NCBI GenBank assembly: GCA_001509375.1
Contig: LGFT01000005.1
Location: 1 to 51,479 of the forward strand
Source of the DNA: Methanothrix harundinacea
Lineage (GTDB): Archaea; Halobacteriota; Methanosarcinia; Methanotrichales; Methanotrichaceae
Direction: 5' to 3'
DNA: 51,479 bases
Shown: in pieces, positions 1 to 51,479 of the stretch
How positions within the stretch are numbered: position 1 is the stretch's first letter
Layout of the letters: each line of letters begins with the position of its first letter
The notes under the pieces: generated by a model
What the model was told of the DNA's origin: nothing
The model's input: the letters and a program-made list of their open reading frames with translations, nothing else
Database searches by the model: none
Made by a program: the position numbers and the translations under genes

Positions 1-90
1 AGGTACTATCCCATATCGGGGCTCAGCTCGGAGGCGCTCTATAGCATAGTTGAGGGGGAGGAGAAGAACCTATTTGAGAGGAACGCGTGA
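1..90 (+). CDS. 3' end of an unidentified protein (partial)
   Basis: Frame 1 is open from the window edge and ends at TGA 88-90. The last residues, with a tail reading EGEEKNLFERNA, look like a normal acidic, helical C-terminus. The codons are GC-rich at third positions, as in real genes nearby. Only 29 residues are visible, so no family can be named. The stop lies just before the degraded ABC-transporter remnant on the other strand. It could be chance, but the composition favours a real gene end. Confidence 0.45.
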   Translation, partial: RYYPISGLSSEALYSIVEGEEKNLFERNA

Positions 91-103
91 ACTGAGAGCC
101 AGA

Positions 104-374
104 ACATTCATCGAAGCTCTTGAAGTAGAGCCGATCGACGTTGTGCCTCGTCCCCGCGCCGGTGAAGCTACTGTTCATGGCGGTGAGGGCGATTATGCCG
201 GGAACCACGAAGGCGAAGTAGCTGGTGCCGTCTACGTAGATGCCCCGTCCGAGCCCCCACCCGAAGGCGACCGGATAGAGGAGAGGGCTGACCAGGTAAC
301 GAAATCTTCTTCCCGTACTCCTTGGTGAGGTCTTCGGTCTCTATCATCGAAGACATAGTATATTTCAGCTCCAT
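104..374 (-). pseudogene. ABC transporter remnant: ATPase N-terminus joined to ABC-2 permease fragment
   Basis: Read on the minus strand, the 5' part encodes SSMIETEDLTKEYGKK, the usual opening of an ABC-2-type exporter ATPase. After about base 325 that frame loses sense, while the adjacent frame reads RYLVSPLLYPVAFGWGLG and then VVPGIIALTAMNSSFTGAG and YFKSFDEC, which is typical ABC-2 permease sequence. The Walker A, signature and Walker B segments are missing, and the permease stops after SFDEC. The simplest reading is a deletion that fused the start of the ATPase gene to the middle of its neighbouring permease gene, out of frame. It cannot make a working transporter. Confidence 0.6.
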
Positions 375-592
375 ATTCCGAGGTTCTGGATTCTTGATCG
401 GCCCAGATTAATCGGAATGAATCGATCGCCGCGACGAACTCATCTGCCCCCATATTCGATCCGGGAAATGTGCGTTTTCAACTTAATAACTTTCGGTTAG
501 CTCATACTTAATGTGATATGAGAAGAATATATTCCAACTGAACCCATCAGCCCTCAGATTCCCGAAGATAACGACTGAACCTCGATGTAAAT

Positions 593-1567
593 TCAATGGA
601 CGAGAACCAACAGCATAACCAATACGATAAGCCGAACCAAAACGCTGATGATCATCGAAGTGATCACCAAAGAGAGGCCGAGCTTCATGCCGAAGACGGA
701 GGTGTAATTGGGAATCAAAGATCTCACCGAATAAGCGGGGAGCATGAAAAGGCTTCCCAACATCAAGACCATCAACGCCTTCATCTCTGATATGGCGCCG
801 TTTTGAATCATCGGCCCCAGAAGTGTGATTCCCGCCTTGGGGCTTGCAACGTAGATCGTCAGAGGCACCACCGTCTCAGAGGGAACCCGGAACGTTTGAG
901 CTATGGGGAGAACGTTCATCGATTCGAGGATCCCCTCTCTGCTCAAATAAAGGACAAGGAACGTCATCACAAAAAATAGCGATGAGATTCTGAGAAATAT
1001 CCTCATCTGCCCTTTGAGGGATTTTTTTGCGGCCTCTATTATCCCCATCCTGTCGAGAGTCCCGCCCACCTCCGGTGGGATCGACGATTCCTCCGATAGA
1101 TACGCTCTTCCCAGGATCACCACCAATAAAAGTTTTATCAGCCCCGTTGCTATGGCCACAGCAGCGTACAACCCCCCCACGACCATCCCCAGAACGGGTA
1201 TCACAAAGGCCAGCTGATATGTGAAAAACTCCCGAAAATAGACAGGAACGCTATTCATAACGGCGCTGAGAAACGCCTGACGCTCGCTCAAAGCCCCCTC
1301 CTCTCTCAACCTGGCGATCATGGTGTTTGCGGCTAGGGCGGACCCGAAGCTGATCGCGAAGGTGGAGGCGGATACCGATGGCAGGCGAGATACCGAAACA
1401 AGAGGCCTCGCAATGAATGAGATCCGTTGAAAGAAACCCATCTCCACCATTACGCCCGTCAGAAAGAGCATCACGAATACGATGGACATGGTGGAGACGG
1501 TGGAGTTCAGCGTTTCAATGAGGAGATATATCAGACTCAACTCATCATCTCTGTTTCTGGAATTCAT
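593..1567 (-). CDS. Nucleoside-recognition (Gate) domain membrane protein
   Basis: A 324-residue, very hydrophobic protein with about eight membrane segments. Two similar halves can be seen: residues about 20-150 with VFVMLFLTGVMVEMGFF and a small-residue segment FAISFGSALAANTM, and residues about 185-320. This layout fits the nucleoside-recognition/Gate domain proteins of methanogens, related to SpmA/SpmB and the CNT gate domain. Substrate and direction of transport are unknown for the archaeal members. The start ATG lies at 1565-1567. It is monocistronic; a TTATTAATAA-like A/T-rich stretch near 1683-1692 could be its TATA region. A general permease is the alternative. Confidence 0.75.
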   Translation of the reverse strand: MNSRNRDDELSLIYLLIETLNSTVSTMSIVFVMLFLTGVMVEMGFFQRISFIARPLVSVSRLPSVSASTFAISFGSALAANTMIARLREEGALSERQAFLSAVMNSVPVYFREFFTYQLAFVIPVLGMVVGGLYAAVAIATGLIKLLLVVILGRAYLSEESSIPPEVGGTLDRMGIIEAAKKSLKGQMRIFLRISSLFFVMTFLVLYLSREGILESMNVLPIAQTFRVPSETVVPLTIYVASPKAGITLLGPMIQNGAISEMKALMVLMLGSLFMLPAYSVRSLIPNYTSVFGMKLGLSLVITSMIISVLVRLIVLVMLLVLVH

Positions 1568-1871
1568 GGCGAGATCGATGCAAGCTCTATTCCTGGTTCT
1601 ATGACGTCTCCTGCCAGGATTCCCAGCTCATGGGATCGGAGCAGGCCAGTCCAGTATGGGGCCTTCCAGACTTACCACTGATTTATTAATAACAATTTCG
1701 GTTAAAGTAGTACTATTTGAATTATAACGCTCTGATCTTCGAGGGGATGAAATTGAGGATGAGCGATTGCCGATCTGACATAGAAGGGGTGACAGAAGGT
1801 CCAGATCGTGATGGGTTCATCGAAGGGCTTATGACCGATGATCAGAGGATAAGTCCGGGTTAGAGGTGAAG
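1568..1871. other. Divergent intergenic region with repeat A
   Basis: This 300-base gap separates the divergently transcribed Gate-domain gene and the NDH-2-like gene. It holds an A/T-rich promoter-like stretch near 1680-1725. At about 1805-1852 lies a segment (core GGTTCATCGAAGGGCTTATG) that recurs in diverged form at 4629-4677. No gene is seen. Confidence 0.5.
1805..1852. repeat. Repeat A, copy 1 (5' flank of the NDH-2-like gene)
   Basis: The segment around GGTTCATCGAAGGGCTTATG...GAGGATAAG matches 4629-4677 (GGTTCATCAAAGACCTTATG...CAGGATAAAG) at roughly 80 percent by eye. It lies just before the flavoprotein ribosome site. Confidence 0.55.
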
Positions 1872-2984
1872 ATGAGGCATATGAATTTGCAGAGAAGCGA
1901 TCTCTTGCGAGTGGTGGTGGTGGGCGGTGGCATAGGCGGAGCAGAGCTCGTGAGAAACGCCGCCACCAAGGAGGGGCTGGAGCTGGTCCTCGTCGAACCG
2001 AAGGATAGGATCGAATGCCAGGCCCTCTACCCCGACTACCTGGGCGGAAGGATCGAGATGGAGGAGATGACCGCCCCCCTGGACCCCTTCTGCAAGAAAA
2101 TGAACGCCGTTCACTTAAAGGACCGTGCCCTAAGGATCGACTTCGCCGATAAGAGGGTGACCTGCGAAAAGAACGATCTCGATTACGACATCCTCGTCCT
2201 GGCCCCCGGTGCGGTCCAGAACTACTTCGGAGTTAAAGGCGCCGAGAAGGCCTTCTCCATCAACACCCTGGAAGATACTGTCGAAGCGAGAAGATTCGTC
2301 GAGAAGAAACGCCCAAAAAAGATCGCGATAATTGGGTCTGGGCCCACCGGCATAGAGACCGCCTGCTTTCTCGCAGAGGATTCAAACTGCACGATATATG
2401 TCATCGAGATGATGAACCGGCTCTTGCCCACCCTATCCAAGAACGCCTCCATCCTGATGGAAAAGATCCTAACGGGAAAGGGCGTAGAGGTCCTGACCAA
2501 AAAAAAGGTCGATTCGATCCGAGACGGCGGCGTAACCTTCGCTGACGAAAGCTCCCTCGACTGCGAGATGGCGATCTGGACCGCAGGGATCAGGCCCGCG
2601 CCCCTTATTGAGAACCTTGGCCTGCCCAAAAAGAACGGCTGGCTCCTTTGTGATCAGTATCTGAGAGTTCAGGGATATGAAGACGTCTTCGCCATCGGTG
2701 ACTGCGCCTGGATAGAGATCGGCGGGAAGCTCGCCACCAAGACGGGGATGGAGGCGGAGATTCAGGCAAAACACACCGCGAGAAACCTGGCGAGGGTTGC
2801 GAAGGGGACGGATCTGAAGCCCTACTCGATAAGGGCGAGCACCGAGAGCCCCGTGGCCCTGATCACGACGGGATGTGGCTGTGCCGTCGGGATCTACGGT
2901 GACCTCTGCGTCCCCATTCCCAAGAGGATCATCTACACCTTCAAGAGCTGGATCGACAAGTCCTTCGTGAAGAGGTTCAAATAA
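1872..2984 (+). CDS. NDH-2-like FAD/NAD-dependent pyridine nucleotide-disulfide oxidoreductase
   Basis: A two-dinucleotide-fold flavoprotein. With the longest reading (GTG 1866) numbered from 1, the FAD motif VVVVGGGIGGAE is near residues 16-27, the NAD(P) motif IAIIGSGPTGIE near 153-164, and the second FAD motif VFAIGDCA near 274-281. These define the type II NADH dehydrogenase/sulfide:quinone reductase group. No CxxC redox disulfide is seen. The C-terminal ending KSWIDKSFVKRFK is amphipathic and could touch the membrane, as in NDH-2. Likely role: oxidation of a reduced nicotinamide or coenzyme with transfer to a membrane carrier; the partner in a methanogen is unclear. ATG 1872 is chosen because GAGGTG (1863-1868) precedes it; ATG 1881 is possible. 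Its flanks are duplicated at 4.6 kb. Confidence 0.8.
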   Translation: MRHMNLQRSDLLRVVVVGGGIGGAELVRNAATKEGLELVLVEPKDRIECQALYPDYLGGRIEMEEMTAPLDPFCKKMNAVHLKDRALRIDFADKRVTCEKNDLDYDILVLAPGAVQNYFGVKGAEKAFSINTLEDTVEARRFVEKKRPKKIAIIGSGPTGIETACFLAEDSNCTIYVIEMMNRLLPTLSKNASILMEKILTGKGVEVLTKKKVDSIRDGGVTFADESSLDCEMAIWTAGIRPAPLIENLGLPKKNGWLLCDQYLRVQGYEDVFAIGDCAWIEIGGKLATKTGMEAEIQAKHTARNLARVAKGTDLKPYSIRASTESPVALITTGCGCAVGIYGDLCVPIPKRIIYTFKSWIDKSFVKRFK

Positions 2985-3046
2985 AGGGGCCACTCTTCAG
3001 AAGTCATCACTATCACGCTAAAAATCTCGTTTGAAGGCAGGGAGCT
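2981..3046. repeat. Repeat B, copy 1 (3' flank of the NDH-2-like gene)
   Basis: The segment starting ATAAAGGGGCCACTCTTCAG and containing AAAAATCTCGTTTGAAGGC matches 4672-4738, where the last 19 bases are identical. It starts at the flavoprotein stop codon. Confidence 0.7.
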
Positions 3047-3582
3047 GTCCGGAGGCGTCCGATGCCTTCGCTGAGGCTGTGGTGGCGGCGGTGAAGGAAG
3101 AGCAGGCCTGATATTCAGGCCTCGATCGAAATCTCTTGGCTGGTGGGGGTCTCCGGCAATGTATCAATCTTTTTTGGATTTGCGCACCAGGACTAGGAAA
3201 ATTATGCGCTGCCTTCGCAATGTGCCTTCGACGTTCCATATGGGATAGTGGAGTGTAGACCATTAAAAGAGACCTCTAAACTGGTCTGATGCACCACAAT
3301 TATGGTGTCTCAGTGAATTAGCTCTATGTGTTCGGGCTTCAATGGTCCGTGGTCACAACATCAATTCGTACTACCTAAACAACTATTTATATCAAAAAGT
3401 ATGATGTGGACATAAAGTCGGTTGAAATTGCCAGAACTGCAAAAGATCTCGCCACCTTCGGTGGCCGGACGGAAGTCGGCCATATGGAAGCAGAAAGGGC
3501 GATGAAATTCGGCCATCCTAACCGAATGACTTCGAGAATAAGGAGAGGTTGCTTGAGCAGCCACGTATGAAGGGGGTATTAT
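3047..3582. other. Intergenic region with promoter and structured leader of the TPR gene
   Basis: No convincing gene is seen in this stretch of more than 500 bases. A TATA-like box TTTATATC sits at about 3386-3393 on the plus strand. Downstream of it lie small hairpins, including GCCACC-TTC-GGTGGC at 3451-3465 and GGTTGC-TTGA-GCAGCC near 3546-3561. If transcription starts about 25 bases after the TATA box, the TPR mRNA would have a leader of about 165 bases, long for an archaeon. No known riboswitch class is recognised. Confidence 0.4.
3386..3393 (+). promoter_or_regulatory. TATA box of the TPR-protein gene
   Basis: TTTATATC in an A/T-rich patch, the only archaeal box A candidate between the flavoprotein and TPR genes. 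Confidence 0.45.
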
Positions 3583-4434
3583 ATGGTGAGACTAATTCAC
3601 ATTCTAGCTTTTACGGCCTTGGCCGTGCTGTGCTTCACTACTTCTGCACAAGAAGAGACTGCCGGATATTGGCTTAACAGAGGTGATGAATCGCGTGGAA
3701 TGGCGATAACTGAAACACAGAACCAGACGGCAAGGGGGATATATCTTCAGGAATCCCTTGAAGCCTACAAAAAGGCCATTGATCTCGATCCACAATCTGC
3801 ATCCGAATGGTTTAAGATCGGCGAACTTCAAATCGATTTTTTGGGCAATTTTGAGGAGGCCTTGCACGCGTTCAACAAATCTATCGAGCTCGACCCGCAA
3901 TTCGCGGATGCCTGGTATCTGAGAGGCAAAACTCTGACTGCCTTTGGAAACTTTGAAGAAGCTCTGAAATCCTACAACGAATCTCTTAAGATCAATCCGA
4001 ATTCGTCTGAAGCCTGGTACTGGAAAGCTGGCGTTTTGGCTGAACTGAGCAGGTACGAAGAGGCAGTCCCGGCCTATGATAAGGCCATCGAGATCAATCC
4101 CAGCCAGGCCTCATACTGGCTAGATCGAGGTGGCGCTCTCAACGGACTCGATCGCAAGGATGAGGCGAATGCCTCTTTCACCAAGGCGGCTGAACTCTAT
4201 GACGATGACATCGAGCTGAACCCGAAGAACGTGATGGCCTGGCAGGGCAAAGGTACGGCTCTCTACCACCTGGGAAGATACAATGAATCGATCCAGTACT
4301 TCGATAAGGTCATAGAGCTGGTGCCTATGTACTACAGGTCCTACCACTACAAAGGAAGGGCTCTGCAGGACCTCGGACGCGAGGCTGAAGCAGAGGAGCT
4401 ATTTGCCAAGTCCAAGGAGCTGGGTGGCATATAA
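3583..4434 (+). CDS. Secreted TPR-repeat protein
   Basis: A 283-residue protein. Residues 1-22 form a Sec-type signal peptide (LIHILAFTALAVLCFTTSA, then QEE). The rest consists of about six tetratricopeptide repeats. Typical units are AYKKAIDLDPQSASEWFKIG, AFNKSIELDPQFADAWYLRG, SYNESLKINPNSSEAWYWKA and AYDKAIEINPSQASYWLDRG. TPR arrays bind peptides or proteins, so it probably acts as an extracytoplasmic scaffold or assembly factor. Such TPR proteins are numerous in Methanosarcinales. The start ATG follows GAAGGGGG at a suitable distance. The next gene is convergent, so it is monocistronic. Specific partners cannot be told. Confidence 0.85.
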   Translation: MVRLIHILAFTALAVLCFTTSAQEETAGYWLNRGDESRGMAITETQNQTARGIYLQESLEAYKKAIDLDPQSASEWFKIGELQIDFLGNFEEALHAFNKSIELDPQFADAWYLRGKTLTAFGNFEEALKSYNESLKINPNSSEAWYWKAGVLAELSRYEEAVPAYDKAIEINPSQASYWLDRGGALNGLDRKDEANASFTKAAELYDDDIELNPKNVMAWQGKGTALYHLGRYNESIQYFDKVIELVPMYYRSYHYKGRALQDLGREAEAEELFAKSKELGGI

Positions 4435-4628
4435 GTCTCCAGCCTGCAAACTCATCTCATATTTTTCCATTAATCGCCGACTTCGGTCATGGTCTGCAGA
4501 TCGGAGTGTAGGCTATGAGGACTTCGTCACGGCCAGATGACTTTGGGGATCTAGTGCTGGGGAAGTCAGCCTGCCGTGGGGCGTCTATGGTCTTCTATCA
4601 TACCAGCACCCTATCGTACCAGTTCACG

Positions 4629-4738
4629 ATTGCGATCGGTTCATCAAAGACCTTATGATGGATGACCACAGGATAAAGGGCCAACTCTTTAGAAATCATC
4701 ACATCATACCAAAAATCTCGTTTGAAGGCGAGGGGAGC
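4629..4738. repeat. Fused repeats A+B: apparent scar of a deleted NDH-2-like gene copy
   Basis: Bases 4629-4677 resemble the 5' flank of the flavoprotein gene (1805-1852), and 4672-4738 resemble its 3' flank (2981-3046). Here the two are joined directly at a shared GGATAAAGGG-like sequence with no gene between. It sits between the TPR gene and the end of rps7. Confidence 0.6.
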
Positions 4739-4844
4739 GACCCGGATGGGACGCGCCCTCATCTTCATCGAGTGCAAAAACGAAAATAAGGTTCGGGGCC
4801 TTGAAACGTTTGCTCGCAGAAGGCGAAACGCTTCGTTCCCCGTT

Positions 4845-5408
4845 TTATCGTGCCGCCTTGGCGACCCGCTCTACGCTGTCCTTCCTGTTCATGGCGAAGC
4901 TTCGAACGTCGCCCTTCGAGGCGGCGATGATCTCGTCAGCGAGACAGCTGGCTGCCGACCGCTTGCTCTTGAAGGCCGACCTCTGAGCACCGGTGGTGAT
5001 GAACATCAGGGCCATGTCCACCCTCCTCTGGGGGGCGGTATCGACGGCCTTGGGGACGGTGATGCCCCCATACTTGAGACGGACGACCTCTTCGCGGGGA
5101 CCGGTGTTGGATATCGCCTTTGCAAGGACTGTGAGGGGGTTCTCCTTCGTCCTCTGGTTAATGATGTCGAAGGCCTCCTCTACGATCTTGTAGGTCTTCA
5201 TCTTTTTGCCGGTGTTGACCTCCTTCTGCATCATCTTGTTGATGAGCCGCTCGACGATATGCTGTTCGGACTTCTTGAACTGCTGCCTTGCGTGCCTGCC
5301 GCCTGTGTGCATCACGACCATCGGACGGAGGTTAAAATAGCGCTTTATGCTGAGATCCGTGATCTCTATCTCTTCGGGATCCCATTTGTTGAAGATCTTG
5401 ACGTTCAC
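4845..5408 (-). CDS. rps7: 30S ribosomal protein S7 (uS7)
   Basis: A 187-residue archaeal uS7. The N-terminus [20 protein letters not shown], the segment [24 protein letters not shown] and the C-terminal [16 protein letters not shown] are characteristic. It binds the 3' major domain of 16S rRNA and nucleates head assembly. It starts at GTG 5408, with GGTGAT overlapping the rps12 stop as ribosome site. It is the last gene of the long minus-strand transcription/translation operon; fusA and tuf, which normally follow in euryarchaea, are absent here. Confidence 0.97.
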
Positions 5409-5412
5409 GGTA

Positions 5413-5841
5413 TCACCTTATCGGCTTCTCCTTACGTCCGGAGACCATCTCGTCTAAGGCCACGTTGTTTACGGCGACGACCTGGAATCGGACGCCGGGT
5501 ATATCGCCCTTGGCTCCGCCCATCCTGCCTCCGATTCTCTCCACCACGACCTCGTCGTGCTCGTCTATGAACCCGATGGCTCCATCCCCCGGACAGAAGG
5601 CGGTAACCTGTCTTCCGTTCTTGATCAGCTGTATCCGAACGCACTTCCTGATGGCAGAGTTGGGCTGCTTAGCCTCGACGCCGACCTTCTCTAGGACTAT
5701 GCCTCGTGCCCGCGGCGCGCCACCCAGGGGGTCCGCCTTGACGTTCAGCTTCAGTACCCTCCGGCTATAGTTCATATCTCTCCACCGGAAGCTCTTGCGG
5801 TCGCTCTCCAGTTTCCTGGCCGCGTACATTCCCTTTCCCAT
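5413..5841 (-). CDS. rps12: 30S ribosomal protein S12 (uS12)
   Basis: A 142-residue archaeal/eukaryal uS12, matching family length if started at ATG 5841 (GGTGG ribosome site just upstream). In-frame starts up to 5886 would add an unrelated 15-residue tail. Landmarks are [35 protein letters not shown] and the decoding-centre loop [20 protein letters not shown]. It sits at the subunit interface and affects decoding accuracy. The upstream gap to nusA is about 105 bases, unusually wide for this operon. Confidence 0.97.
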
Positions 5842-5946
5842 TATTCCACCTAGTTGAATGCTATGTCCATCGAATGCTATGTCCATCGCCTAACGGCTGG
5901 GCTGCCGACCTCAAAAGCCGATGGTAGCTCGAGTGTCGGTTTATTT

Positions 5947-6378
5947 TTACTGGATTATGATGTCATCTACGCCGTGATGCCTCGAAGAGAGCATCTTGGC
6001 TTTTAATATGTTACGCCCATCACGTCCTATGGCGATGCCCTTGTCCCTATTTGCTACTTCTACATAAGCCAATCGCTTATTATTTTTCGTGACGATCGTC
6101 ACGTTCTTTATCGAGGCCGGCTGGAAGACGTTCTCAAGGAACTCCTTGACGTCGTCGCTGTGCTCCACGATCTCGATCTGCTTTCCTATGGACTTCTTTA
6201 CCCTGTTGATGTTGCTGCCCTTCCTTCCGATGGCAGCGCCCATGTCTCCCTTTTTGATGACGAATATTATCCGGTCGTTCTCATCGTCTATGATGCAGTC
6301 TCTGGCCACACCACCGGTCAAGCTTTCGAAGAGGGCGATGTACCTTATCCCTTCGGTGGTAAGCTTGAACTCACTCAT
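5947..6378 (-). CDS. nusA: NusA-like transcription factor with two KH domains
   Basis: A 143-residue protein made of two KH domains without the bacterial N-terminal and S1 domains, as usual for archaeal NusA. The first KH has GAAIGRKGSNINRVKKSIGK, the second has KGIAIGRDGRNILKAK. Start ATG 6378 (MSEFKLTTEGIRYIALFE) matches the family; an in-frame TTG two codons earlier is less likely. It sits between rpl30e and rps12, the conserved archaeal position. Role: RNA-binding factor associated with RNAP, with termination or antitermination function inferred from the family. Confidence 0.95.
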   Translation of the reverse strand: MSEFKLTTEGIRYIALFESLTGGVARDCIIDDENDRIIFVIKKGDMGAAIGRKGSNINRVKKSIGKQIEIVEHSDDVKEFLENVFQPASIKNVTIVTKNNKRLAYVEVANRDKGIAIGRDGRNILKAKMLSSRHHGVDDIIIQ

Positions 6379-6682
6379 CCTCAATACCCCTGATCTCCCT
6401 CAGGAGCGCCATTATCTCAGAGTCGCCGGGTTCTATTACCGCCAGAGCCGCAACCGAGAAGGGTTTTCCGCAGGCAGAGCCTAGATCCTTTCCCCTGCCC
6501 GAATAATTGTAGACGGGCACGTCGACCTTCTTCAGTCCGCTGGCCACCTCCTCTGGACAGTCGATGGCGCTGATGACCAGCTTTGCCCGCCCGCTGACCC
6601 CTGCTTCTAAGGTTAGGTTTGAGCCGAGAACAACTTTACCGGTTCTGATCGAACTTCTGAGCGCTCTATCAATGTTTATCAT
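6371..6682 (-). CDS. rpl30e: 50S ribosomal protein L30e (eL30)
   Basis: A 103-residue eL30 of the L7Ae/L30e/Gadd45 fold. Recognisable parts are the N-terminal SSIRTGKVVLGSN, the middle LVISAIDCPEE and the C-terminal GRGKDLGSACGKPFSVAALA. It belongs to the large subunit. Its 3' end overlaps the nusA start by a few bases, and it lies 9 bases after rpoA2, so translational coupling is likely. Confidence 0.95.
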   Translation of the reverse strand: MINIDRALRSSIRTGKVVLGSNLTLEAGVSGRAKLVISAIDCPEEVASGLKKVDVPVYNYSGRGKDLGSACGKPFSVAALAVIEPGDSEIMALLREIRGIEDE

Positions 6683-6691
6683 CCTTTTACC

Positions 6692-10455
<3,764 letters not shown>

Positions 10456-10463
10456 GTTTACAC

Positions 10464-12278
10464 CTAAACTGCGTCCTCTAAAACCAGCCGAGGGGCAACG
10501 CCGAGGGATTTAATCTCGTCCAGCAGAAGCTTGAAGGCGTAGCTCATCTCCACGGGATAAATCTCGGTATCAGAGCCGCAGACAGAGCAGTAGTCGACGT
10601 TCCTCCTTTTATCGTGAATGGCGATCATGCCGCAGCGGCTGCAGACCAGCTCCGTCACCTTGTCAGACTCGTCGACGAGCCTCTCTTTGAGAGCCAGAGC
10701 TGCTCCGTGGGCGATCAGAACGTCGCGTTCCATCTCGCCGAACCGGAGACCGCCTTCCCTCGCCCGCCCCTCGGTCGGCTGCCGTGTAAGAACCTGGACT
10801 GGACCCCTGGACCTAGCGTGCATCTTTCCCGCCACCATGTGGTAGAGCTTCTGATAGAGGATCACCCCGACGAATACGTCGGCCATGATCTGCTCTCCGT
10901 TGATGCCGTTGTACATCACCTCTCGCCCGGTGTGGGAGAATCCGAACTTGGTGAGGGATCTCCTCATGTCCGTCTCCTCTTCGCCCAGGAAGGCGGTGGC
11001 GTCGGCGAGCCTTCCTTCGAGAGACCCCATCTTCCCTCCGATCATCTCCAGGACGTGGCCCACCGTCATCCTTGAGGGGATGGCATGGGGGTTGACTATC
11101 AGGTCTGGAACCTGGCCGCTCTCGGTGAATGGCATATCCGCGGGCGGGACGATCAGGCCGACGACGCCCTTCTGGCCGTGCCGCGATGCGAACTTGTCCC
11201 CGAGCTCTGGTACCCTCTGGTCTCTCGTCTTCACCTTGGCGAGCCGATTGCCGTTGGAGGACTCGGTGAGGATCACCGTGTCCACTACGCCCTTCTCGTT
11301 AGACCTCATGGTCACGGAGGTCTCCCGCCTCTGCTGAGGTGTGATCCCAAACTCCGTCGGCTCCTCCAAGAACCTCGGAGGGGAGGTCTTCCCGATGAGG
11401 ACGTCGTTGGGAGCCACCACAGCGTTGGGGTTGACGAGGCCGTCGTCGTCGAGCTGGGAGTAGGCCTCAGCCCCCCTCGCGCCCCGGACCTCCATGTCGG
11501 GTATCTCAAACTTGTCCTCCTGGCCTCCGGGGTACTTCCGCTCCTCCGCCTCCGATACCCTGAAGAAGTGGCTTCGTCCGAGCCCCCGTTCGATGGACCC
11601 CTTATTGAGGATAAGGGCGTCCTCGATGTTGTACCCCTCGTAGACGAGGACCGCGACGACGAAGTTCTGGCCCGCGGGCCTCTCATCAAAACCGATGGCG
11701 TCGGCGGTCCTGCTCCTGCATAGAGCCCTCTGGGGGTAGTGGAGATAGTGACCTCGAGTATCGGGCCGGAGCTTGGTGTTGGCCATGGGGGTTCCGAGGC
11801 ACTGCTTGATCATCCCCGCGCCCATGGTGTTTCGAGGGCTGGCGTTGTGCTCCGGGTAGGGGACGAGGCCGGTGCAGATCCCAAGGATTAGGGATGGGTC
11901 GACTTCGAGATGGGTATGATCAGGGGAAATCTCCTCTTCCCAGATGGCCACCAGACCGTTCTCCTCCTCCTCGGCGTCGAGGTACTCGACGAGCCCTTCG
12001 GAGACGAGATCGCCGAAGGTGATCTCACCCCGGCGGAGCTTTTCAACTTGATCTTCGGTGATGAGGGGGGCCCCATTCTCCACGATGATCAGGGGTCTTC
12101 GGGCCCTGCCGGAGTCGGTGTTGATCAGAATCTCGTTCGTCCTCTCGAAGTATGAGACGTTGATCTGGTTGCTTATCTGGCCGCCCCTTCGAAGCCGCCT
12201 CATCTCCTTCACGAGCTCGTGGGGGTCGGAATGAGTTCCCACAAACTCCCCATTGACAAATACTCTCGCGCTACTCAA
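10464..12278 (-). CDS. rpoB1: DNA-directed RNA polymerase subunit B'
   Basis: The C-terminal part of the second-largest subunit, about 604 residues. It contains the hybrid-binding region with [17 protein letters not shown], the motif [10 protein letters not shown] and a C-terminal zinc site [14 protein letters not shown]...CSVCG. The chosen start is TTG 12278, preceded by GGTGG at 5 bases, giving [15 protein letters not shown]. The open frame extends to a TTG at 12305, but that has no ribosome site and lies inside rpoB2. The stop of rpoB2 overlaps the start. The B subunit is split, as in most methanogens and other euryarchaea. Confidence 0.97.
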
Positions 12279-13761
12279 TGAGACCACCCACCGGAACGAC
12301 CTCAAGGTCCAAAAGCATCTTCTTTACATCCTCGTAATCCTCGACCCCCGTGGAGAGCTCCACCCCCTGGGCGAAGTTCTTCACAAGACCGCAGTTGGGA
12401 CCTTCAGGCGTCTCGCTGGGACAGATTCGTCCCCACTGGGTGGGGTGGAGGTCTCTCGCCTCGAAATGGGGCTGGGACCGAGAGAGGGGAGATATGACTC
12501 TTCGAAGGTGGCTCAAGGTGGCCATGTAATCGGTCCGGTCCAGGAGCTGAGATACGCCGGTCCTCCCTCCGACCCAGTTTCCCGTGGCGAGAGGATGGAT
12601 CATCCTCTCGGTGAGGACGTCGGCCCGGACGGTGGTGATGACGTTCAGCTCCCTGTTCCTCATGCTCGCCCGCTCTAGCTGGTACTTGATGTCCCTCGTG
12701 AGCCTGCTGAAGGCGACCCGGAAGAGATCCTCCATCAGGTCTCCGGATAGCTTCAGCCTCTTGTTGGCGTAATGGTCCTTGTCGTCCTCGCCCCTCTTTC
12801 CCAGGGCCAGCTCGAAGCAGGCTTCGGCCATCCTCGCGAGGAAGAGACCTTTTGAATACCTGTCACCCTCCTCGACGCCAATGTGGGGGAGTAGGTATCG
12901 ATCCAGGACGTAGGCCGCCCTCTTCTTCTGGTACTCCTTCGCCTGGCCCGCCGCTACCCGGCCGCCGATCTTCTCCATGGCCTCCTCTTTGGTCGCGACC
13001 TCCGCCTCCTCCAGGTTCTCGAGCATGAACTTTATGATCTCCGGGTTGTCGGAGACGGCCTGGACGATGTCCATGTCGGTCTCAAGGCCGAGGGCTCTGG
13101 CCAGGGTGACGAAGTTGAGCCTTCCGCTGACGGAGGGGAAAGATACCTCCAAGATAGACCGTTTGCCGCGCTCGACGATGACCAGGGACCGATAACCCTG
13201 CCTCTGGGAGAATACCTTAGCCACCTCGATGAAGGCGTCATACCTTTGGTTGTACTCTACCAAGATCTTGTTGGGGGAGAGGTCCTCCAGGGTCATGATC
13301 ACCCTTTCAGACCCGTTAACCACGAAGTATCCGCCTGGATCTAGGGGGTCCTCTCCAAACTCGATCATCTCCTCGCGGGAGAGGCCTGAGAGGTTACAGA
13401 CCTTGGACATTATCATGATGGGGAGCATCCCTATCATCGCCTCCACCGGCTCCTTCTCTGTCTCGCCCTGGACGATGGTCATCTCCAGCCGGAGGGGGGA
13501 GGCATAGGTGAGATTTCGAAGCCTTGCGTCGTTCGGGTAGAGCCTCTCCACAGAGCCATCGGCTTCGGTGACCGTGGGCTTCTCGACCCTGATCGCTCCG
13601 AGCCTGACGTAGGTATCCTCGATGTTCGTCTCGATGATCCCCACCTCGTCGATCACCTTCTGCAGACCCCGGTCTATGAAATCGTTGAAGGAGTTGATGT
13701 GATGGTGGACCAGCTTATCTTTAGTAAAATATGCTTTATATAGTACGTCTCTGTCAAGCAA
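12271..13761 (-). CDS. rpoB2: DNA-directed RNA polymerase subunit B''
   Basis: The N-terminal part of the second-largest subunit, about 496 residues (protrusion, lobe and fork regions). Conserved pieces are [23 protein letters not shown] near residue 145 (read in parts) and the C-terminal [18 protein letters not shown] of the fork. Start TTG 13761 is preferred because GAGGTG precedes it at 8 bases, giving [12 protein letters not shown]. The GTG at 13773 would sit within that ribosome site. It follows rpoH almost directly. Confidence 0.97.
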
Positions 13762-13776
13762 ACCGTAAAACACCTC

Positions 13777-14013
13777 TTAGTCTATTACCAGTCTGTAAAA
13801 GACCGATTCTCCTGACGTGGGACTCTTCCTGATGATCTTCACCACGTCACCCACCTTTCCCCCAATCTCCTTCACCACCGGATCCGAGACGTGAATCTTT
13901 GGGAGCTGAGCAGAATCCACGCCATAACTCTTCAGCATCTCCTCCGACTCTTCAGGAGAGAGGAGGATGTGGGCCGGAACCAGCTCGTGATCCTGCAGCG
14001 CAAATTTTTTCAT
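13777..14013 (-). CDS. rpoH: DNA-directed RNA polymerase subunit H (Rpb5 C-terminal homologue)
   Basis: A 78-residue subunit H starting at ATG 14013 (MKKFALQDHELVPAHILLS), normal length for the family. Longer in-frame readings run into the tRNA gene and are wrong. The signature HELVPAH and the C-terminal VKIIRKSPTSGESVFYRLVID match Rpb5/H. It is the first protein gene of the operon. Only 29 bases separate it from the 3' end of tRNA-Lys on the same strand, with no clear TATA box between them. Confidence 0.96.
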   Translation of the reverse strand: MKKFALQDHELVPAHILLSPEESEEMLKSYGVDSAQLPKIHVSDPVVKEIGGKVGDVVKIIRKSPTSGESVFYRLVID

Positions 14014-14042
14014 ACAGTCACTTCCCAGAAATAAGCAATAAG

Positions 14043-14134
14043 CGGGCTCGAAGGGATTTGAACCCTCGACCACCTGGTATCTCCGATCAAAAAACTTAAA
14101 AGCCAGACGCTCTGCCTAACTGAGCTACGAGCCC
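14043..14134 (-). tRNA. tRNA-Lys (TTT) with an 18-base intron
   Basis: On the minus strand the gene begins GGGCTCGTAGCTCAGTTAGG and ends in TTCAAATCCCTTCGAGCCC plus discriminator G. The acceptor arms (7 bp), D arm and T arm pair well. The anticodon loop CTTTTAA (anticodon TTT) is flanked by TCTGG and CCAGG. It is interrupted after position 37 by about 18 bases (AGTTTTTTGATCGGAGAT), the canonical archaeal intron site. The 3' CCA is not encoded. It lies directly upstream of rpoH. Confidence 0.95.
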
Positions 14135-14181
14135 CCATGAGCAGATTAGCCCATACCACTGTTTAGGAGATGGTCATCCGA

Positions 14182-14188
14182 CATAAAA
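14182..14188 (-). promoter_or_regulatory. TATA-like box upstream of tRNA-Lys/rpoH
   Basis: On the minus strand AAAAGGTTTTATG reads as a purine BRE-like stretch plus TTTTATG, about 48 bases before the tRNA 5' end. It is the best promoter candidate for tRNA-Lys and possibly for the RNAP operon. Confidence 0.4.
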
Positions 14189-14204
14189 CCTTTTCGCCCT
14201 CCGA

Positions 14205-15332
14205 TCAGATGTCCTCGAGGACGATGGCCGCGATATCGTCGCCGACCGCCGAGGTCGTGGCGCTTCCCCCCATGTCATATGTTCTGACCTTTCCCCTCTT
14301 GACGTTCGTCTCGATGGCCCCGATCACGTCCTCGGCGGCGGCCCCTTCCCCCAAGTGCTCCAGGAGCATAGCCCCAGCCCAGATGGTGGCGATGGGGTTG
14401 ACCTTGTTCATCCCCCTGTACTTGGGGGCGCTTCCGTGGATCGGCTCGAACATGCTGGTGCCCTCGGGGTTGATGTTGGCTCCGGGCGCGAGCCCGAGGC
14501 CTCCCTGGATCATGGCTCCGAGGTCGGTGATGATGTCGCCGAACATGTTGGGGGCGACGACGACGTCGAACCACTCCGGATTTTTGACAAACCACATCGT
14601 GATGGCGTCGACGAAGTTGAAGTCGGTTTCCACCTCTGGATACTGGCCAGAAACCCTCTCAAACTCCTCTCTCCAGAAGCCATAGATGTCGGAGAGGACG
14701 TTAGCCTTATCGACGCTGGAGAGATGCTTTCTCCTCTCCATGGCGAGGTCGAAGGCGTACTTGATCACCCTCTGCGTCCCTTCCCTCGAGATCATCCCTA
14801 TCTGGTAGGCGATCTCGTCGCTGTCCGACTCCACGTCCAGGCCGAACTTGACGTCGTAAAGGGTCCTCTTCACCTCGAATTCGTCGCGGCTCTTCCCGGA
14901 TCTCGCCCGGCCACCGATCCCGATGTAGAAATCCTCGGTGTTCTCCCGGACAACGACGAAGTCGATATCCTTCGGCCCCTTGTCTTTGAGGGGGGTCCAG
15001 ATCCCCTCCAGGAGCTTGACGGGCCGGAGGTTGACGTACTGATCGAAGTAGAACCGCATGGCAAGGAGGACGCCTTTCTCCAGGACCCCGGGCTTGACCC
15101 GCGGGTCGCCTATGGAGCCGAGGTAGATCGCCCTGTACTGGGAGAGGTCTTTGAGGACGTCCTCGGTGACGAGCTCTCCGGTCTCAAGGTAGTGGTCCGC
15201 CCCAAGGGAGTACGTTGTCCACTCGATATCAAAACCGTGCTTTTCTGCCGCGGCCTCTGCGACCTTCATTCCCTCAGCCACGATCTCAGGTCCTATCCCA
15301 TCGCCGGGAATAACGGGAACGTTGTACTTCAA
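14205..15332 (-). CDS. leuB: 3-isopropylmalate dehydrogenase family (beta-decarboxylating dehydrogenase)
   Basis: A 375-residue enzyme of the isopropylmalate/isocitrate dehydrogenase family. Visible are the N-terminal [18 protein letters not shown], the substrate-binding region with [16 protein letters not shown], and the metal/NAD region [26 protein letters not shown] followed by [13 protein letters not shown]. It overlaps leuD by 4 bases (TTGA) and starts with TTG 15332 after GGTGAAG. Together they would act in leucine biosynthesis. Methanogens also have a paralogous homoisocitrate dehydrogenase (AksF) for coenzyme B, and sequence alone does not settle the substrate; the LeuD partner favours leucine. 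Confidence 0.85.
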
Positions 15333-15817
15333 GCAGACTTCACCATCCTCTTAGTGTAACTGACGAGCCCCCCCGTCTCCACGATCTCCTGGAGGAAGGG
15401 CGGCAGGGGCGTGGTCCTATAAGACTCGCCGCGGGACCGGTTGTATACGATCCCACGATCGGCATCGATCTCGATGGAATCCCCATCCCGGATCCTCTCC
15501 ACGTCGGCGCAGACAAACAAAGGCAGGCCGATGTTGATGGCGTTCCTGAAGAATATCCGGGCGAAGGACTTGGCGACGACGGCCTTCACCCCCGCGCCCT
15601 TGAGGCCGAGGGGCGCGTGCTCCCGCGAGGAGCCGCATCCGAAGTTCGTTCCCGCCACCACAAAGTCGCCGGCCCGGACCTGCCCGGCGAACTCGGGGCG
15701 CACGCCCTCGAAGACGTGTTTTGCGAGCCCCTCGGGATCGTTGATCACCAGGTAGCGTCCGGGTATGATCGCGTCGGTGTCGATATCATCTTTGAACTTC
15801 CAAGCTCTGCCTGCCAA
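15329..15817 (-). CDS. leuD: 3-isopropylmalate dehydratase small subunit
   Basis: A 162-residue small (swivel) subunit of the aconitase-type hydro-lyase. It shows [14 protein letters not shown] at the N-terminus and [21 protein letters not shown]. The substrate-specificity loop reads YLVI, closer to isopropylmalate isomerases than to the YLRT reported for homoaconitase. The start is TTG 15817 with a GGGGGAT-type site before it. The large subunit (LeuC) is not nearby. The promoter probably lies at 15861-15874 on the minus strand, where TTAATATAC is present. Confidence 0.88.
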
Positions 15818-15860
15818 AAACTATCCCCCATGCGTTAGTGGACTAATTAGCAATGCCAAC

Positions 15861-15874
15861 GCAGTATATTAAGG
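15861..15874 (-). promoter_or_regulatory. TATA-box region of leuD-leuB
   Basis: The minus strand reads CTTAATATACTGC, about 45-55 bases upstream of the leuD start, in the divergent region shared with the fwd operon. Confidence 0.45.
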
Positions 15875-15900
15875 TGACCGTTCCCGGAGGCCTGACCGCA

Positions 15901-15930
15901 CAATATATAGACCTTAGAATAGACCTTAGA
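15901..15930 (+). promoter_or_regulatory. fwd operon promoter with tandem 12-bp repeat
   Basis: A TATA box (CAATATATAG, 15901-15910) is followed at once by two perfect copies of ATAGACCTTAGA (15907-15918 and 15919-15930). The repeat occupies the space between the TATA box and the expected transcription start, where archaeal repressors commonly bind. It is therefore a candidate operator; the regulator is unknown. Confidence 0.5.
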
Positions 15931-15935
15931 AGGCC

Positions 15936-15983
15936 ATGAAAATGGTGTTTGAGTGCGACGAGGATCATGAAGTTTGGTGGTGA
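15936..15983 (+). CDS. Possible 15-codon leader ORF before fwdD
   Basis: ATG 15936 opens a short frame encoding MKMVFECDEDHEVWW and stops at TGA 15981-15983, 6 bases before the TTG start of fwdD and in the same frame. Its 3' end contains the ribosome site of fwdD (GGTGGTG), so ribosomes ending here could reinitiate on fwdD. No good ribosome site of its own is visible. It may simply be untranslated leader. Confidence 0.25.
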   Translation: MKMVFECDEDHEVWW

Positions 15984-15989
15984 TGCGAG

Positions 15990-16379
15990 TTGAAGGCGAT
16001 GATGATCTCTGGACGCACCCTAGGCCAGGGTGCGACCTCTGAGGCGAAGATGTCTACCGAGTTCTTCAGGGCCACATCGTTCTGTGCCCTATCAGAATTG
16101 GACTACAACGCCCTCGGCGTATCTGAGGGAGGAAACGTCCTGGTGAGGACGAAGTTCGGCGAGGTCGTGGTCTCGGCAAAGAAGGACAAGGGTCTCCCCT
16201 CGGGGGTAATCTTCATACCGATGGGTCCCTGGGCCAACGCCCTCGTGGGGCCCGAGACCGGCGGATGCGGAACCCCCCAGTTCAAGGGGGTCGAGGCTGA
16301 AGTGGAGGAGACAAAGATGGTCGTGTTGGACGTCCGGGAGCTATTTGCCGACCTGAAAGCTGGGGCTGAGACGTCTTGA
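15990..16379 (+). CDS. fwdD: Formylmethanofuran dehydrogenase subunit D
   Basis: A 129-residue molybdopterin-dinucleotide-binding beta-barrel subunit, homologous to the C-terminal domain of formate dehydrogenase H. The N-terminal MISGRTLGQG and the segment GVIFIPMGPWANALVGPETGGCGTPQFKGV (two pieces around residues 74-103) are typical of FwdD/FmdD. It starts at TTG 15990 with GGTGGTG upstream. Its stop overlaps the fwdB start. With FwdB it holds the tungsto- or molybdopterin cofactor for CO2 reduction to formate. Confidence 0.92.
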   Translation: MKAMMISGRTLGQGATSEAKMSTEFFRATSFCALSELDYNALGVSEGGNVLVRTKFGEVVVSAKKDKGLPSGVIFIPMGPWANALVGPETGGCGTPQFKGVEAEVEETKMVVLDVRELFADLKAGAETS

Positions 16380-17668
16380 TTGTAGAAGACGTCCTCTGCC
16401 CCTTCTGCGGCTGCCTCTGCGACGACATCAAAGTCGAGGTAGAGGACGACAAGATCGTCGGGGTCAAGAGGGCCTGCAGGCTGGGGTCGAGCAAGATTTT
16501 GGGGCACGAGAGAACTAAGGCCCCCATGGTGAGAGTGGACGGAGAGCTGGTGGAGACGACCTACGAGGAGGCCTACGATCGGACCGCCCGGATCCTGAAG
16601 GGGGCGAAGAGGCCTCTCCTCTACGGCTGGTGCTCCACTGTCTGCGAGACCCACAAGAAGGGAATCCTTCTCGCAGAGGAGGTGGGCGGCGTCATCGACT
16701 CCACGGCCACCGTCTGCCACGGCCCCTCCATCATCGGGATCGAGGAGAAGGGGCTCGCGGGCTCGACCTTAGGCCAGATCAAGAACCGGGCCGACCTGAT
16801 AGTATTCTGGGGCGCAAATCCCGCTGAGGCCCATCCGCGCCACACCATGCGCTACTCGTCAAACTCATCGGGGATGTTTACCCCCGAGGGCAGGAGGGGA
16901 AGAAAGGTGATCGTAGTCGACGTCCGGGAGACGAGGACGGCGAAGAACGCCGACAAGTTCCTTCTGATAAGGCCAGGGACCGACTACGAGGTGATCTCGG
17001 CCCTTCGGATGATTGTGGCGGACAAAGGCGACCTCGTCCCCGATTACGTGGCGGGGGTCGCGAAAGCAGACCTCGAAGAGGTGGCGGGGATTATGAAAGC
17101 GGCGAAGTTTGGAGCCCTCCTCTTCGGCCTGGGGATGACCCACAGCCGCGGCCGCTACAAGAACGTAGACAACGCCCTCTCCCTGGTGGCCGACCTGAAC
17201 GGATTCACCAAGTTCGTGGTTATGGCGATGAGGGGCCACTACAACGTGGCGGGCTTCGGCCAGGTCTCTGCCTGGGAGACGGGCTTTCCCATGTCCGTCG
17301 ACTTCTCCCGGGGCGCGCCCTACTTCAACCCCGGCGAGACCGCAGCCTGCGACCTTCTGGCGAGAAAGGAGGCGGACGCCATGATGGTCGTCGCCGCAGA
17401 CCCGGCATCGAACTTCCCGAGGATGACCGTTGAGGGGATGGCTGAGATTCCCGTAATCCAGATCGACCCCTTCCCAAACCCCACGACGCTCCTCGCGGAC
17501 GTGGTGATCCCGAGCGCCGTCTGCGGCGTCGAGGCCGAGGGGACCGCCTACCGGATGGACGGACTATCCCTGCGGATGAAGAAGGTGGTGGATTCCCCCT
17601 ACCCCACGGACGAGGAGATCATTCAAAACATTCTTGATCGAGTGAGGAGGCTCGGCGATGATAATTAA
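16376..17668 (+). CDS. fwdB: Formylmethanofuran dehydrogenase subunit B
   Basis: A 430-residue catalytic subunit of the molybdopterin oxidoreductase family. N-terminal [4Fe-4S] cysteines are C8, C11, C15 and C34 (LCPFCGCLCDD...RACRLG). The metal-ligand residue is Cys114 in TATVCHGPSI, so this is a cysteine rather than a selenocysteine enzyme. Whether W or Mo is bound cannot be read from the sequence. It reduces CO2 to formate, which is passed to FwdA. It overlaps fwdD by 4 bases and fwdA by 11 bases. In an aceticlastic organism it may act for biosynthesis or for electron transfer to CO2. Confidence 0.95.
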   Translation: MIVEDVLCPFCGCLCDDIKVEVEDDKIVGVKRACRLGSSKILGHERTKAPMVRVDGELVETTYEEAYDRTARILKGAKRPLLYGWCSTVCETHKKGILLAEEVGGVIDSTATVCHGPSIIGIEEKGLAGSTLGQIKNRADLIVFWGANPAEAHPRHTMRYSSNSSGMFTPEGRRGRKVIVVDVRETRTAKNADKFLLIRPGTDYEVISALRMIVADKGDLVPDYVAGVAKADLEEVAGIMKAAKFGALLFGLGMTHSRGRYKNVDNALSLVADLNGFTKFVVMAMRGHYNVAGFGQVSAWETGFPMSVDFSRGAPYFNPGETAACDLLARKEADAMMVVAADPASNFPRMTVEGMAEIPVIQIDPFPNPTTLLADVVIPSAVCGVEAEGTAYRMDGLSLRMKKVVDSPYPTDEEIIQNILDRVRRLGDDN

Positions 17669-19343
17669 GGGCGGGTTCGTCTACGATCCCGCAAACGGGG
17701 TCTATGGCGAGGAGATGGATATCTCCATCGAGGGCGGCAAAGTCGTCGAAGAGTCCCGCGATGGCAAAGAGATCGACGCCCTGGGAATGCTTGTGATGCC
17801 CGGTGGGGTCGACGCCCACGCCCACATCGCCGGGGCGAAGGTGAACTGCGGCAGGATCATGAGGCCCGAGGACGGAAGGCGCGGGATTGAGCCTAAAACG
17901 AAGCTCCTGCGGCCGCAGACCGGCTACACCGTCCCCAACTGCTACGCCGTAGGATACCGGTACGCCCGCCTCGGCTACACCTGCGCTTTCGAGGCGGCGA
18001 CCCCGATCCTGGAGTCGAGGCACACCCACGAGGAGCTGGAGGAGATCCCCATCATCGACAAGGGGGCCCTCACCCTTTTCGGGAACAACTGGGAGGTCCT
18101 GGAGTGCGTCCGCGACGGCGACCTCGATAAGCTCGCGGCCTTCATCTCCTGGGGCCTATCGGCGAGCCGGGGCTACGGTGTCAAGGTGGTAAATCCCGGC
18201 GGGGGCGAGGCCTGGGGCTTCGGCGGAAATGTCAAGGGGATCGACGACCCCGTCCCGAACTTCGGCGTGACCCCAAGGGAGATCATAAGAGGCCTGATGA
18301 AGGCAAACGAGATCCTGAGGCTTCCCCACTCCGTCCACCTCCACACCAACAACCTGGGCAAACCCGGAAACTACGAGACGACCCTTGCGACTCTCAAGGC
18401 CGTCGAGGATATCGCCGCCACCCGGGACCGGCAGGTCCTTCACGTCACCCACATGCAGTTTTCCGCGTACGGCGGAACCGGCTGGCGGGACTTCGAGTCG
18501 AAGGCTCCCGAGATCGCCGACTACTTCAACAGCCACGCCCAATTCACCATGGACATGGGCCAGCTGATCTTCGGGTCCGCCACCACCATGACCGCCGACG
18601 CGCCCCTGGAGTACGGGAACGCCCGCCTCCTTCACGCCAAGTGGTCAAACCACGACATCGAGCTGGAGGAGTCGAGCGGTGTCGTACCCCTCGTCTACGG
18701 GAGGAAGATGCCGATTAACGCGATCCAGTGGGCCATTGGCCTGGAGCTTGCCCTTCTGACAAAGAACCCCTGGCAGGTGATCATGACGACAGATCACCCC
18801 AACGGCGGGCCCTTTGTCAACTACCCGGAGGTGATAGCCCTGCTGATGAGCCGGGCGAAGAGGGAGGAGGAGCTTGCAAGCCTCCACGAGCTCGCCAGCA
18901 AGAGGTCGTCGCTTCCCTCCATCGAGAGGGAGATGGACTGGAACGATATCGCCATCGTGACCAGAGCTGCTCCCGCAAAGATCCTGGGCCTCCCGGAGAA
19001 GGGTCACCTGGGGCTGGGGGCCGACGGGGACGTCGCTATATACGACATCAACCCCACCGATCTGGACCCCTCGAAGGATCACAGCAAGGTGAAGGAGGCC
19101 TTCGCGAAGGCGAAATACACCATCAAGGGAGGCGAGGTCGTAGTCCGGGACGGCGAGGTTGTGGCCGTCCCCCAGGGTAGGACCTACTGGGTCGACGCCT
19201 CGGTCCCTGAGGATCAAGCGGCGAAGGTCAAAGCAGATCTCGTGGAAAAGTTCGCCAAATACTACAGCATCCAGATGTCAAACTACATGGTCCAGGACGC
19301 CTACGTAACGCATCCTCGGGTAGTTAAGGCGGGGGTGATCTAG
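17658..19343 (+). CDS. fwdA: Formylmethanofuran dehydrogenase subunit A
   Basis: A 561-residue amidohydrolase-type subunit that condenses formate with methanofuran at a binuclear metal site. Ligands are visible: His54 and His56 in GGVDAHAHIAG, the probable carboxylated Lys176 in GYGVKVVNPGG, His residues in PHSVHLHTNNLG and LHVTHMQFSAYGG, and the Asp in MTTDHPNGGPF. It overlaps fwdB and is followed immediately by fwdC. Length is normal. Confidence 0.95.
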   Translation: MIIKGGFVYDPANGVYGEEMDISIEGGKVVEESRDGKEIDALGMLVMPGGVDAHAHIAGAKVNCGRIMRPEDGRRGIEPKTKLLRPQTGYTVPNCYAVGYRYARLGYTCAFEAATPILESRHTHEELEEIPIIDKGALTLFGNNWEVLECVRDGDLDKLAAFISWGLSASRGYGVKVVNPGGGEAWGFGGNVKGIDDPVPNFGVTPREIIRGLMKANEILRLPHSVHLHTNNLGKPGNYETTLATLKAVEDIAATRDRQVLHVTHMQFSAYGGTGWRDFESKAPEIADYFNSHAQFTMDMGQLIFGSATTMTADAPLEYGNARLLHAKWSNHDIELEESSGVVPLVYGRKMPINAIQWAIGLELALLTKNPWQVIMTTDHPNGGPFVNYPEVIALLMSRAKREEELASLHELASKRSSLPSIEREMDWNDIAIVTRAAPAKILGLPEKGHLGLGADGDVAIYDINPTDLDPSKDHSKVKEAFAKAKYTIKGGEVVVRDGEVVAVPQGRTYWVDASVPEDQAAKVKADLVEKFAKYYSIQMSNYMVQDAYVTHPRVVKAGVI

Positions 19344-20123
19344 ATGAGAGAGATAAGGGTAGTGCCACGACGAGATTTCAGGGTCCCGGTGGAGGCGGAG
19401 AAGATAAGTCCCGACATCTTCGCCCCCCTCACCATCGAGGAGATCAGAAAGGTCGAGGTCTGGGAGGGTAACAGAAAACAGGCGCTCATAGACCTCTTCG
19501 AGATCTCTGGAGATGGCGACCCTGCAAAGCCCGAAGAGGTTCTGATCAAGCTCGATGGGAACTTCTCCAGGGTGAAGCGGGTGGGTGAAAAGATGACCTG
19601 CGGGCGGATCGGGGCCTTGGGCGATATCGGGATGCACGCCGGAAACGGGATGGCTGGCGGAGAGATCGCGATAAAGGGATCGGCCGGCGACTGGCTCGGC
19701 CGGGAGATGCGCGGCGGGAAGATCACCGTCAGAGGCGACGCCGGCGACTACGTCGGAGCCGGGTACCGCGGCGAGGCTTGCGGGATGCGCGGAGGCGAAA
19801 TCTTGATCGAGGGATCCGCCGGGGACTATTTAGGGGAACATCTATGCGGTGGGACAATCACAGTTTTGGGGAACGCCGGCGACTTTCCGGGGATCGCGAA
19901 CCGGGGCGGTGTGATCGTCATCGGAGGAGACGCCCACCTTCCCGGAGCCGAAATGGCGAGCGGCACCATCACCGTTCGGGGGCGAGCCCGGGTCCTTCCC
20001 TCCTACCAGTACCAGGAAACGGTGGAGATCGACGGGTTGAGTCTCAAGAAGTTTTTGGGGGATCTGGTGGATAATGGAAAAGGTGAGCTTCGCGTCGCGT
20101 CCGTCGAGGAGCGAGGAGCATGA
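19344..20123 (+). CDS. fwdC: Formylmethanofuran dehydrogenase subunit C
   Basis: A 259-residue subunit with the right-handed beta-helix fold of the glutamate synthase GXGXG domain. The regular glycine pattern repeats: GNGMAGGEIAIKGSAGDWLG, RGGKITVRGDAGDYVG and GMRGGEILIEGSAGDYLG. It scaffolds FwdA and FwdB/D. It starts at ATG 19344, directly after the fwdA stop. It ends the fwd gene set; purP follows 70 bases later on the same strand. FwdF and FwdG ferredoxin-like subunits are not in the window. Confidence 0.93.
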   Translation: MREIRVVPRRDFRVPVEAEKISPDIFAPLTIEEIRKVEVWEGNRKQALIDLFEISGDGDPAKPEEVLIKLDGNFSRVKRVGEKMTCGRIGALGDIGMHAGNGMAGGEIAIKGSAGDWLGREMRGGKITVRGDAGDYVGAGYRGEACGMRGGEILIEGSAGDYLGEHLCGGTITVLGNAGDFPGIANRGGVIVIGGDAHLPGAEMASGTITVRGRARVLPSYQYQETVEIDGLSLKKFLGDLVDNGKGELRVASVEERGA

Positions 20124-20193
20124 CAGTCAGCTTGATAAGTGAGTACCTCTCTAGGTCGGTACAGAGACCAGGATCATTTTGAGGTGCTTTGAA

Positions 20194-21336
20194 TTGATCG
20201 ACCGCAGCAAAATTTTAGAAGTTTTGGAGGGGTACGACCTCAGCGACCCGATGATCGGGGTCGTCGCCTCCCACTCGGCCCTGGATACCTGTGACGGGGC
20301 CATAGAGGAGGGGTTTCGGACCCTCGCAGTATGCCAGAAGGGGAGGGAGAAGACCTACGCCAGGTACTTCAGGACGAAGAGGGTGAGCGGAAAGGTCGCG
20401 AGCGGCGTTGTGGACGAGGTCCGGATCTTAAACAGGTTCGCAGACCTTCTTAGGGGAGAGCAGCAGGATGCCCTGATATCGAAGAACGTCCTATTCGTTC
20501 CTAACCGGTCCTTCACCTCCTACTGCGGGATAGACTCGGTGGAGGACGAGTTTGAGGTGCCGCTTCTCGGGAGCAGAAACCTCCTTCGGTCCGAGGAGAG
20601 GGGCGAGGAGCAGGACTATTACTGGATCCTGGAGAAGGCGGGCCTCCCCTTCCCTGAGACGGTGGAGCCCGAGGAGATCGACGAGCTGGTGATGGTGAAG
20701 CTTCCTCACGCCGTCAAGACCCTGGAGAGGGGCTTCTTCACCGCCGCGAGCTACGACGAGTACCGGGAGAAGTCGGACCTCCTCCTCAAGCAGGGGGTGA
20801 TCGACCAAGACGGCCTCGACCTTGCGAGGATCGAGAGATACGTCATCGGCCCCGTATTCAACCTCGATTTCTTCTACTCGCCAATCCTGGAAGGGATCGA
20901 GCTTCTAGGCATAGACTGGCGGTTTGAGTCCTCCCTCGACGGCCACGTCCGGCTACCCGCCCCCCAACAGCTCACCCTCAACGAAGCCCAGATCAGCCCC
21001 GAGTATACCGTCTGCGGCCACAACTCTGCGACCCTCAGAGAGTCGCTTCTGGATAAGGCCTTTGAGCTGGCGGAGAAGTACGTCGAGGCGACGAAGGTCC
21101 ACTACAGCCCCGGTATCATAGGTCCCTTCTGTCTTCAGACCTGCGTAGACAAGGACCTGAACTTCTCCATCTACGACGTCGCCCCGAGGATCGGCGGCGG
21201 GACGAACGTCCACATGGCCGTGGGTCACCCCTATGGAAACGCCCTTTGGAGGACACCCATGAGCACCGGGAGAAGGCTGATGAGAGAGGTGAGGGTCGCT
21301 CTCGAAGAGGACGCTCTGGAGAAGATCGTCACCTAA
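20194..21336 (+). CDS. purP: FAICAR synthetase (formate-dependent IMP pathway)
   Basis: About 380 residues, the archaeal PurP that makes FAICAR from AICAR, ATP and free formate. The N-terminal ASHSALDTCDGAIEEGFRT and the ATP-grasp-like C-terminal part YDVAPRIGGGTNVHM are typical. The start is placed at TTG 20194 because GAGGTG (20181-20186) precedes it by 7 bases; a TTG at 20179 would lie upstream of that site. It sits just after fwdC, whose complex handles formate internally, a suggestive neighbourhood. Confidence 0.92.
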   Translation: MIDRSKILEVLEGYDLSDPMIGVVASHSALDTCDGAIEEGFRTLAVCQKGREKTYARYFRTKRVSGKVASGVVDEVRILNRFADLLRGEQQDALISKNVLFVPNRSFTSYCGIDSVEDEFEVPLLGSRNLLRSEERGEEQDYYWILEKAGLPFPETVEPEEIDELVMVKLPHAVKTLERGFFTAASYDEYREKSDLLLKQGVIDQDGLDLARIERYVIGPVFNLDFFYSPILEGIELLGIDWRFESSLDGHVRLPAPQQLTLNEAQISPEYTVCGHNSATLRESLLDKAFELAEKYVEATKVHYSPGIIGPFCLQTCVDKDLNFSIYDVAPRIGGGTNVHMAVGHPYGNALWRTPMSTGRRLMREVRVALEEDALEKIVT

Positions 21337-21381
21337 AATCGATCCCGAGCTCTGCCGGATAAAATCCGAATTTGATCCACC

Positions 21382-21825
21382 ATGACTGAAATGGAAATCG
21401 CGATGGAGACGTTCCCGAAAAAGATTAGGAAATCCCTTTCGGGCCTGGTGCAGGCCGGAGAGCCGCCGGTAATGGCCCTCCCGGCCGTTCCCCGGAGGTA
21501 CCAGGACGAGAAGGCGATGGCCTTCGCGAGGATAGGAGCCTTCGACGAGGTGAAGATCTCCTCCTGGATCGTGGTTACGGAGAAGAACCTGATCTTCGTC
21601 CGCTCCGGCCTGTTAAGAAACAGGATGGATAGGTTCCCCCTCTCGGGGATCACGGGGGTCGAGTACGTCAAGGAGTTTCAGGACAACACCCTGAAGATCA
21701 GGATCGGGGAGGCCGCCGAAGACGTCCGATTCTATCACGAAGTCGATGGCGTCCGGTTTTTCAAATACATGTTGGACGTCCTCAAAAGGAGGGATGAAAC
21801 CGAAAAGGCGAGCCGGCAAATTTGA
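21382..21825 (+). CDS. PH-domain-like protein of unknown function
   Basis: A 147-residue soluble protein. Residues about 45-140 look like a bacterial-type PH (YokE/bPH) domain: ISSWIVVTEKNLIFVRSGLL, FPLSGITGVEYVKEFQDNTL and a C-terminal helix FFKYMLDVLKRRDE. The N-terminal 40 residues are charged. Such domains act as binding or assembly modules; no enzymatic motif is visible. It follows purP by 45 bases and its end touches the next frame, so it is probably cotranscribed. Confidence 0.65.
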   Translation: MTEMEIAMETFPKKIRKSLSGLVQAGEPPVMALPAVPRRYQDEKAMAFARIGAFDEVKISSWIVVTEKNLIFVRSGLLRNRMDRFPLSGITGVEYVKEFQDNTLKIRIGEAAEDVRFYHEVDGVRFFKYMLDVLKRRDETEKASRQI

Positions 21826-21863
21826 GGCTGAAAAGCGAGGCGAAATATGATGAACGGGGATGG

Positions 21864-22310
21864 ATGACGACGATCACGGTGGTGGCCCACTGCCTCCTCG
21901 ACCCCGAGACGAGGCTCGCGGACCTCCGACCCATCGACTTTCGGCCCGAGCCGCCCCTGATCCAGCTCCTCTGCCCCGAGGCGGGGCACCTTGGCCTCGA
22001 CCGCTGGGCGGTGACCAAAAACCAGATCGACATTCCCTCCTACCGACGATACTGCCGCGAGATCTTCCTACACCACGCAGACCTGATCGAGCAATTTTCT
22101 AAGAAGGGGTACGAGATAGAGGTGGTGGGGGTCGAGGGAAGCCCCAGCTGCGGCATAAATTCAACAACTTCGGGCTACACCGGGGGGAAGATCCGCTACC
22201 AGGATCACGACCACGTCTCCGGGACGGGGGTCTTCATGGAAGAGGTGGCAAAAGAATTGGAGAGGAGGGGCGTCCCCTTCTGCCTCCGAGAGGCTGGACG
22301 AAGAGAATGA
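21864..22310 (+). CDS. DUF523/TudS-like cysteine-motif protein
   Basis: About 148 residues. The motifs AHCLLDPETR near the N-terminus, QLLCPEAGH in the middle and VEGSPSCGIN near residue 98 match the DUF523 pattern of three conserved cysteines. Members with a [4Fe-5S] cluster (TudS) remove sulfur from thiouracil; archaeal homologues are often annotated only as conserved. A role in thiolated-base salvage or sulfur handling is inferred. The start is uncertain: ATG 21864 fits homologous N-termini, while a TTG at 21822 overlapping the previous stop would add 14 residues. Confidence 0.6.
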   Translation: MTTITVVAHCLLDPETRLADLRPIDFRPEPPLIQLLCPEAGHLGLDRWAVTKNQIDIPSYRRYCREIFLHHADLIEQFSKKGYEIEVVGVEGSPSCGINSTTSGYTGGKIRYQDHDHVSGTGVFMEEVAKELERRGVPFCLREAGRRE

Positions 22311-22421
22311 GCCTCACCAAAATACCTTTTCTGGGCAATTCAGCCGGATAAACTCGTGAAGGCAGACGCCAGAAGCCGTGCGAAAGGTCAGATCAGAGCC
22401 CGTTTTGGCTTGGACCGACCG

Positions 22422-22697
22422 CTAGGGGTTCTCTTTGAGCTTTAGCTGGAATTCAAGCTCTCTCCTTGCCGGATCATGCTTGTACTGCACCTCAAGCTTC
22501 ATCGGCTCCGCCGGGCTAACTCCCAGGGTCCAACCCTCGGAGGAGGCCTCTACCCTTCCCCGGCCCTCTATCTCATCGGCAAGGCTCCGAAGGGTGCTCG
22601 CCACCTCCCCGACGGTCATGTAGAACTCCTGCTCAAACTTTTCTCCGCTCGTGGGGCTTCCTTTGGATTTGCCTAGCCTTCCGTTTATGCTGACCAT
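22422..22697 (-). CDS. amphi-Trp domain protein
   Basis: A 91-residue protein matching the small amphi-Trp domain family: FEQEFYMTVGEVASTLRSLAD, then VEASSEGWTLGVSPAEPMKLEVQYKHD (two pieces), and a C-terminal LEFQLKLKE. The conserved tryptophan is in EGWTLGV. The family is widespread in archaea and bacteria without a settled function. Start ATG 22697 has GGTGG 5 bases upstream; a GTG at 22706 is less likely. It stands alone downstream of the HIT gene. Confidence 0.8.
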   Translation of the reverse strand: MVSINGRLGKSKGSPTSGEKFEQEFYMTVGEVASTLRSLADEIEGRGRVEASSEGWTLGVSPAEPMKLEVQYKHDPARRELEFQLKLKENP

Positions 22698-22804
22698 AGA
22701 GACCACCGGGTTTCATCTTCCCTCTGACCGATAAAATACTTTCTGTATTGAGGACGCCATCATTGAAGCCCTTCGATGACGTTTTCACCTCTGGCTAAAC
22801 CCCG

Positions 22805-23293
22805 TCATCTCAAGACTTCGTCGAGAGCGGCCATGAGCTTCTCGCGGGTCGCTTGGATGTGCTCGGGGATCACCCTCGTCTCCGCGAAGACGGGCATGAA
22901 GTTGCAGTCGCCAGACCACCTTGGGACGACGTGGAGGTGGATGTGGCTCGCGATTCCCGCCCCCGCGCACTCGCCCATGTTAATCCCGATGTTGAAGCCG
23001 TCTGGGTTCATCGTCCTCTTCAAAATCTCGACGGCGAGGTCGGTGAGCTCCAGAAACTCGGACCTCTCCTCGGCACCCCAGCCCGCTAGGGTCGAAGTAT
23101 GGCGACGGGGAACGACCATCAGATGCCCGTTATTGTAAGGGTAGGCGTTCATGATGATGAAGTGATGGGTGCCCCGATGGAGTATCAGGTTCTCAGCATC
23201 CCGATCCTCATCGATCTTCTCGCAGAATATGCAAGCCACGGACTTGTCGCTTCTTATGTACTCCATCCTCCAGGGTGCCCACAAAGTCCTCAA
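22805..23293 (-). CDS. HIT-family nucleotide hydrolase or transferase
   Basis: A 162-residue histidine triad protein. The catalytic motif HIHLHVVPRW is near residues 117-126. An N-terminal zinc-like CIFCEK and NAYPYNNGHLMVVPRRH are typical of the Ap4A phosphorylase-like HIT branch. It probably cleaves or transfers adenylyl groups from dinucleoside polyphosphates or nucleotide adducts; the substrate is not determinable. It overlaps purN by 4 bases (ATGA), so the two are coupled. Confidence 0.88.
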   Translation of the reverse strand: MRTLWAPWRMEYIRSDKSVACIFCEKIDEDRDAENLILHRGTHHFIIMNAYPYNNGHLMVVPRRHTSTLAGWGAEERSEFLELTDLAVEILKRTMNPDGFNIGINMGECAGAGIASHIHLHVVPRWSGDCNFMPVFAETRVIPEHIQATREKLMAALDEVLR

Positions 23294-23913
23294 GATCTAT
23301 CCGCCTCCTTTCGCTCGAAGACGATTTTTCTTCCCACCACCTTCGGCCTCTTCTCTATGAAGAGCTTCAGAGCCTCGGGGTAGGCCCGGTACTCCGCCTC
23401 CTGGACCCTCGCCTTCAGGCTCTCGTGGGTGTCGTCATCTCTCACCTCTACGGGAACCTGATAAATTATGGGGCCGTGGTCGACCTTCTCATCCACCAGG
23501 TGGATCGTCGTCCCCGTCACTTTGACGCCGTAGTCGAGGGCCTGCTGGAAGGCGTCCAGCCCCCGGAAGGCTGGGAGGAGGGCGGGGTGGATATTGATCG
23601 TCCTGTTCTTGAAGTGCCGGACGAACTCTGGGGTGAGGATCCTCATATACCCGGTGAGGACGACGAGGTCGACCCCGGCCCTTTCCAGGTGATCGATGAG
23701 AAGCTCGTCATACTCTGCCCGGTCTAGACCCGAGGGATCCAAAAAATGGGCCTCGACCCCTAGCTCGCGGGCTATCCCGAGGGCCCCCGCATCCCGCTGG
23801 TCTGCCAAAACGATGACGACCTCTGCGGGGATGTGCCCCGAGCGGGCAGCCTCGATGATGTACCTCGCATTCTCTCCGCGCCCCGAGGAGATGACCCCGA
23901 TCCTGGTGGTCAA
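23290..23913 (-). CDS. purN: Phosphoribosylglycinamide formyltransferase
   Basis: A 207-residue PurN. The phosphate loop GVISSGRGENAR, the catalytic triad region INIHPALLPAFRG with Asn and His, and the Asp in VTGTTIHLVDEKVDHGPII are present. It formylates GAR using a formyl-pterin, classically 10-formyl-THF. It starts at TTG 23913 with GGAG upstream. In an H4MPT-based methanogen the formyl donor is an open question. It is followed by the coupled HIT gene and preceded by alba at 28 bases. Confidence 0.9.
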   Translation of the reverse strand: MTTRIGVISSGRGENARYIIEAARSGHIPAEVVIVLADQRDAGALGIARELGVEAHFLDPSGLDRAEYDELLIDHLERAGVDLVVLTGYMRILTPEFVRHFKNRTINIHPALLPAFRGLDAFQQALDYGVKVTGTTIHLVDEKVDHGPIIYQVPVEVRDDDTHESLKARVQEAEYRAYPEALKLFIEKRPKVVGRKIVFERKEADRS

Positions 23914-23941
23914 TGCCAGCGCTCCAGGAAGAAGCCTCTAT

Positions 23942-24211
23942 TCACTTCGAGAGGGTGATCTCGATGGCCGAAACGTTAGTCTCTCCCCGATCGGTATTCA
24001 GGGTCTCGGTGGAGATCTGGATGTCCTTGACTTTGACGTCTCCCAAAAACCTACTTCTTGAGACCTCTGCAACGTCCACTGCTCTTGATATCGCTCGTCC
24101 TCTGGCCATGATCTTAACCTCTCTGGCGCCGCTGTTGAACTGGGTGACCACCGCAAGTACGTAGTTCATCACTGGTTTGTTGCCGACGAATACCACATCA
24201 TCTTCTGCCAT
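23942..24211 (-). CDS. albA: DNA/RNA-binding protein Alba
   Basis: An 89-residue Alba. The motif [18 protein letters not shown], the basic patch [19 protein letters not shown] and [12 protein letters not shown] are diagnostic. It is an abundant chromatin and RNA-binding dimer. The lysine at the acetylation-type position of Sol. Alba is seen as K in GNKPVMNY. It heads the alba-purN-HIT gene group. Confidence 0.95.
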
Positions 24212-24287
24212 GTACCATCACCACTTTGGAACTAACAGCTCTCAGATTGTGGATGATATCGTTTACTACATAAAGTTAATGATTTGG

Positions 24288-24866
24288 TCAGAGATATCTC
24301 CCCCGAGCCTCGATCTCCCCGACCCGCTTTAAAACCTCTCCAGCCCTGGAGTAGGTTTTGGCGTACCCCCGACCAAAGGCATCGATCAGCTCCTCAGAAT
24401 GATCGTGGGTGCTCTTCACTGTCTGAAAAAAGACGTGGACGTCCATGCCCTGGGCTTCAATGCCTCCGTCATGGAAGGCGAGGCCGAAATCGATGAAGTA
24501 GATCTTCTCTCCTTTCAGGATCATGTTGGAGGTGGTGAGGTCGCCGTGGATGATCCCGCAAGCGTGGAGCCTTCCCACCAGCTCCCCCACCTTCTCAGAT
24601 AAGTCCGAGTCGATCACCTCTTTTAGCTTCAACCCCTCCACATGTTCCATGGTGAGGCTGAACCGGTCGACGTCCAGGACTATCGGCGTTGGAACCCCGC
24701 ATCTCCGAGCCTCGGAGATTATCCGCGACTCCATCACCGTCCTCTCTCGCCTGATCCTCTCGTCAAGAGCCGGCGTCCTGTAACCTTTGGGCAGCCTAAC
24801 CTTAGTCACTCGGCCCCCATCCCTCATTATCACCGCCTCTGCGCCTCTCCCGATCTCCTCAGACAC
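24288..24866 (-). CDS. bud32: Bud32-type kinase (KEOPS subunit), stand-alone
   Basis: A 192-residue small atypical Ser/Thr kinase/ATPase. It has GRGAEAVI, the conserved Lys in VTKVRLPKGYR, the ELDERIRRERT-like segment ALDERIRRERTVMESRII, the catalytic HGDLTTSNMIL and IDFGLA. It is part of the KEOPS complex that makes t6A37 on ANN-decoding tRNAs. The start is GTG 24866, 4 bases after the DUF1786 stop. In many euryarchaea it is fused to Kae1; here it is free-standing and Kae1 is not adjacent. Confidence 0.92.
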   Translation of the reverse strand: MSEEIGRGAEAVIMRDGGRVTKVRLPKGYRTPALDERIRRERTVMESRIISEARRCGVPTPIVLDVDRFSLTMEHVEGLKLKEVIDSDLSEKVGELVGRLHACGIIHGDLTTSNMILKGEKIYFIDFGLAFHDGGIEAQGMDVHVFFQTVKSTHDHSEELIDAFGRGYAKTYSRAGEVLKRVGEIEARGRYL

Positions 24867-24870
24867 TGCC

Positions 24871-25914
24871 TCATCCCCTCAAAGATCTCCAGCCCTCGAC
24901 GAGGCCCAGACAGCCTGCGATCATCATGTCTCCGCCCGGGGCCGCGGAGATGACCGGGCCCAGTCTTTCGAGGAGGCTGGAACCAAGGAAATGCTCTCTA
25001 TTCGGGCCCGTCACCATCACCGACCTGATCTCTCCGGCCCCGGGCGCTTCCACCACGTGGGCCCCGTGGCCTCCGTCCTCGAAGATCTCGCTGCTGGTGA
25101 TGGTTCCATTGCAGAGCCTCTCTGAGAAATGGTGGAGCTTATCCGTCGTCAGGGCCGAGGTGTGGTGCTCGAAGAGAGCGGTGATCTTCCCCTCGGTCAC
25201 CACCGACCCGATGGTGTGGCCGTTTCCAGCGTTCAATACCAGGGCCGGCTCGGCATAGTGAGGATCCAGGATCGCGCCGAAGATCGCCGCAGGTCCCGTA
25301 TCCATGATGATGGAGCGAAGGCCCGAACGGTCCAGCGTCTCCTTGACCGCCGCCATCCGGTTGAAGAGGGGCGGCGGGTCGAGATGGACGAAAGACCGGA
25401 GATCTCCCCCCGAATCGAGGACCTTCGCCATCTCCTCAAACCTCACGATGCGATTGCTCCGGTCTGGCGAAAAGCCGTGATCCTGGACTGCGACTGCCAT
25501 ATCTTTGGGCATCTCAAGGCCGAAGCTCTCGAGGGCGCCCTTTATGGCCGGTATGTAGAGATCTCCCATCTCCACCACTTCGGCCTCTGGCGGAGCCAAC
25601 TCGGCGATCTGGACTCCCATCGTCTTGACTCGCTCCAGGTCGTCGTGGATGGTCAAGGCAGCCTTGGGGGAGGCGAAGACCTTAAGGCCCGCCTCCAAAT
25701 GCCTTTTAACAGCTCGAACGGATTCTCCGCCCCCCATCGTCGTTCCCGAGAGAAAGACGTCCCTCCTTCGAAGCCTCGCCTCATCGATCAGCTTTCCCAC
25801 GATCACCGTCATGCTCGGCATCACCATCCTGGCCGAGTTCTCGATTAGTAGATCCTCTTCGAAGAGGAGAATGTCCTGGGTCCCCGCCCCGACGTCCACT
25901 GCCAGAAGCGCCAT
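24871..25914 (-). CDS. DUF1786 protein (ASKHA-like fold)
   Basis: A 347-residue protein of the methanogen-typical DUF1786 family. It opens with LLAVDVGAGTQDILLFEED, an actin/Hsp70-type phosphate-1-like motif. Later come IIMDTGPAAIFGAILD and VLNAGNGHTIG, a likely second phosphate motif. This suggests nucleotide binding, by analogy with sugar kinase/Hsp70-like proteins. Some database entries call it pyruvate formate-lyase activating enzyme-like, but no radical-SAM CxxxCxxC motif is present. The function is unknown. Bud32 lies 4 bases downstream. Confidence 0.75.
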   Translation of the reverse strand: MALLAVDVGAGTQDILLFEEDLLIENSARMVMPSMTVIVGKLIDEARLRRRDVFLSGTTMGGGESVRAVKRHLEAGLKVFASPKAALTIHDDLERVKTMGVQIAELAPPEAEVVEMGDLYIPAIKGALESFGLEMPKDMAVAVQDHGFSPDRSNRIVRFEEMAKVLDSGGDLRSFVHLDPPPLFNRMAAVKETLDRSGLRSIIMDTGPAAIFGAILDPHYAEPALVLNAGNGHTIGSVVTEGKITALFEHHTSALTTDKLHHFSERLCNGTITSSEIFEDGGHGAHVVEAPGAGEIRSVMVTGPNREHFLGSSLLERLGPVISAAPGGDMMIAGCLGLVEGWRSLRG

Positions 25915-25997
25915 GAAAGGGCAGAGTCGACCTTCTGAGATAAAACCGTTGGGCCGGTGGAGAAGAGCTATATCCTTTTGGAGGAAAATGATAGGTA

Positions 25998-26474
25998 ATG
26001 ATCATCGATGTAGTGGTCGTGAGCACATCAAGACACCGGAAGTACGGTCCTGTGGAGAAGCCGGAGGAGGCCGAGGACCTCTCGGGACGGGCGATCCTGA
26101 ACCGGCTCGAGGTCGAGGGTCGTAGCTTCACCTACAGACTCATCCCGGACGGGGTGGAGGCGGTGAGGGGAGCGATCCTGGCATCGGGGGCTGACGTCAT
26201 CGTCCTCTGCGGTGGCACGGGCCTCGCCCCCAAAGACCTGACCATCGAGGCGGCAGAGCCCCTCTTCGACAAGACGATCCCGGGCTTCGGGGAGGCGTTC
26301 AGGCTTAAAAGCCTCGAGGATGTGGGGACGAGGGCGATCCTCACCAGGGCCTCTGCCGGAATAGTCGGGGATGTTCCCGTCTTCTGCCTTCCAGGATCGC
26401 CCTCGGCGGCCCGGCTCGGGATCGACCTGATCCTGGCCGAGATCGATCACATCCTCCACCATATTTCAGAATGA
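25998..26474 (+). CDS. MoaB/MogA-type molybdenum cofactor protein
   Basis: A 158-residue protein with the MoCF/MogA fold: DVVVVSTSRHRKYG at the N-terminus, VIVLCGGTGLAPKDLTIEA near residue 70 (molybdopterin-binding GGTG) and VFCLPGSPSAARLGID. It adenylylates molybdopterin before metal insertion. This cofactor is needed by the FwdB/D subunits encoded upstream. It is monocistronic. Whether it handles W or Mo is not visible. Confidence 0.88.
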   Translation: MIIDVVVVSTSRHRKYGPVEKPEEAEDLSGRAILNRLEVEGRSFTYRLIPDGVEAVRGAILASGADVIVLCGGTGLAPKDLTIEAAEPLFDKTIPGFGEAFRLKSLEDVGTRAILTRASAGIVGDVPVFCLPGSPSAARLGIDLILAEIDHILHHISE

Positions 26475-26504
26475 CAAAATTATAATACGTTTTGAATTCG
26501 ATAG

Positions 26505-26530
26505 AAAAGGATGAAGTGATCCTTTTATAG
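26505..26530 (+). promoter_or_regulatory. Dyad plus TTTTATAG box between moaB-type and first CBS gene
   Basis: AAAAGGAT and ATCCTTTT form a perfect 8-bp inverted repeat (26505-26512 and 26519-26526) with loop GAAGTG. The right arm runs into CCTTTTATAG, a TATA-like box about 50 bases before the first CBS gene. It may be a terminator for the upstream gene or an operator covering the promoter. Confidence 0.35.
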
Positions 26531-26578
26531 AGGGAATCTCTTTAATAAGAACGGCAATCTGCCGCGGAGGTGACAAGC

Positions 26579-27139
26579 ATGGAAACAGAGATTCCGGTGC
26601 GGGATATAATGGCCCGACCTGTGATCACCGTTGATTCCGAGGTTGACGTGGTGAAGGCTGCGAACAAGATGTTCTCCGCAAACGTGGGCAGCTTGATCGT
26701 GATTCACAACGACCAGCCGATCGGGATCATAACTGAGCGAGATCTGGTCGGAAAGATAGTTGCCAAGGCCGCAAATCCAAAAGAGATAACTGTGGGAGAT
26801 GTGATGTCCTCGCCCCTGATCACCATCCCCCCTGACGTCAGCTTGAGCGATGCCGCCATAAAGATGCTAAAATCGGGGGTGAAGAGGCTCCCTGTGATAT
26901 CGGGCGAGGGAAAGCTGGTGGGCATAATCACCGATACCGACCTCGTCTCCGGATCGGCCTCGATAGGCATGGGTGAGATCCTAAGCCACCTCATAGAGAT
27001 GCACAGGGATAGCGTCCATTTCGAGGAGCAGAGAGAGCTGATAAGAGGGATCTGCGAGCGGTGCGGTCAGATCTCAGACTCTCTGGAGGCGGTAAATGGC
27101 GAGCTTCTTTGCTGGAGCTGCAGAGACGGAAATAAATGA
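26579..27139 (+). CDS. CBS-pair protein with C-terminal zinc ribbon
   Basis: A 186-residue protein. Two CBS motifs (Bateman pair) occupy residues about 5-130: RDIMARPVITVDSEVDVVKA...GSLIVIHNDQPIGIITERDLV, then DVMSSPLITIPPDVSLSDA...LVGIITDTDLV. A zinc ribbon CERCGQISDSLEAVNGELLC-WSC closes the protein. CBS pairs bind adenosine ligands (AMP, ATP, SAM); the ribbon could bind nucleic acid or a partner. Start ATG 26579 has GAGGTG upstream; the GTG within that site is not used. It is first of five CBS genes, 40 bases before the second. Confidence 0.88.
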   Translation: METEIPVRDIMARPVITVDSEVDVVKAANKMFSANVGSLIVIHNDQPIGIITERDLVGKIVAKAANPKEITVGDVMSSPLITIPPDVSLSDAAIKMLKSGVKRLPVISGEGKLVGIITDTDLVSGSASIGMGEILSHLIEMHRDSVHFEEQRELIRGICERCGQISDSLEAVNGELLCWSCRDGNK

Positions 27140-27179
27140 ACATTTCGGAATTTTTTGGAGTTGAGCAGGAGAGCGTAAA

Positions 27180-27956
27180 ATGGGAACAATAGTTGGAGAG
27201 ATCATGTCAACGGATCTGATCAGCGTGGAAGAAGGCGACTTCGTGACCCGGGCAAGGCAGCTGATACGCGATAACCAGCTGCGAGGATTGCCGATAAAAA
27301 ACGGCGAGGGACACGTAACCGGGATAGTCACCGACCGGGATATGCTGAAGATAGCTTCGACCCGTTCGAACGTCACGGTCTCAGGCTTTTCTGTGGAGGC
27401 ACCCCTGGTCACCCCCGAAACGGATCTCAAAGAGGCGGCAAAGTCGCTGCTCTCGGCCAATTACGCAATACTGCCCGTGGTCCGGTCTTCAGAAGACCGA
27501 CGGCTCCAGGGCGTGGTCAGCCCAATTGACATATTCAAAAAGATCAACCCGGAGAAGTTGGCCGGAAAAAGGGTCAAAGAGGTGATGAATACCGAGACCA
27601 AGACCTGTGGCCCCCAGGACTCGGTGACTAAGGTCTGGGACGCAATGCTCGATTCCGACTTCACGGGGATGCCCGTGGTGGACGAAAAAGGCAAACCTCT
27701 CGGGATAATTACCCGCTTCGACATACTGAAGAGGGGAGGGGCGCGGATAAGCAAAGATACCAAGGACGTAATGAAAGTGGAAAAACTGATGAGCACACCA
27801 TTATATAGCATTAGTTCGGAGGCGAGCCTTCGAGATGCCGCAAAGATGATGCTCGATCGCGAGATTGGAAGGATATCCGTGGTGGACGACGGCAAACTCG
27901 TCGGAATAATCGACAGATACGATGTTATCAAGGCTATCTTTGGTGAGGGACCATGA
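27180..27956 (+). CDS. Four-CBS-domain protein
   Basis: A 258-residue protein consisting of four CBS motifs: residues about 5-58 (GEIMSTDLISVEEGDF), 65-125 (VEAPLVTPETDLKEA), 130-185 (VKEVMNTETKTCGPQDS) and 200-256 (VEKLMSTPLYSISSEAS). Each ends in the usual VGIIT/D-RYD pattern that binds nucleotide phosphates. There is no enzymatic domain, so it is a pure sensor or regulator. GGAG lies upstream of ATG 27180. It overlaps the next gene by 4 bases (ATGA). Confidence 0.88.
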   Translation: MGTIVGEIMSTDLISVEEGDFVTRARQLIRDNQLRGLPIKNGEGHVTGIVTDRDMLKIASTRSNVTVSGFSVEAPLVTPETDLKEAAKSLLSANYAILPVVRSSEDRRLQGVVSPIDIFKKINPEKLAGKRVKEVMNTETKTCGPQDSVTKVWDAMLDSDFTGMPVVDEKGKPLGIITRFDILKRGGARISKDTKDVMKVEKLMSTPLYSISSEASLRDAAKMMLDREIGRISVVDDGKLVGIIDRYDVIKAIFGEGP

Positions 27957-28900
27957 AGAGACCATCAGAGGATCGGAAGATCAGGATGCCGGGAGCGATG
28001 GATAGGGGACCGGTCCAGTTCGATTCCAGAGCTGCTAAGCGTACAGGGGACGTTCTCACCATTTCGACTAGAGATGTGGTGACGGCACCGCCCACCACCA
28101 CCATCATCGGCGCCATCAAGATAATGACCTCTTATGGTTTCGGAAGGCTGCCGATAGCCGATGCTGGAACCTTGCGGCTCCTGGGCTTCGTCACCGGCGT
28201 CGACGTCGTAGACTTTCTCGGAGGCGGCATAAGACACAACCTTCTCAAAAAGAAGTATGAAGGAAACATCCTCGCAGCCGTCAACGCCGATATCAAAGAG
28301 ATCATGAGCTCCGGGCTCATATCCATCACCGAGAAGTCCTCTGTTGAAGACGCCCTAAAGTTGATGTATGAAAAGAACGTGGGCGGCCTGCCCGTGGTGG
28401 ACGAAGATAACAGGATAAAGGCCCTGATCACAGAACATGACTTCGCAAAGCTCGTGGCCGGGTTGAACACCGGCATCGAGGTCGAGGAGTTCATGAGTCC
28501 GAATGTGATCACAGCCAAAGGTCAGATGTCCATCGAGAAGACCACCAGAATGATGGTCCAACAGGGCGGTTTCCGAAAGCTCCCCGTAGTTCAGGATTCC
28601 ATTCTGATTGGCATGGTCACAGCCTCCGACATCATGAGGTACCTTGGAAGCGGTGAAGCGTTCGGGAAGGTGGTGACCGGAGACATCGGGGAAGTGATGA
28701 GCCAGCCGATAAAGATCCTGGTCCGAAGAGATCCCGTATCCACGGAGAAAGATGCAGACCTCGGAGGGGCGGCAGAGACTATGATGGTGAAGGGTGTCGG
28801 TGCTCTGCCGGTCATGGAAAACGGATCTCTTCTCGGCATCATCACCAAAAGAGACTTCATCAGGGCATTTGCGGAGGAGAAACGAGGGATCATACCATGA
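27953..28900 (+). CDS. Four-CBS-domain protein with basic N-terminal extension
   Basis: A 315-residue protein. An N-terminal basic, probably flexible stretch of about 35 residues (KRPSEDRKIRMPGAMDRG) precedes four CBS motifs: TRDVVTAPPTTTIIGAIKIM, KEIMSSGLISITEKSSVEDA, VEEFMSPNVITAKGQMSIEK and GEVMSQPIKILVRRDPVSTE. It overlaps both neighbours by 4 bases. The family is nucleotide-binding; no catalytic residues are seen. The basic tail may contact nucleic acid, which is inference only. Confidence 0.87.
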   Translation: MKRPSEDRKIRMPGAMDRGPVQFDSRAAKRTGDVLTISTRDVVTAPPTTTIIGAIKIMTSYGFGRLPIADAGTLRLLGFVTGVDVVDFLGGGIRHNLLKKKYEGNILAAVNADIKEIMSSGLISITEKSSVEDALKLMYEKNVGGLPVVDEDNRIKALITEHDFAKLVAGLNTGIEVEEFMSPNVITAKGQMSIEKTTRMMVQQGGFRKLPVVQDSILIGMVTASDIMRYLGSGEAFGKVVTGDIGEVMSQPIKILVRRDPVSTEKDADLGGAAETMMVKGVGALPVMENGSLLGIITKRDFIRAFAEEKRGIIP

Positions 28901-29754
28901 GCAAGGTAAAGGATTACATGCAATCTCCCGTCTACGTCATCGACAAGGAGGAGCCTGTGCAGCGTGCTAGGAACTTGATGCTCAAACACTACATCAGCAG
29001 GCTTCTTGTTATGGACGGAGAAAAACTGGCGGGAATTGTAACCAAACATGACATATCACACCGCCTTAGCCAAGCCGCCCCTGAGTGGCGAAGGCGCCCC
29101 ATCAGCAAAGTCCCCGTCAAGCTAGTGATGACCGACCGTCCCATAACCATCTACCCTGGGGCCACCGTGGAACAGGCCGCGGAGATCATGGACGAGAACG
29201 GAATAGACGGCCTTCCCGTGGAGAGGGATGAGGGGGAGATCGTGGGGATCATAACCTCAAGAGACCTAATCTCCTACTTTGTGGATAAAAATCCCAACTC
29301 CAAGGTCGGCGACCTGATGTCTCAGGCCGTCGTCAGCGTCCACAGGCACCACACCCTCGATCACGTATTGGAGGAGATGATCGATAACAGTGTCGACAGG
29401 GTCGTGGTATGTGAGGATAACGCCACTCCCGTAGGGGTGATAACCCATACCAATCTTGCCATATCTGGAATTTCCGACTCCAAGGGCGAGCTGAAGGGGA
29501 AAAACATCAAGATGGCGAGGAAGGACAGCACCGCAGGGAGGAAGGGATACAGGTACGTGAAGGAGGTCCCCCTGGTGGCGGAGGACATAATGTCCTACCC
29601 GATAATGTTCACCAACCCCGAAGTGAAGGCTGTTGATGCCGCCAAGATCCTCCTCGATAAGGAGATATGCGGCCTTCCGGTGGTAGACGAGGAGAAGTTG
29701 GTGGGGTTCTTCTCCACCCGCGATATAACCACTGAAGTGGCGAGGTGGTCGTAA
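28897..29754 (+). CDS. Four-CBS-domain protein with basic linker
   Basis: A 285-residue protein with four CBS motifs: KVKDYMQSPVYVIDKEEPVQ, KLVMTDRPITIYPGATVEQA, VGDLMSQAVVSVHRHHTLDH and AEDIMSYPIMFTNPEVKAVD. Between the third and fourth is a lysine/arginine-rich insert (KGKNIKMARKDSTAGRKGYR, residues about 198-217) absent from its siblings. It is overlapped by the upstream gene and followed after 2 bases by the fifth CBS gene. Confidence 0.87.
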   Translation: MSKVKDYMQSPVYVIDKEEPVQRARNLMLKHYISRLLVMDGEKLAGIVTKHDISHRLSQAAPEWRRRPISKVPVKLVMTDRPITIYPGATVEQAAEIMDENGIDGLPVERDEGEIVGIITSRDLISYFVDKNPNSKVGDLMSQAVVSVHRHHTLDHVLEEMIDNSVDRVVVCEDNATPVGVITHTNLAISGISDSKGELKGKNIKMARKDSTAGRKGYRYVKEVPLVAEDIMSYPIMFTNPEVKAVDAAKILLDKEICGLPVVDEEKLVGFFSTRDITTEVARWS

Positions 29755-29756
29755 CC

Positions 29757-30533
29757 ATGAAGGTAAAGGAGATAATGTCGAAACCGGTGACCATAGACAA
29801 ATCGGAGAGGATCACGCACGCGCTGGACATCATGGAGAAGCACGATCTCCGGAGGCTTCTCGTCACCAACGACGGCAAGCTCGGCGGAACCATCACCATG
29901 AGACAGATTGCGAGGGTTTTGGGAACCAGACAGAGGCTGGGGATGCCCGCCACCTCCCTTCACGTCGCCTCCGCCACATCGGATTCGGTGGTCAAGGTAG
30001 ATCCTGATATGAAGACAGAAGATGCCGTAATCCTCCTTCAGAAGACCTCGGTTCTGGTGGTCATGGATGAGGATGAGATCCTCGGCTGGGTGAGGCCAAA
30101 AGATATGCTCAAGGCCCTTAGAATGTCGGGGCTCGCCGCCGACGCCATGCGCACGCCCCTGACCGCCTCCCCCTCTGATCGGTTGATTCACGTCCGGAGG
30201 GTGATGCTCGACCGGGATGTAGGAAGACTTCCGGTGATGGAGAACGGGAAACTTGTGGGCATCATTTCGGAAAGAGATGTTGCAAAGTCCCTTCGAGCCT
30301 TCAGAGACTTGGTCCAGGGCGGTCAGCAGGAGGCCAGGGTCAAAAACCTCCTCGTCTCAGACGTTATGAGCCGGGGTGTAAAGTCGACCTACGTCGATAC
30401 GCCCCTTGAGGAGGCGAGAAAGGAGATGTTGGAGGAGGACCTGGGAGGTATACCGGTCCTAAACCAGAAGAACGAGCTTGTGGGAATGCTGACCAGGCGG
30501 TGCTTCTTCGACTACCTGGCGAAGCAGAAATGA
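29757..30533 (+). CDS. Four-CBS-domain protein next to the RNA ligase
   Basis: A 258-residue protein, start ATG 29757 with GAGGTGG upstream; the GTG 12 bases earlier lies in that site. Four CBS motifs: VKEIMSKPVTIDKSERITHA, a more degenerate second (SATSDSVVKVDPDMKTEDAV), DAMRTPLTASPSDRLIHVRR and VSDVMSRGVKSTYVDTPLEE. Its stop overlaps the start of the RNA ligase (ATGA), so the two are translationally coupled. A regulatory link to the ligase is inferred from this arrangement. Confidence 0.87.
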   Translation: MKVKEIMSKPVTIDKSERITHALDIMEKHDLRRLLVTNDGKLGGTITMRQIARVLGTRQRLGMPATSLHVASATSDSVVKVDPDMKTEDAVILLQKTSVLVVMDEDEILGWVRPKDMLKALRMSGLAADAMRTPLTASPSDRLIHVRRVMLDRDVGRLPVMENGKLVGIISERDVAKSLRAFRDLVQGGQQEARVKNLLVSDVMSRGVKSTYVDTPLEEARKEMLEEDLGGIPVLNQKNELVGMLTRRCFFDYLAKQK

Positions 30534-31651
30534 ACCTTCGGGCCGCGGCAGAGAGGCTGGGCTTATCGCCAGAGAGGATGGAACGGATGCTCGGACGGGT
30601 GGTCCGGGATTCCGATTGGCCGACGCCCCGGCTCCTCAGGTTCGACAAGGCAGTCTCCGGAATAGAGGCTGGAACGGTCGTCTTCGAAGAGGACGAGATC
30701 GTCTACGGCTACCCTAAGATACGGCGGGCGATGATGCTTTCGCCCGCCATCAAGAGATGTTTTCCTGACGGTGTTCTTGTCGAGGAGAAGATGAACGGCC
30801 ACAACGTCAGGGTGGCAAGTGTCGATGGGAGAATAATCGCCCTCACCAGAGGGGGCTTCATATGCCCCTACTCCACAGAGGTGGCCAACGATCAGATACC
30901 CCCGGAGATCTTCAAAGATAATCCGGACCTGGTCTTATGCGGCGAGATGGCGGGTCCCAAAAACCCCTATGTTCCTAAAGAGGTCTACCCAATAGAGTCG
31001 ATGGACTTCTACCTCTTCGATGTATCAAGAAAGGGGAGGAGGGATATGGACGGATCTTCGAGAACTCACGCCCTCGCCGAAGAGTACGGGATCAGATCCG
31101 TCCCCCTCTTCGGCAAATTCGGCCTCGATGAGGCAGCCGGGGAGATAAAGGAGATCGTAATGGACCTGGGGGCCCGGGGGCGGGAGGGCGTCGTCATCAA
31201 GGACCCCGAAAACCAGAAAAGCCCCATCAAGTACACCAGCTCCGAGAGTAACTGCAAAGATCTGGAGTTCGCCTTCCGGTACTACAACGACTATGGTCAG
31301 GACTTCTTCTTCTCCAGGGTGGTCCGCGAGGGATTCCAGGCGGCAGAATGGTCCGATGGCGAGGACGAATTTATTGAGAGGTGTTTTCGCCTTGGAAAAA
31401 GCATGCTAGGACCCATGAGGGAGACGGTGGAAGCAAAGATCGCCGGGGAGCCGATCGTCCAGGAGGTGGAGATAATGGTAAAAGACCTCCAGACGGCGGC
31501 GGATTTCGAAGAGCACTTCCGAAGGATGGGGGTCCGGGCCCTGTTCGATCCCCCCCTATCTTGTCCCGGCGGCCACCTGGTTAAGATAAAGAGACTCGTC
31601 ATGAGCACCAACGACAAGACCGAGTCCGTCATCGAGGGGCAGCTCTGGTAA
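30530..31651 (+). CDS. ATP-dependent RNA ligase, Rnl3 (archaeal homodimeric) family
   Basis: A 373-residue nucleotidyltransferase. Motif I VEEKMNGHNVR has the adenylated lysine at residue 87. Motif III is in DFYLFDVSRK, motif IV in REGVVIKDP and motif V in SPIKYTS. A unique N-terminal module and a C-terminal helical domain used for dimerisation fit the archaeal Rnl3 family. The characterised Methanothermobacter and Pyrococcus enzymes circularise single-stranded RNA in vitro; the cellular role is unsettled. The start is ATG 30530, overlapping the last CBS gene. Confidence 0.9.
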   Translation: MNLRAAAERLGLSPERMERMLGRVVRDSDWPTPRLLRFDKAVSGIEAGTVVFEEDEIVYGYPKIRRAMMLSPAIKRCFPDGVLVEEKMNGHNVRVASVDGRIIALTRGGFICPYSTEVANDQIPPEIFKDNPDLVLCGEMAGPKNPYVPKEVYPIESMDFYLFDVSRKGRRDMDGSSRTHALAEEYGIRSVPLFGKFGLDEAAGEIKEIVMDLGARGREGVVIKDPENQKSPIKYTSSESNCKDLEFAFRYYNDYGQDFFFSRVVREGFQAAEWSDGEDEFIERCFRLGKSMLGPMRETVEAKIAGEPIVQEVEIMVKDLQTAADFEEHFRRMGVRALFDPPLSCPGGHLVKIKRLVMSTNDKTESVIEGQLW

Positions 31652-31712
31652 ATCCGATGATGGGATGGGATCAGACGGAATGGTTATAGGGGATCAGAAT
31701 CGACCTTAGGGA

Positions 31713-32945
31713 ATGGTCACCATGAGCGAAACCTGTGACATAGAGATGGAAGGGCACCTTATCGATTCGCTCACGCTCACCAAGGCGCTGGACAAGATAA
31801 TGAGCATGGGCGGAGAGTTCGAGATCAAGACGTTTCAGGTGGGCAAACGAAAGCACGATACGAGTTACGTTAAGATCGCGATCTCGGGAGAAGACGACGA
31901 TCACCTGGGCAGGATCCTCCTTGCGCTCCACCCCCTCGGTGCGCGGGTGATCGAGGCCGAGGACGTCCACCTAGAGATCGCGCCCCAGGACAGGGTCGTC
32001 CCTCGAGGCTTCTACTCCACCACAAACCACCTCACCTATGTCCGGCACCACAGTGCCTGGCTTGAGGTGGAGGACATTCAGATGGACTGCCTAATCATCG
32101 TCAAGGAGGGGCGGGCGATATGTGTTCCTATCGGCCAGATCGAGAAGGGAGATATGGTCGTCGTCGGGACCGCTGGGGTGAGGGTGGTGCCGCCAGAGCG
32201 ACCCCGGGAGAAGACATTCTTCGAGTTCATGTCCAACGAGGTCTCCTCGGAGAGGCCCTCCGGAGAGATCGTGAAGCAGCTGGCTGAGGAGATCCTGGCC
32301 ACGAAGAGGGCCGGAGGGAAGATCGCCGTGGTGGGCGGCCCCGGCATAATCCACACCGGAGCCTCAGGGGCCCTGGCAGAGCTGATCCGAGACGGGTACA
32401 TTGACGTCCTCCTGGCGGGAAACGCCCTGGCGGTCCACGACATTGAGCGGCAGCTCTTCGGGACGAGCCTGGGGATGGATCCCCACGGCAATTTGACCTC
32501 CGCAGGCCACCGAAACCACATCTATGCCATCAGCGAGGTGATCGCCAGCGGCTCCATCAAACAGGCGGTGGATGACGGCAAATTAAGGGGCGGGATCATG
32601 TACGAGTGCATCAGACAGGGGATACCCTACGTCCTGGCGGGGTCGATCCGGGACGATGGACCCCTTCCGGACGTGATTACCGATACCGTAGAGGCTCAGA
32701 AGGCGATGTTCGAGGCCCTCCGGGGGGTCGACATGGTGATCATGATGGCGACGATGCTCCACTCGATAGCCACCGGAAATCTGCTTCCCTCCCGGGTCAA
32801 GACGATCTGCGTCGACATCAATCCCTCCACTGTGACGAAGCTTATGGATCGGGGGACGGCTCAGGCCATCGGCCTTGTGACCGACATCGGGATATTCCTG
32901 CCGAGGCTGGCCGAGGAGGTCGGGCGGCTGGCAGAGGCATCGTAA
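31713..32945 (+). CDS. Archaeal ornithine cyclodeaminase family protein (TIGR00300 type)
   Basis: A 410-residue protein. The N-terminal half (MEGHLIDSLTLTKALDKIM, later HLTYVRHHSAWLEVEDIQMD) is the LOR/SDH-type conserved domain. The C-terminal half has a nucleotide-binding fold (KIAVVGGPGIIHTGASGALAE, VLLAGNALAVHDIERQ, MDPHGNLTSAGHRNHIYAI). A Methanococcus homologue has been reported as an ornithine cyclodeaminase making proline, and the same domain occurs in cyanobacterial ArgZ/AgrE. That activity is the best guess. ATG 31713 or ATG 31722 could be the start. It is monocistronic. Confidence 0.82.
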   Translation: MVTMSETCDIEMEGHLIDSLTLTKALDKIMSMGGEFEIKTFQVGKRKHDTSYVKIAISGEDDDHLGRILLALHPLGARVIEAEDVHLEIAPQDRVVPRGFYSTTNHLTYVRHHSAWLEVEDIQMDCLIIVKEGRAICVPIGQIEKGDMVVVGTAGVRVVPPERPREKTFFEFMSNEVSSERPSGEIVKQLAEEILATKRAGGKIAVVGGPGIIHTGASGALAELIRDGYIDVLLAGNALAVHDIERQLFGTSLGMDPHGNLTSAGHRNHIYAISEVIASGSIKQAVDDGKLRGGIMYECIRQGIPYVLAGSIRDDGPLPDVITDTVEAQKAMFEALRGVDMVIMMATMLHSIATGNLLPSRVKTICVDINPSTVTKLMDRGTAQAIGLVTDIGIFLPRLAEEVGRLAEAS

Positions 32946-33028
32946 TCCTGATCATCGACCGCCAGCCATCGATAGACGGATCGCAACGCTTAAATTGGGA
33001 ACGGCCGCAATATGCCGGGTATACCTGT

Positions 33029-33120
33029 GCCGCCGTGGCTTAGCCCGGTAAAGCGGCTGATTCGTAAGGCAACCGGCCCGATATATCAGCAGGTCATGGG
33101 TTCGAATCCCATCGGCGGCT
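33029..33120 (+). tRNA. tRNA-Thr (CGT) with an 18-base intron
   Basis: The gene starts GCCGCCGTGGCTTAGCCCGG and ends GGTTCGAATCCCATCGGCGGC plus T73. The acceptor stem is perfect (GCCGCCG/CGGCGGC). The anticodon stem GCTGA/TCAGC encloses TTCGTA-A, anticodon CGT. It is broken after position 37 by about 18 bases (AGGCAACCGGCCCGATAT), a typical bulge-helix-bulge intron place. CCA is not encoded. A TTAAAT box lies near 32988-32995, about 35-40 bases upstream. Confidence 0.95.
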
Positions 33121-33160
33121 TCTCTTTTTGTCTTATTCATTCTGTCTTCGTCTCTTCCCC
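33121..33160 (+). terminator. T-rich terminator after tRNA-Thr
   Basis: The sequence after the tRNA, TCTCTTTTTGTCTTATTC, is pyrimidine- and T-rich, as expected for archaeal oligo-T termination. Confidence 0.4.
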
Positions 33161-33249
33161 TCAAAAAAAACTCCGAGCTCGGCCTGGAGATGAGCAGATC
33201 TCTGTGCACATGCCGGGCTCCTTCCGGCGTTCTGTCAACTCCGCAATAC

Positions 33250-33257
33250 TTTATATA
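33250..33257 (+). promoter_or_regulatory. TATA box of tbp
   Basis: TTTATATA, a consensus archaeal box A, 41 bases before the tbp start codon. The predicted transcription start leaves only a short leader containing GGAGAG. Confidence 0.7.
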
Positions 33258-33297
33258 CCCTCACCTTAAAAAGGAGGGGTAGCGGAGAGACGTGATT

Positions 33298-33849
33298 ATG
33301 GAGTCCACCATCAATATAGAGAACGTCGTCGCCTCTACAAAGCTCGCCGAAGAATTCGATCTGATCAGGATCGAGTCTGAGCTGGAGGGCGCCGAATACA
33401 ACAAGGAGAAATTTCCAGGGCTCGTCTACAGGGTCAAAGCGCCGCGAGCGGCCTTTCTGATCTTCACCACGGGAAAGGTGGTATGCACCGGCGCGAAGAA
33501 CGTCGAGGACGTGAGGACGGTGATAACCAACATGGCCCAGACCCTGAAGTCGATCGGGTTTGAGGACGTCAATCTCAACCCCGAGATCCACGTCCAGAAC
33601 ATCGTCGCCAGCGCCGACCTCAAGACCGATCTGAACCTGAACGCCATAGCCCTCGGCTTGGGCCTTGAGAACATCGAGTACGAGCCGGAGCAGTTCCCCG
33701 GCCTCGTCTACAGAATCAAGACCCCCAAGGTGGTGGTCCTGATATTCAGCTCTGGAAAGTTGGTGGTGACCGGAGGGAAGTCGCCCGACGAGTGCCAGGA
33801 GGGCGTCAAGATCGTCCGGGTCCAGCTGGAGAACCTCGGCCTTCTCTGA
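33298..33849 (+). CDS. tbp: TATA-box-binding protein
   Basis: A 183-residue TBP with the expected two direct repeats. Repeat 1: [16 protein letters not shown]...[18 protein letters not shown]. Repeat 2: [16 protein letters not shown]...[18 protein letters not shown]. The paired FPGLVYR motifs bend and contact DNA. Start ATG 33298 has GGAGAG at 7 bases; the in-frame GTG at 33292 is unlikely. Length matches archaeal TBPs. Methanosarcinales may carry several TBP paralogues; only one is in this window. Confidence 0.97.
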
Positions 33850-33997
33850 TCTTATAACGATCCCGATACAGACCGTATCCGTCTCTCACCACATCGGTCG
33901 AACGATTGGCGGCGGATGAAGGATGAGTTTGGAGCTTAATGCCCCTCGACGAAAGCTCACCAACAGAACCGTCAAGCCTTGCATCTTCTATCCCAGA

Positions 33998-35356
33998 TCA
34001 CCGGGAGGTCTTTTCGAACAGCAGCTCTATCATCTCTTTTCGGCCCAGGCTCTCCTGAGATCCCGTCGACATATCCCTCAAGGTGGCCTTCCCCTCTTCG
34101 ACCTCTTTTGGACCTATGATCACGGCAAAGCTCGCGCCGATGCTGCTCGCCTGCTTCAGCTGGGCCCCAAGCCCCCGACCCATGACGTCGATGACCACCG
34201 GAACATCGAGGCCGTCGCGAAGCTCTTTTGCCGCCATGATCGCCTCGGTCCGGACCTGCGGAACGAAGACGACGGCCACGGGAGCTGGGGGCCTCTCGTC
34301 GAGGGCTACGATCTCCATGATCCTATCAAATCCGATCCCAAAGCCCGTGGACCTCGTCTCCTGCCCTCCGAGAAGGCCCGCGAGCATGTAAGTCCCGCCG
34401 CCGCAGATCTGATTTTGGGCGCCGAGGCCCGCTGCGTAGATCTCAAAGACCGTCCCCGTGTAGTACTCAAGGCCCCGGACGATCTCAAAGTCCACCGTCG
34501 CCTCGGTGCCATAGGTCGCCAGGAGATCCACCAGCTCCGAGAAGTGGGCCAGATCCAGGTCTGATGCCGCGGCCCTGTCGGACCTTGTGGCGCGGTCCCC
34601 GGCGGCGCCGATGGGCGTGGTCTCAGAGGAGTCCGCCTTTGTCTCTTCTGGGGCTGGGCCGTCTGACATTGTGGCCAGGTTATCAGCCAATTCCATCGCT
34701 CGATCGAGGGCCCGTCGCCCCTTCAGGTCGATCAGCTCCGTTAAGCCCAGGTGGTCCGCCCCGATCTCCTGGAGCTTTTCGGCGAGGAGGTCTCGCTCCT
34801 TCTTGTCGATGAACTTCATCACCACCGGCCTCTCGGAGGCGGGGATCATTCTCATCATCCCCCTGATGAGGCCGAGGTAGCCGAGATGGAGGTCTCCCGA
34901 GACGCCGGAGCTCTCGATCAGCTTCGTGGCGAGGGCGATCACCTCCGCCTCGGCGTCGGGCCGGTCGCTTCCGACGAGCTCCGCTCCGAGCTGCCAGAAC
35001 TCCCGAAACCGGCCCCGCTGGGGCCGCTCGTACCGGAAGCAGTTTCCGAAGTAGTGGAGCCGGAGGGGCTTTGGCGCCGTCTGGAGCTCGTTCACATACA
35101 TCCTCATCACCGGAGCCGTCAGCTCAGGCCGCAGCGCCAGGTCCCTGCCTCCCTTGTCCTTGAAGGCGTAGATCTCCTCGATGATCGACGGCCCCGACTT
35201 CGCAGTGAAAAGCTCCAAGTGCTCGAAGGTGGGGGTCGATATCTCCTGGTAGCCCCACCTCTCCAATATCCCCTGCATCCGCTTTCTGACGGCCCCCCTC
35301 CTGAAGGAGTCCTCGGGGAGGAAGTCTCGTGTCCCTCTCGGTCTTTGGATCGTCAT
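33998..35356 (-). CDS. hisS: Histidyl-tRNA synthetase
   Basis: A 452-residue class II synthetase. N-terminal RPRGTRDFLPED, motif 2 FRYERPQRGRFREFWQ, and the histidine motifs LEYYTGTVFEIY and GGGTYMLAGLLGG are present, with an anticodon-binding domain at the C-terminus. Residues about 226-265 form a low-complexity Ala/Ser/Thr/Asp-rich insertion (from NLATMSDGPAPEETK to DRAAASDLD) within the catalytic-core insertion domain. This is unlike typical HisS and probably a surface loop expansion. It charges tRNA-His, whose G-1 is made by Thg1 when not encoded. Confidence 0.95.
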   Translation of the reverse strand: MTIQRPRGTRDFLPEDSFRRGAVRKRMQGILERWGYQEISTPTFEHLELFTAKSGPSIIEEIYAFKDKGGRDLALRPELTAPVMRMYVNELQTAPKPLRLHYFGNCFRYERPQRGRFREFWQLGAELVGSDRPDAEAEVIALATKLIESSGVSGDLHLGYLGLIRGMMRMIPASERPVVMKFIDKKERDLLAEKLQEIGADHLGLTELIDLKGRRALDRAMELADNLATMSDGPAPEETKADSSETTPIGAAGDRATRSDRAAASDLDLAHFSELVDLLATYGTEATVDFEIVRGLEYYTGTVFEIYAAGLGAQNQICGGGTYMLAGLLGGQETRSTGFGIGFDRIMEIVALDERPPAPVAVVFVPQVRTEAIMAAKELRDGLDVPVVIDVMGRGLGAQLKQASSIGASFAVIIGPKEVEEGKATLRDMSTGSQESLGRKEMIELLFEKTSR

Positions 35357-35775
35357 GCCACACCGCCCATGCCGCGAGGCCCCTTAAGGCTTTTGGAGCC
35401 GAAAAGTCCCGGGCCGGAGGGCTCAATACTTTCGCCCCGCGAGCCTCGACCTTTTGTAGGGCGGAATAGAAGGATAGGTTGCGAGGCAAAAGCCCCAAGG
35501 GCGCGGCCTCCATTGCCATGATCGGATCGAGGCAGGGAGAGGGTCCCTTCAATCCCCCTTCATTTCCCTCTCCCAAAGGCCTCCATTTTTCTTCTTTGAT
35601 CCGCTTCTCCTCCTAGCACCTTTTTAAAATGTCATTACTTCCGCACCGCGCGAACAACTCCCATATAAAACGACCGACCTCATGGGCTGGTGATCGTCTT
35701 TCCGCGAGAAGATGATGCCTTCGGGGTCCGGCTTCGGTGGGAACTAGATAACGACGATGTGATCGGTGAGCTGAT
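35357..35775. other. Intergenic region, no gene recognised
   Basis: About 420 bases between the divergent hisS and a small membrane-protein gene. Two A/T-rich patches stand out: TTTTTAAAAT at 35621-35630, which could serve either strand, and ATATAAAA at 35663-35670, a plausible TATA box for the plus-strand gene. GC-rich open frames here are antisense shadows with no recognisable content. Confidence 0.4.
35663..35670 (+). promoter_or_regulatory. TATA-like box upstream of the small membrane-protein gene
   Basis: ATATAAAA in CCCATATAAAACG, about 105 bases before the start codon. No closer box is seen. Confidence 0.35.
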
Positions 35776-36087
35776 ATGGTGGCGGTGGAGATTGACGAGG
35801 GATCCATGATGGTCGCCGTGGTGGGAGCGATGTCCAGCGCCTTTGTGACCTTGATCTTCTGCTACCTCACCTTCCGTGTGAGCCTCGAGGCGCGGCTGAA
35901 GGACATGGAGCACCAGATGGAGATCCTCGCTGATCTGGAAGAGGCCTCCCTCGCTCAGGAGGAGAGGATAAGGGATCTCGAGATGGAGGCAAGCAGCATG
36001 GTGGTGCTCACCAGAGACGGGATGGCGTGCCCGGTGGGGCTCGGCAGATCGATGGAGAATGGAAGAATCTTTCCGAGAGACGATTAG
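35776..36087 (+). CDS. Small hypothetical membrane protein with coiled coil
   Basis: A 103-residue protein of unknown function. Residues about 11-35 form one membrane segment (MMVAVVGAMSSAFVTLIFCYLTF). Residues about 36-75 are a charged heptad-like helix (RLKDMEHQMEILADLEEASL, then QEERIRDLEMEA), a likely short coiled coil facing the cytoplasm or exterior. The C-terminal 30 residues are unstructured in appearance. It is monocistronic and convergent with the acidic lipoprotein gene. No family recognised. Confidence 0.55.
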   Translation: MVAVEIDEGSMMVAVVGAMSSAFVTLIFCYLTFRVSLEARLKDMEHQMEILADLEEASLAQEERIRDLEMEASSMVVLTRDGMACPVGLGRSMENGRIFPRDD

Positions 36088-36095
36088 CGCCAGGA

Positions 36096-36114
36096 ACGCT
36101 AAAAAAAAGAGTTG
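36096..36114 (-). terminator. Oligo-T terminator on the minus strand
   Basis: The plus-strand run of eight A residues in CGCTAAAAAAAAGAG reads CTCTTTTTTTTAGCG on the minus strand. It lies about 20 bases after the lipoprotein stop. Confidence 0.45.
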
Positions 36115-36132
36115 CTCGATCCGGCTTCGGAC

Positions 36133-36426
36133 TCAGTGCCCGCTCTCAGCCTCAACCTCGCCGACAGTGGCCTCGCCCAGATCTTCGCCTTCATCCTCGC
36201 CGTGGTCCGCCATCTCCTCGGCCTCGGCCTCCATCTCCTCGATCTCCTCCATCGGGGCGGAGTCCTCCTCCTCCTCCACCTCCTCTTCTTCGCCGCTCAC
36301 GGCGCTCTCTTCGTGCGATTCTTTAGCCTCTGCCGACTCTTCAGCCCCGTCCTCGCCGACGCAGCCACAGGCGAAAGCCGCGGCGAGGACGAGAATTAGG
36401 GCAAAAATCCAGCTGTGCTTAAACAT
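36133..36426 (-). CDS. Small, extremely acidic putative lipoprotein
   Basis: A 97-residue protein. Residues 1-20 form a signal peptide (KHSWIFALILVLAAAFAC) ending in a lipobox-like AFACGC. The remaining 75 residues are almost entirely Glu, Ala, Ser and Asp with few basic residues, so the mature part should be a disordered polyanion tethered to the cell surface. The codons are GAG/GAC-heavy, which makes the opposite strand serine-rich and open. It may bind cations or pad the envelope; function unknown. Confidence 0.65.
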   Translation of the reverse strand: MFKHSWIFALILVLAAAFACGCVGEDGAEESAEAKESHEESAVSGEEEEVEEEEDSAPMEEIEEMEAEAEEMADHGEDEGEDLGEATVGEVEAESGH

Positions 36427-36542
36427 GGCCTCGTCGTGGTAGTGTATATATTAAAAAGCTGACGAGGAAATGGCTCCACCACTGACGAGAAAGAGGCGAA
36501 ACTCGGCCGATGGTCAACCCAACAATAACCCTCGTCACCACC

Positions 36543-37145
36543 TCATTTCATCCGCCCTAGCTCCCGATTGATCGCCTCCAGATCGAACTTCTCGGGATCG
36601 AAATTCCCGCCGACCCAATCGAGATACTCCTCATGCTCAGGATGGTCGGGATTGGAAATCGCCTCCACAAACTCCTCATAGTCCCAGACGCCACCGCAGT
36701 CCTCGGGAGGAGCCGATCTTTCTCCCGCGATACAGATCGGATATTTGACTTCCGGGTCAGGGGGCAGTATCTTCTCCACCAGGATCTCGTGAATCCAGCT
36801 GTCCCCTAAGTCGTACTCGTAGAGAAATCGAGACTTCTCGGCGAGGGCCAGCTTGCTCAGCTTAACCCTTTTTTCGGACGTCATCCCCATCTCGTCGAGA
36901 TCGACTTCACCAGGATAATAGGGCATACTGTAACTAACTCCTCCGATATCGAAAACGTGTAGATGATAGTCCTCCCAGCCCATGATCGCCTGAAGGACGC
37001 GGTGAAACTTGGGGAGGGTTATGTCGTCGGTCACCTGAAACCTGCGCCAGATCGGAGGACTGATACCCTTGAGGGTGACCTTGAGCTGATATACGGACAC
37101 GATCCGGGATTTTTTTTGAGATTTGCCTTCTGCTTTTTGAGCCAT
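36543..37145 (-). CDS. Plasmid pRiA4b ORF-3-like (PRiA4_ORF3) protein
   Basis: A 200-residue soluble protein of the PRiA4_ORF3-like family. Diagnostic parts are YQLKVTLKGISPPIWRRFQV, the LPKFHRVLQAIMGWEDYHLHVF segment (in two pieces), LYEYDLGDSWIHEI and CGGVWDYEEF. The family is widespread and often found near mobile elements; its function is not established. Start ATG 37145 has GAAGGGA upstream; an in-frame ATG at 37178 is less likely. It may have been acquired by transfer, though its codon use fits the surroundings. Confidence 0.85.
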   Translation of the reverse strand: MAQKAEGKSQKKSRIVSVYQLKVTLKGISPPIWRRFQVTDDITLPKFHRVLQAIMGWEDYHLHVFDIGGVSYSMPYYPGEVDLDEMGMTSEKRVKLSKLALAEKSRFLYEYDLGDSWIHEILVEKILPPDPEVKYPICIAGERSAPPEDCGGVWDYEEFVEAISNPDHPEHEEYLDWVGGNFDPEKFDLEAINRELGRMK

Positions 37146-37214
37146 GTTGATCCCTTCTAAGAATTCATCTGGTGGCAAGTTCGAATACTCGGATGAGGAG
37201 CTACACGCGAGTGG

Positions 37215-37667
37215 TCACTCCTTCCTCGCTTCCGCCTTCCCCTCCGCGAGGAGGATCGCCTCCTCGGGGCTCTCGGCCTTGAGCATCCCATCGACGTTCC
37301 AGTCGCCGAGGTCGATCACCTTCTTGTCCATCTTCAGGGCCAGGGCGATCTCGGAGAGGGTTCCATAGAGGCCGGGGAGGGCGATCACCGCATCGGCGCT
37401 CCGGACAATGACCGCGTTCCTCCCGTGGCCCATCCCGGTGCCGATGGAGACGGATACGTAGCGGTTTGCCGTCTCCTTCTCCCCGGGAAGGATGCCCACG
37501 GTGACGCCCCCAGCCTCCCTCGCGCCCTCGGAGGCCGCCTCCATCACTCCCCCAAGACCTCCGGTGATCAGGACGTGCCCATGCTCTGCGATCTTTCGGC
37601 CCACCTCGCGCGCGAGGTTGCACCTCGTCTCCTCGTACTCTCCGGCACCTACAACCGCCACTTGCAC
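37215..37667 (-). CDS. SLOG/TIGR00725-type Rossmann protein
   Basis: A 150-residue protein with VAVVGAGEYEE at the N-terminus, VLITGGLGGVMEAASEGARE near residue 33 and VIALPGLYGTLSEIALALK near residue 94. The GGLGGVM and PGxxGTLxE motifs are those of the SLOG superfamily (LOG, DprA-like). Related LOG enzymes are nucleotide phosphoribohydrolases. The exact substrate of the TIGR00725 branch is unknown. The start is GTG 37667 with GGAGGAG upstream. The helicase gene is divergent. Confidence 0.85.
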   Translation of the reverse strand: MQVAVVGAGEYEETRCNLAREVGRKIAEHGHVLITGGLGGVMEAASEGAREAGGVTVGILPGEKETANRYVSVSIGTGMGHGRNAVIVRSADAVIALPGLYGTLSEIALALKMDKKVIDLGDWNVDGMLKAESPEEAILLAEGKAEARKE

Positions 37668-37718
37668 AAAAACTCCTCCACGCGAGACTATTATTAGCCC
37701 TTTGAGAACTTATGATTT

Positions 37719-40667
37719 GTGACCGCCTTTTCGAGGCTGCGGCCCGAGATCAGAGGGATGCTCGCTCGCCAGGGGATAGAGGAGCCGACGCCCCCCCAGC
37801 AGAGGGCGATCCCCCGGATCCTGGCCGGAGAGCATGTCCTCCTCATCGCCCCCACTGGGACTGGGAAGACCGAGGCCGCAGCCCTCCCCTTATTCCACAA
37901 GATCCTCCGAGACAAAGCCCGGTCCGAAGAGAAGCTGGCCGGTAGAGGCAAGATGAGAGAGGGCCGGGAACGAGGCGGCGGTGAAGCTGACGGCCGACCA
38001 TCAGGAATTCGCGCCGTCTACGTCACCCCCCTCCGGGCCCTCAATCGGGACATGCTCTCAAGGCTCCAAGAGTGGGGGCAGAAGCTTGGGGTCTCCGTCG
38101 CCGTCCGCCACGGTGATACCTCTCAGGCCGAAAGAAGGATCCAGTCCCTCCGGCCACCAGATCTCCTCATCACCACGCCGGAGACGCTTCAGGTGATGCT
38201 GACGGGCAAAAGGCTCCGCCAGAACCTGCGGGCTCTCAAGATCGTCGTCATCGACGAAGTCCACGAGCTTGCGGCCTCAAAAAGGGGGGCACAGCTATCA
38301 GTCGTCCTGGAGAGGATGGTGGAACTGGCCGGCGAGTTTCAGAGAGTGGGCCTCTCGGCCACAGTCGGCTCGCCGGAGGTGGTGGCCGAGTTTCTGGCCG
38401 GGCCAAAGAGGCAGTGCAGGATCGTTCAGGCCGATGTGGAGAGACCGGCGCGGTTCCGGGTGGCTTCACCCCAGCCGACGAGCGGCGACTATGCCCTCGC
38501 CAAGGAGCTGGAGTGCGACCCCCTTCTCGCAGCCCAGATCCGGATGATCCGAGAGGCTGTGAGGAAGGAGAGGTGCCTCGTCTTCGTCAACACCCGCCAG
38601 GCCGCCGAGGTTCTGGGGTCGAACTTCCGGATACTGGGCGAGAGGATTGGGGTCCACCATGGGAGCCTCTCCAAAGAGGCTAGGATCGAAGCCGAGGAGG
38701 CCTTCAAGGCGGGCCGCCTCCGAGGCCTCATCTGCACATCCTCGATGGAGCTGGGGATCGATATAGGTGACGTCGACCACGTCATCCAGTACAGCTCTCC
38801 GAGGGAGGTCTCTCGGCTCGTCCAGAGAGTGGGGAGGGCGGGCCATCGGATGGGGAAGACCTCGGCGGGGACGATCATCGCCACCGGCCCCGACGACGTC
38901 GCCGAGGCGGCGGCGATCGTGAGAAGAGCGACATTTTGCGAGCTGGAGGAGACGAGGCCCCACGAAAGGCCCAAAGACGTCCTCGCAAACCAGCTCGTGG
39001 GCCTAGCCCTCGACTTCGGCGAGGTCGCCCTATCTAGGTGCTTTGAGATCGTCACTCGCTCCTTTCCTTTCAGGGACCTCATCTTCCCGGAGCTGGAGGA
39101 GGTGGCCGGGGAGATCCGAGATCACTGGCTCGTCTCTCTCGAGGACGGCGTCCTCCGACGGAGGCGAAAGTCCTGGCAGTACTACTACCAGAACCTCTCG
39201 ATGATCCCCGACGAGAAGAGGTACAGGGTCTTCGACGTGGTGGGAAGAAATCCCGTCGGCACCCTGGACGAGGCCTTCGTAGTCAACTTCGCCGAGCCCG
39301 GGGCCACCTTCGTCGCCAGGGGCGAGATCTGGGAGATCGTGGAGATCTCAGATGAGGAGGAGGAGATCAGGGTGACCCCGATCCAGAGGGGTGGTGAGAT
39401 TCCCTCCTGGTCCGGGGAAGAGATCCCCGTCCCTTGGGAGGTTGCCCAGGAGGCGGGACAGATCAGGGCCGAGGTAGCCCGGCTCCTGGAAGAAAGGGTG
39501 GGAGAAGGAGGAGGGGCGGGGACGGAAGCAGGCGGCGAGGACGACAAAGTTGGGGCCGGAGGAGGCGAAGCAGTGGCCGTCGCCCTCCTAACAGACGAAT
39601 ACCCAGTGGACCCAGAGGCGGCGAGGGCCTTCGTGAAGATGATAAAGTCTCAGCTCGCGGCCCATCTGCCCGTCCCAGACCACAGGACCATCGTCGTCGA
39701 GGGGGACGGGACCTACCTGACGGTGAACGCCTGCTTCGGCCACCAGGCCAACGAGGCCCTGGGGAGGTTCATCACCGCGCTCCTATCTGCGAGGCTTGGA
39801 ACCAGCGTCGCCCTAGACGTAGACCCCTACAGGATCGGCCTAGAGACTCCGAAGACGATTATGGCCGAGGAAGTGGCGGCCCTTCTCAGAGAGACGGATC
39901 CGGACCACATCGGCCCGATTCTTGAGAAGACCCTCAAGAACACATCCCTCTTCACATGGAGAATGGTTCACGCGGCCCGAAAGTTCGGGGCCCTCCAGCG
40001 GGATGTAGATCGCGAGATTGTGAGCCTAAAACGGGTCCTAGGCCTCTTCGTCGATGGCCCCATCGGCCAGGAGGCGATGAGGGAGGTCTTCTTCGACCGC
40101 CTCGACGTCGGTAGGGCGAGGGAAGTTTCGGAGGGGGTGAGGGCGGGCGAGATCTCCATCCTGACTTCCCCCCCAAGCCCCATAGGGTCTCTGGGGAGGA
40201 GGGGCGGACGGGACGTTACGAGTCCTGAGCGGGCCGACGGAGCCGTCATCGAGCTTCTCAAAGATCGGATCATGAACGACCGGGTGATCCTCTTCTGCGT
40301 CAACTGCAAAAAATGGACGTCCCTCCGGATGGTCAAGAACGTCCCCGAGGTCCCCGAGTGCCCCATCTGCGGCTCGCGGATGGTGGCAGCCCTCAAACCA
40401 TGGGAGGAGGAGGAGATAAGGGTCGTAAGAAAGCCCGAGGAGTCGAAGACCCCAGAGGACCGGCGGAGGACGAAGAGGGTCTACAGGAACGCAAACCTCG
40501 TCCTCACCTACGGCAAGACCGCAGCCGTCACCCTCGCGAGCCGGGGGCTGGGGCCCGAGACGGCAGCGAGGCTGATGAGAAACCTACGCCGAAATGAGAT
40601 TGACTTCTACCGAGACATCCTGAAGGCGGAACGGGAGTACGCCAGGACGAAGCGGTTCTGGACTTAG
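37719..40667 (+). CDS. lhr: Lhr-type DEAD/DEAH-box superfamily 2 helicase
   Basis: A 982-residue helicase. The Q-like motif TPPQQRAIPRI (about 24-34), Walker A IAPTGTGKTEAA (43-54), DEVH (179-182), LSATVGSPE, HHGSLSKEAR and QRVGRAGHR are all present. The winged-helix/Lhr-core region follows. A zinc-like FCVNCKKW...ECPICGSR lies near residues 865-890. Two low-complexity inserts are notable: residues about 75-96 (Gly/Arg/Glu) and about 597-625 (Gly/Glu). Lhr enzymes unwind DNA-DNA or RNA-DNA 3' to 5' in repair or RNA metabolism. It starts at GTG 37719. Confidence 0.93.
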   Translation: MTAFSRLRPEIRGMLARQGIEEPTPPQQRAIPRILAGEHVLLIAPTGTGKTEAAALPLFHKILRDKARSEEKLAGRGKMREGRERGGGEADGRPSGIRAVYVTPLRALNRDMLSRLQEWGQKLGVSVAVRHGDTSQAERRIQSLRPPDLLITTPETLQVMLTGKRLRQNLRALKIVVIDEVHELAASKRGAQLSVVLERMVELAGEFQRVGLSATVGSPEVVAEFLAGPKRQCRIVQADVERPARFRVASPQPTSGDYALAKELECDPLLAAQIRMIREAVRKERCLVFVNTRQAAEVLGSNFRILGERIGVHHGSLSKEARIEAEEAFKAGRLRGLICTSSMELGIDIGDVDHVIQYSSPREVSRLVQRVGRAGHRMGKTSAGTIIATGPDDVAEAAAIVRRATFCELEETRPHERPKDVLANQLVGLALDFGEVALSRCFEIVTRSFPFRDLIFPELEEVAGEIRDHWLVSLEDGVLRRRRKSWQYYYQNLSMIPDEKRYRVFDVVGRNPVGTLDEAFVVNFAEPGATFVARGEIWEIVEISDEEEEIRVTPIQRGGEIPSWSGEEIPVPWEVAQEAGQIRAEVARLLEERVGEGGGAGTEAGGEDDKVGAGGGEAVAVALLTDEYPVDPEAARAFVKMIKSQLAAHLPVPDHRTIVVEGDGTYLTVNACFGHQANEALGRFITALLSARLGTSVALDVDPYRIGLETPKTIMAEEVAALLRETDPDHIGPILEKTLKNTSLFTWRMVHAARKFGALQRDVDREIVSLKRVLGLFVDGPIGQEAMREVFFDRLDVGRAREVSEGVRAGEISILTSPPSPIGSLGRRGGRDVTSPERADGAVIELLKDRIMNDRVILFCVNCKKWTSLRMVKNVPEVPECPICGSRMVAALKPWEEEEIRVVRKPEESKTPEDRRRTKRVYRNANLVLTYGKTAAVTLASRGLGPETAARLMRNLRRNEIDFYRDILKAEREYARTKRFWT

Positions 40668-40868
40668 GTGGGCCCCCTGCAGAAATTTATCGTTGGAACC
40701 TTTCGGCTACGCCTCTGGTTTTGCCGCTTCAGATTCAGATATGATCCATCTTTCATCTACGTGATGAACAGAAATTTAAATGAATAATCATACAGAGTTA
40801 TTCAGTCCGATGAACGGCTCAAGCCGGCTTTGGACGGTTCGGAGAAATGAAAGATCGGAGGATAGGTT
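40668..40868. other. Promoter region of the CARDB-like gene
   Basis: No gene. An AAATTTAAATG box at about 40771-40781 is the TATA candidate, about 90 bases before the start codon, within an A/T-rich island. Confidence 0.4.
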
Positions 40869-41495
40869 ATGTATAAAATTCTGGCAGCGTTTTTGGGCAT
40901 ATGTCTACTTCTCGGTTCGGCCCCCGCCTGGGCTCAGAAAGAGGTGGTCACAGAGATGAAAGCTTTGCCTCTGGACAGCAGGATCTCCTCTGAAATGGCG
41001 GCCTCCCTGAGGGAACTTCCCGACCTAACGGTCGAGTCGGCCAGTGTTTTGGCAGCTCCCTTTACGTACGATGGAAACGTTCTGGTGCCTCTGGAGATCA
41101 CAGTAACAAACCTGGGAGCTGATACCGAAGAGGAGTTCAACGTTGGGGGATGGGGCAAGGCCACCGACGGCAACGCTTACGGCTTCAGATACTTCTCCCC
41201 CGGCGAGGAGATAATGTCAGATCCCAGAGGCGGCGTCCTCTGCAAGGGGCTGGCTTCCGGCGAGGTTAAAACCTATCAGGGATTCTTGTTCCTGGGGCCG
41301 AGCCCCGTCAATGAGCCCTTGAACCCCGGCACCAAGTACGAGATCCATGCTATGGTGGACTACAACCTCGATCCAGACGCTCCGTACTACGAGTGGGGGG
41401 TCGCTGAAAACGACGAGACGAACAACGAGCTGGTGATAACGTACCCCCAGCTTCTGACAGCCATCGCCGTCTTGGACCTCAAAAAGCTTATCTGA
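40869..41495 (+). CDS. Secreted protein with CARDB-like domain
   Basis: A 208-residue exported protein. Residues 1-22 are a Sec signal peptide (YKILAAFLGICLLLGSAPAWAQ). Residues about 50-195 look like a CARDB/immunoglobulin-like domain: LPDLTVESASVLAAPFTYDG, VPLEITVTNLGADTEEEFNV and the closing ENDETNNELVITYP. Such domains mediate adhesion or spacing on archaeal cell surfaces. No membrane anchor is seen at the C-terminus. It is monocistronic, with a strong T-rich stretch after the stop. Confidence 0.75.
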   Translation: MYKILAAFLGICLLLGSAPAWAQKEVVTEMKALPLDSRISSEMAASLRELPDLTVESASVLAAPFTYDGNVLVPLEITVTNLGADTEEEFNVGGWGKATDGNAYGFRYFSPGEEIMSDPRGGVLCKGLASGEVKTYQGFLFLGPSPVNEPLNPGTKYEIHAMVDYNLDPDAPYYEWGVAENDETNNELVITYPQLLTAIAVLDLKKLI

Positions 41496-41513
41496 GGGCC
41501 AGGATATATTATC

Positions 41514-41556
41514 TTCTGTTTTTTAAAGTTTTTTTTGTTTTTCCCCTTTTTCCGGG
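41514..41556 (+). terminator. T-rich terminator after the CARDB-like gene
   Basis: TTCTGTTTTTTAAAGTTTTT and the following TTTGTTTTTCCCCTTTTTCC contain four T runs, a strong archaeal termination signal. Confidence 0.65.
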
Positions 41557-41593
41557 CTCTTCTTCTCCTCGATCGTCGCCGAAGATCTTAAGG

Positions 41594-41601
41594 TTATATA
41601 A
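41594..41601 (+). promoter_or_regulatory. TATA box of hisA (leaderless transcript predicted)
   Basis: TTATATAA lies 24-31 bases before the hisA ATG, and no ribosome site is present between them. The transcript is therefore predicted to begin at or very near the start codon. Confidence 0.55.
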
Positions 41602-41624
41602 GGCTGAAAAACATCGGTTTCAGC

Positions 41625-42350
41625 ATGAGTTTCGATCTCTTCCCCGCCGTCGACCTCCGCGGCGGAAGATGCGTCCAGCTCGTCGGTGGCATCCCCGGAA
41701 CCGAGGTGGTCAGCCTCGACGATCCCCTGGCCCAGGCGGTTCGGTGGGCTGAGATGGGATCTTCGACCTTGCATATCATCGACCTGGACGGGGCGATCCA
41801 GGGAGTCCGGATCAACGGCCCCATACTTCAGAGGATCGTTGAGAGCCTCGACTTATTCGTCCAGGTGGGAGGCGGCGTTAGGAGCCGGGAAGATGCAGAA
41901 TTGATCCTCGACCTCGGCGTCGATCGAGTGATCCTGGGGACGGCGGCCCTCGCCCGACCCGAGATGGTGAAGAACCTTGCGGCAGACTATGGATCCGATC
42001 GAGTTATGGTGGCCCTCGACGTGAGAGGAGGTAAGGTCACCACTGAGGGTTGGCAGAGGGATTTGGAGAAGGGGGCCATCGAGCTCGGCCTCCAATTCCA
42101 GGAGAGGGGGGCAGGCTCTATCCTCTTCACCAACATCGATACCGAAGGAAGGCTCCGGGGGATCGATCCCGAGCCGACCAGAAGGCTCATCGAGGCGGTC
42201 GAGATCCCGGTGGTGGCTGCGGGAGGCGTCTCCACCGTCGAGGACATCCTCGTCCTCCGGGACGTGGGCGCCGCAGGGGCCGTGGTGGGTACGGCGATTT
42301 ACACCGGAAAGCTTGACTTCAAAAAGGCCCTTTCCGCCCTCCGTTCCTGA
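41625..42350 (+). CDS. hisA: HisA: ProFAR isomerase of histidine synthesis
   Basis: A 241-residue TIM barrel. The N-terminal FPAVDLRGGRCVQLVGG has the catalytic Asp, LHIIDLDGAIQG follows, and the second half has VMVALDVRGGKVTTEGW and the phosphate motifs GGVRSRED and AAGGVSTVED. It converts ProFAR to PRFAR. The partner hisB-like gene follows 78 bases downstream on the same strand, an incomplete histidine cluster. The transcript is probably leaderless. Confidence 0.95.
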   Translation: MSFDLFPAVDLRGGRCVQLVGGIPGTEVVSLDDPLAQAVRWAEMGSSTLHIIDLDGAIQGVRINGPILQRIVESLDLFVQVGGGVRSREDAELILDLGVDRVILGTAALARPEMVKNLAADYGSDRVMVALDVRGGKVTTEGWQRDLEKGAIELGLQFQERGAGSILFTNIDTEGRLRGIDPEPTRRLIEAVEIPVVAAGGVSTVEDILVLRDVGAAGAVVGTAIYTGKLDFKKALSALRS

Positions 42351-42428
42351 TCGAAGGCTTCGTGGAGAGTTTGTGGAGGGGTCATCTGAACCATCGAGGT
42401 TTTGTGGAGGATACGTATAGGTGATCTT

Positions 42429-42995
42429 ATGAGGACGGGAGAGGGTATTTCTGAGGTCGGCGGCGCGAGGGCCAGGGTCGATGTGAACGTCGACGGTAAA
42501 GGAGATGGAGATCTCGACTCTGGATCTGGATTCCTCGACCACATGCTTTGCGCCCTCGCGAGAATGAGCGGGATCGACATTCGTGCGAAGGCTGAAGGTG
42601 GGATCTCACCCCAGAGGTCGAGGGCCCTGGGCCTCGCCTTGGGGAAGGCTCTCGCCTTGGCCCTGGGAGAGAAGAGGGGAATAAAAAGGTACGGCTCGGC
42701 GGCGGTCCCCATGGACGAGGCGCTGGCTGAGGTGGCCCTGGACTTCTCCGGAAGGCCTTACCTGGCTATGAAAGGCAAGTTCAAAAACGAGATTATTGGG
42801 GACCTTCCATCCCAGAATGTCAAGACGATCCTCGTGGCCCTGACCGAAGAGGGCCTCCTCACCTTAAACGTCAGGATCGAGGGGGAGAACGACCACCACA
42901 AGGCCGAGAGCGTCTTCAAAGCCCTAGGCCTTGCGCTGAAAGAGGCTAAAAGGGTTGAGGGGACGGAGGTCCTCAGCACCAAGGGCGTCCTGTGA
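42429..42995 (+). CDS. hisB: HisB-like imidazoleglycerol-phosphate dehydratase lacking the first metal motif
   Basis: A 188-residue IGPD-fold protein. Conserved: GFLDHMLCALARMSG, the KRYGSAAVPMDEALAEVALD segment with SGRPYL, and the second metal motif NDHHKAESVFKALGLAL. However, the first metal motif, normally DDHHTVEDxGxALG, reads ISPQRSRALGLALG here, so two His and one Glu are gone, and the usual ARH is ARM. Normal enzymes bind two Mn ions using both motifs. It may be inactive, act with altered chemistry, or coexist with a true HisB elsewhere. Start ATG 42429 has GGTGAT upstream. Confidence 0.8.
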   Translation: MRTGEGISEVGGARARVDVNVDGKGDGDLDSGSGFLDHMLCALARMSGIDIRAKAEGGISPQRSRALGLALGKALALALGEKRGIKRYGSAAVPMDEALAEVALDFSGRPYLAMKGKFKNEIIGDLPSQNVKTILVALTEEGLLTLNVRIEGENDHHKAESVFKALGLALKEAKRVEGTEVLSTKGVL

Positions 42996-43005
42996 TCTTG
43001 TTTTT

Positions 43006-43920
43006 TCACTCGAACTCGATGGTTCCTGGGGGCTTGGGGGTCAGGTCGTAGACGACCCTAGAAACTTCTGGGATCTCACCCGTGATCCTATGGGATATCC
43101 TTCTGAGAACGTCCCAGGATAGCTCCAGAACGTCGGCGGTCATGGCATCCCTCGAGGATACCGCCCTCACCGCGACGACGTAGCCGTATGCCCTGATGTC
43201 CCCCTTAACTCCCGTCGCCTTGCCGAGGATCGCAGCAAAGGCCTGCCAGGGGAGAAAGCTATTCAGCTCCTCCTCGACGATGGCGTTGGCCGCTCTCACG
43301 ACCGCGAGCTTATCTCGCGTCACCTCACCGAGGATTCTGACGGAGAGGCCAGGACCGGGGTAGGGCATCCGCTCGCATATCTCGGTGGGCATGGAGAGGC
43401 CCCGAGCGACTTCACGTACCTCGTCCTTGTAGAGTTCGCGGAGCGGCTCGACGATCCCCTTAAACTCCATCTTGAGGGGAAGGCCCCCGACGTTATGATG
43501 GGACTTGATCCCCCCCTCGGACTCGATCAGGTCGGGGTATATGGTGCCCTGGATCAGGTACTCAGCGCCGACTTGCCTCGCCTCCTCCTCGAAGACCCGG
43601 ATGAATGTCTCTCCCACCACCTTCCTCTTCTCCTCGGGATCGATGACCCCCGCGAGGGCGCTCAAAAATCGGTCCTCGGCGTAGACAGTGATCAGGTTGA
43701 AGTCAGAGAACATTTCGGCGATCTTCTTCGATTCTCCCTGCCGCATCAGCCCGCTGTCCACGTAAACTGGGATAAGCCGGTCTCCGATCGCCTCGCGGGC
43801 CAGAAAGGCGCAGACCGAGCTGTCCACGCCCCCGGAGAGGCCGATGACCGCTCTCCCCTCCACCTGGCGGCGAATCTCTCCTATGGCTTCGTCGATGAAC
43901 TGGGGGACGTTCAGACCCAT
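43006..43920 (-). CDS. guaAB: GMP synthase subunit B (ATP pyrophosphatase)
   Basis: A 304-residue synthetase subunit. The PP-loop [15 protein letters not shown] is near residues 24-38. The dimerisation/XMP part has [22 protein letters not shown] and the C-terminal [13 protein letters not shown]. It adenylates XMP and aminates it using ammonia from subunit A, encoded at 48.8-49.4 kb. The split of GuaA into two polypeptides is normal in euryarchaea. It converges with hisB, with 10 bases between stops. Confidence 0.95.
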
Positions 43921-44020
43921 AAAGACCTGAGGCCGGTTTCGAGGATAATAGGCTTGCGGTTATCAGAGGCTCGCAAGTTATAAGGGGATGATTTCAGATG
44001 ACCCCAACGTGAACTGTACA

Positions 44021-44150
44021 TGAAAAATAGTCATTTAAAGGAGCGGGTGGTAGGTTCTCTCAGCGGGAAGGGGAGTGGGAAACTCAGATCGCCAGACCTC
44101 CTATTGAGATGAGAGGGCATCTCCCTCCGCCCTCTCATCAATCGTCCCTT
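44021..44150 (+). ncRNA. Candidate small RNA or gene-less promoter-hairpin unit
   Basis: TGAAAAATAG (44021-44030) followed by TCATTTAAAG forms the same promoter module that precedes the surface-protein genes at 45.87 and 51.10 kb. About 70 bases later lies a perfect 11-bp hairpin, GATGAGAGGGC (44108-44118) with GCCCTCTCATC (44129-44139), followed by a pyrimidine-rich tail. A transcript of roughly 80-90 bases is predicted. No reading frame fits. It may be a small RNA, or the remains of a surface-protein gene reduced to promoter and terminator. Confidence 0.35.
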
Positions 44151-44233
44151 TTGCTCATTTGGTGATCTGACTTCTTCCTGCATTTTCATCTTCACCTCTC
44201 CTTTTCCGTCTGTTCGTCTTTTATCCATCTCAT

Positions 44234-45679
44234 TCATCTATAGATCTCGCTTCCGCTTCTGAGGGAGTAGCTTCCCTCAAAGACGCTCGTCAAAAGGGCG
44301 TCTCTATCGTCTGTGTGGCTTTCGATCTCGAATATCGCCATCCCGCTGAGGTTAGATTGAGAGTCGAGGGTGAGCCTGGTGCTCCGGACCGTGGCTCTGC
44401 CCGTGCAGTTCAGACGGTCGGCGTAAAGGTACTGCTCCCTTATGATCGAGCCCCTCTTCTCATCCATGCAGAGGTGGCTTGCATGCCAGCTCGAATTATA
44501 GGCGAGTTCGCGGCCGAAGGAGAGGTTCAGGATGGAGGGGGCCCAGGCGGCGTCAAAATCTCGATTCATCTTCATCCGACTGGACCTGTAGCTTAAGACC
44601 TCCCCCGACTCGTAGCTTCCAGTCCCGTGCTCTGAGAAGCTGAGTGTGGTCCCGACGATTGGCCTCACCGGCGTCTCGACTCTCCCCAACCTCTCGAACT
44701 GGTCACAGGATATCCTGACCTGGTTGATTATTGTGTGGGGTCTTCTCTCGGTCGCGAACCTCCGCCTGACGGAGACGAAGCCGTTCCCAGAAACCCTCCC
44801 GTCCACGTCGGCGATGAAGTTCTGTTTCGTCATCTTCATCACCAGAACGATCTGCCCATAGCTGCCAGGAGAAAGGTTCCCGATCGTCCAGACGTTTTTC
44901 GTCCCCGGGTCTGGAGGGGGCGATGCCGAAAGAAGTGTCATCCGAGGATCGTAATCCTCCACGATGACCAGGTTTGTCAAGGGCACCGTCAGATCATTAC
45001 CGTAGATTATGGTGTAAGTTATCTTGCCGCCCTGGCTTATCATGCTGGGCTTTCCCCTCTTTTCGTATGGGTCCTCGTTAGGCTCGAAGCTTGCGATCAT
45101 GTCGTTAATCTTAAAGTGATCGAATAGCCAGACGGCACCTTGCGACGGAAATTTCTTCGAAGATGTCTCAAATCTAACATATAATCGTATTAAATTTAAA
45201 GTTTCAGTTTGGTCCCTCCACTCCTGTAGTCTGAATTTTGGAGGGCGGGCTCTGGAAGTTCCGTATTCGAGGTTTAGGGCGTCGAGATCTGTCCACTCAT
45301 TCACCTCCAATCCCAGACTGTCTATATTACCTCGTGAAGTATAAAGCTTTAAATCGCGATCGCTGCTGCTGCTGTACTTTCCATCACCATCACCATCAAA
45401 CCATAGTTCCACATAAATAACACCAATTTCTGTAAGAGGTTTTATTTGTATATAAATATCTTCTAATTCTGAAACTGAAATTGGCTCTAAAAGATCAACC
45501 CTAACATATCTTATTTTTTGGTCATAATCTAAGCGAGTAGAATGCGAGCCATGAAAAGCGTCTCCACCAAATGGTAAACCTTTACCGCCAATATCGTATT
45601 TTAGGCCGTACGATCCTTCTCCCACCATTACCATCAAAGTGAGGAACATAACTGAGGTTAATATAGGTATAAGTTTCAT
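44234..45679 (-). CDS. Secreted surface protein with DUF11-like domain
   Basis: A 481-residue exported protein. Residues 1-25 are a signal peptide (KLIPILTSVMFLTLMVMVGEG). Residues about 30-195 are a beta-rich module with a calcium-loop-like DGDGDGKYSSSSDRD. Residues about 215-310 resemble the DUF11 repeat: GGKITYTIIYGNDLTVPLTN, VEDYDPRMTLLSASPPPDPG, WTIGNLSPGSYGQIVL. The rest is unassigned. The N-terminal third is much more A/T-rich than the remainder, suggesting a mosaic origin. TATA TTTTATAC at 45705-45712 lies close to the start, so the leader is short. Probably part of the cell sheath or surface layer. Confidence 0.75.
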   Translation of the reverse strand: MKLIPILTSVMFLTLMVMVGEGSYGLKYDIGGKGLPFGGDAFHGSHSTRLDYDQKIRYVRVDLLEPISVSELEDIYIQIKPLTEIGVIYVELWFDGDGDGKYSSSSDRDLKLYTSRGNIDSLGLEVNEWTDLDALNLEYGTSRARPPKFRLQEWRDQTETLNLIRLYVRFETSSKKFPSQGAVWLFDHFKINDMIASFEPNEDPYEKRGKPSMISQGGKITYTIIYGNDLTVPLTNLVIVEDYDPRMTLLSASPPPDPGTKNVWTIGNLSPGSYGQIVLVMKMTKQNFIADVDGRVSGNGFVSVRRRFATERRPHTIINQVRISCDQFERLGRVETPVRPIVGTTLSFSEHGTGSYESGEVLSYRSSRMKMNRDFDAAWAPSILNLSFGRELAYNSSWHASHLCMDEKRGSIIREQYLYADRLNCTGRATVRSTRLTLDSQSNLSGMAIFEIESHTDDRDALLTSVFEGSYSLRSGSEIYR

Positions 45680-45870
45680 CGACTAATGGCTGATAAGACT
45701 ATTGTATAAAAAATCATCTGTTATGGAGGTCTGTTGTAAATCCCATCTTTTTAAAATTAGATATGATAGCTAGAACCTTAGCTATCGCCAACTCCAGAAG
45801 CCTAGATGAGTTTCACAGGCAGTTCACATAACCCAATATGATCAAAAAAACGATTAACTGGGACCCAATA

Positions 45871-45889
45871 TGAAAAATAGGTATTTAAA
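45871..45889 (+). promoter_or_regulatory. TGAAAAATAG-type promoter of the surface-protein pseudogene
   Basis: TGAAAAATAG followed after GTA by TTTAAAT-type box A. The same module occurs at 44021, 51103 and, with a different TATA box, at 50237. Confidence 0.55.
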
Positions 45890-45952
45890 TCTGTCAGAGC
45901 AGGCTTCTGGTGTTGGAAACGTCTCTGAGCGAAATAAGAGATCGAGGATGAT

Positions 45953-46491
45953 TTGAACATGGATGGGGTGTTGGTTACGACTGAATTGGGAGATGCGTCA
46001 CCTAGGAGATTCACGAACGAAGCGTTCGTCAGAGAGAACCTTCCTTACATAATGGGGGCCATTTCTCTTCTTGTTATTATCCTGGCTACGGCGGTTTCTT
46101 CTGCGACTGCAGCAGGCATGGTGACGATTGAGACCTTGAACTCTGGCTCCATCACTAGCCATTCATCTTTCTCATGGTCCAGGATGCCGGTTCCCGGGCT
46201 TGACGAGGCAGCTCACTATAATCAGGGTTACAACCACAACTTCTGGCCGGAGGAGCCGCACGAAGCCGACGACCTCTGGACGCCCAGCGCCAGGATGAGC
46301 ACCCAATACCACATGGGCCGTTACTCAGGCTGGTACAATCAACATCCCACAGCAAACAACCTCTCATCGGATTTGATGGGGCCAGAAGCTGCTGGTTCTA
46401 ATTGACCTGGACCGCCAAGGCGAGCGACCCCGACAGCTGGGACAACCTCCAGGTCAGGGACTGCACTATCAGCTGGTGTGAGTTAAGATGA
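45953..46491 (+). pseudogene. Frameshifted surface protein
   Basis: Translation from about 45953 (or ATG 45959) gives a charged N-terminus, a membrane segment (YIMGAISLLVIILATAVSSA) and then an aromatic-rich extracellular part. It stops at TGA about 46403. The next frame continues at once with TWTAKASDPDSWDNLQVRDC and ends near 46490. Adding one T at AATTGACC would restore GSNLTWTAKASDPD, the kind of sequence seen in Methanothrix surface proteins. One base therefore separates an intact gene from this state. It could be a true pseudogene, a phase-variable site or a sequencing error. Confidence 0.6.
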
Positions 46492-46858
46492 AAACAACGC
46501 CGTGCAACAAGACTGGACGAAAGAAGATCCAACGCCGGGAAACTTTTCTTCTCCAGACTCGAGATGATTAAGACCTTCCCAAAGGGAGGGGAGGATAACT
46601 GAAGGGGGTGTTGGGAGAGGCACGCCCTCTCCCAATTTTCACCATTTGCCCTCGCTGACGACTATCATCGTGGGCGTGCATCCAGGCATGAATCGCTTCG
46701 GTAGTCTATGCGACCCCGAGGCGATTGCCAAAGCCTCGCGAACGCGGGCCATGTCTTTGACCTGAGGCGTGGATAAGGGGCATTTTACATTTTTCTCTGA
46801 CGGACTGATCAGAAGATTTATGATATGAAAGCAACAACGCCAAAGGAGGGGACGAGAT
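46492..46858. other. Intergenic region with terminator
   Basis: Contains the 3' trailer and terminator hairpin of the frameshifted surface gene (46611-46640) and the A/T-rich start region of the PRC-barrel gene (GATTTATGATATG near 46814-46826). No gene is recognised. Confidence 0.45.
46611..46640 (+). terminator. Hairpin terminator of the surface-protein locus
   Basis: TTGGGAGAGG (46611-46620), loop CACGC, CCTCTCCCAA (46626-46635) and TTTT. A perfect 10-bp stem with a T tail, of intrinsic-terminator form. Confidence 0.65.
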
Positions 46859-47119
46859 TTGCGCATCGAAATTACAGCACTTCTGGACCAGGATGTCTAC
46901 ACCCAGAGGGGGATCTTCGTCGGGAGAGTCGACGACGTGGTCCTCGATCCGGATCTGGGCGAGGTAAGTGGCCTTGCTCTCGGAAACGTGAACAAGTCCT
47001 TCCTTGACCTCAAGGGGAAGGGGATCATCATACCCTACCAAGGGGTCACCGCCGTCGGGGACATAATAATCACCAAGCACTTCGGCACCATGCTTTACAG
47101 CGATGAAAAGAAGGGCTGA
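46859..47119 (+). CDS. PRC-barrel domain protein
   Basis: An 86-residue single PRC-barrel: VYTQRGIFVGRVDDVVLDPD, then VSGLALGNVNKSF and IIPYQGVTAVGDIIITKHF. Archaeal PRC-barrel proteins include the CdpB/CdvB-like cell-division adaptors and RimM-like RNA-related forms; this short one is unassigned. It starts at TTG 46859 with GGAGGGG upstream. Its end overlaps the Thg1 frame by 17 bases, so the two are translationally coupled. Confidence 0.82.
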   Translation: MRIEITALLDQDVYTQRGIFVGRVDDVVLDPDLGEVSGLALGNVNKSFLDLKGKGIIIPYQGVTAVGDIIITKHFGTMLYSDEKKG

Positions 47120-47867
47120 CGGCCGGGAGGTCTATGTCGACCTCAGGGTCCGCGCCCCCCTGGTGGTGAGGGCCGACGGCAGAGGGTTTGGAACAATCCT
47201 CAGGAAGGCGGAAAAGCCCTACGACCTCGACTTCGCGAAAGTGATGGCGGAAGCCGCAAGGGCGTTCGTCAAGGAGTCGGGACTTTTCCCGGCCCTCGCC
47301 TTCACCTTCTCCGACGAGATAAGCCTCTTCTTCTCGGAGGCGCCCTTCAACGGCCGCCTGGAGAAGATAGACTCGGTGGTGGCAGGGACCCTCTCGGGCC
47401 ACCTCTCCCTCGGCCTCGGAAAGGCCGTCGCCATGGACGCGAGGTCGATCCCCCTCTGCTCTGGCGAGATCATTGAGTACTTCGCGGAAAGGCAGGATGA
47501 AGCCTGGAGAAACCACGTCTTCTCCAGCGGCTTTTACGCCCTCATCGACGACGGCCTCGCCCCCCATGAGGCGATGAACCGCCTGCGGGGGATGAAGGAG
47601 GCCGATATCCATGAGATGCTCTTCTGCCGGGGAACAAACCTCGCCAAGAGCCCGGCCTGGCAGAGGCGTGGAATCCTGATTCGCCGGGAGAAAGGGGCGG
47701 AAGCGGGCGAGGGCGGTGAAGAGGGTGCCGGAAAGAGAAGGGGAAAAGGGAGAGGGAAGGACGAAAGGAGGAAGAAGAGGTGGCGGGTAGTCGAGGACTG
47801 GGAGCCGCCCCTCTTTCGATCGGAAGAGGGAAGGAGACTTCTCGACTGGACGATTCGTGATCTTTAG
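47103..47867 (+). CDS. thg1: tRNA(His) guanylyltransferase family protein (Thg1-like)
   Basis: A 254-residue reverse (3'-5') polymerase. Metal and nucleotide motifs are visible: VVRADGRGFG near residues 21-30 and AFTFSDEISLFF near residues 66-77. The segment HVFSSGFYALIDDGLAPHEA and FCRGTNLAKSPAWQRRGILI match the archaeal branch. Before the C-terminal domain there is a Gly/Glu/Arg/Lys-rich insert (AEAGEGGEEGAGKRRGKGRG). It adds G-1 to tRNA-His or repairs 5' ends of tRNAs. It is coupled to PRC-barrel and followed 10 bases later by the Sm-like gene. Confidence 0.9.
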   Translation: MKRRADGREVYVDLRVRAPLVVRADGRGFGTILRKAEKPYDLDFAKVMAEAARAFVKESGLFPALAFTFSDEISLFFSEAPFNGRLEKIDSVVAGTLSGHLSLGLGKAVAMDARSIPLCSGEIIEYFAERQDEAWRNHVFSSGFYALIDDGLAPHEAMNRLRGMKEADIHEMLFCRGTNLAKSPAWQRRGILIRREKGAEAGEGGEEGAGKRRGKGRGKDERRKKRWRVVEDWEPPLFRSEEGRRLLDWTIRDL

Positions 47868-47877
47868 GAGCTGAAAA

Positions 47878-48135
47878 ATGAAGTTCTTGGACAATGGAGA
47901 GGAAGAAGCGAAGAAGGAGACGGGAAAGGACGCGGCAAAGCCGAAGCAGTTCATCCCAAGGGCCGTGGGCCAGAAGGTGACGATCAGGCTGATGGACGGA
48001 AGGCCCCTGATAGCGAAGCTTGAGTCACACAACAACTACGAGCTGCTCCTGGACGTGGGGAAGGGGAAGAAGATCATCGTCTTCAAGCACGCCATCAGCA
48101 CCATGGAGTACGAGGTCCAGGACGAGGGTCGGTGA
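47878..48135 (+). CDS. Hfq-like Sm-fold RNA-binding protein
   Basis: An 85-residue protein. A charged N-terminal 27 residues precede an Sm fold: VGQKVTIRLMDGRPLIAKLE (Sm1-like) and GKKIIVFKHAISTMEYEV (Sm2-like). The KHAIS signature is that of bacterial Hfq rather than of archaeal LSm (which use RG-rich Sm2). Hfq forms hexamers that bind small RNAs and U-rich 3' ends; a few archaea have Hfq homologues. Position right after Thg1 supports an RNA role. Confidence 0.75.
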   Translation: MKFLDNGEEEAKKETGKDAAKPKQFIPRAVGQKVTIRLMDGRPLIAKLESHNNYELLLDVGKGKKIIVFKHAISTMEYEVQDEGR

Positions 48136-48143
48136 AAAACAGT

Positions 48144-48806
48144 TTACCTACTACCAGATCTTCGAAGCCGTCTCCCGAGTGCCCCTGGAATCTTGGACCA
48201 CTCGATCTCGTGGACGCCCTCGCTGTCGTGGACGATGCACATGCCGTAAGGAGAGGGCTCACCCCTCTCGAAGTCTTCATACTTTCTGATGAGATCGATC
48301 GCCTCTTTGATCTCGACGATCTGCCTTCTTTTCAGAAGATCGGCGATCTTCTGGGCCTCCTCAAAGCCTATCTCGCCTCCGAGCCCCCGGCAGTCGGACC
48401 AGCGGAGACGGCCCTCCTCCAGGTAAAAGGGGTAGGTCTGGCAGAGGAGAGGCCTCGCTTTGTAGATCCTGCACCCTTCCTCCGAGTAGTACTTGCAGTC
48501 TCTGCCTTCTTTTCGGAGGCGCCACTCCAGGGTGTGAAAGTTCCCCTCGATGTCCCACTCGCCCTCCAGGGGGGGCTCGGCGACATCCAGCCAGCCTTCG
48601 CCGCCCACCGCGGCCATGATCTCCCTGATCTCGAAGGGGAATAGGGCGACGCTGTTCTCCTCGCCCCGGCAGCAGTCGCCGCACCTTTCGCACCGAAAGC
48701 CGATCTGCACGATCTCGCGAGCGATGGCCCCGGCTGAGAGGCTCTCAGCCTCCTCCAGTTGTAGCAGGAGATTTGCCAGCATCTCCTCGGCGTCAGCTCG
48801 ATTCAC
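48144..48806 (-). CDS. YkgJ-family cysteine cluster protein
   Basis: A 220-residue protein with the CxxCxxCC cluster near residues 39-46 (FRCERCGDCCRG) and further cysteines in RDCKYYSEEGCRIYKARPLLCQTYPF. These are the hallmark of the YkgJ/Fli-like zinc or iron-chelating family, of uncertain function. The start is GTG 48806, a few bases after guaAA. It converges with the Hfq-like gene (8 bases between stops). Confidence 0.88.
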   Translation of the reverse strand: MNRADAEEMLANLLLQLEEAESLSAGAIAREIVQIGFRCERCGDCCRGEENSVALFPFEIREIMAAVGGEGWLDVAEPPLEGEWDIEGNFHTLEWRLRKEGRDCKYYSEEGCRIYKARPLLCQTYPFYLEEGRLRWSDCRGLGGEIGFEEAQKIADLLKRRQIVEIKEAIDLIRKYEDFERGEPSPYGMCIVHDSEGVHEIEWSKIPGALGRRLRRSGSR

Positions 48807-48812
48807 CGGCCC

Positions 48813-49364
48813 CTAACTCCGTTCCCGACATACCTCAAGGAAGTTTTCGAGAAGCTGAATCCCACCCTCGGTGTGGACCACCTCGGGGTGCCACTGGACT
48901 CCATAAAGGGGCCGCGTCTCGTGCCTCATCGCCTCGATCTCGCAGACCTCAGACCTCGCAAGAACCCGGAACTCCGGCGGAAGGCGGACCACCTGGTCGG
49001 CGTGTGAGGCCCAGGTCTTGATCCTCGGTGGGAGCCCCTTCAGAATATCATCCTCCTCCAGCACCTCGACATCGACCTCAGCGTACCCGCCAACTGCCCC
49101 CTTCTCGACCTTTCCCCCAAAGGTCTCGGCCATCACCTGAAGGCCGAGGCAGATGCCGAGGATCGGCATCTCAAGCTTCGTCAGGTACTCTGAGCAGTTT
49201 CCGGCCCGCTCGAGGGTGGGCCCACCGCCGAGGATCAGGCCGTCGGCCTCGATCTCCTCCGATGGCGTCTTGTTTGATATCATTCTTGCTGGAATGAGGT
49301 CCCTCACGCTCCTGTGGATCAAATGATTGAACTGACCATAGTTATTTACTACCAGAACTAACAT
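48813..49364 (-). CDS. guaAA: GMP synthase glutamine amidotransferase subunit A
   Basis: A 183-residue class I amidotransferase. The nucleophile elbow PILGICLGLQVMAE carries the catalytic Cys near residue 76, and the His-Glu pair is in YGVQWHPEVVHTEGG. It supplies ammonia to subunit B (43.0-43.9 kb). The N-terminus LVLVVNNYGQFNHLIHR is typical. The ykgJ-type gene follows closely, so the two may be cotranscribed. Confidence 0.95.
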   Translation of the reverse strand: MLVLVVNNYGQFNHLIHRSVRDLIPARMISNKTPSEEIEADGLILGGGPTLERAGNCSEYLTKLEMPILGICLGLQVMAETFGGKVEKGAVGGYAEVDVEVLEEDDILKGLPPRIKTWASHADQVVRLPPEFRVLARSEVCEIEAMRHETRPLYGVQWHPEVVHTEGGIQLLENFLEVCRERS

Positions 49365-49474
49365 TCTCGCCTCGAATTCCTAGACATATATTCGCCTTCG
49401 GATTTCGGATGGTAGATGATAAAGCTTACATCTCGTCGATAAGAATCATCCAATAAAGGACCGTTCGGATCGTA

Positions 49475-50161
49475 TCAGACCAGTCGCTCGATCTCTTCGG
49501 GCCCCTCGAGAACGACGAAGCCGGGGATCGCCCTCATCCGCTCGATATTCTCCCTGTCCAGGGGTCTCGTCACGACTGAGATCTCGACCTTTCCTATGGC
49601 GTCGTAGGGGCAGAGGTCCTTACAGATGCCGCATCCGTCGCACCTCGAAAGATCGATCTGCTCCCCAATGGCGCCCTTTGGGCAGGCCTGCTGAGGCTCG
49701 CAGAGATCGCATCGCATGCAGAGATCTCTGTCGATGGAGTAGGGGGGCTCGGTCTCTGCTCGATCCTGTATGTCGGTGGGGAGGACGTAGACAGGAACTC
49801 CACCCTTGTTGGCGAGGGCCGCGGCGTTCGTCGGGAGGCTGTCGGCGATGCCGCAGACGATCTTGGCGACGGTGTTGGCGGTTGCGGGGGCGATTATTAA
49901 CAGGTCATACTTGTTCATCATGAACCGGCCGGCGTTGGGGCTGCTAGCGCCCTCCTCCCGCTCAAGAAATAGCTCCTCCAGATATTCTCCTCCCGAGATC
50001 TCGGAGAGCTGATCGAAGAGGCCGTACATCCTCGCGACCTCCTCTCCGGCTCGCGAGACGAAGGTGCAGACCCTGTTTTCTCGCGAAATCTCCTCCATCG
50101 CCGCCACGCTCTCGGCCAGATAATGACCTGCCCCGGTGACGGCCCAGGCGACGTTCTTCAT
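49475..50161 (-). CDS. dmrX: DmrX-like dihydromethanopterin reductase (flavoprotein with two Fe-S clusters)
   Basis: A 228-residue protein. The N-terminal 130 residues are a flavoprotein-decarboxylase-like FMN domain (WAVTGAGHYLAES, NKYDLLIIAPATANTVAKIV, LPTNAAALAN). The C-terminal part has two [4Fe-4S] motifs: CMRCDLCEPQQACPKGAI and CDGCGICKDLCPYDAI. This fusion matches Methanosarcina DmrX, which reduces dihydromethanopterin to tetrahydro form in cofactor synthesis. It is divergent from fae, whose product uses the finished cofactor. Confidence 0.88.
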   Translation of the reverse strand: MKNVAWAVTGAGHYLAESVAAMEEISRENRVCTFVSRAGEEVARMYGLFDQLSEISGGEYLEELFLEREEGASSPNAGRFMMNKYDLLIIAPATANTVAKIVCGIADSLPTNAAALANKGGVPVYVLPTDIQDRAETEPPYSIDRDLCMRCDLCEPQQACPKGAIGEQIDLSRCDGCGICKDLCPYDAIGKVEISVVTRPLDRENIERMRAIPGFVVLEGPEEIERLV

Positions 50162-50236
50162 CTATCGACTCACCCTTTGGATCGATAGACCATCAGACCT
50201 GACGGCTTATCACTCCAGCGGTCAGAATAGGCGTCC

Positions 50237-50259
50237 TGAAAAATAGAGAAAATATATAA
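50237..50259 (+). promoter_or_regulatory. fae promoter with TGAAAAATAG element
   Basis: TGAAAAATAG (50237-50246) followed by AGAAAATATATAAAAC; the TATA box is ATATATAA. The same decamer precedes three other promoter-like sites in the window. Confidence 0.6.
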
Positions 50260-50322
50260 AACATCATCTCGAATAGATTAGATGAGACTGATACTCCAAA
50301 TCAGTCCCGGGGAGATAGAAAC

Positions 50323-50829
50323 ATGACTCATCATTTCGAAAACGCCCTAATAGGAGAGGCGCTGGTGGGAGAGGGGCCCGAGATCGCCCACATAGACCTC
50401 GTCATCGGGAGAAAGGGGAGCGCCGTGGAGCAGGCCTTTGTGACGGCCCTCGCCTCGCCGAGGATGGGCCACACCCCTCTTCTCGCAGTGCTGGAGCCGA
50501 ACCTACAGCCCAAGCCCGCCACCCTCATGGTGAACAAGGTGACGATCAACAGCGCGAGCCAGGCCCTTCTTATGTTCGGCCCCGCCCAGGCCGCGGTGGC
50601 CAAGGCTGTTATGGACTCCGTCGCCGAGGGGACGATTCCCGAGGCGGAGGCCGAAAACCTGCTCGTCATCGTCTCGGTCTTCATCGAGTGGGACGCAGAA
50701 GACAGAAAGAAGGTCTTGGATTACAACTACAGGGCGACGAAGCTCGCCATCGAGCGGGCGATGAGGGGCGAACCGACGGTTAAAGAGGCCCTCGCGAAGA
50801 AAGATTCGGCGAAACATCCCTTCGCCTGA
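50323..50829 (+). CDS. fae: Formaldehyde-activating enzyme
   Basis: A 168-residue Fae. The N-terminal IGEALVGEGPEIAHIDLVIG includes the catalytic histidine (AHIDL), and GSAVEQAFVTALASPRMGHT and KPATLMVNKVTI are conserved. It condenses formaldehyde with tetrahydromethanopterin or sarcinapterin to methylene-H4MPT. In methanogens it probably detoxifies formaldehyde or takes part in pentose metabolism when fused to Hps; here it is stand-alone. It is monocistronic, with a T-rich terminator behind it and DmrX divergent. Confidence 0.95.
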   Translation: MTHHFENALIGEALVGEGPEIAHIDLVIGRKGSAVEQAFVTALASPRMGHTPLLAVLEPNLQPKPATLMVNKVTINSASQALLMFGPAQAAVAKAVMDSVAEGTIPEAEAENLLVIVSVFIEWDAEDRKKVLDYNYRATKLAIERAMRGEPTVKEALAKKDSAKHPFA

Positions 50830-50850
50830 TCTTTTTTTGTTTTTTCGATA
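50830..50850 (+). terminator. T-rich terminator after fae
   Basis: ATCTTTTTTTGTTTTTTCG directly after the stop codon gives two long T runs. Confidence 0.65.
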
Positions 50851-51199
50851 TTTCTGCTCAGGCTTAAGGCTGAATTCGAACGAAGTTGCCCAGGTCAAGC
50901 CAAAGATCCTCGCCTCAGAGGAAACGATAGCGATTGTACCTCAATCAAACCGGCTTGGCTTTCTTTCGATTTCTGGGTTACTTCATCCGACAAACCTTTT
51001 TGTCATGAAATACATATTGATTAAATTACATATCTATACGCAACTTACATCTCATTCATGTGAAATGGAGACTCGGAATCCAGCCCCGAAGTGAATCTGA
51101 TGTGAAAAATAGATACTTAAAATCACGAATCATCGATCTCGGTCTGAGAAAGAATTTGTCTGGATGAATCTTTTGATCCAAACGTGGGTGGTAATCGAG
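50851..51199. other. Intergenic region with surface-gene promoter
   Basis: About 350 bases. An A/T-rich island (about 50990-51060) is followed by the TGAAAAATAG/TTAAA promoter module at 51103-51121. No gene is seen before 51164. Confidence 0.45.
51103..51121 (+). promoter_or_regulatory. TGAAAAATAG-type promoter of the last surface gene
   Basis: TGAAAAATAG followed by ATAC and TTAAAA, the same module and spacing as at 44021 and 45871, about 80 bases before the start codon. Confidence 0.55.
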
Positions 51200-51479
51200 A
51201 TGAAAGGACCCTCAAAAAAGAAGGACGCCGAGGCCAAAATTAAAAACGCCTCAGGCAATTTCGTCAAAAGCAGCTGCAAGAGGGCGTTACGCTTAACTCT
51301 GACGCTATTAGTTCTTGGAGCTTTCGCGACTTCTGCGGCGGTGGCCAACGATCCACCGGTAGCCGTGGATCTCTCCTCGGACAAGGCGAGTCCACAAACA
51401 GTAGGAACCCCGATTAACTTCGAGGCGGTGGCTACCGATCCCGACGGAGACACTTTGCAGTACCAGTTCTGGGTCAAGG
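51200..51479 (+). CDS. Surface protein, 5' part (runs off the window)
   Basis: ATG 51200, preceded by GTGGGTGG, opens a frame that continues to the window end (93 codons). The N-terminus is rich in Lys (KGPSKKKDAEAKIK). A membrane segment follows (ALRLTLTLLVLGAFATSAAV), then NDPPVAVDLSSDKASPQTVG and VATDPDGDTLQYQFWVK. The last part is a bacterial-Ig/PKD-like repeat as found in large Methanothrix surface proteins, with calcium-type DPDGD. An in-frame ATG at 51164 would add 12 residues. It shares its promoter type and repeat style with the frameshifted gene at 46 kb. Confidence 0.7.
   Translation, partial: MKGPSKKKDAEAKIKNASGNFVKSSCKRALRLTLTLLVLGAFATSAAVANDPPVAVDLSSDKASPQTVGTPINFEAVATDPDGDTLQYQFWVK

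Follow-up and report, generated by a model that had tools for sequence, protein, structure and literature searches.

The five CBS-domain genes and the RNA ligase gene at positions 26579 to 31651 of the window (the whole 51,479-nucleotide stretch of Methanothrix harundinacea DNA analysed here) probably form a ribosome-hibernation operon, sri, with the gene of the archaeal RNA ligase Rnl3 as its last cistron, the ligase serving dormancy-linked RNA upkeep. The literature searched contained no report of a Sri-Rnl3 link, no paper on the Sri proteins and no description of the loci MTH1221-1226.

All six genes lie on the plus strand. The first, g1 (26579..27139), encodes two CBS motifs and a C-terminal CxxC...CxxC metal ribbon, as judged from Pfam, cysteine conservation and a fold match, and is followed by four genes with four CBS motifs each: g2 (27180..27956), g3 (27953..28900, with a disordered N-terminal tail), g4 (28897..29754, with a basic linker between CBS3 and CBS4) and g5 (29757..30533). 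The ligase gene occupies 30530..31651. The earlier note had described five co-directional CBS genes, and Pfam does return 2+4+4+4+4 = 18 CBS stretches, CBS being the sole domain type that it finds in g2 to g5; the coordinates on the sequence likewise bear out the 4-base overlaps of g2 with g3 and of g3 with g4, the 2 bases between g4 and g5, and the 4-base ATGA overlap of g5 with Rnl3. Since 40 bases lie between g1 and g2, g1 is not coupled to g2 by overlap. We placed the g5 start at the ATG at 29757 (the list of open reading frames also gives an earlier GTG at 29745) and the Rnl3 start at 30530, the position matched by most orthologs (an earlier GTG lies at 30500). A candidate start of the transcription unit, from which sri and rnl3 would be transcribed together in this organism, was read by eye upstream of g1 at 26523..26573 of the same strand, with TTTTATA at 26523-26529 and the Shine-Dalgarno-like GGAGGTGA at 26566-26573. 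No RNA genes were found within the operon, and a tRNA lies downstream. A sigma-70 promoter and terminator scan of the locus came out near chance level; the sigma-70 model does not apply to archaea.

By sequence comparison, g2 to g5 are orthologous over their full length to SriA/SriB, SriC and SriD, names that come from the titles of PDB entries of the Methanosarcina acetivorans 70S ribosome with SriA and SriB (9ZNF), SriD (9ZNG), and SriC and SriD (9ZNI). The matches cover approximately the full length of the chains (8e-61 to 3e-85): g2 matches chain 4 of 9ZNF (8e-61, 209 bits, residues 5-253), g3 chain 5 of the same entry (2.1e-78, 267 bits), g4 SriC, chain 6 of 9ZNI (3.4e-85, 289 bits), and g5 SriD, chain 7 of 9ZNG/9ZNI (1.7e-80, 273 bits). 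Going by gene order g2 is probably SriA and g3 SriB, an assignment that is certain only as the SriA/SriB pair. Given this orthology, g2 to g5 would be expected to bind the 70S ribosome in M. harundinacea as well. The Methanosarcina sri loci have the gene order of the window, but their genes are widely spaced, whereas those of the window follow one another closely and continue into rnl3; the titles of the three ribosome entries mention neither g1 nor a ligase. The ribose-binding signature [ST]xxD persists at site 1 (124/125) and site 4 (125/125) of g3, and SriD keeps this adenosine signature at one of its four sites only. The CBS3-CBS4 linker of g4 carries 10 K/R, partly conserved. We also asked whether AMPK-gamma homology explains g3, which resembles the homolog MJ1225 (3kh5 at 8.8e-57) and whose structure model (pLDDT 81.6) matches 3kh5 in Foldseek at 8.9e-33. 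The fold fits, but the operon has no visible kinase, and in function the nearest match of g3 is the Sri chain on the ribosome.

The CBS module of another protein, HibA, binds AMP at 12 µM, and stand-alone four-CBS modules, CM-1 to CM-6, occur in gene clusters that mostly exclude HibA (PMC13324472). Like the window these clusters hold stand-alone four-CBS proteins side by side, but the main text of that study names no ligase. A search of the window's genome found no HPF/RaiA-like HibA domain. HibA was present in genomes of families f7, f11, f16, f20 and f26, and the mutual exclusion of sri and HibA held throughout this search except in one f12 genome with both.

That one of the CBS proteins carries a zinc ribbon, as had been proposed, holds for g1, in which Cys 159, 162, 178 and 181 are invariant in all 24 orthologs (24/24) and metal binding is predicted. 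Its top fold match, over 177 columns, is Ta0289 (2qh1/1pvm), and g1 resembles this CBS-rubredoxin protein in having the CBS pair first and the four-Cys ribbon second (1PVM, 2QH1), but the two are only 24% identical and sequence profiles align the CBS part only. Both [ST]xxD sites of g1 are kept (120/120 and 119/120).

From its domains, the window ligase is an Rnl3 RNA ligase made up of a nucleotidyltransferase core and a Pab1020-type C-terminal domain, and it is predicted to ligate RNA in an ATP-dependent manner. PF09414 and PF18330 score above their cut-offs, TIGR01209 reaches 371 bits against a cut-off of 137, and the active-site lysine motif VEEKMNG, at residues 84-90, is conserved across the family alignment. 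The protein matches MthRnl (5d1o, 1.7e-84) and Pab1020 (2vug, 2.5e-62), with which it shares family and domain layout but just 34-42% sequence identity (5D1O, 2VUG). Archaeal Rnl3 has been proposed to circularise C/D box RNA, to cap tRNA under stress and to take part in rRNA processing, and to our knowledge nearly two decades of study have not brought agreement on its purpose. The description of its cell function as unknown is outdated, since in vivo Rnl3 makes circular C/D box sRNAs, and Thermococcus kodakarensis without it contains aberrant 16S and 23S rRNA fragments (PMC9014305). No Rnl3 relatives were found among the viral contigs searched. RNA ligase genes were also seen on two haloarchaeal plasmids, an observation with no bearing on the window locus.

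The association between the array and the ligase extends well beyond the window. Among 103 sampled Rnl3 genomes of the window's phylum 84 contain g3, and in 82 of these 84 it lies no more than 9 kb upstream of Rnl3, in the same orientation. The enrichment of CBS-only genes beside Rnl3, on which the earlier note had staked its proposal, is thus very strong within the phylum. The complete order g1-g2-g3-g4-g5-Rnl3 occurs in 72 loci, with a median g5/Rnl3 gap of -4, and because order and strand repeat in most loci compared the arrangement is not due to chance. The MoaB/OCD/TBP flanks are conserved in Methanotrichaceae only. Array and ligase are both present but apart in Ethanoperedens, Argoarchaeum and family f2, g3 is not beside the ligase in the Methanolobus-like genus g17, and in Methanosarcina an opposite-strand gene sits between sriD and rnl3, so co-transcription of sri and rnl3 is not universal.

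At least 12 families (f5, f6, f9, f10, f12, f14, f15, f17, f18 and f22-f24) have the CBS array, full or in some cases reduced, but no Rnl3; in f10 it consists of g1-g3 alone. It is therefore not restricted to ligase loci, and since it stands ligase-free in so many families hibernation does not need Rnl3. These arrays also weigh on the proposal, made before, that all five CBS proteins are subunits of a nucleotide-gated machine for RNA ligation. Conserved order and overlaps would fit such a machine, and the enrichment of CBS genes beside Rnl3 stands, but the part that made all five proteins sensor subunits of the ligase is not supported, as the orthologs of g2 to g5 have been solved on ribosomes, ligase-free arrays are common and SriD has the adenosine signature at so few sites; we regard it as highly improbable.

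A narrower form of gating is suggested by the Archaeoglobaceae-like family f7, in which g1, g3 and Rnl3 lie end to end in 18/18 loci, with every g3/Rnl3 gap between -16 and +4, and g2, g4 and g5 are missing from the locus. SriD was not found in the 12 f7 genomes searched, and HibA was present in 11/11 of those tried. The pair g1 and g3 may thus represent an adenylate-sensing part tied to Rnl3, and since it stays with Rnl3 when the others are lost it is plausible that adenylate gating of the ligase would act mainly through it. In its strong form, with g1 and g3 binding and gating Rnl3 and the remaining Sri proteins merely sharing the operon, this explanation gains from the [ST]xxD sites kept in both proteins, compared with those of SriD, and from the N-terminal tail of g3, which is absent in f7 (0/18 versus 70/83 elsewhere), as if g3 had been freed from ribosome binding. 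We nonetheless hold it to be unlikely, because g3 belongs to the ribosome-bound pair in 9ZNF, and the ligase-free g1-g3 of f10 and the displaced g3 of genus g17 also speak against it.

The nuclease HARP was found in 20/20 Rnl3 genomes and in only 1/17 without full-length Rnl3. This co-occurrence had already been described (PMC12153264), and our genomes agree with it in that HARP is in every Rnl3 genome tested, but that paper makes no mention of CBS genes. In f11, f16 and f20, which have no sri set, Rnl3 adjoins HARP in 8/8 loci, and HARP-adjacent Rnl3 was seen only where the family has no sri set; in the window's genome HARP within 5 kb of Rnl3 was ruled out, the two lying on different contigs (C86 and C73). 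Because the presence of Rnl3 in a genome is tied more closely to HARP than to the sri array, the link to sri may be regulatory only. HARP could even be the true partner of Rnl3, in tRNA or C/D box RNA processing, with the site after sriD an inherited synteny that means nothing for function except a convenient promoter; the Rnl3 tree, which needs just four linkage-state changes, fits such vertical inheritance. Against it, Rnl3 stayed while the flanks of the unit were reshuffled, and f7 lost the genes between g3 and Rnl3 with the contact unbroken. Neutral synteny is not expected to outlast flank reshuffling plus internal gene loss, and we consider this explanation somewhat unlikely.

In the dormancy operon that we favour, a drop in energy would lead the four-CBS Sri discs, able to sense adenylates, to occupy vacant 70S ribosomes, and Rnl3 made from the sri transcription unit would act within that programme. 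Its most likely task, shared with HARP, would be to preserve ribosome-related RNA: during ribosome rest or restart it would seal or 5'-adenylate rRNA, tRNA or C/D box guide RNA that is broken or immature. A more detailed version, which we think rather improbable, would have the g1-g3 sensor pair recruit Rnl3 to the hibernating 70S ribosome through physical contact and recovering adenylate charge release or activate it, so that broken or incomplete rRNA is sealed before translation resumes, the Archaeoglobaceae core having outlived the other Sri proteins.

The position of Rnl3, closing a Sri operon in Methanosarcinia and Archaeoglobi or, in the absence of that operon, lying beside HARP, points to dormancy and restart as the time when the ligase is needed. 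A tie between Rnl3 and dormancy would make the debated role of this ligase testable in a tractable methanogen, and the Archaeoglobaceae-like remnant of g1, g3 and Rnl3 singles out g1 and g3 as the first candidate partners of the ligase.

The anatomy given in the earlier note was correct: five plus-strand genes with 2, 4, 4, 4 and 4 Pfam CBS stretches, g1 (26579-27139), g2 (27180-27956), g3 (27953-28900), g4 (28897-29754) and g5 (29757-30533), are directly followed on the same strand by the gene of the ATP-dependent RNA ligase Rnl3 (30530-31651). The genes overlap by 4 bases at g2/g3, g3/g4 and g5/Rnl3, with 2 bases separating g4 from g5 and 40 bases g1 from g2. A MoaB-like gene lies upstream of the unit and ornithine cyclodeaminase (OCD) and TBP genes lie downstream, and the closest named relatives of the ligase are from Methanotrichaceae. 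A gene called as tRNA-Arg(tcg), 92 bases long, sits between the OCD and TBP genes (33029-33120).

Four of the CBS proteins matched, over nearly their full length, chains of Methanosarcina acetivorans 70S ribosome structures: g2 with 9ZNF chain 4 (8e-61), g3 with 9ZNF chain 5 (2e-78), g4 with 9ZNI chain 6 (3e-85) and g5 with 9ZNG/9ZNI chain 7 (2e-80). The titles of these cryo-EM entries, which a fold search starting from a predicted structure of g3 (pLDDT 81.6) had brought up, read 'M. acetivorans 70S ribosome in complex with SriA and SriB' for 9ZNF, and name SriD on the M. acetivorans 70S for 9ZNG and SriC and SriD for 9ZNI. Because of these matches and titles, g4 is by sequence SriC, g5 is SriD, and g2 and g3 are the SriA/SriB pair, g2 presumably being SriA and g3 SriB provided that the names track gene order. 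The remaining protein, g1, has two CBS domains and a ribbon with four cysteines, all four invariant across 24 orthologs, and its top fold match is the CBS-rubredoxin protein Ta0289. Stand-alone CBS modules have been described as potential hibernation factors, frequently clustered as genes, some of them detected by mass spectrometry in dormant M. acetivorans ribosomes (as cited in PMC13324472). The main text of that paper, on the hibernation factor HibA, nowhere mentions a ligase. The array belongs to a known kind, the Sri or CBS-module clusters, and the ligase to a known family.

The link between the CBS genes and the ligase is real within this phylum, Halobacteriota. With each species represented by a single genome, the scan yielded 80 named loci; these came from Methanotrichaceae, Methanosarcinaceae, Methanoperedens, ANME-2 and one Archaeoglobi genome. 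Most of them have the order g1-g2-g3-g4-g5-Rnl3 on a single strand; the outer flanks MoaB, OCD, TBP and HisS were common to the Methanotrichaceae loci only. When 247 genomes of the phylum were sampled evenly, a substantial match to Rnl3 turned up in 103, of which 84 also had g3; in 82 of the 84, g3 lay within 9 kb upstream of Rnl3 and in the same orientation. The two misses were G239, with g3 and Rnl3 on separate contigs, and G258, rearranged but still carrying g1-g4-g5-Rnl3. Taken over every locus fetched, the gap between g5 and Rnl3 had a median of -4 bases. This fixed union of a CBS array with Rnl3 in two deep lineages appears to be new. A similar neighbourhood, with CBS proteins beside the Rnl3 gene, may occur in Methanothermobacter, as the earlier note suggests.

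A reduced core, which also appears to be new, was found in family f7, placed with the Archaeoglobi genome JdFR-42 by the Rnl3 tree and probably Archaeoglobaceae. All 18 loci sampled, from 12 genera, had only g1-g3-Rnl3, with g3/Rnl3 gaps of -16 to +4; SriA and SriC were absent from the locus, SriD was not found genome-wide in any of the 12 genomes searched, and HibA was found in 11 of 11. Where HibA is present and most Sri proteins have gone, the two genes that remain beside the ligase are thus g1 and g3. They also best keep the adenosine-ribose signature [ST]xxD, present at both sites of g1 (at least 119 of 120 proteins) and at sites 1 and 4 of g3 (at least 124 of 125), whereas SriD retains one site of four. 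The g3 N-terminal tail motif occurred in 0 of 18 f7 proteins versus 70 of 83 other Rnl3-linked g3 proteins. A narrower idea, and the most interesting step, is a putative gating of the ligase by g1 and g3.

Elsewhere the link is loosened or absent. Full or reduced sri arrays without Rnl3 occur in many families, including Methanomicrobia-like and Methanocella-like groups, and Rnl3 presence switches at least six times on the g3 tree. Arrays of this kind being common, and g2-g5 being Sri orthologs, the ligation machine with five sensor subunits proposed in the earlier note is unsupported. Array and ligase are both present at different places in Ethanoperedens, Argoarchaeum and family f2, and in f26 (G148) Rnl3, HibA and the nuclease HARP each have their own contig. 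In Methanosarcina (L089, L115, L184) an opposite-strand gene, judged by eye to be TIGR00266/AIM24-like, intervenes between sriD and rnl3, and the sri genes are set apart by long gaps. Five loci of the Methanosarcinaceae genus g17 (L204, L205, L206, L214, L215) read g1-g4-g5-Rnl3, with g2 and g3 missing from their place; one g17 genome has g2-g3 on another contig, and in nine others a search at E 1e-50 gave no g3. A second sri-like set in G266 (L216, 8464-11917) encodes g3 and g4 as a single protein of ~630 aa, next to g2 and g1, recalling the CBS-module fusions described with HibA.

Rnl3 is also known to co-occur with HARP (PMC12153264). Among 37 genomes searched, all 20 that have Rnl3 also have HARP; of the 17 lacking full-length Rnl3, only G049, which carries a truncated ligase remnant, has it. 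At that locus (L213, 8458-9870) an intact g1-g4 array is followed by a broken g5 and a short C-terminal Rnl3 remnant, possibly a recent ligase loss with HARP still in the genome. HARP and Rnl3 are divergent neighbours in each of the 8 loci (L146, L151, L154, L160, L168, L170, L172, L176) from f11, f16 and f20, families without the sri set, and HARP was never in range at any examined locus where Rnl3 accompanies CBS genes. The two placements map cleanly onto the Rnl3 tree, with four changes in total. We found no report of this either-or placement in the literature searched, and it appears to be new.

In five Methanococcoides-like loci (L090, from Methanococcoides vulcani, L132, L136, L138 and L140) an in-frame TAG codon stands at the same position of the Rnl3 gene (SGTVV*QKDG). 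The frame is otherwise open and of full length, and the TAG is a candidate pyrrolysine codon of this RNA ligase.

Such CBS modules sit on resting ribosomes, and the HibA module, whose ribosome binding was not clearly affected by AMP or ATP, binds AMP at 12 uM (PMC13324472). In vivo, Rnl3 closes C/D box sRNAs into circles; deleting it in T. kodakarensis alters the rRNA fragment pool, among them pieces close to the sarcin-ricin loop and to the 16S 5' end, a single-replicate result for which the authors doubted direct Rnl3 action on rRNA (PMC9014305). We propose that the ligase would be produced together with the hibernation proteins, and that the reason may be that its RNA substrates arise or matter in dormancy and restart. 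The union of Sri and Rnl3, which would surprise a specialist, gives this long-debated enzyme a testable setting.

Follow-up and report, generated by a model that had tools for sequence, protein, structure and literature searches.

The window, by which we mean the whole 51,479-nt stretch of Methanothrix harundinacea DNA that was analysed, contains a gene for a HisB-like protein of 188 amino acids, here called paralogue A (Table 1). Its open reading frame is clean, as the initial annotation had described it, running from ATG to TGA with zero internal stops. The same annotation placed hisA upstream, and hisA is indeed found there, on the same strand and 78 nt before A. A gene for the PP-ATPase subunit of GMP synthase converges on A from the other side. 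Further upstream, between a helicase gene and hisA, is an ORF of 208 amino acids with a signal-like N-terminus and no Pfam match at 0.001.

Paralogue A matches Pfam PF00475 with an expect score of 1.2e-44 over profile positions 2-144 of 144, which corresponds to a full-length imidazoleglycerol-phosphate dehydratase (IGPD). Its PF00475 score of 152.3 bits, and the 105.7 bits of a second copy described below (paralogue B), are both above the curated cut-off of 27. Against the NCBIfam HisB equivalogs, A falls short of the cut-off in each of the 13 models listed, its best score being 184.1 versus 231. The IGPD fold of A is predicted with high scores: the AlphaFold2 model (mean pLDDT 93.9, pTM 0.90) superimposes on solved IGPDs with Z about 31 and 1.3 Å over 179-180 residues (for 8QAX, Z 31.1 and 1.3 Å over 179 residues). 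Named close relatives of A come from Methanothrix harundinacea, Methanothrix sp. and Ca. Methanocrinis natronophilus, and on this basis the family is referred to as Methanotrichaceae.

Table 1. Features of the window and of the locus of paralogue B. Residue equivalences are in Arabidopsis IGPD2 numbering unless marked 6FWH; "rows" are alignment rows of A from Methanotrichaceae.
Feature	Position	Strand	Basis
ORF, 208 aa	40869-41495	+	signal-like N-terminus
hisA, upstream neighbour of A	41625..42350	+	PF00977 (1e-70); adjoins A in most relatives too
HisB paralogue A, putative half-site IGPD subunit, 188 aa	42429..42995	+	ORF, PF00475, predicted fold
G12, lost catalytic Glu (E21 = 6FWH E14)	42462..42464	+	6FWH map; E in 8/47 rows
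H38 = H47, retained metal ligand, chain-A set	42540..42542	+	47/47 rows
I59-R65, site of lost HHxxE motif 1 (H73, H74, E77), chain-A' set	42603..42623	+	H73, H74 in 0/47, E77 in 16/47 rows
R87 = R99, retained phosphate-binding Arg, chain-C set	42687..42689	+	47/47 rows
D96 = D108, retained, chain-A set	42714..42716	+	47/47 rows
R109 = R121, retained phosphate-binding Arg, chain-C set	42753..42755	+	47/47 rows
T133, site of lost metal ligand H145 (6FWH H138), chain-A' set	42825..42827	+	H in 0/47 rows
H156 H157 ... E160 = H169, H170, E173, retained HHxxE motif 2, chain-A set	42894..42908	+	47/47 rows each
K164 = K177, retained phosphate-binding Lys, chain-A set	42918..42920	+	47/47 rows
S183 ... 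K185 = S199, K201, retained C-terminal loop, chain-C set	42975..42983	+	46/47 rows each, one gap
GMP synthase PP-ATPase subunit, convergent neighbour	43006..43920	-	PF00958 + PF02540
HisB paralogue B	contig C23, about 15098-15679 (= L104:8099-8680)	+	PF00475
purP-like gene beside B	L104:6907-8040	-	

Known IGPDs are described as homo-24-mers in which every chain bears both HHxxE motifs (PMC6029752, PMC10978614, PMC7284861). Their two Mn(II) ions lie at the junction of two chains, and the phosphate of the substrate is held with help from a third. According to PMC6029752, the active sites adjoin two-fold axes and are composite: in the Acanthamoeba enzyme (6FWH), chain A supplies H40, H162, H163, E166, K170, D101 and H48, chain A' supplies H66, H67, E70 and H138, and chain C supplies R92, R114, S191 and K193. 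The account in PMC10978614 concurs that two chains bind the metals while a third gives the arginines, and adds that in some species loss of the metal yields trimers.

The residues of A were mapped by alignment to 6FWH and are given below in Arabidopsis IGPD2 numbers, as in PMC4509728, unless stated otherwise. Of the eight 6FWH metal ligands, A retains four (H40, H162, H163 and E166) and has lost the other four (H66, H67, E70 and H138). The initial annotation had reported that the first metal motif is replaced, and the alignment bears this out: no residue of A aligns with 6FWH H66, while Q62 and R65 stand at the positions of H67 and E70. The metal site is more incomplete than that annotation had noted, with the eighth ligand (T133 at H145), the catalytic E21 and also H55 (M46 in A) missing as well.

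Exactly two genes in the source genome carry PF00475, A on contig C73 and B on contig C23. A second HisB, which the initial annotation had suggested looking for, therefore exists, but it is not the canonical copy that was sought; that candidate was rejected, and B is instead a mirror-image half. B of the source genome retains GDHHIVED, the third-helix histidine and E21. LDEI replaces LDHM, DDWQK stands at the second HH motif, the R99 position is absent and the protein ends before the C-terminal loop. The losses in B comprise H47, motif 2, R99, D108, R121, K177 and that loop. Mean identity is 27% between A and B, 41% between A and canonical HisB, and 33% between B and canonical HisB.

To determine how widely this arrangement is shared, 50 genomes of Methanotrichaceae, a family of methanogenic archaea that live on acetate, were searched for HisB. 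Both A and B were found in 44 genomes, A alone in three (G014, G036, G334) and B alone in three (G017, G324, G330); none of the 50 genomes searched yielded a canonical HisB. The notion that A is a lone inactive copy was rejected, given B in the source genome and the pair in 44 of 50 family genomes. The initial annotation had asked whether close relatives share the form of A and lack any other HisB: the loss is common to all 47 A rows, but the other HisB is not absent, a complementary copy being present in 44 of the 50 genomes.

The residues are divided between the two paralogues. In the 47 A rows, H47, R99, D108, R121, H169, H170, E173 and K177 are present in all, S199 and K201 in 46, E77 in 16, E21 in eight, and H73, H74 and H145 in none. 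The B alignment comprises 48 rows from 47 genomes, one of them a C-terminal piece; E21, H73, H74 and E77 occur in 47 of the 47 rows that span them and H145 in 48 of 48, while H47, R99, D108, H170 and K201 occur in none, S199 and H169 in one each, R121 in two, K177 in five and E173 in 32. Gaps take the place of H73 in 27 of the 47 A rows and of R99 in 47 of the 48 B rows, and H55 is gone from both paralogues. Both HHxxE motifs are never combined in one chain of A (0/47) or B (0/48), whereas all 54 full-length canonical rows combine them. A wider comparison, using all 47 A rows and 44 of the 48 B rows, considered 39 positions that are near-invariant in the 54 canonical rows: 13 are kept in A only, 11 in B only, six in both and nine partially or in neither (four truncated B rows, namely G329 in two pieces, G333 and G030, were left out, as was L254). 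When the residues are sorted by the 6FWH chain that supplies them, A has 10 of the 11 chain-A/C residues and 0 of the 4 chain-A' residues, and B has all 4 chain-A' residues but, when a 90% level is applied, none of the 11 from chains A and C; Fisher values for this split are too strong, because neighbours in an HH pair are not independent. A and B have thus reciprocally lost residues that come from different chains of one composite site, the chain that supplies E21 being disputed (see below).

A phylum sample of 295 genomes, 12 of them in the family, gave one HisB match in 272 of the 283 non-family genomes, none in 11 and two in 0. All eight ligands are retained in the 54 full-length single-copy rows inspected, and every partition residue is present in 38 of 38 canonical phylum relatives. 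The suggestion that divergent HisBs commonly shed ligands was rejected: among 17 phylum loci, mostly picked for low scores, the 16 full-length ones keep all eight, and the remaining one is a C-terminal fragment. PMC7284861 reports HHXXE in all 535 of its sequences. Two loci with an in-frame TAG (L026 and L027) were left out of the canonical sets; they are the single HisBs of G037 and G039, two genomes from a different family within the class, each with one such codon. If the TAG of L027 (L027:1405-1986, + strand) is read as sense, the product is an ordinary canonical HisB, a hint that TAG may be sense-coded there, perhaps for pyrrolysine. The single-copy HisBs of two genomes of phylum family f8 (L243, L244) keep the metal ligands and have no STKG loop, the S199 and K201 columns being gaps.

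Over 36 pairs per paralogue within the genus, the median dN/dS is 0.209 in A and 0.208 in B, indicating that both are under purifying selection. In phylogenetic trees A forms one clade and B another, with support of 100/100 for each. The best trees do not join A with B, but topology tests reject neither an A+B clade (p-AU 0.431) nor a grouping of A with canonical relatives (p-AU 0.355), and long branches are in play. A adjoins hisA in most genera, g6 not among them. B was not seen beside his genes in the synteny of relatives, where it often flanks a purP-like gene. Because hisD is present in 50 of 50 family genomes and hisG in 44, and because Ca. Methanocrinis natronophilus Mx, in a culture that was highly purified and not necessarily axenic, is described as having no obligate dependence on yeast extract (PMC10598746), the family appears to be prototrophic for histidine. 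The genome taken as Mx (G007) gave no hisG match.

Taken together, the two genes, the division of the active site between them, its invariance throughout the family and the selection acting on both make it very likely that A and B assemble, each as one type of subunit, into a single obligate hetero-oligomeric IGPD with composite active sites. A would give the chain-A residues H47, H169, H170 and E173, with D108 and K177, and, if chain C is also an A subunit, R99, R121, S199 and K201. B would give the chain-A' ligands H73, H74, E77 and H145. The di-Mn site would be incomplete in either protein alone and completed at A/B/A junctions, which could rebuild the whole site save H55. Activity would be lost at the reciprocal B/A sites and the residues there would be free to decay, matching the gap columns at H73 in A and R99 in B.

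The acid-base catalyst E21 is probably supplied by B. We infer from the internal two-fold repeat that E21 corresponds to D108; because D108 on chain A contributes to the metal that A' largely binds, E21 would be expected on chain A'. Against this, a legend in PMC4509728 names Glu21A together with Glu173A, which puts E21 on the A side unless a prime was lost from the text.

Further observations count against a hetero-oligomer of A and B. The genes are unlinked, H55 is missing from both, and six family genomes have only one copy. Of these six, three are 56-78% complete and one 85%; as a scale, hisG is unmatched in six of the same 50 genomes. G017 has no match resembling the hisA of the window, so that the hisA-A stretch is seemingly missing, and G014 is without a close match to purP, the gene that B often adjoins. 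In G036, which is 99% complete, B is absent even so, and the purP gene has no B alongside.

How such subunits might be arranged can be considered in terms of the known cage. If homotypic trimers, A3 and B3, occupied the eight corners of the cube in alternation, the cage would hold 12 A and 12 B chains, and its symmetry would be tetrahedral 23 in place of the octahedral 432 seen in known IGPDs. Every two-fold contact would then pair A with B and contain two di-Mn sites, one live and one dead, for a total of 12 of each kind. Under this proposal a duplication ancestral to Methanotrichaceae would have split a symmetric composite site over two genes, locking both in family-wide. We regard this particular cage and its origin as an evenly balanced proposition.

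The initial annotation had offered a neofunctionalised paralogue, a regulator or another metal arrangement as explanations for A. None of the three fits as well as one enzyme spread over two paralogues. The closest alternative is that A carries out the dehydration by itself, alone or as a homo-oligomer, using an altered metal site, and that B is an allosteric activator or scaffold. A does retain K177, R99, R121, S199, K201 and one metal half-site, and dead-paralogue activators exist, as in trypanosomatid deoxyhypusine synthase (PMC3663545). We nonetheless consider this unlikely, because it leaves unaccounted for the exceptionless conservation in B of E21, H73, H74, E77 and H145, which would be useful only as di-Mn ligands. 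It is very unlikely that A and B left histidine synthesis for two new jobs, as a regulator or another metal enzyme, with another protein making imidazole-acetol phosphate. Their strong divergence from canonical HisB (41% and 33% mean identity) and the position of B apart from his genes would suit such a history, but A adjoins hisA in most genera and retains the substrate-binding residues, hisG and hisD are present, there is no third PF00475 gene, and two functions acquired independently would not leave each copy with the half of a site that the other lacks. A model of separate homo-oligomers, in which A and B would each be partially active through a site with one metal, is highly improbable: while each copy retains three ligands of one metal ion, B is without every residue that holds the substrate phosphate and A is without E21 and H74, so that each lone site misses essential parts, and Arabidopsis IGPD2 is inactivated by the E21Q substitution (PMC4509728). 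The chance that the window gene is a pseudogene or an assembly error, the latter raised in the initial annotation, is negligible, since all 47 A rows, which come from 47 separately assembled genomes (including the 1-2-contig genomes G001, G003, G022 and G023), show the same loss, as do five Methanothrix/Methanocrinis records, and dN/dS is about 0.2.

The proposed two-subunit enzyme resembles HisB/IGPD (PF00475; 6FWH, 4MU0, 8QAX) in fold, sequence family and hisA neighbour, and in an active-site residue set that is complete once A and B are summed. Unlike known IGPDs, the Methanotrichaceae chains have one half-site each, and two genes would be needed. We class the pair as an IGPD variant rather than a regular member of the group, since the two-motif feature is found in neither chain. 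The largely open-access literature searched yielded no earlier description of the A/B pair or of any IGPD that is hetero-oligomeric or encoded by two genes. Other systems offer partial parallels. HisZ is a regulatory protein of a different family and is not known to contribute a catalytic half-site. The HisG(S)-HisZ ATP phosphoribosyltransferase is, in the accounts of PMC9734150 and PMC10795190, also a hetero-oligomeric enzyme of histidine biosynthesis. In trypanosomatid deoxyhypusine synthase, PMC3663545 describes two paralogues, each impaired or inactive by itself, whose heterotetramer is active, a paralogue pair acting as one enzyme as proposed here. That enzyme has another fold, and the title of the paper speaks of allosteric activation, in contrast to the reciprocal split of metal ligands proposed for A and B.

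HisB is regarded as a homo-oligomer whose chains all carry both metal motifs. If the two-subunit reading is correct, Methanotrichaceae, with half-site copies only, would represent a natural experiment in intersubunit complementation. The evolution of obligate heteromers via reciprocal loss would become directly testable, and A and B would provide a clean system in which to dissect the di-Mn site by subunit. There is also a warning for annotation: A scores below every HisB equivalog cut-off listed and B is more diverged, yet together they are probably the organism's HisB.

The surroundings of B include a further feature. The purP-like gene lies head to head with B, an arrangement common to many family genomes. 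Histidine and purine synthesis are connected via AICAR, and a promoter region that B and the purP-like gene may share could be of interest for this reason.
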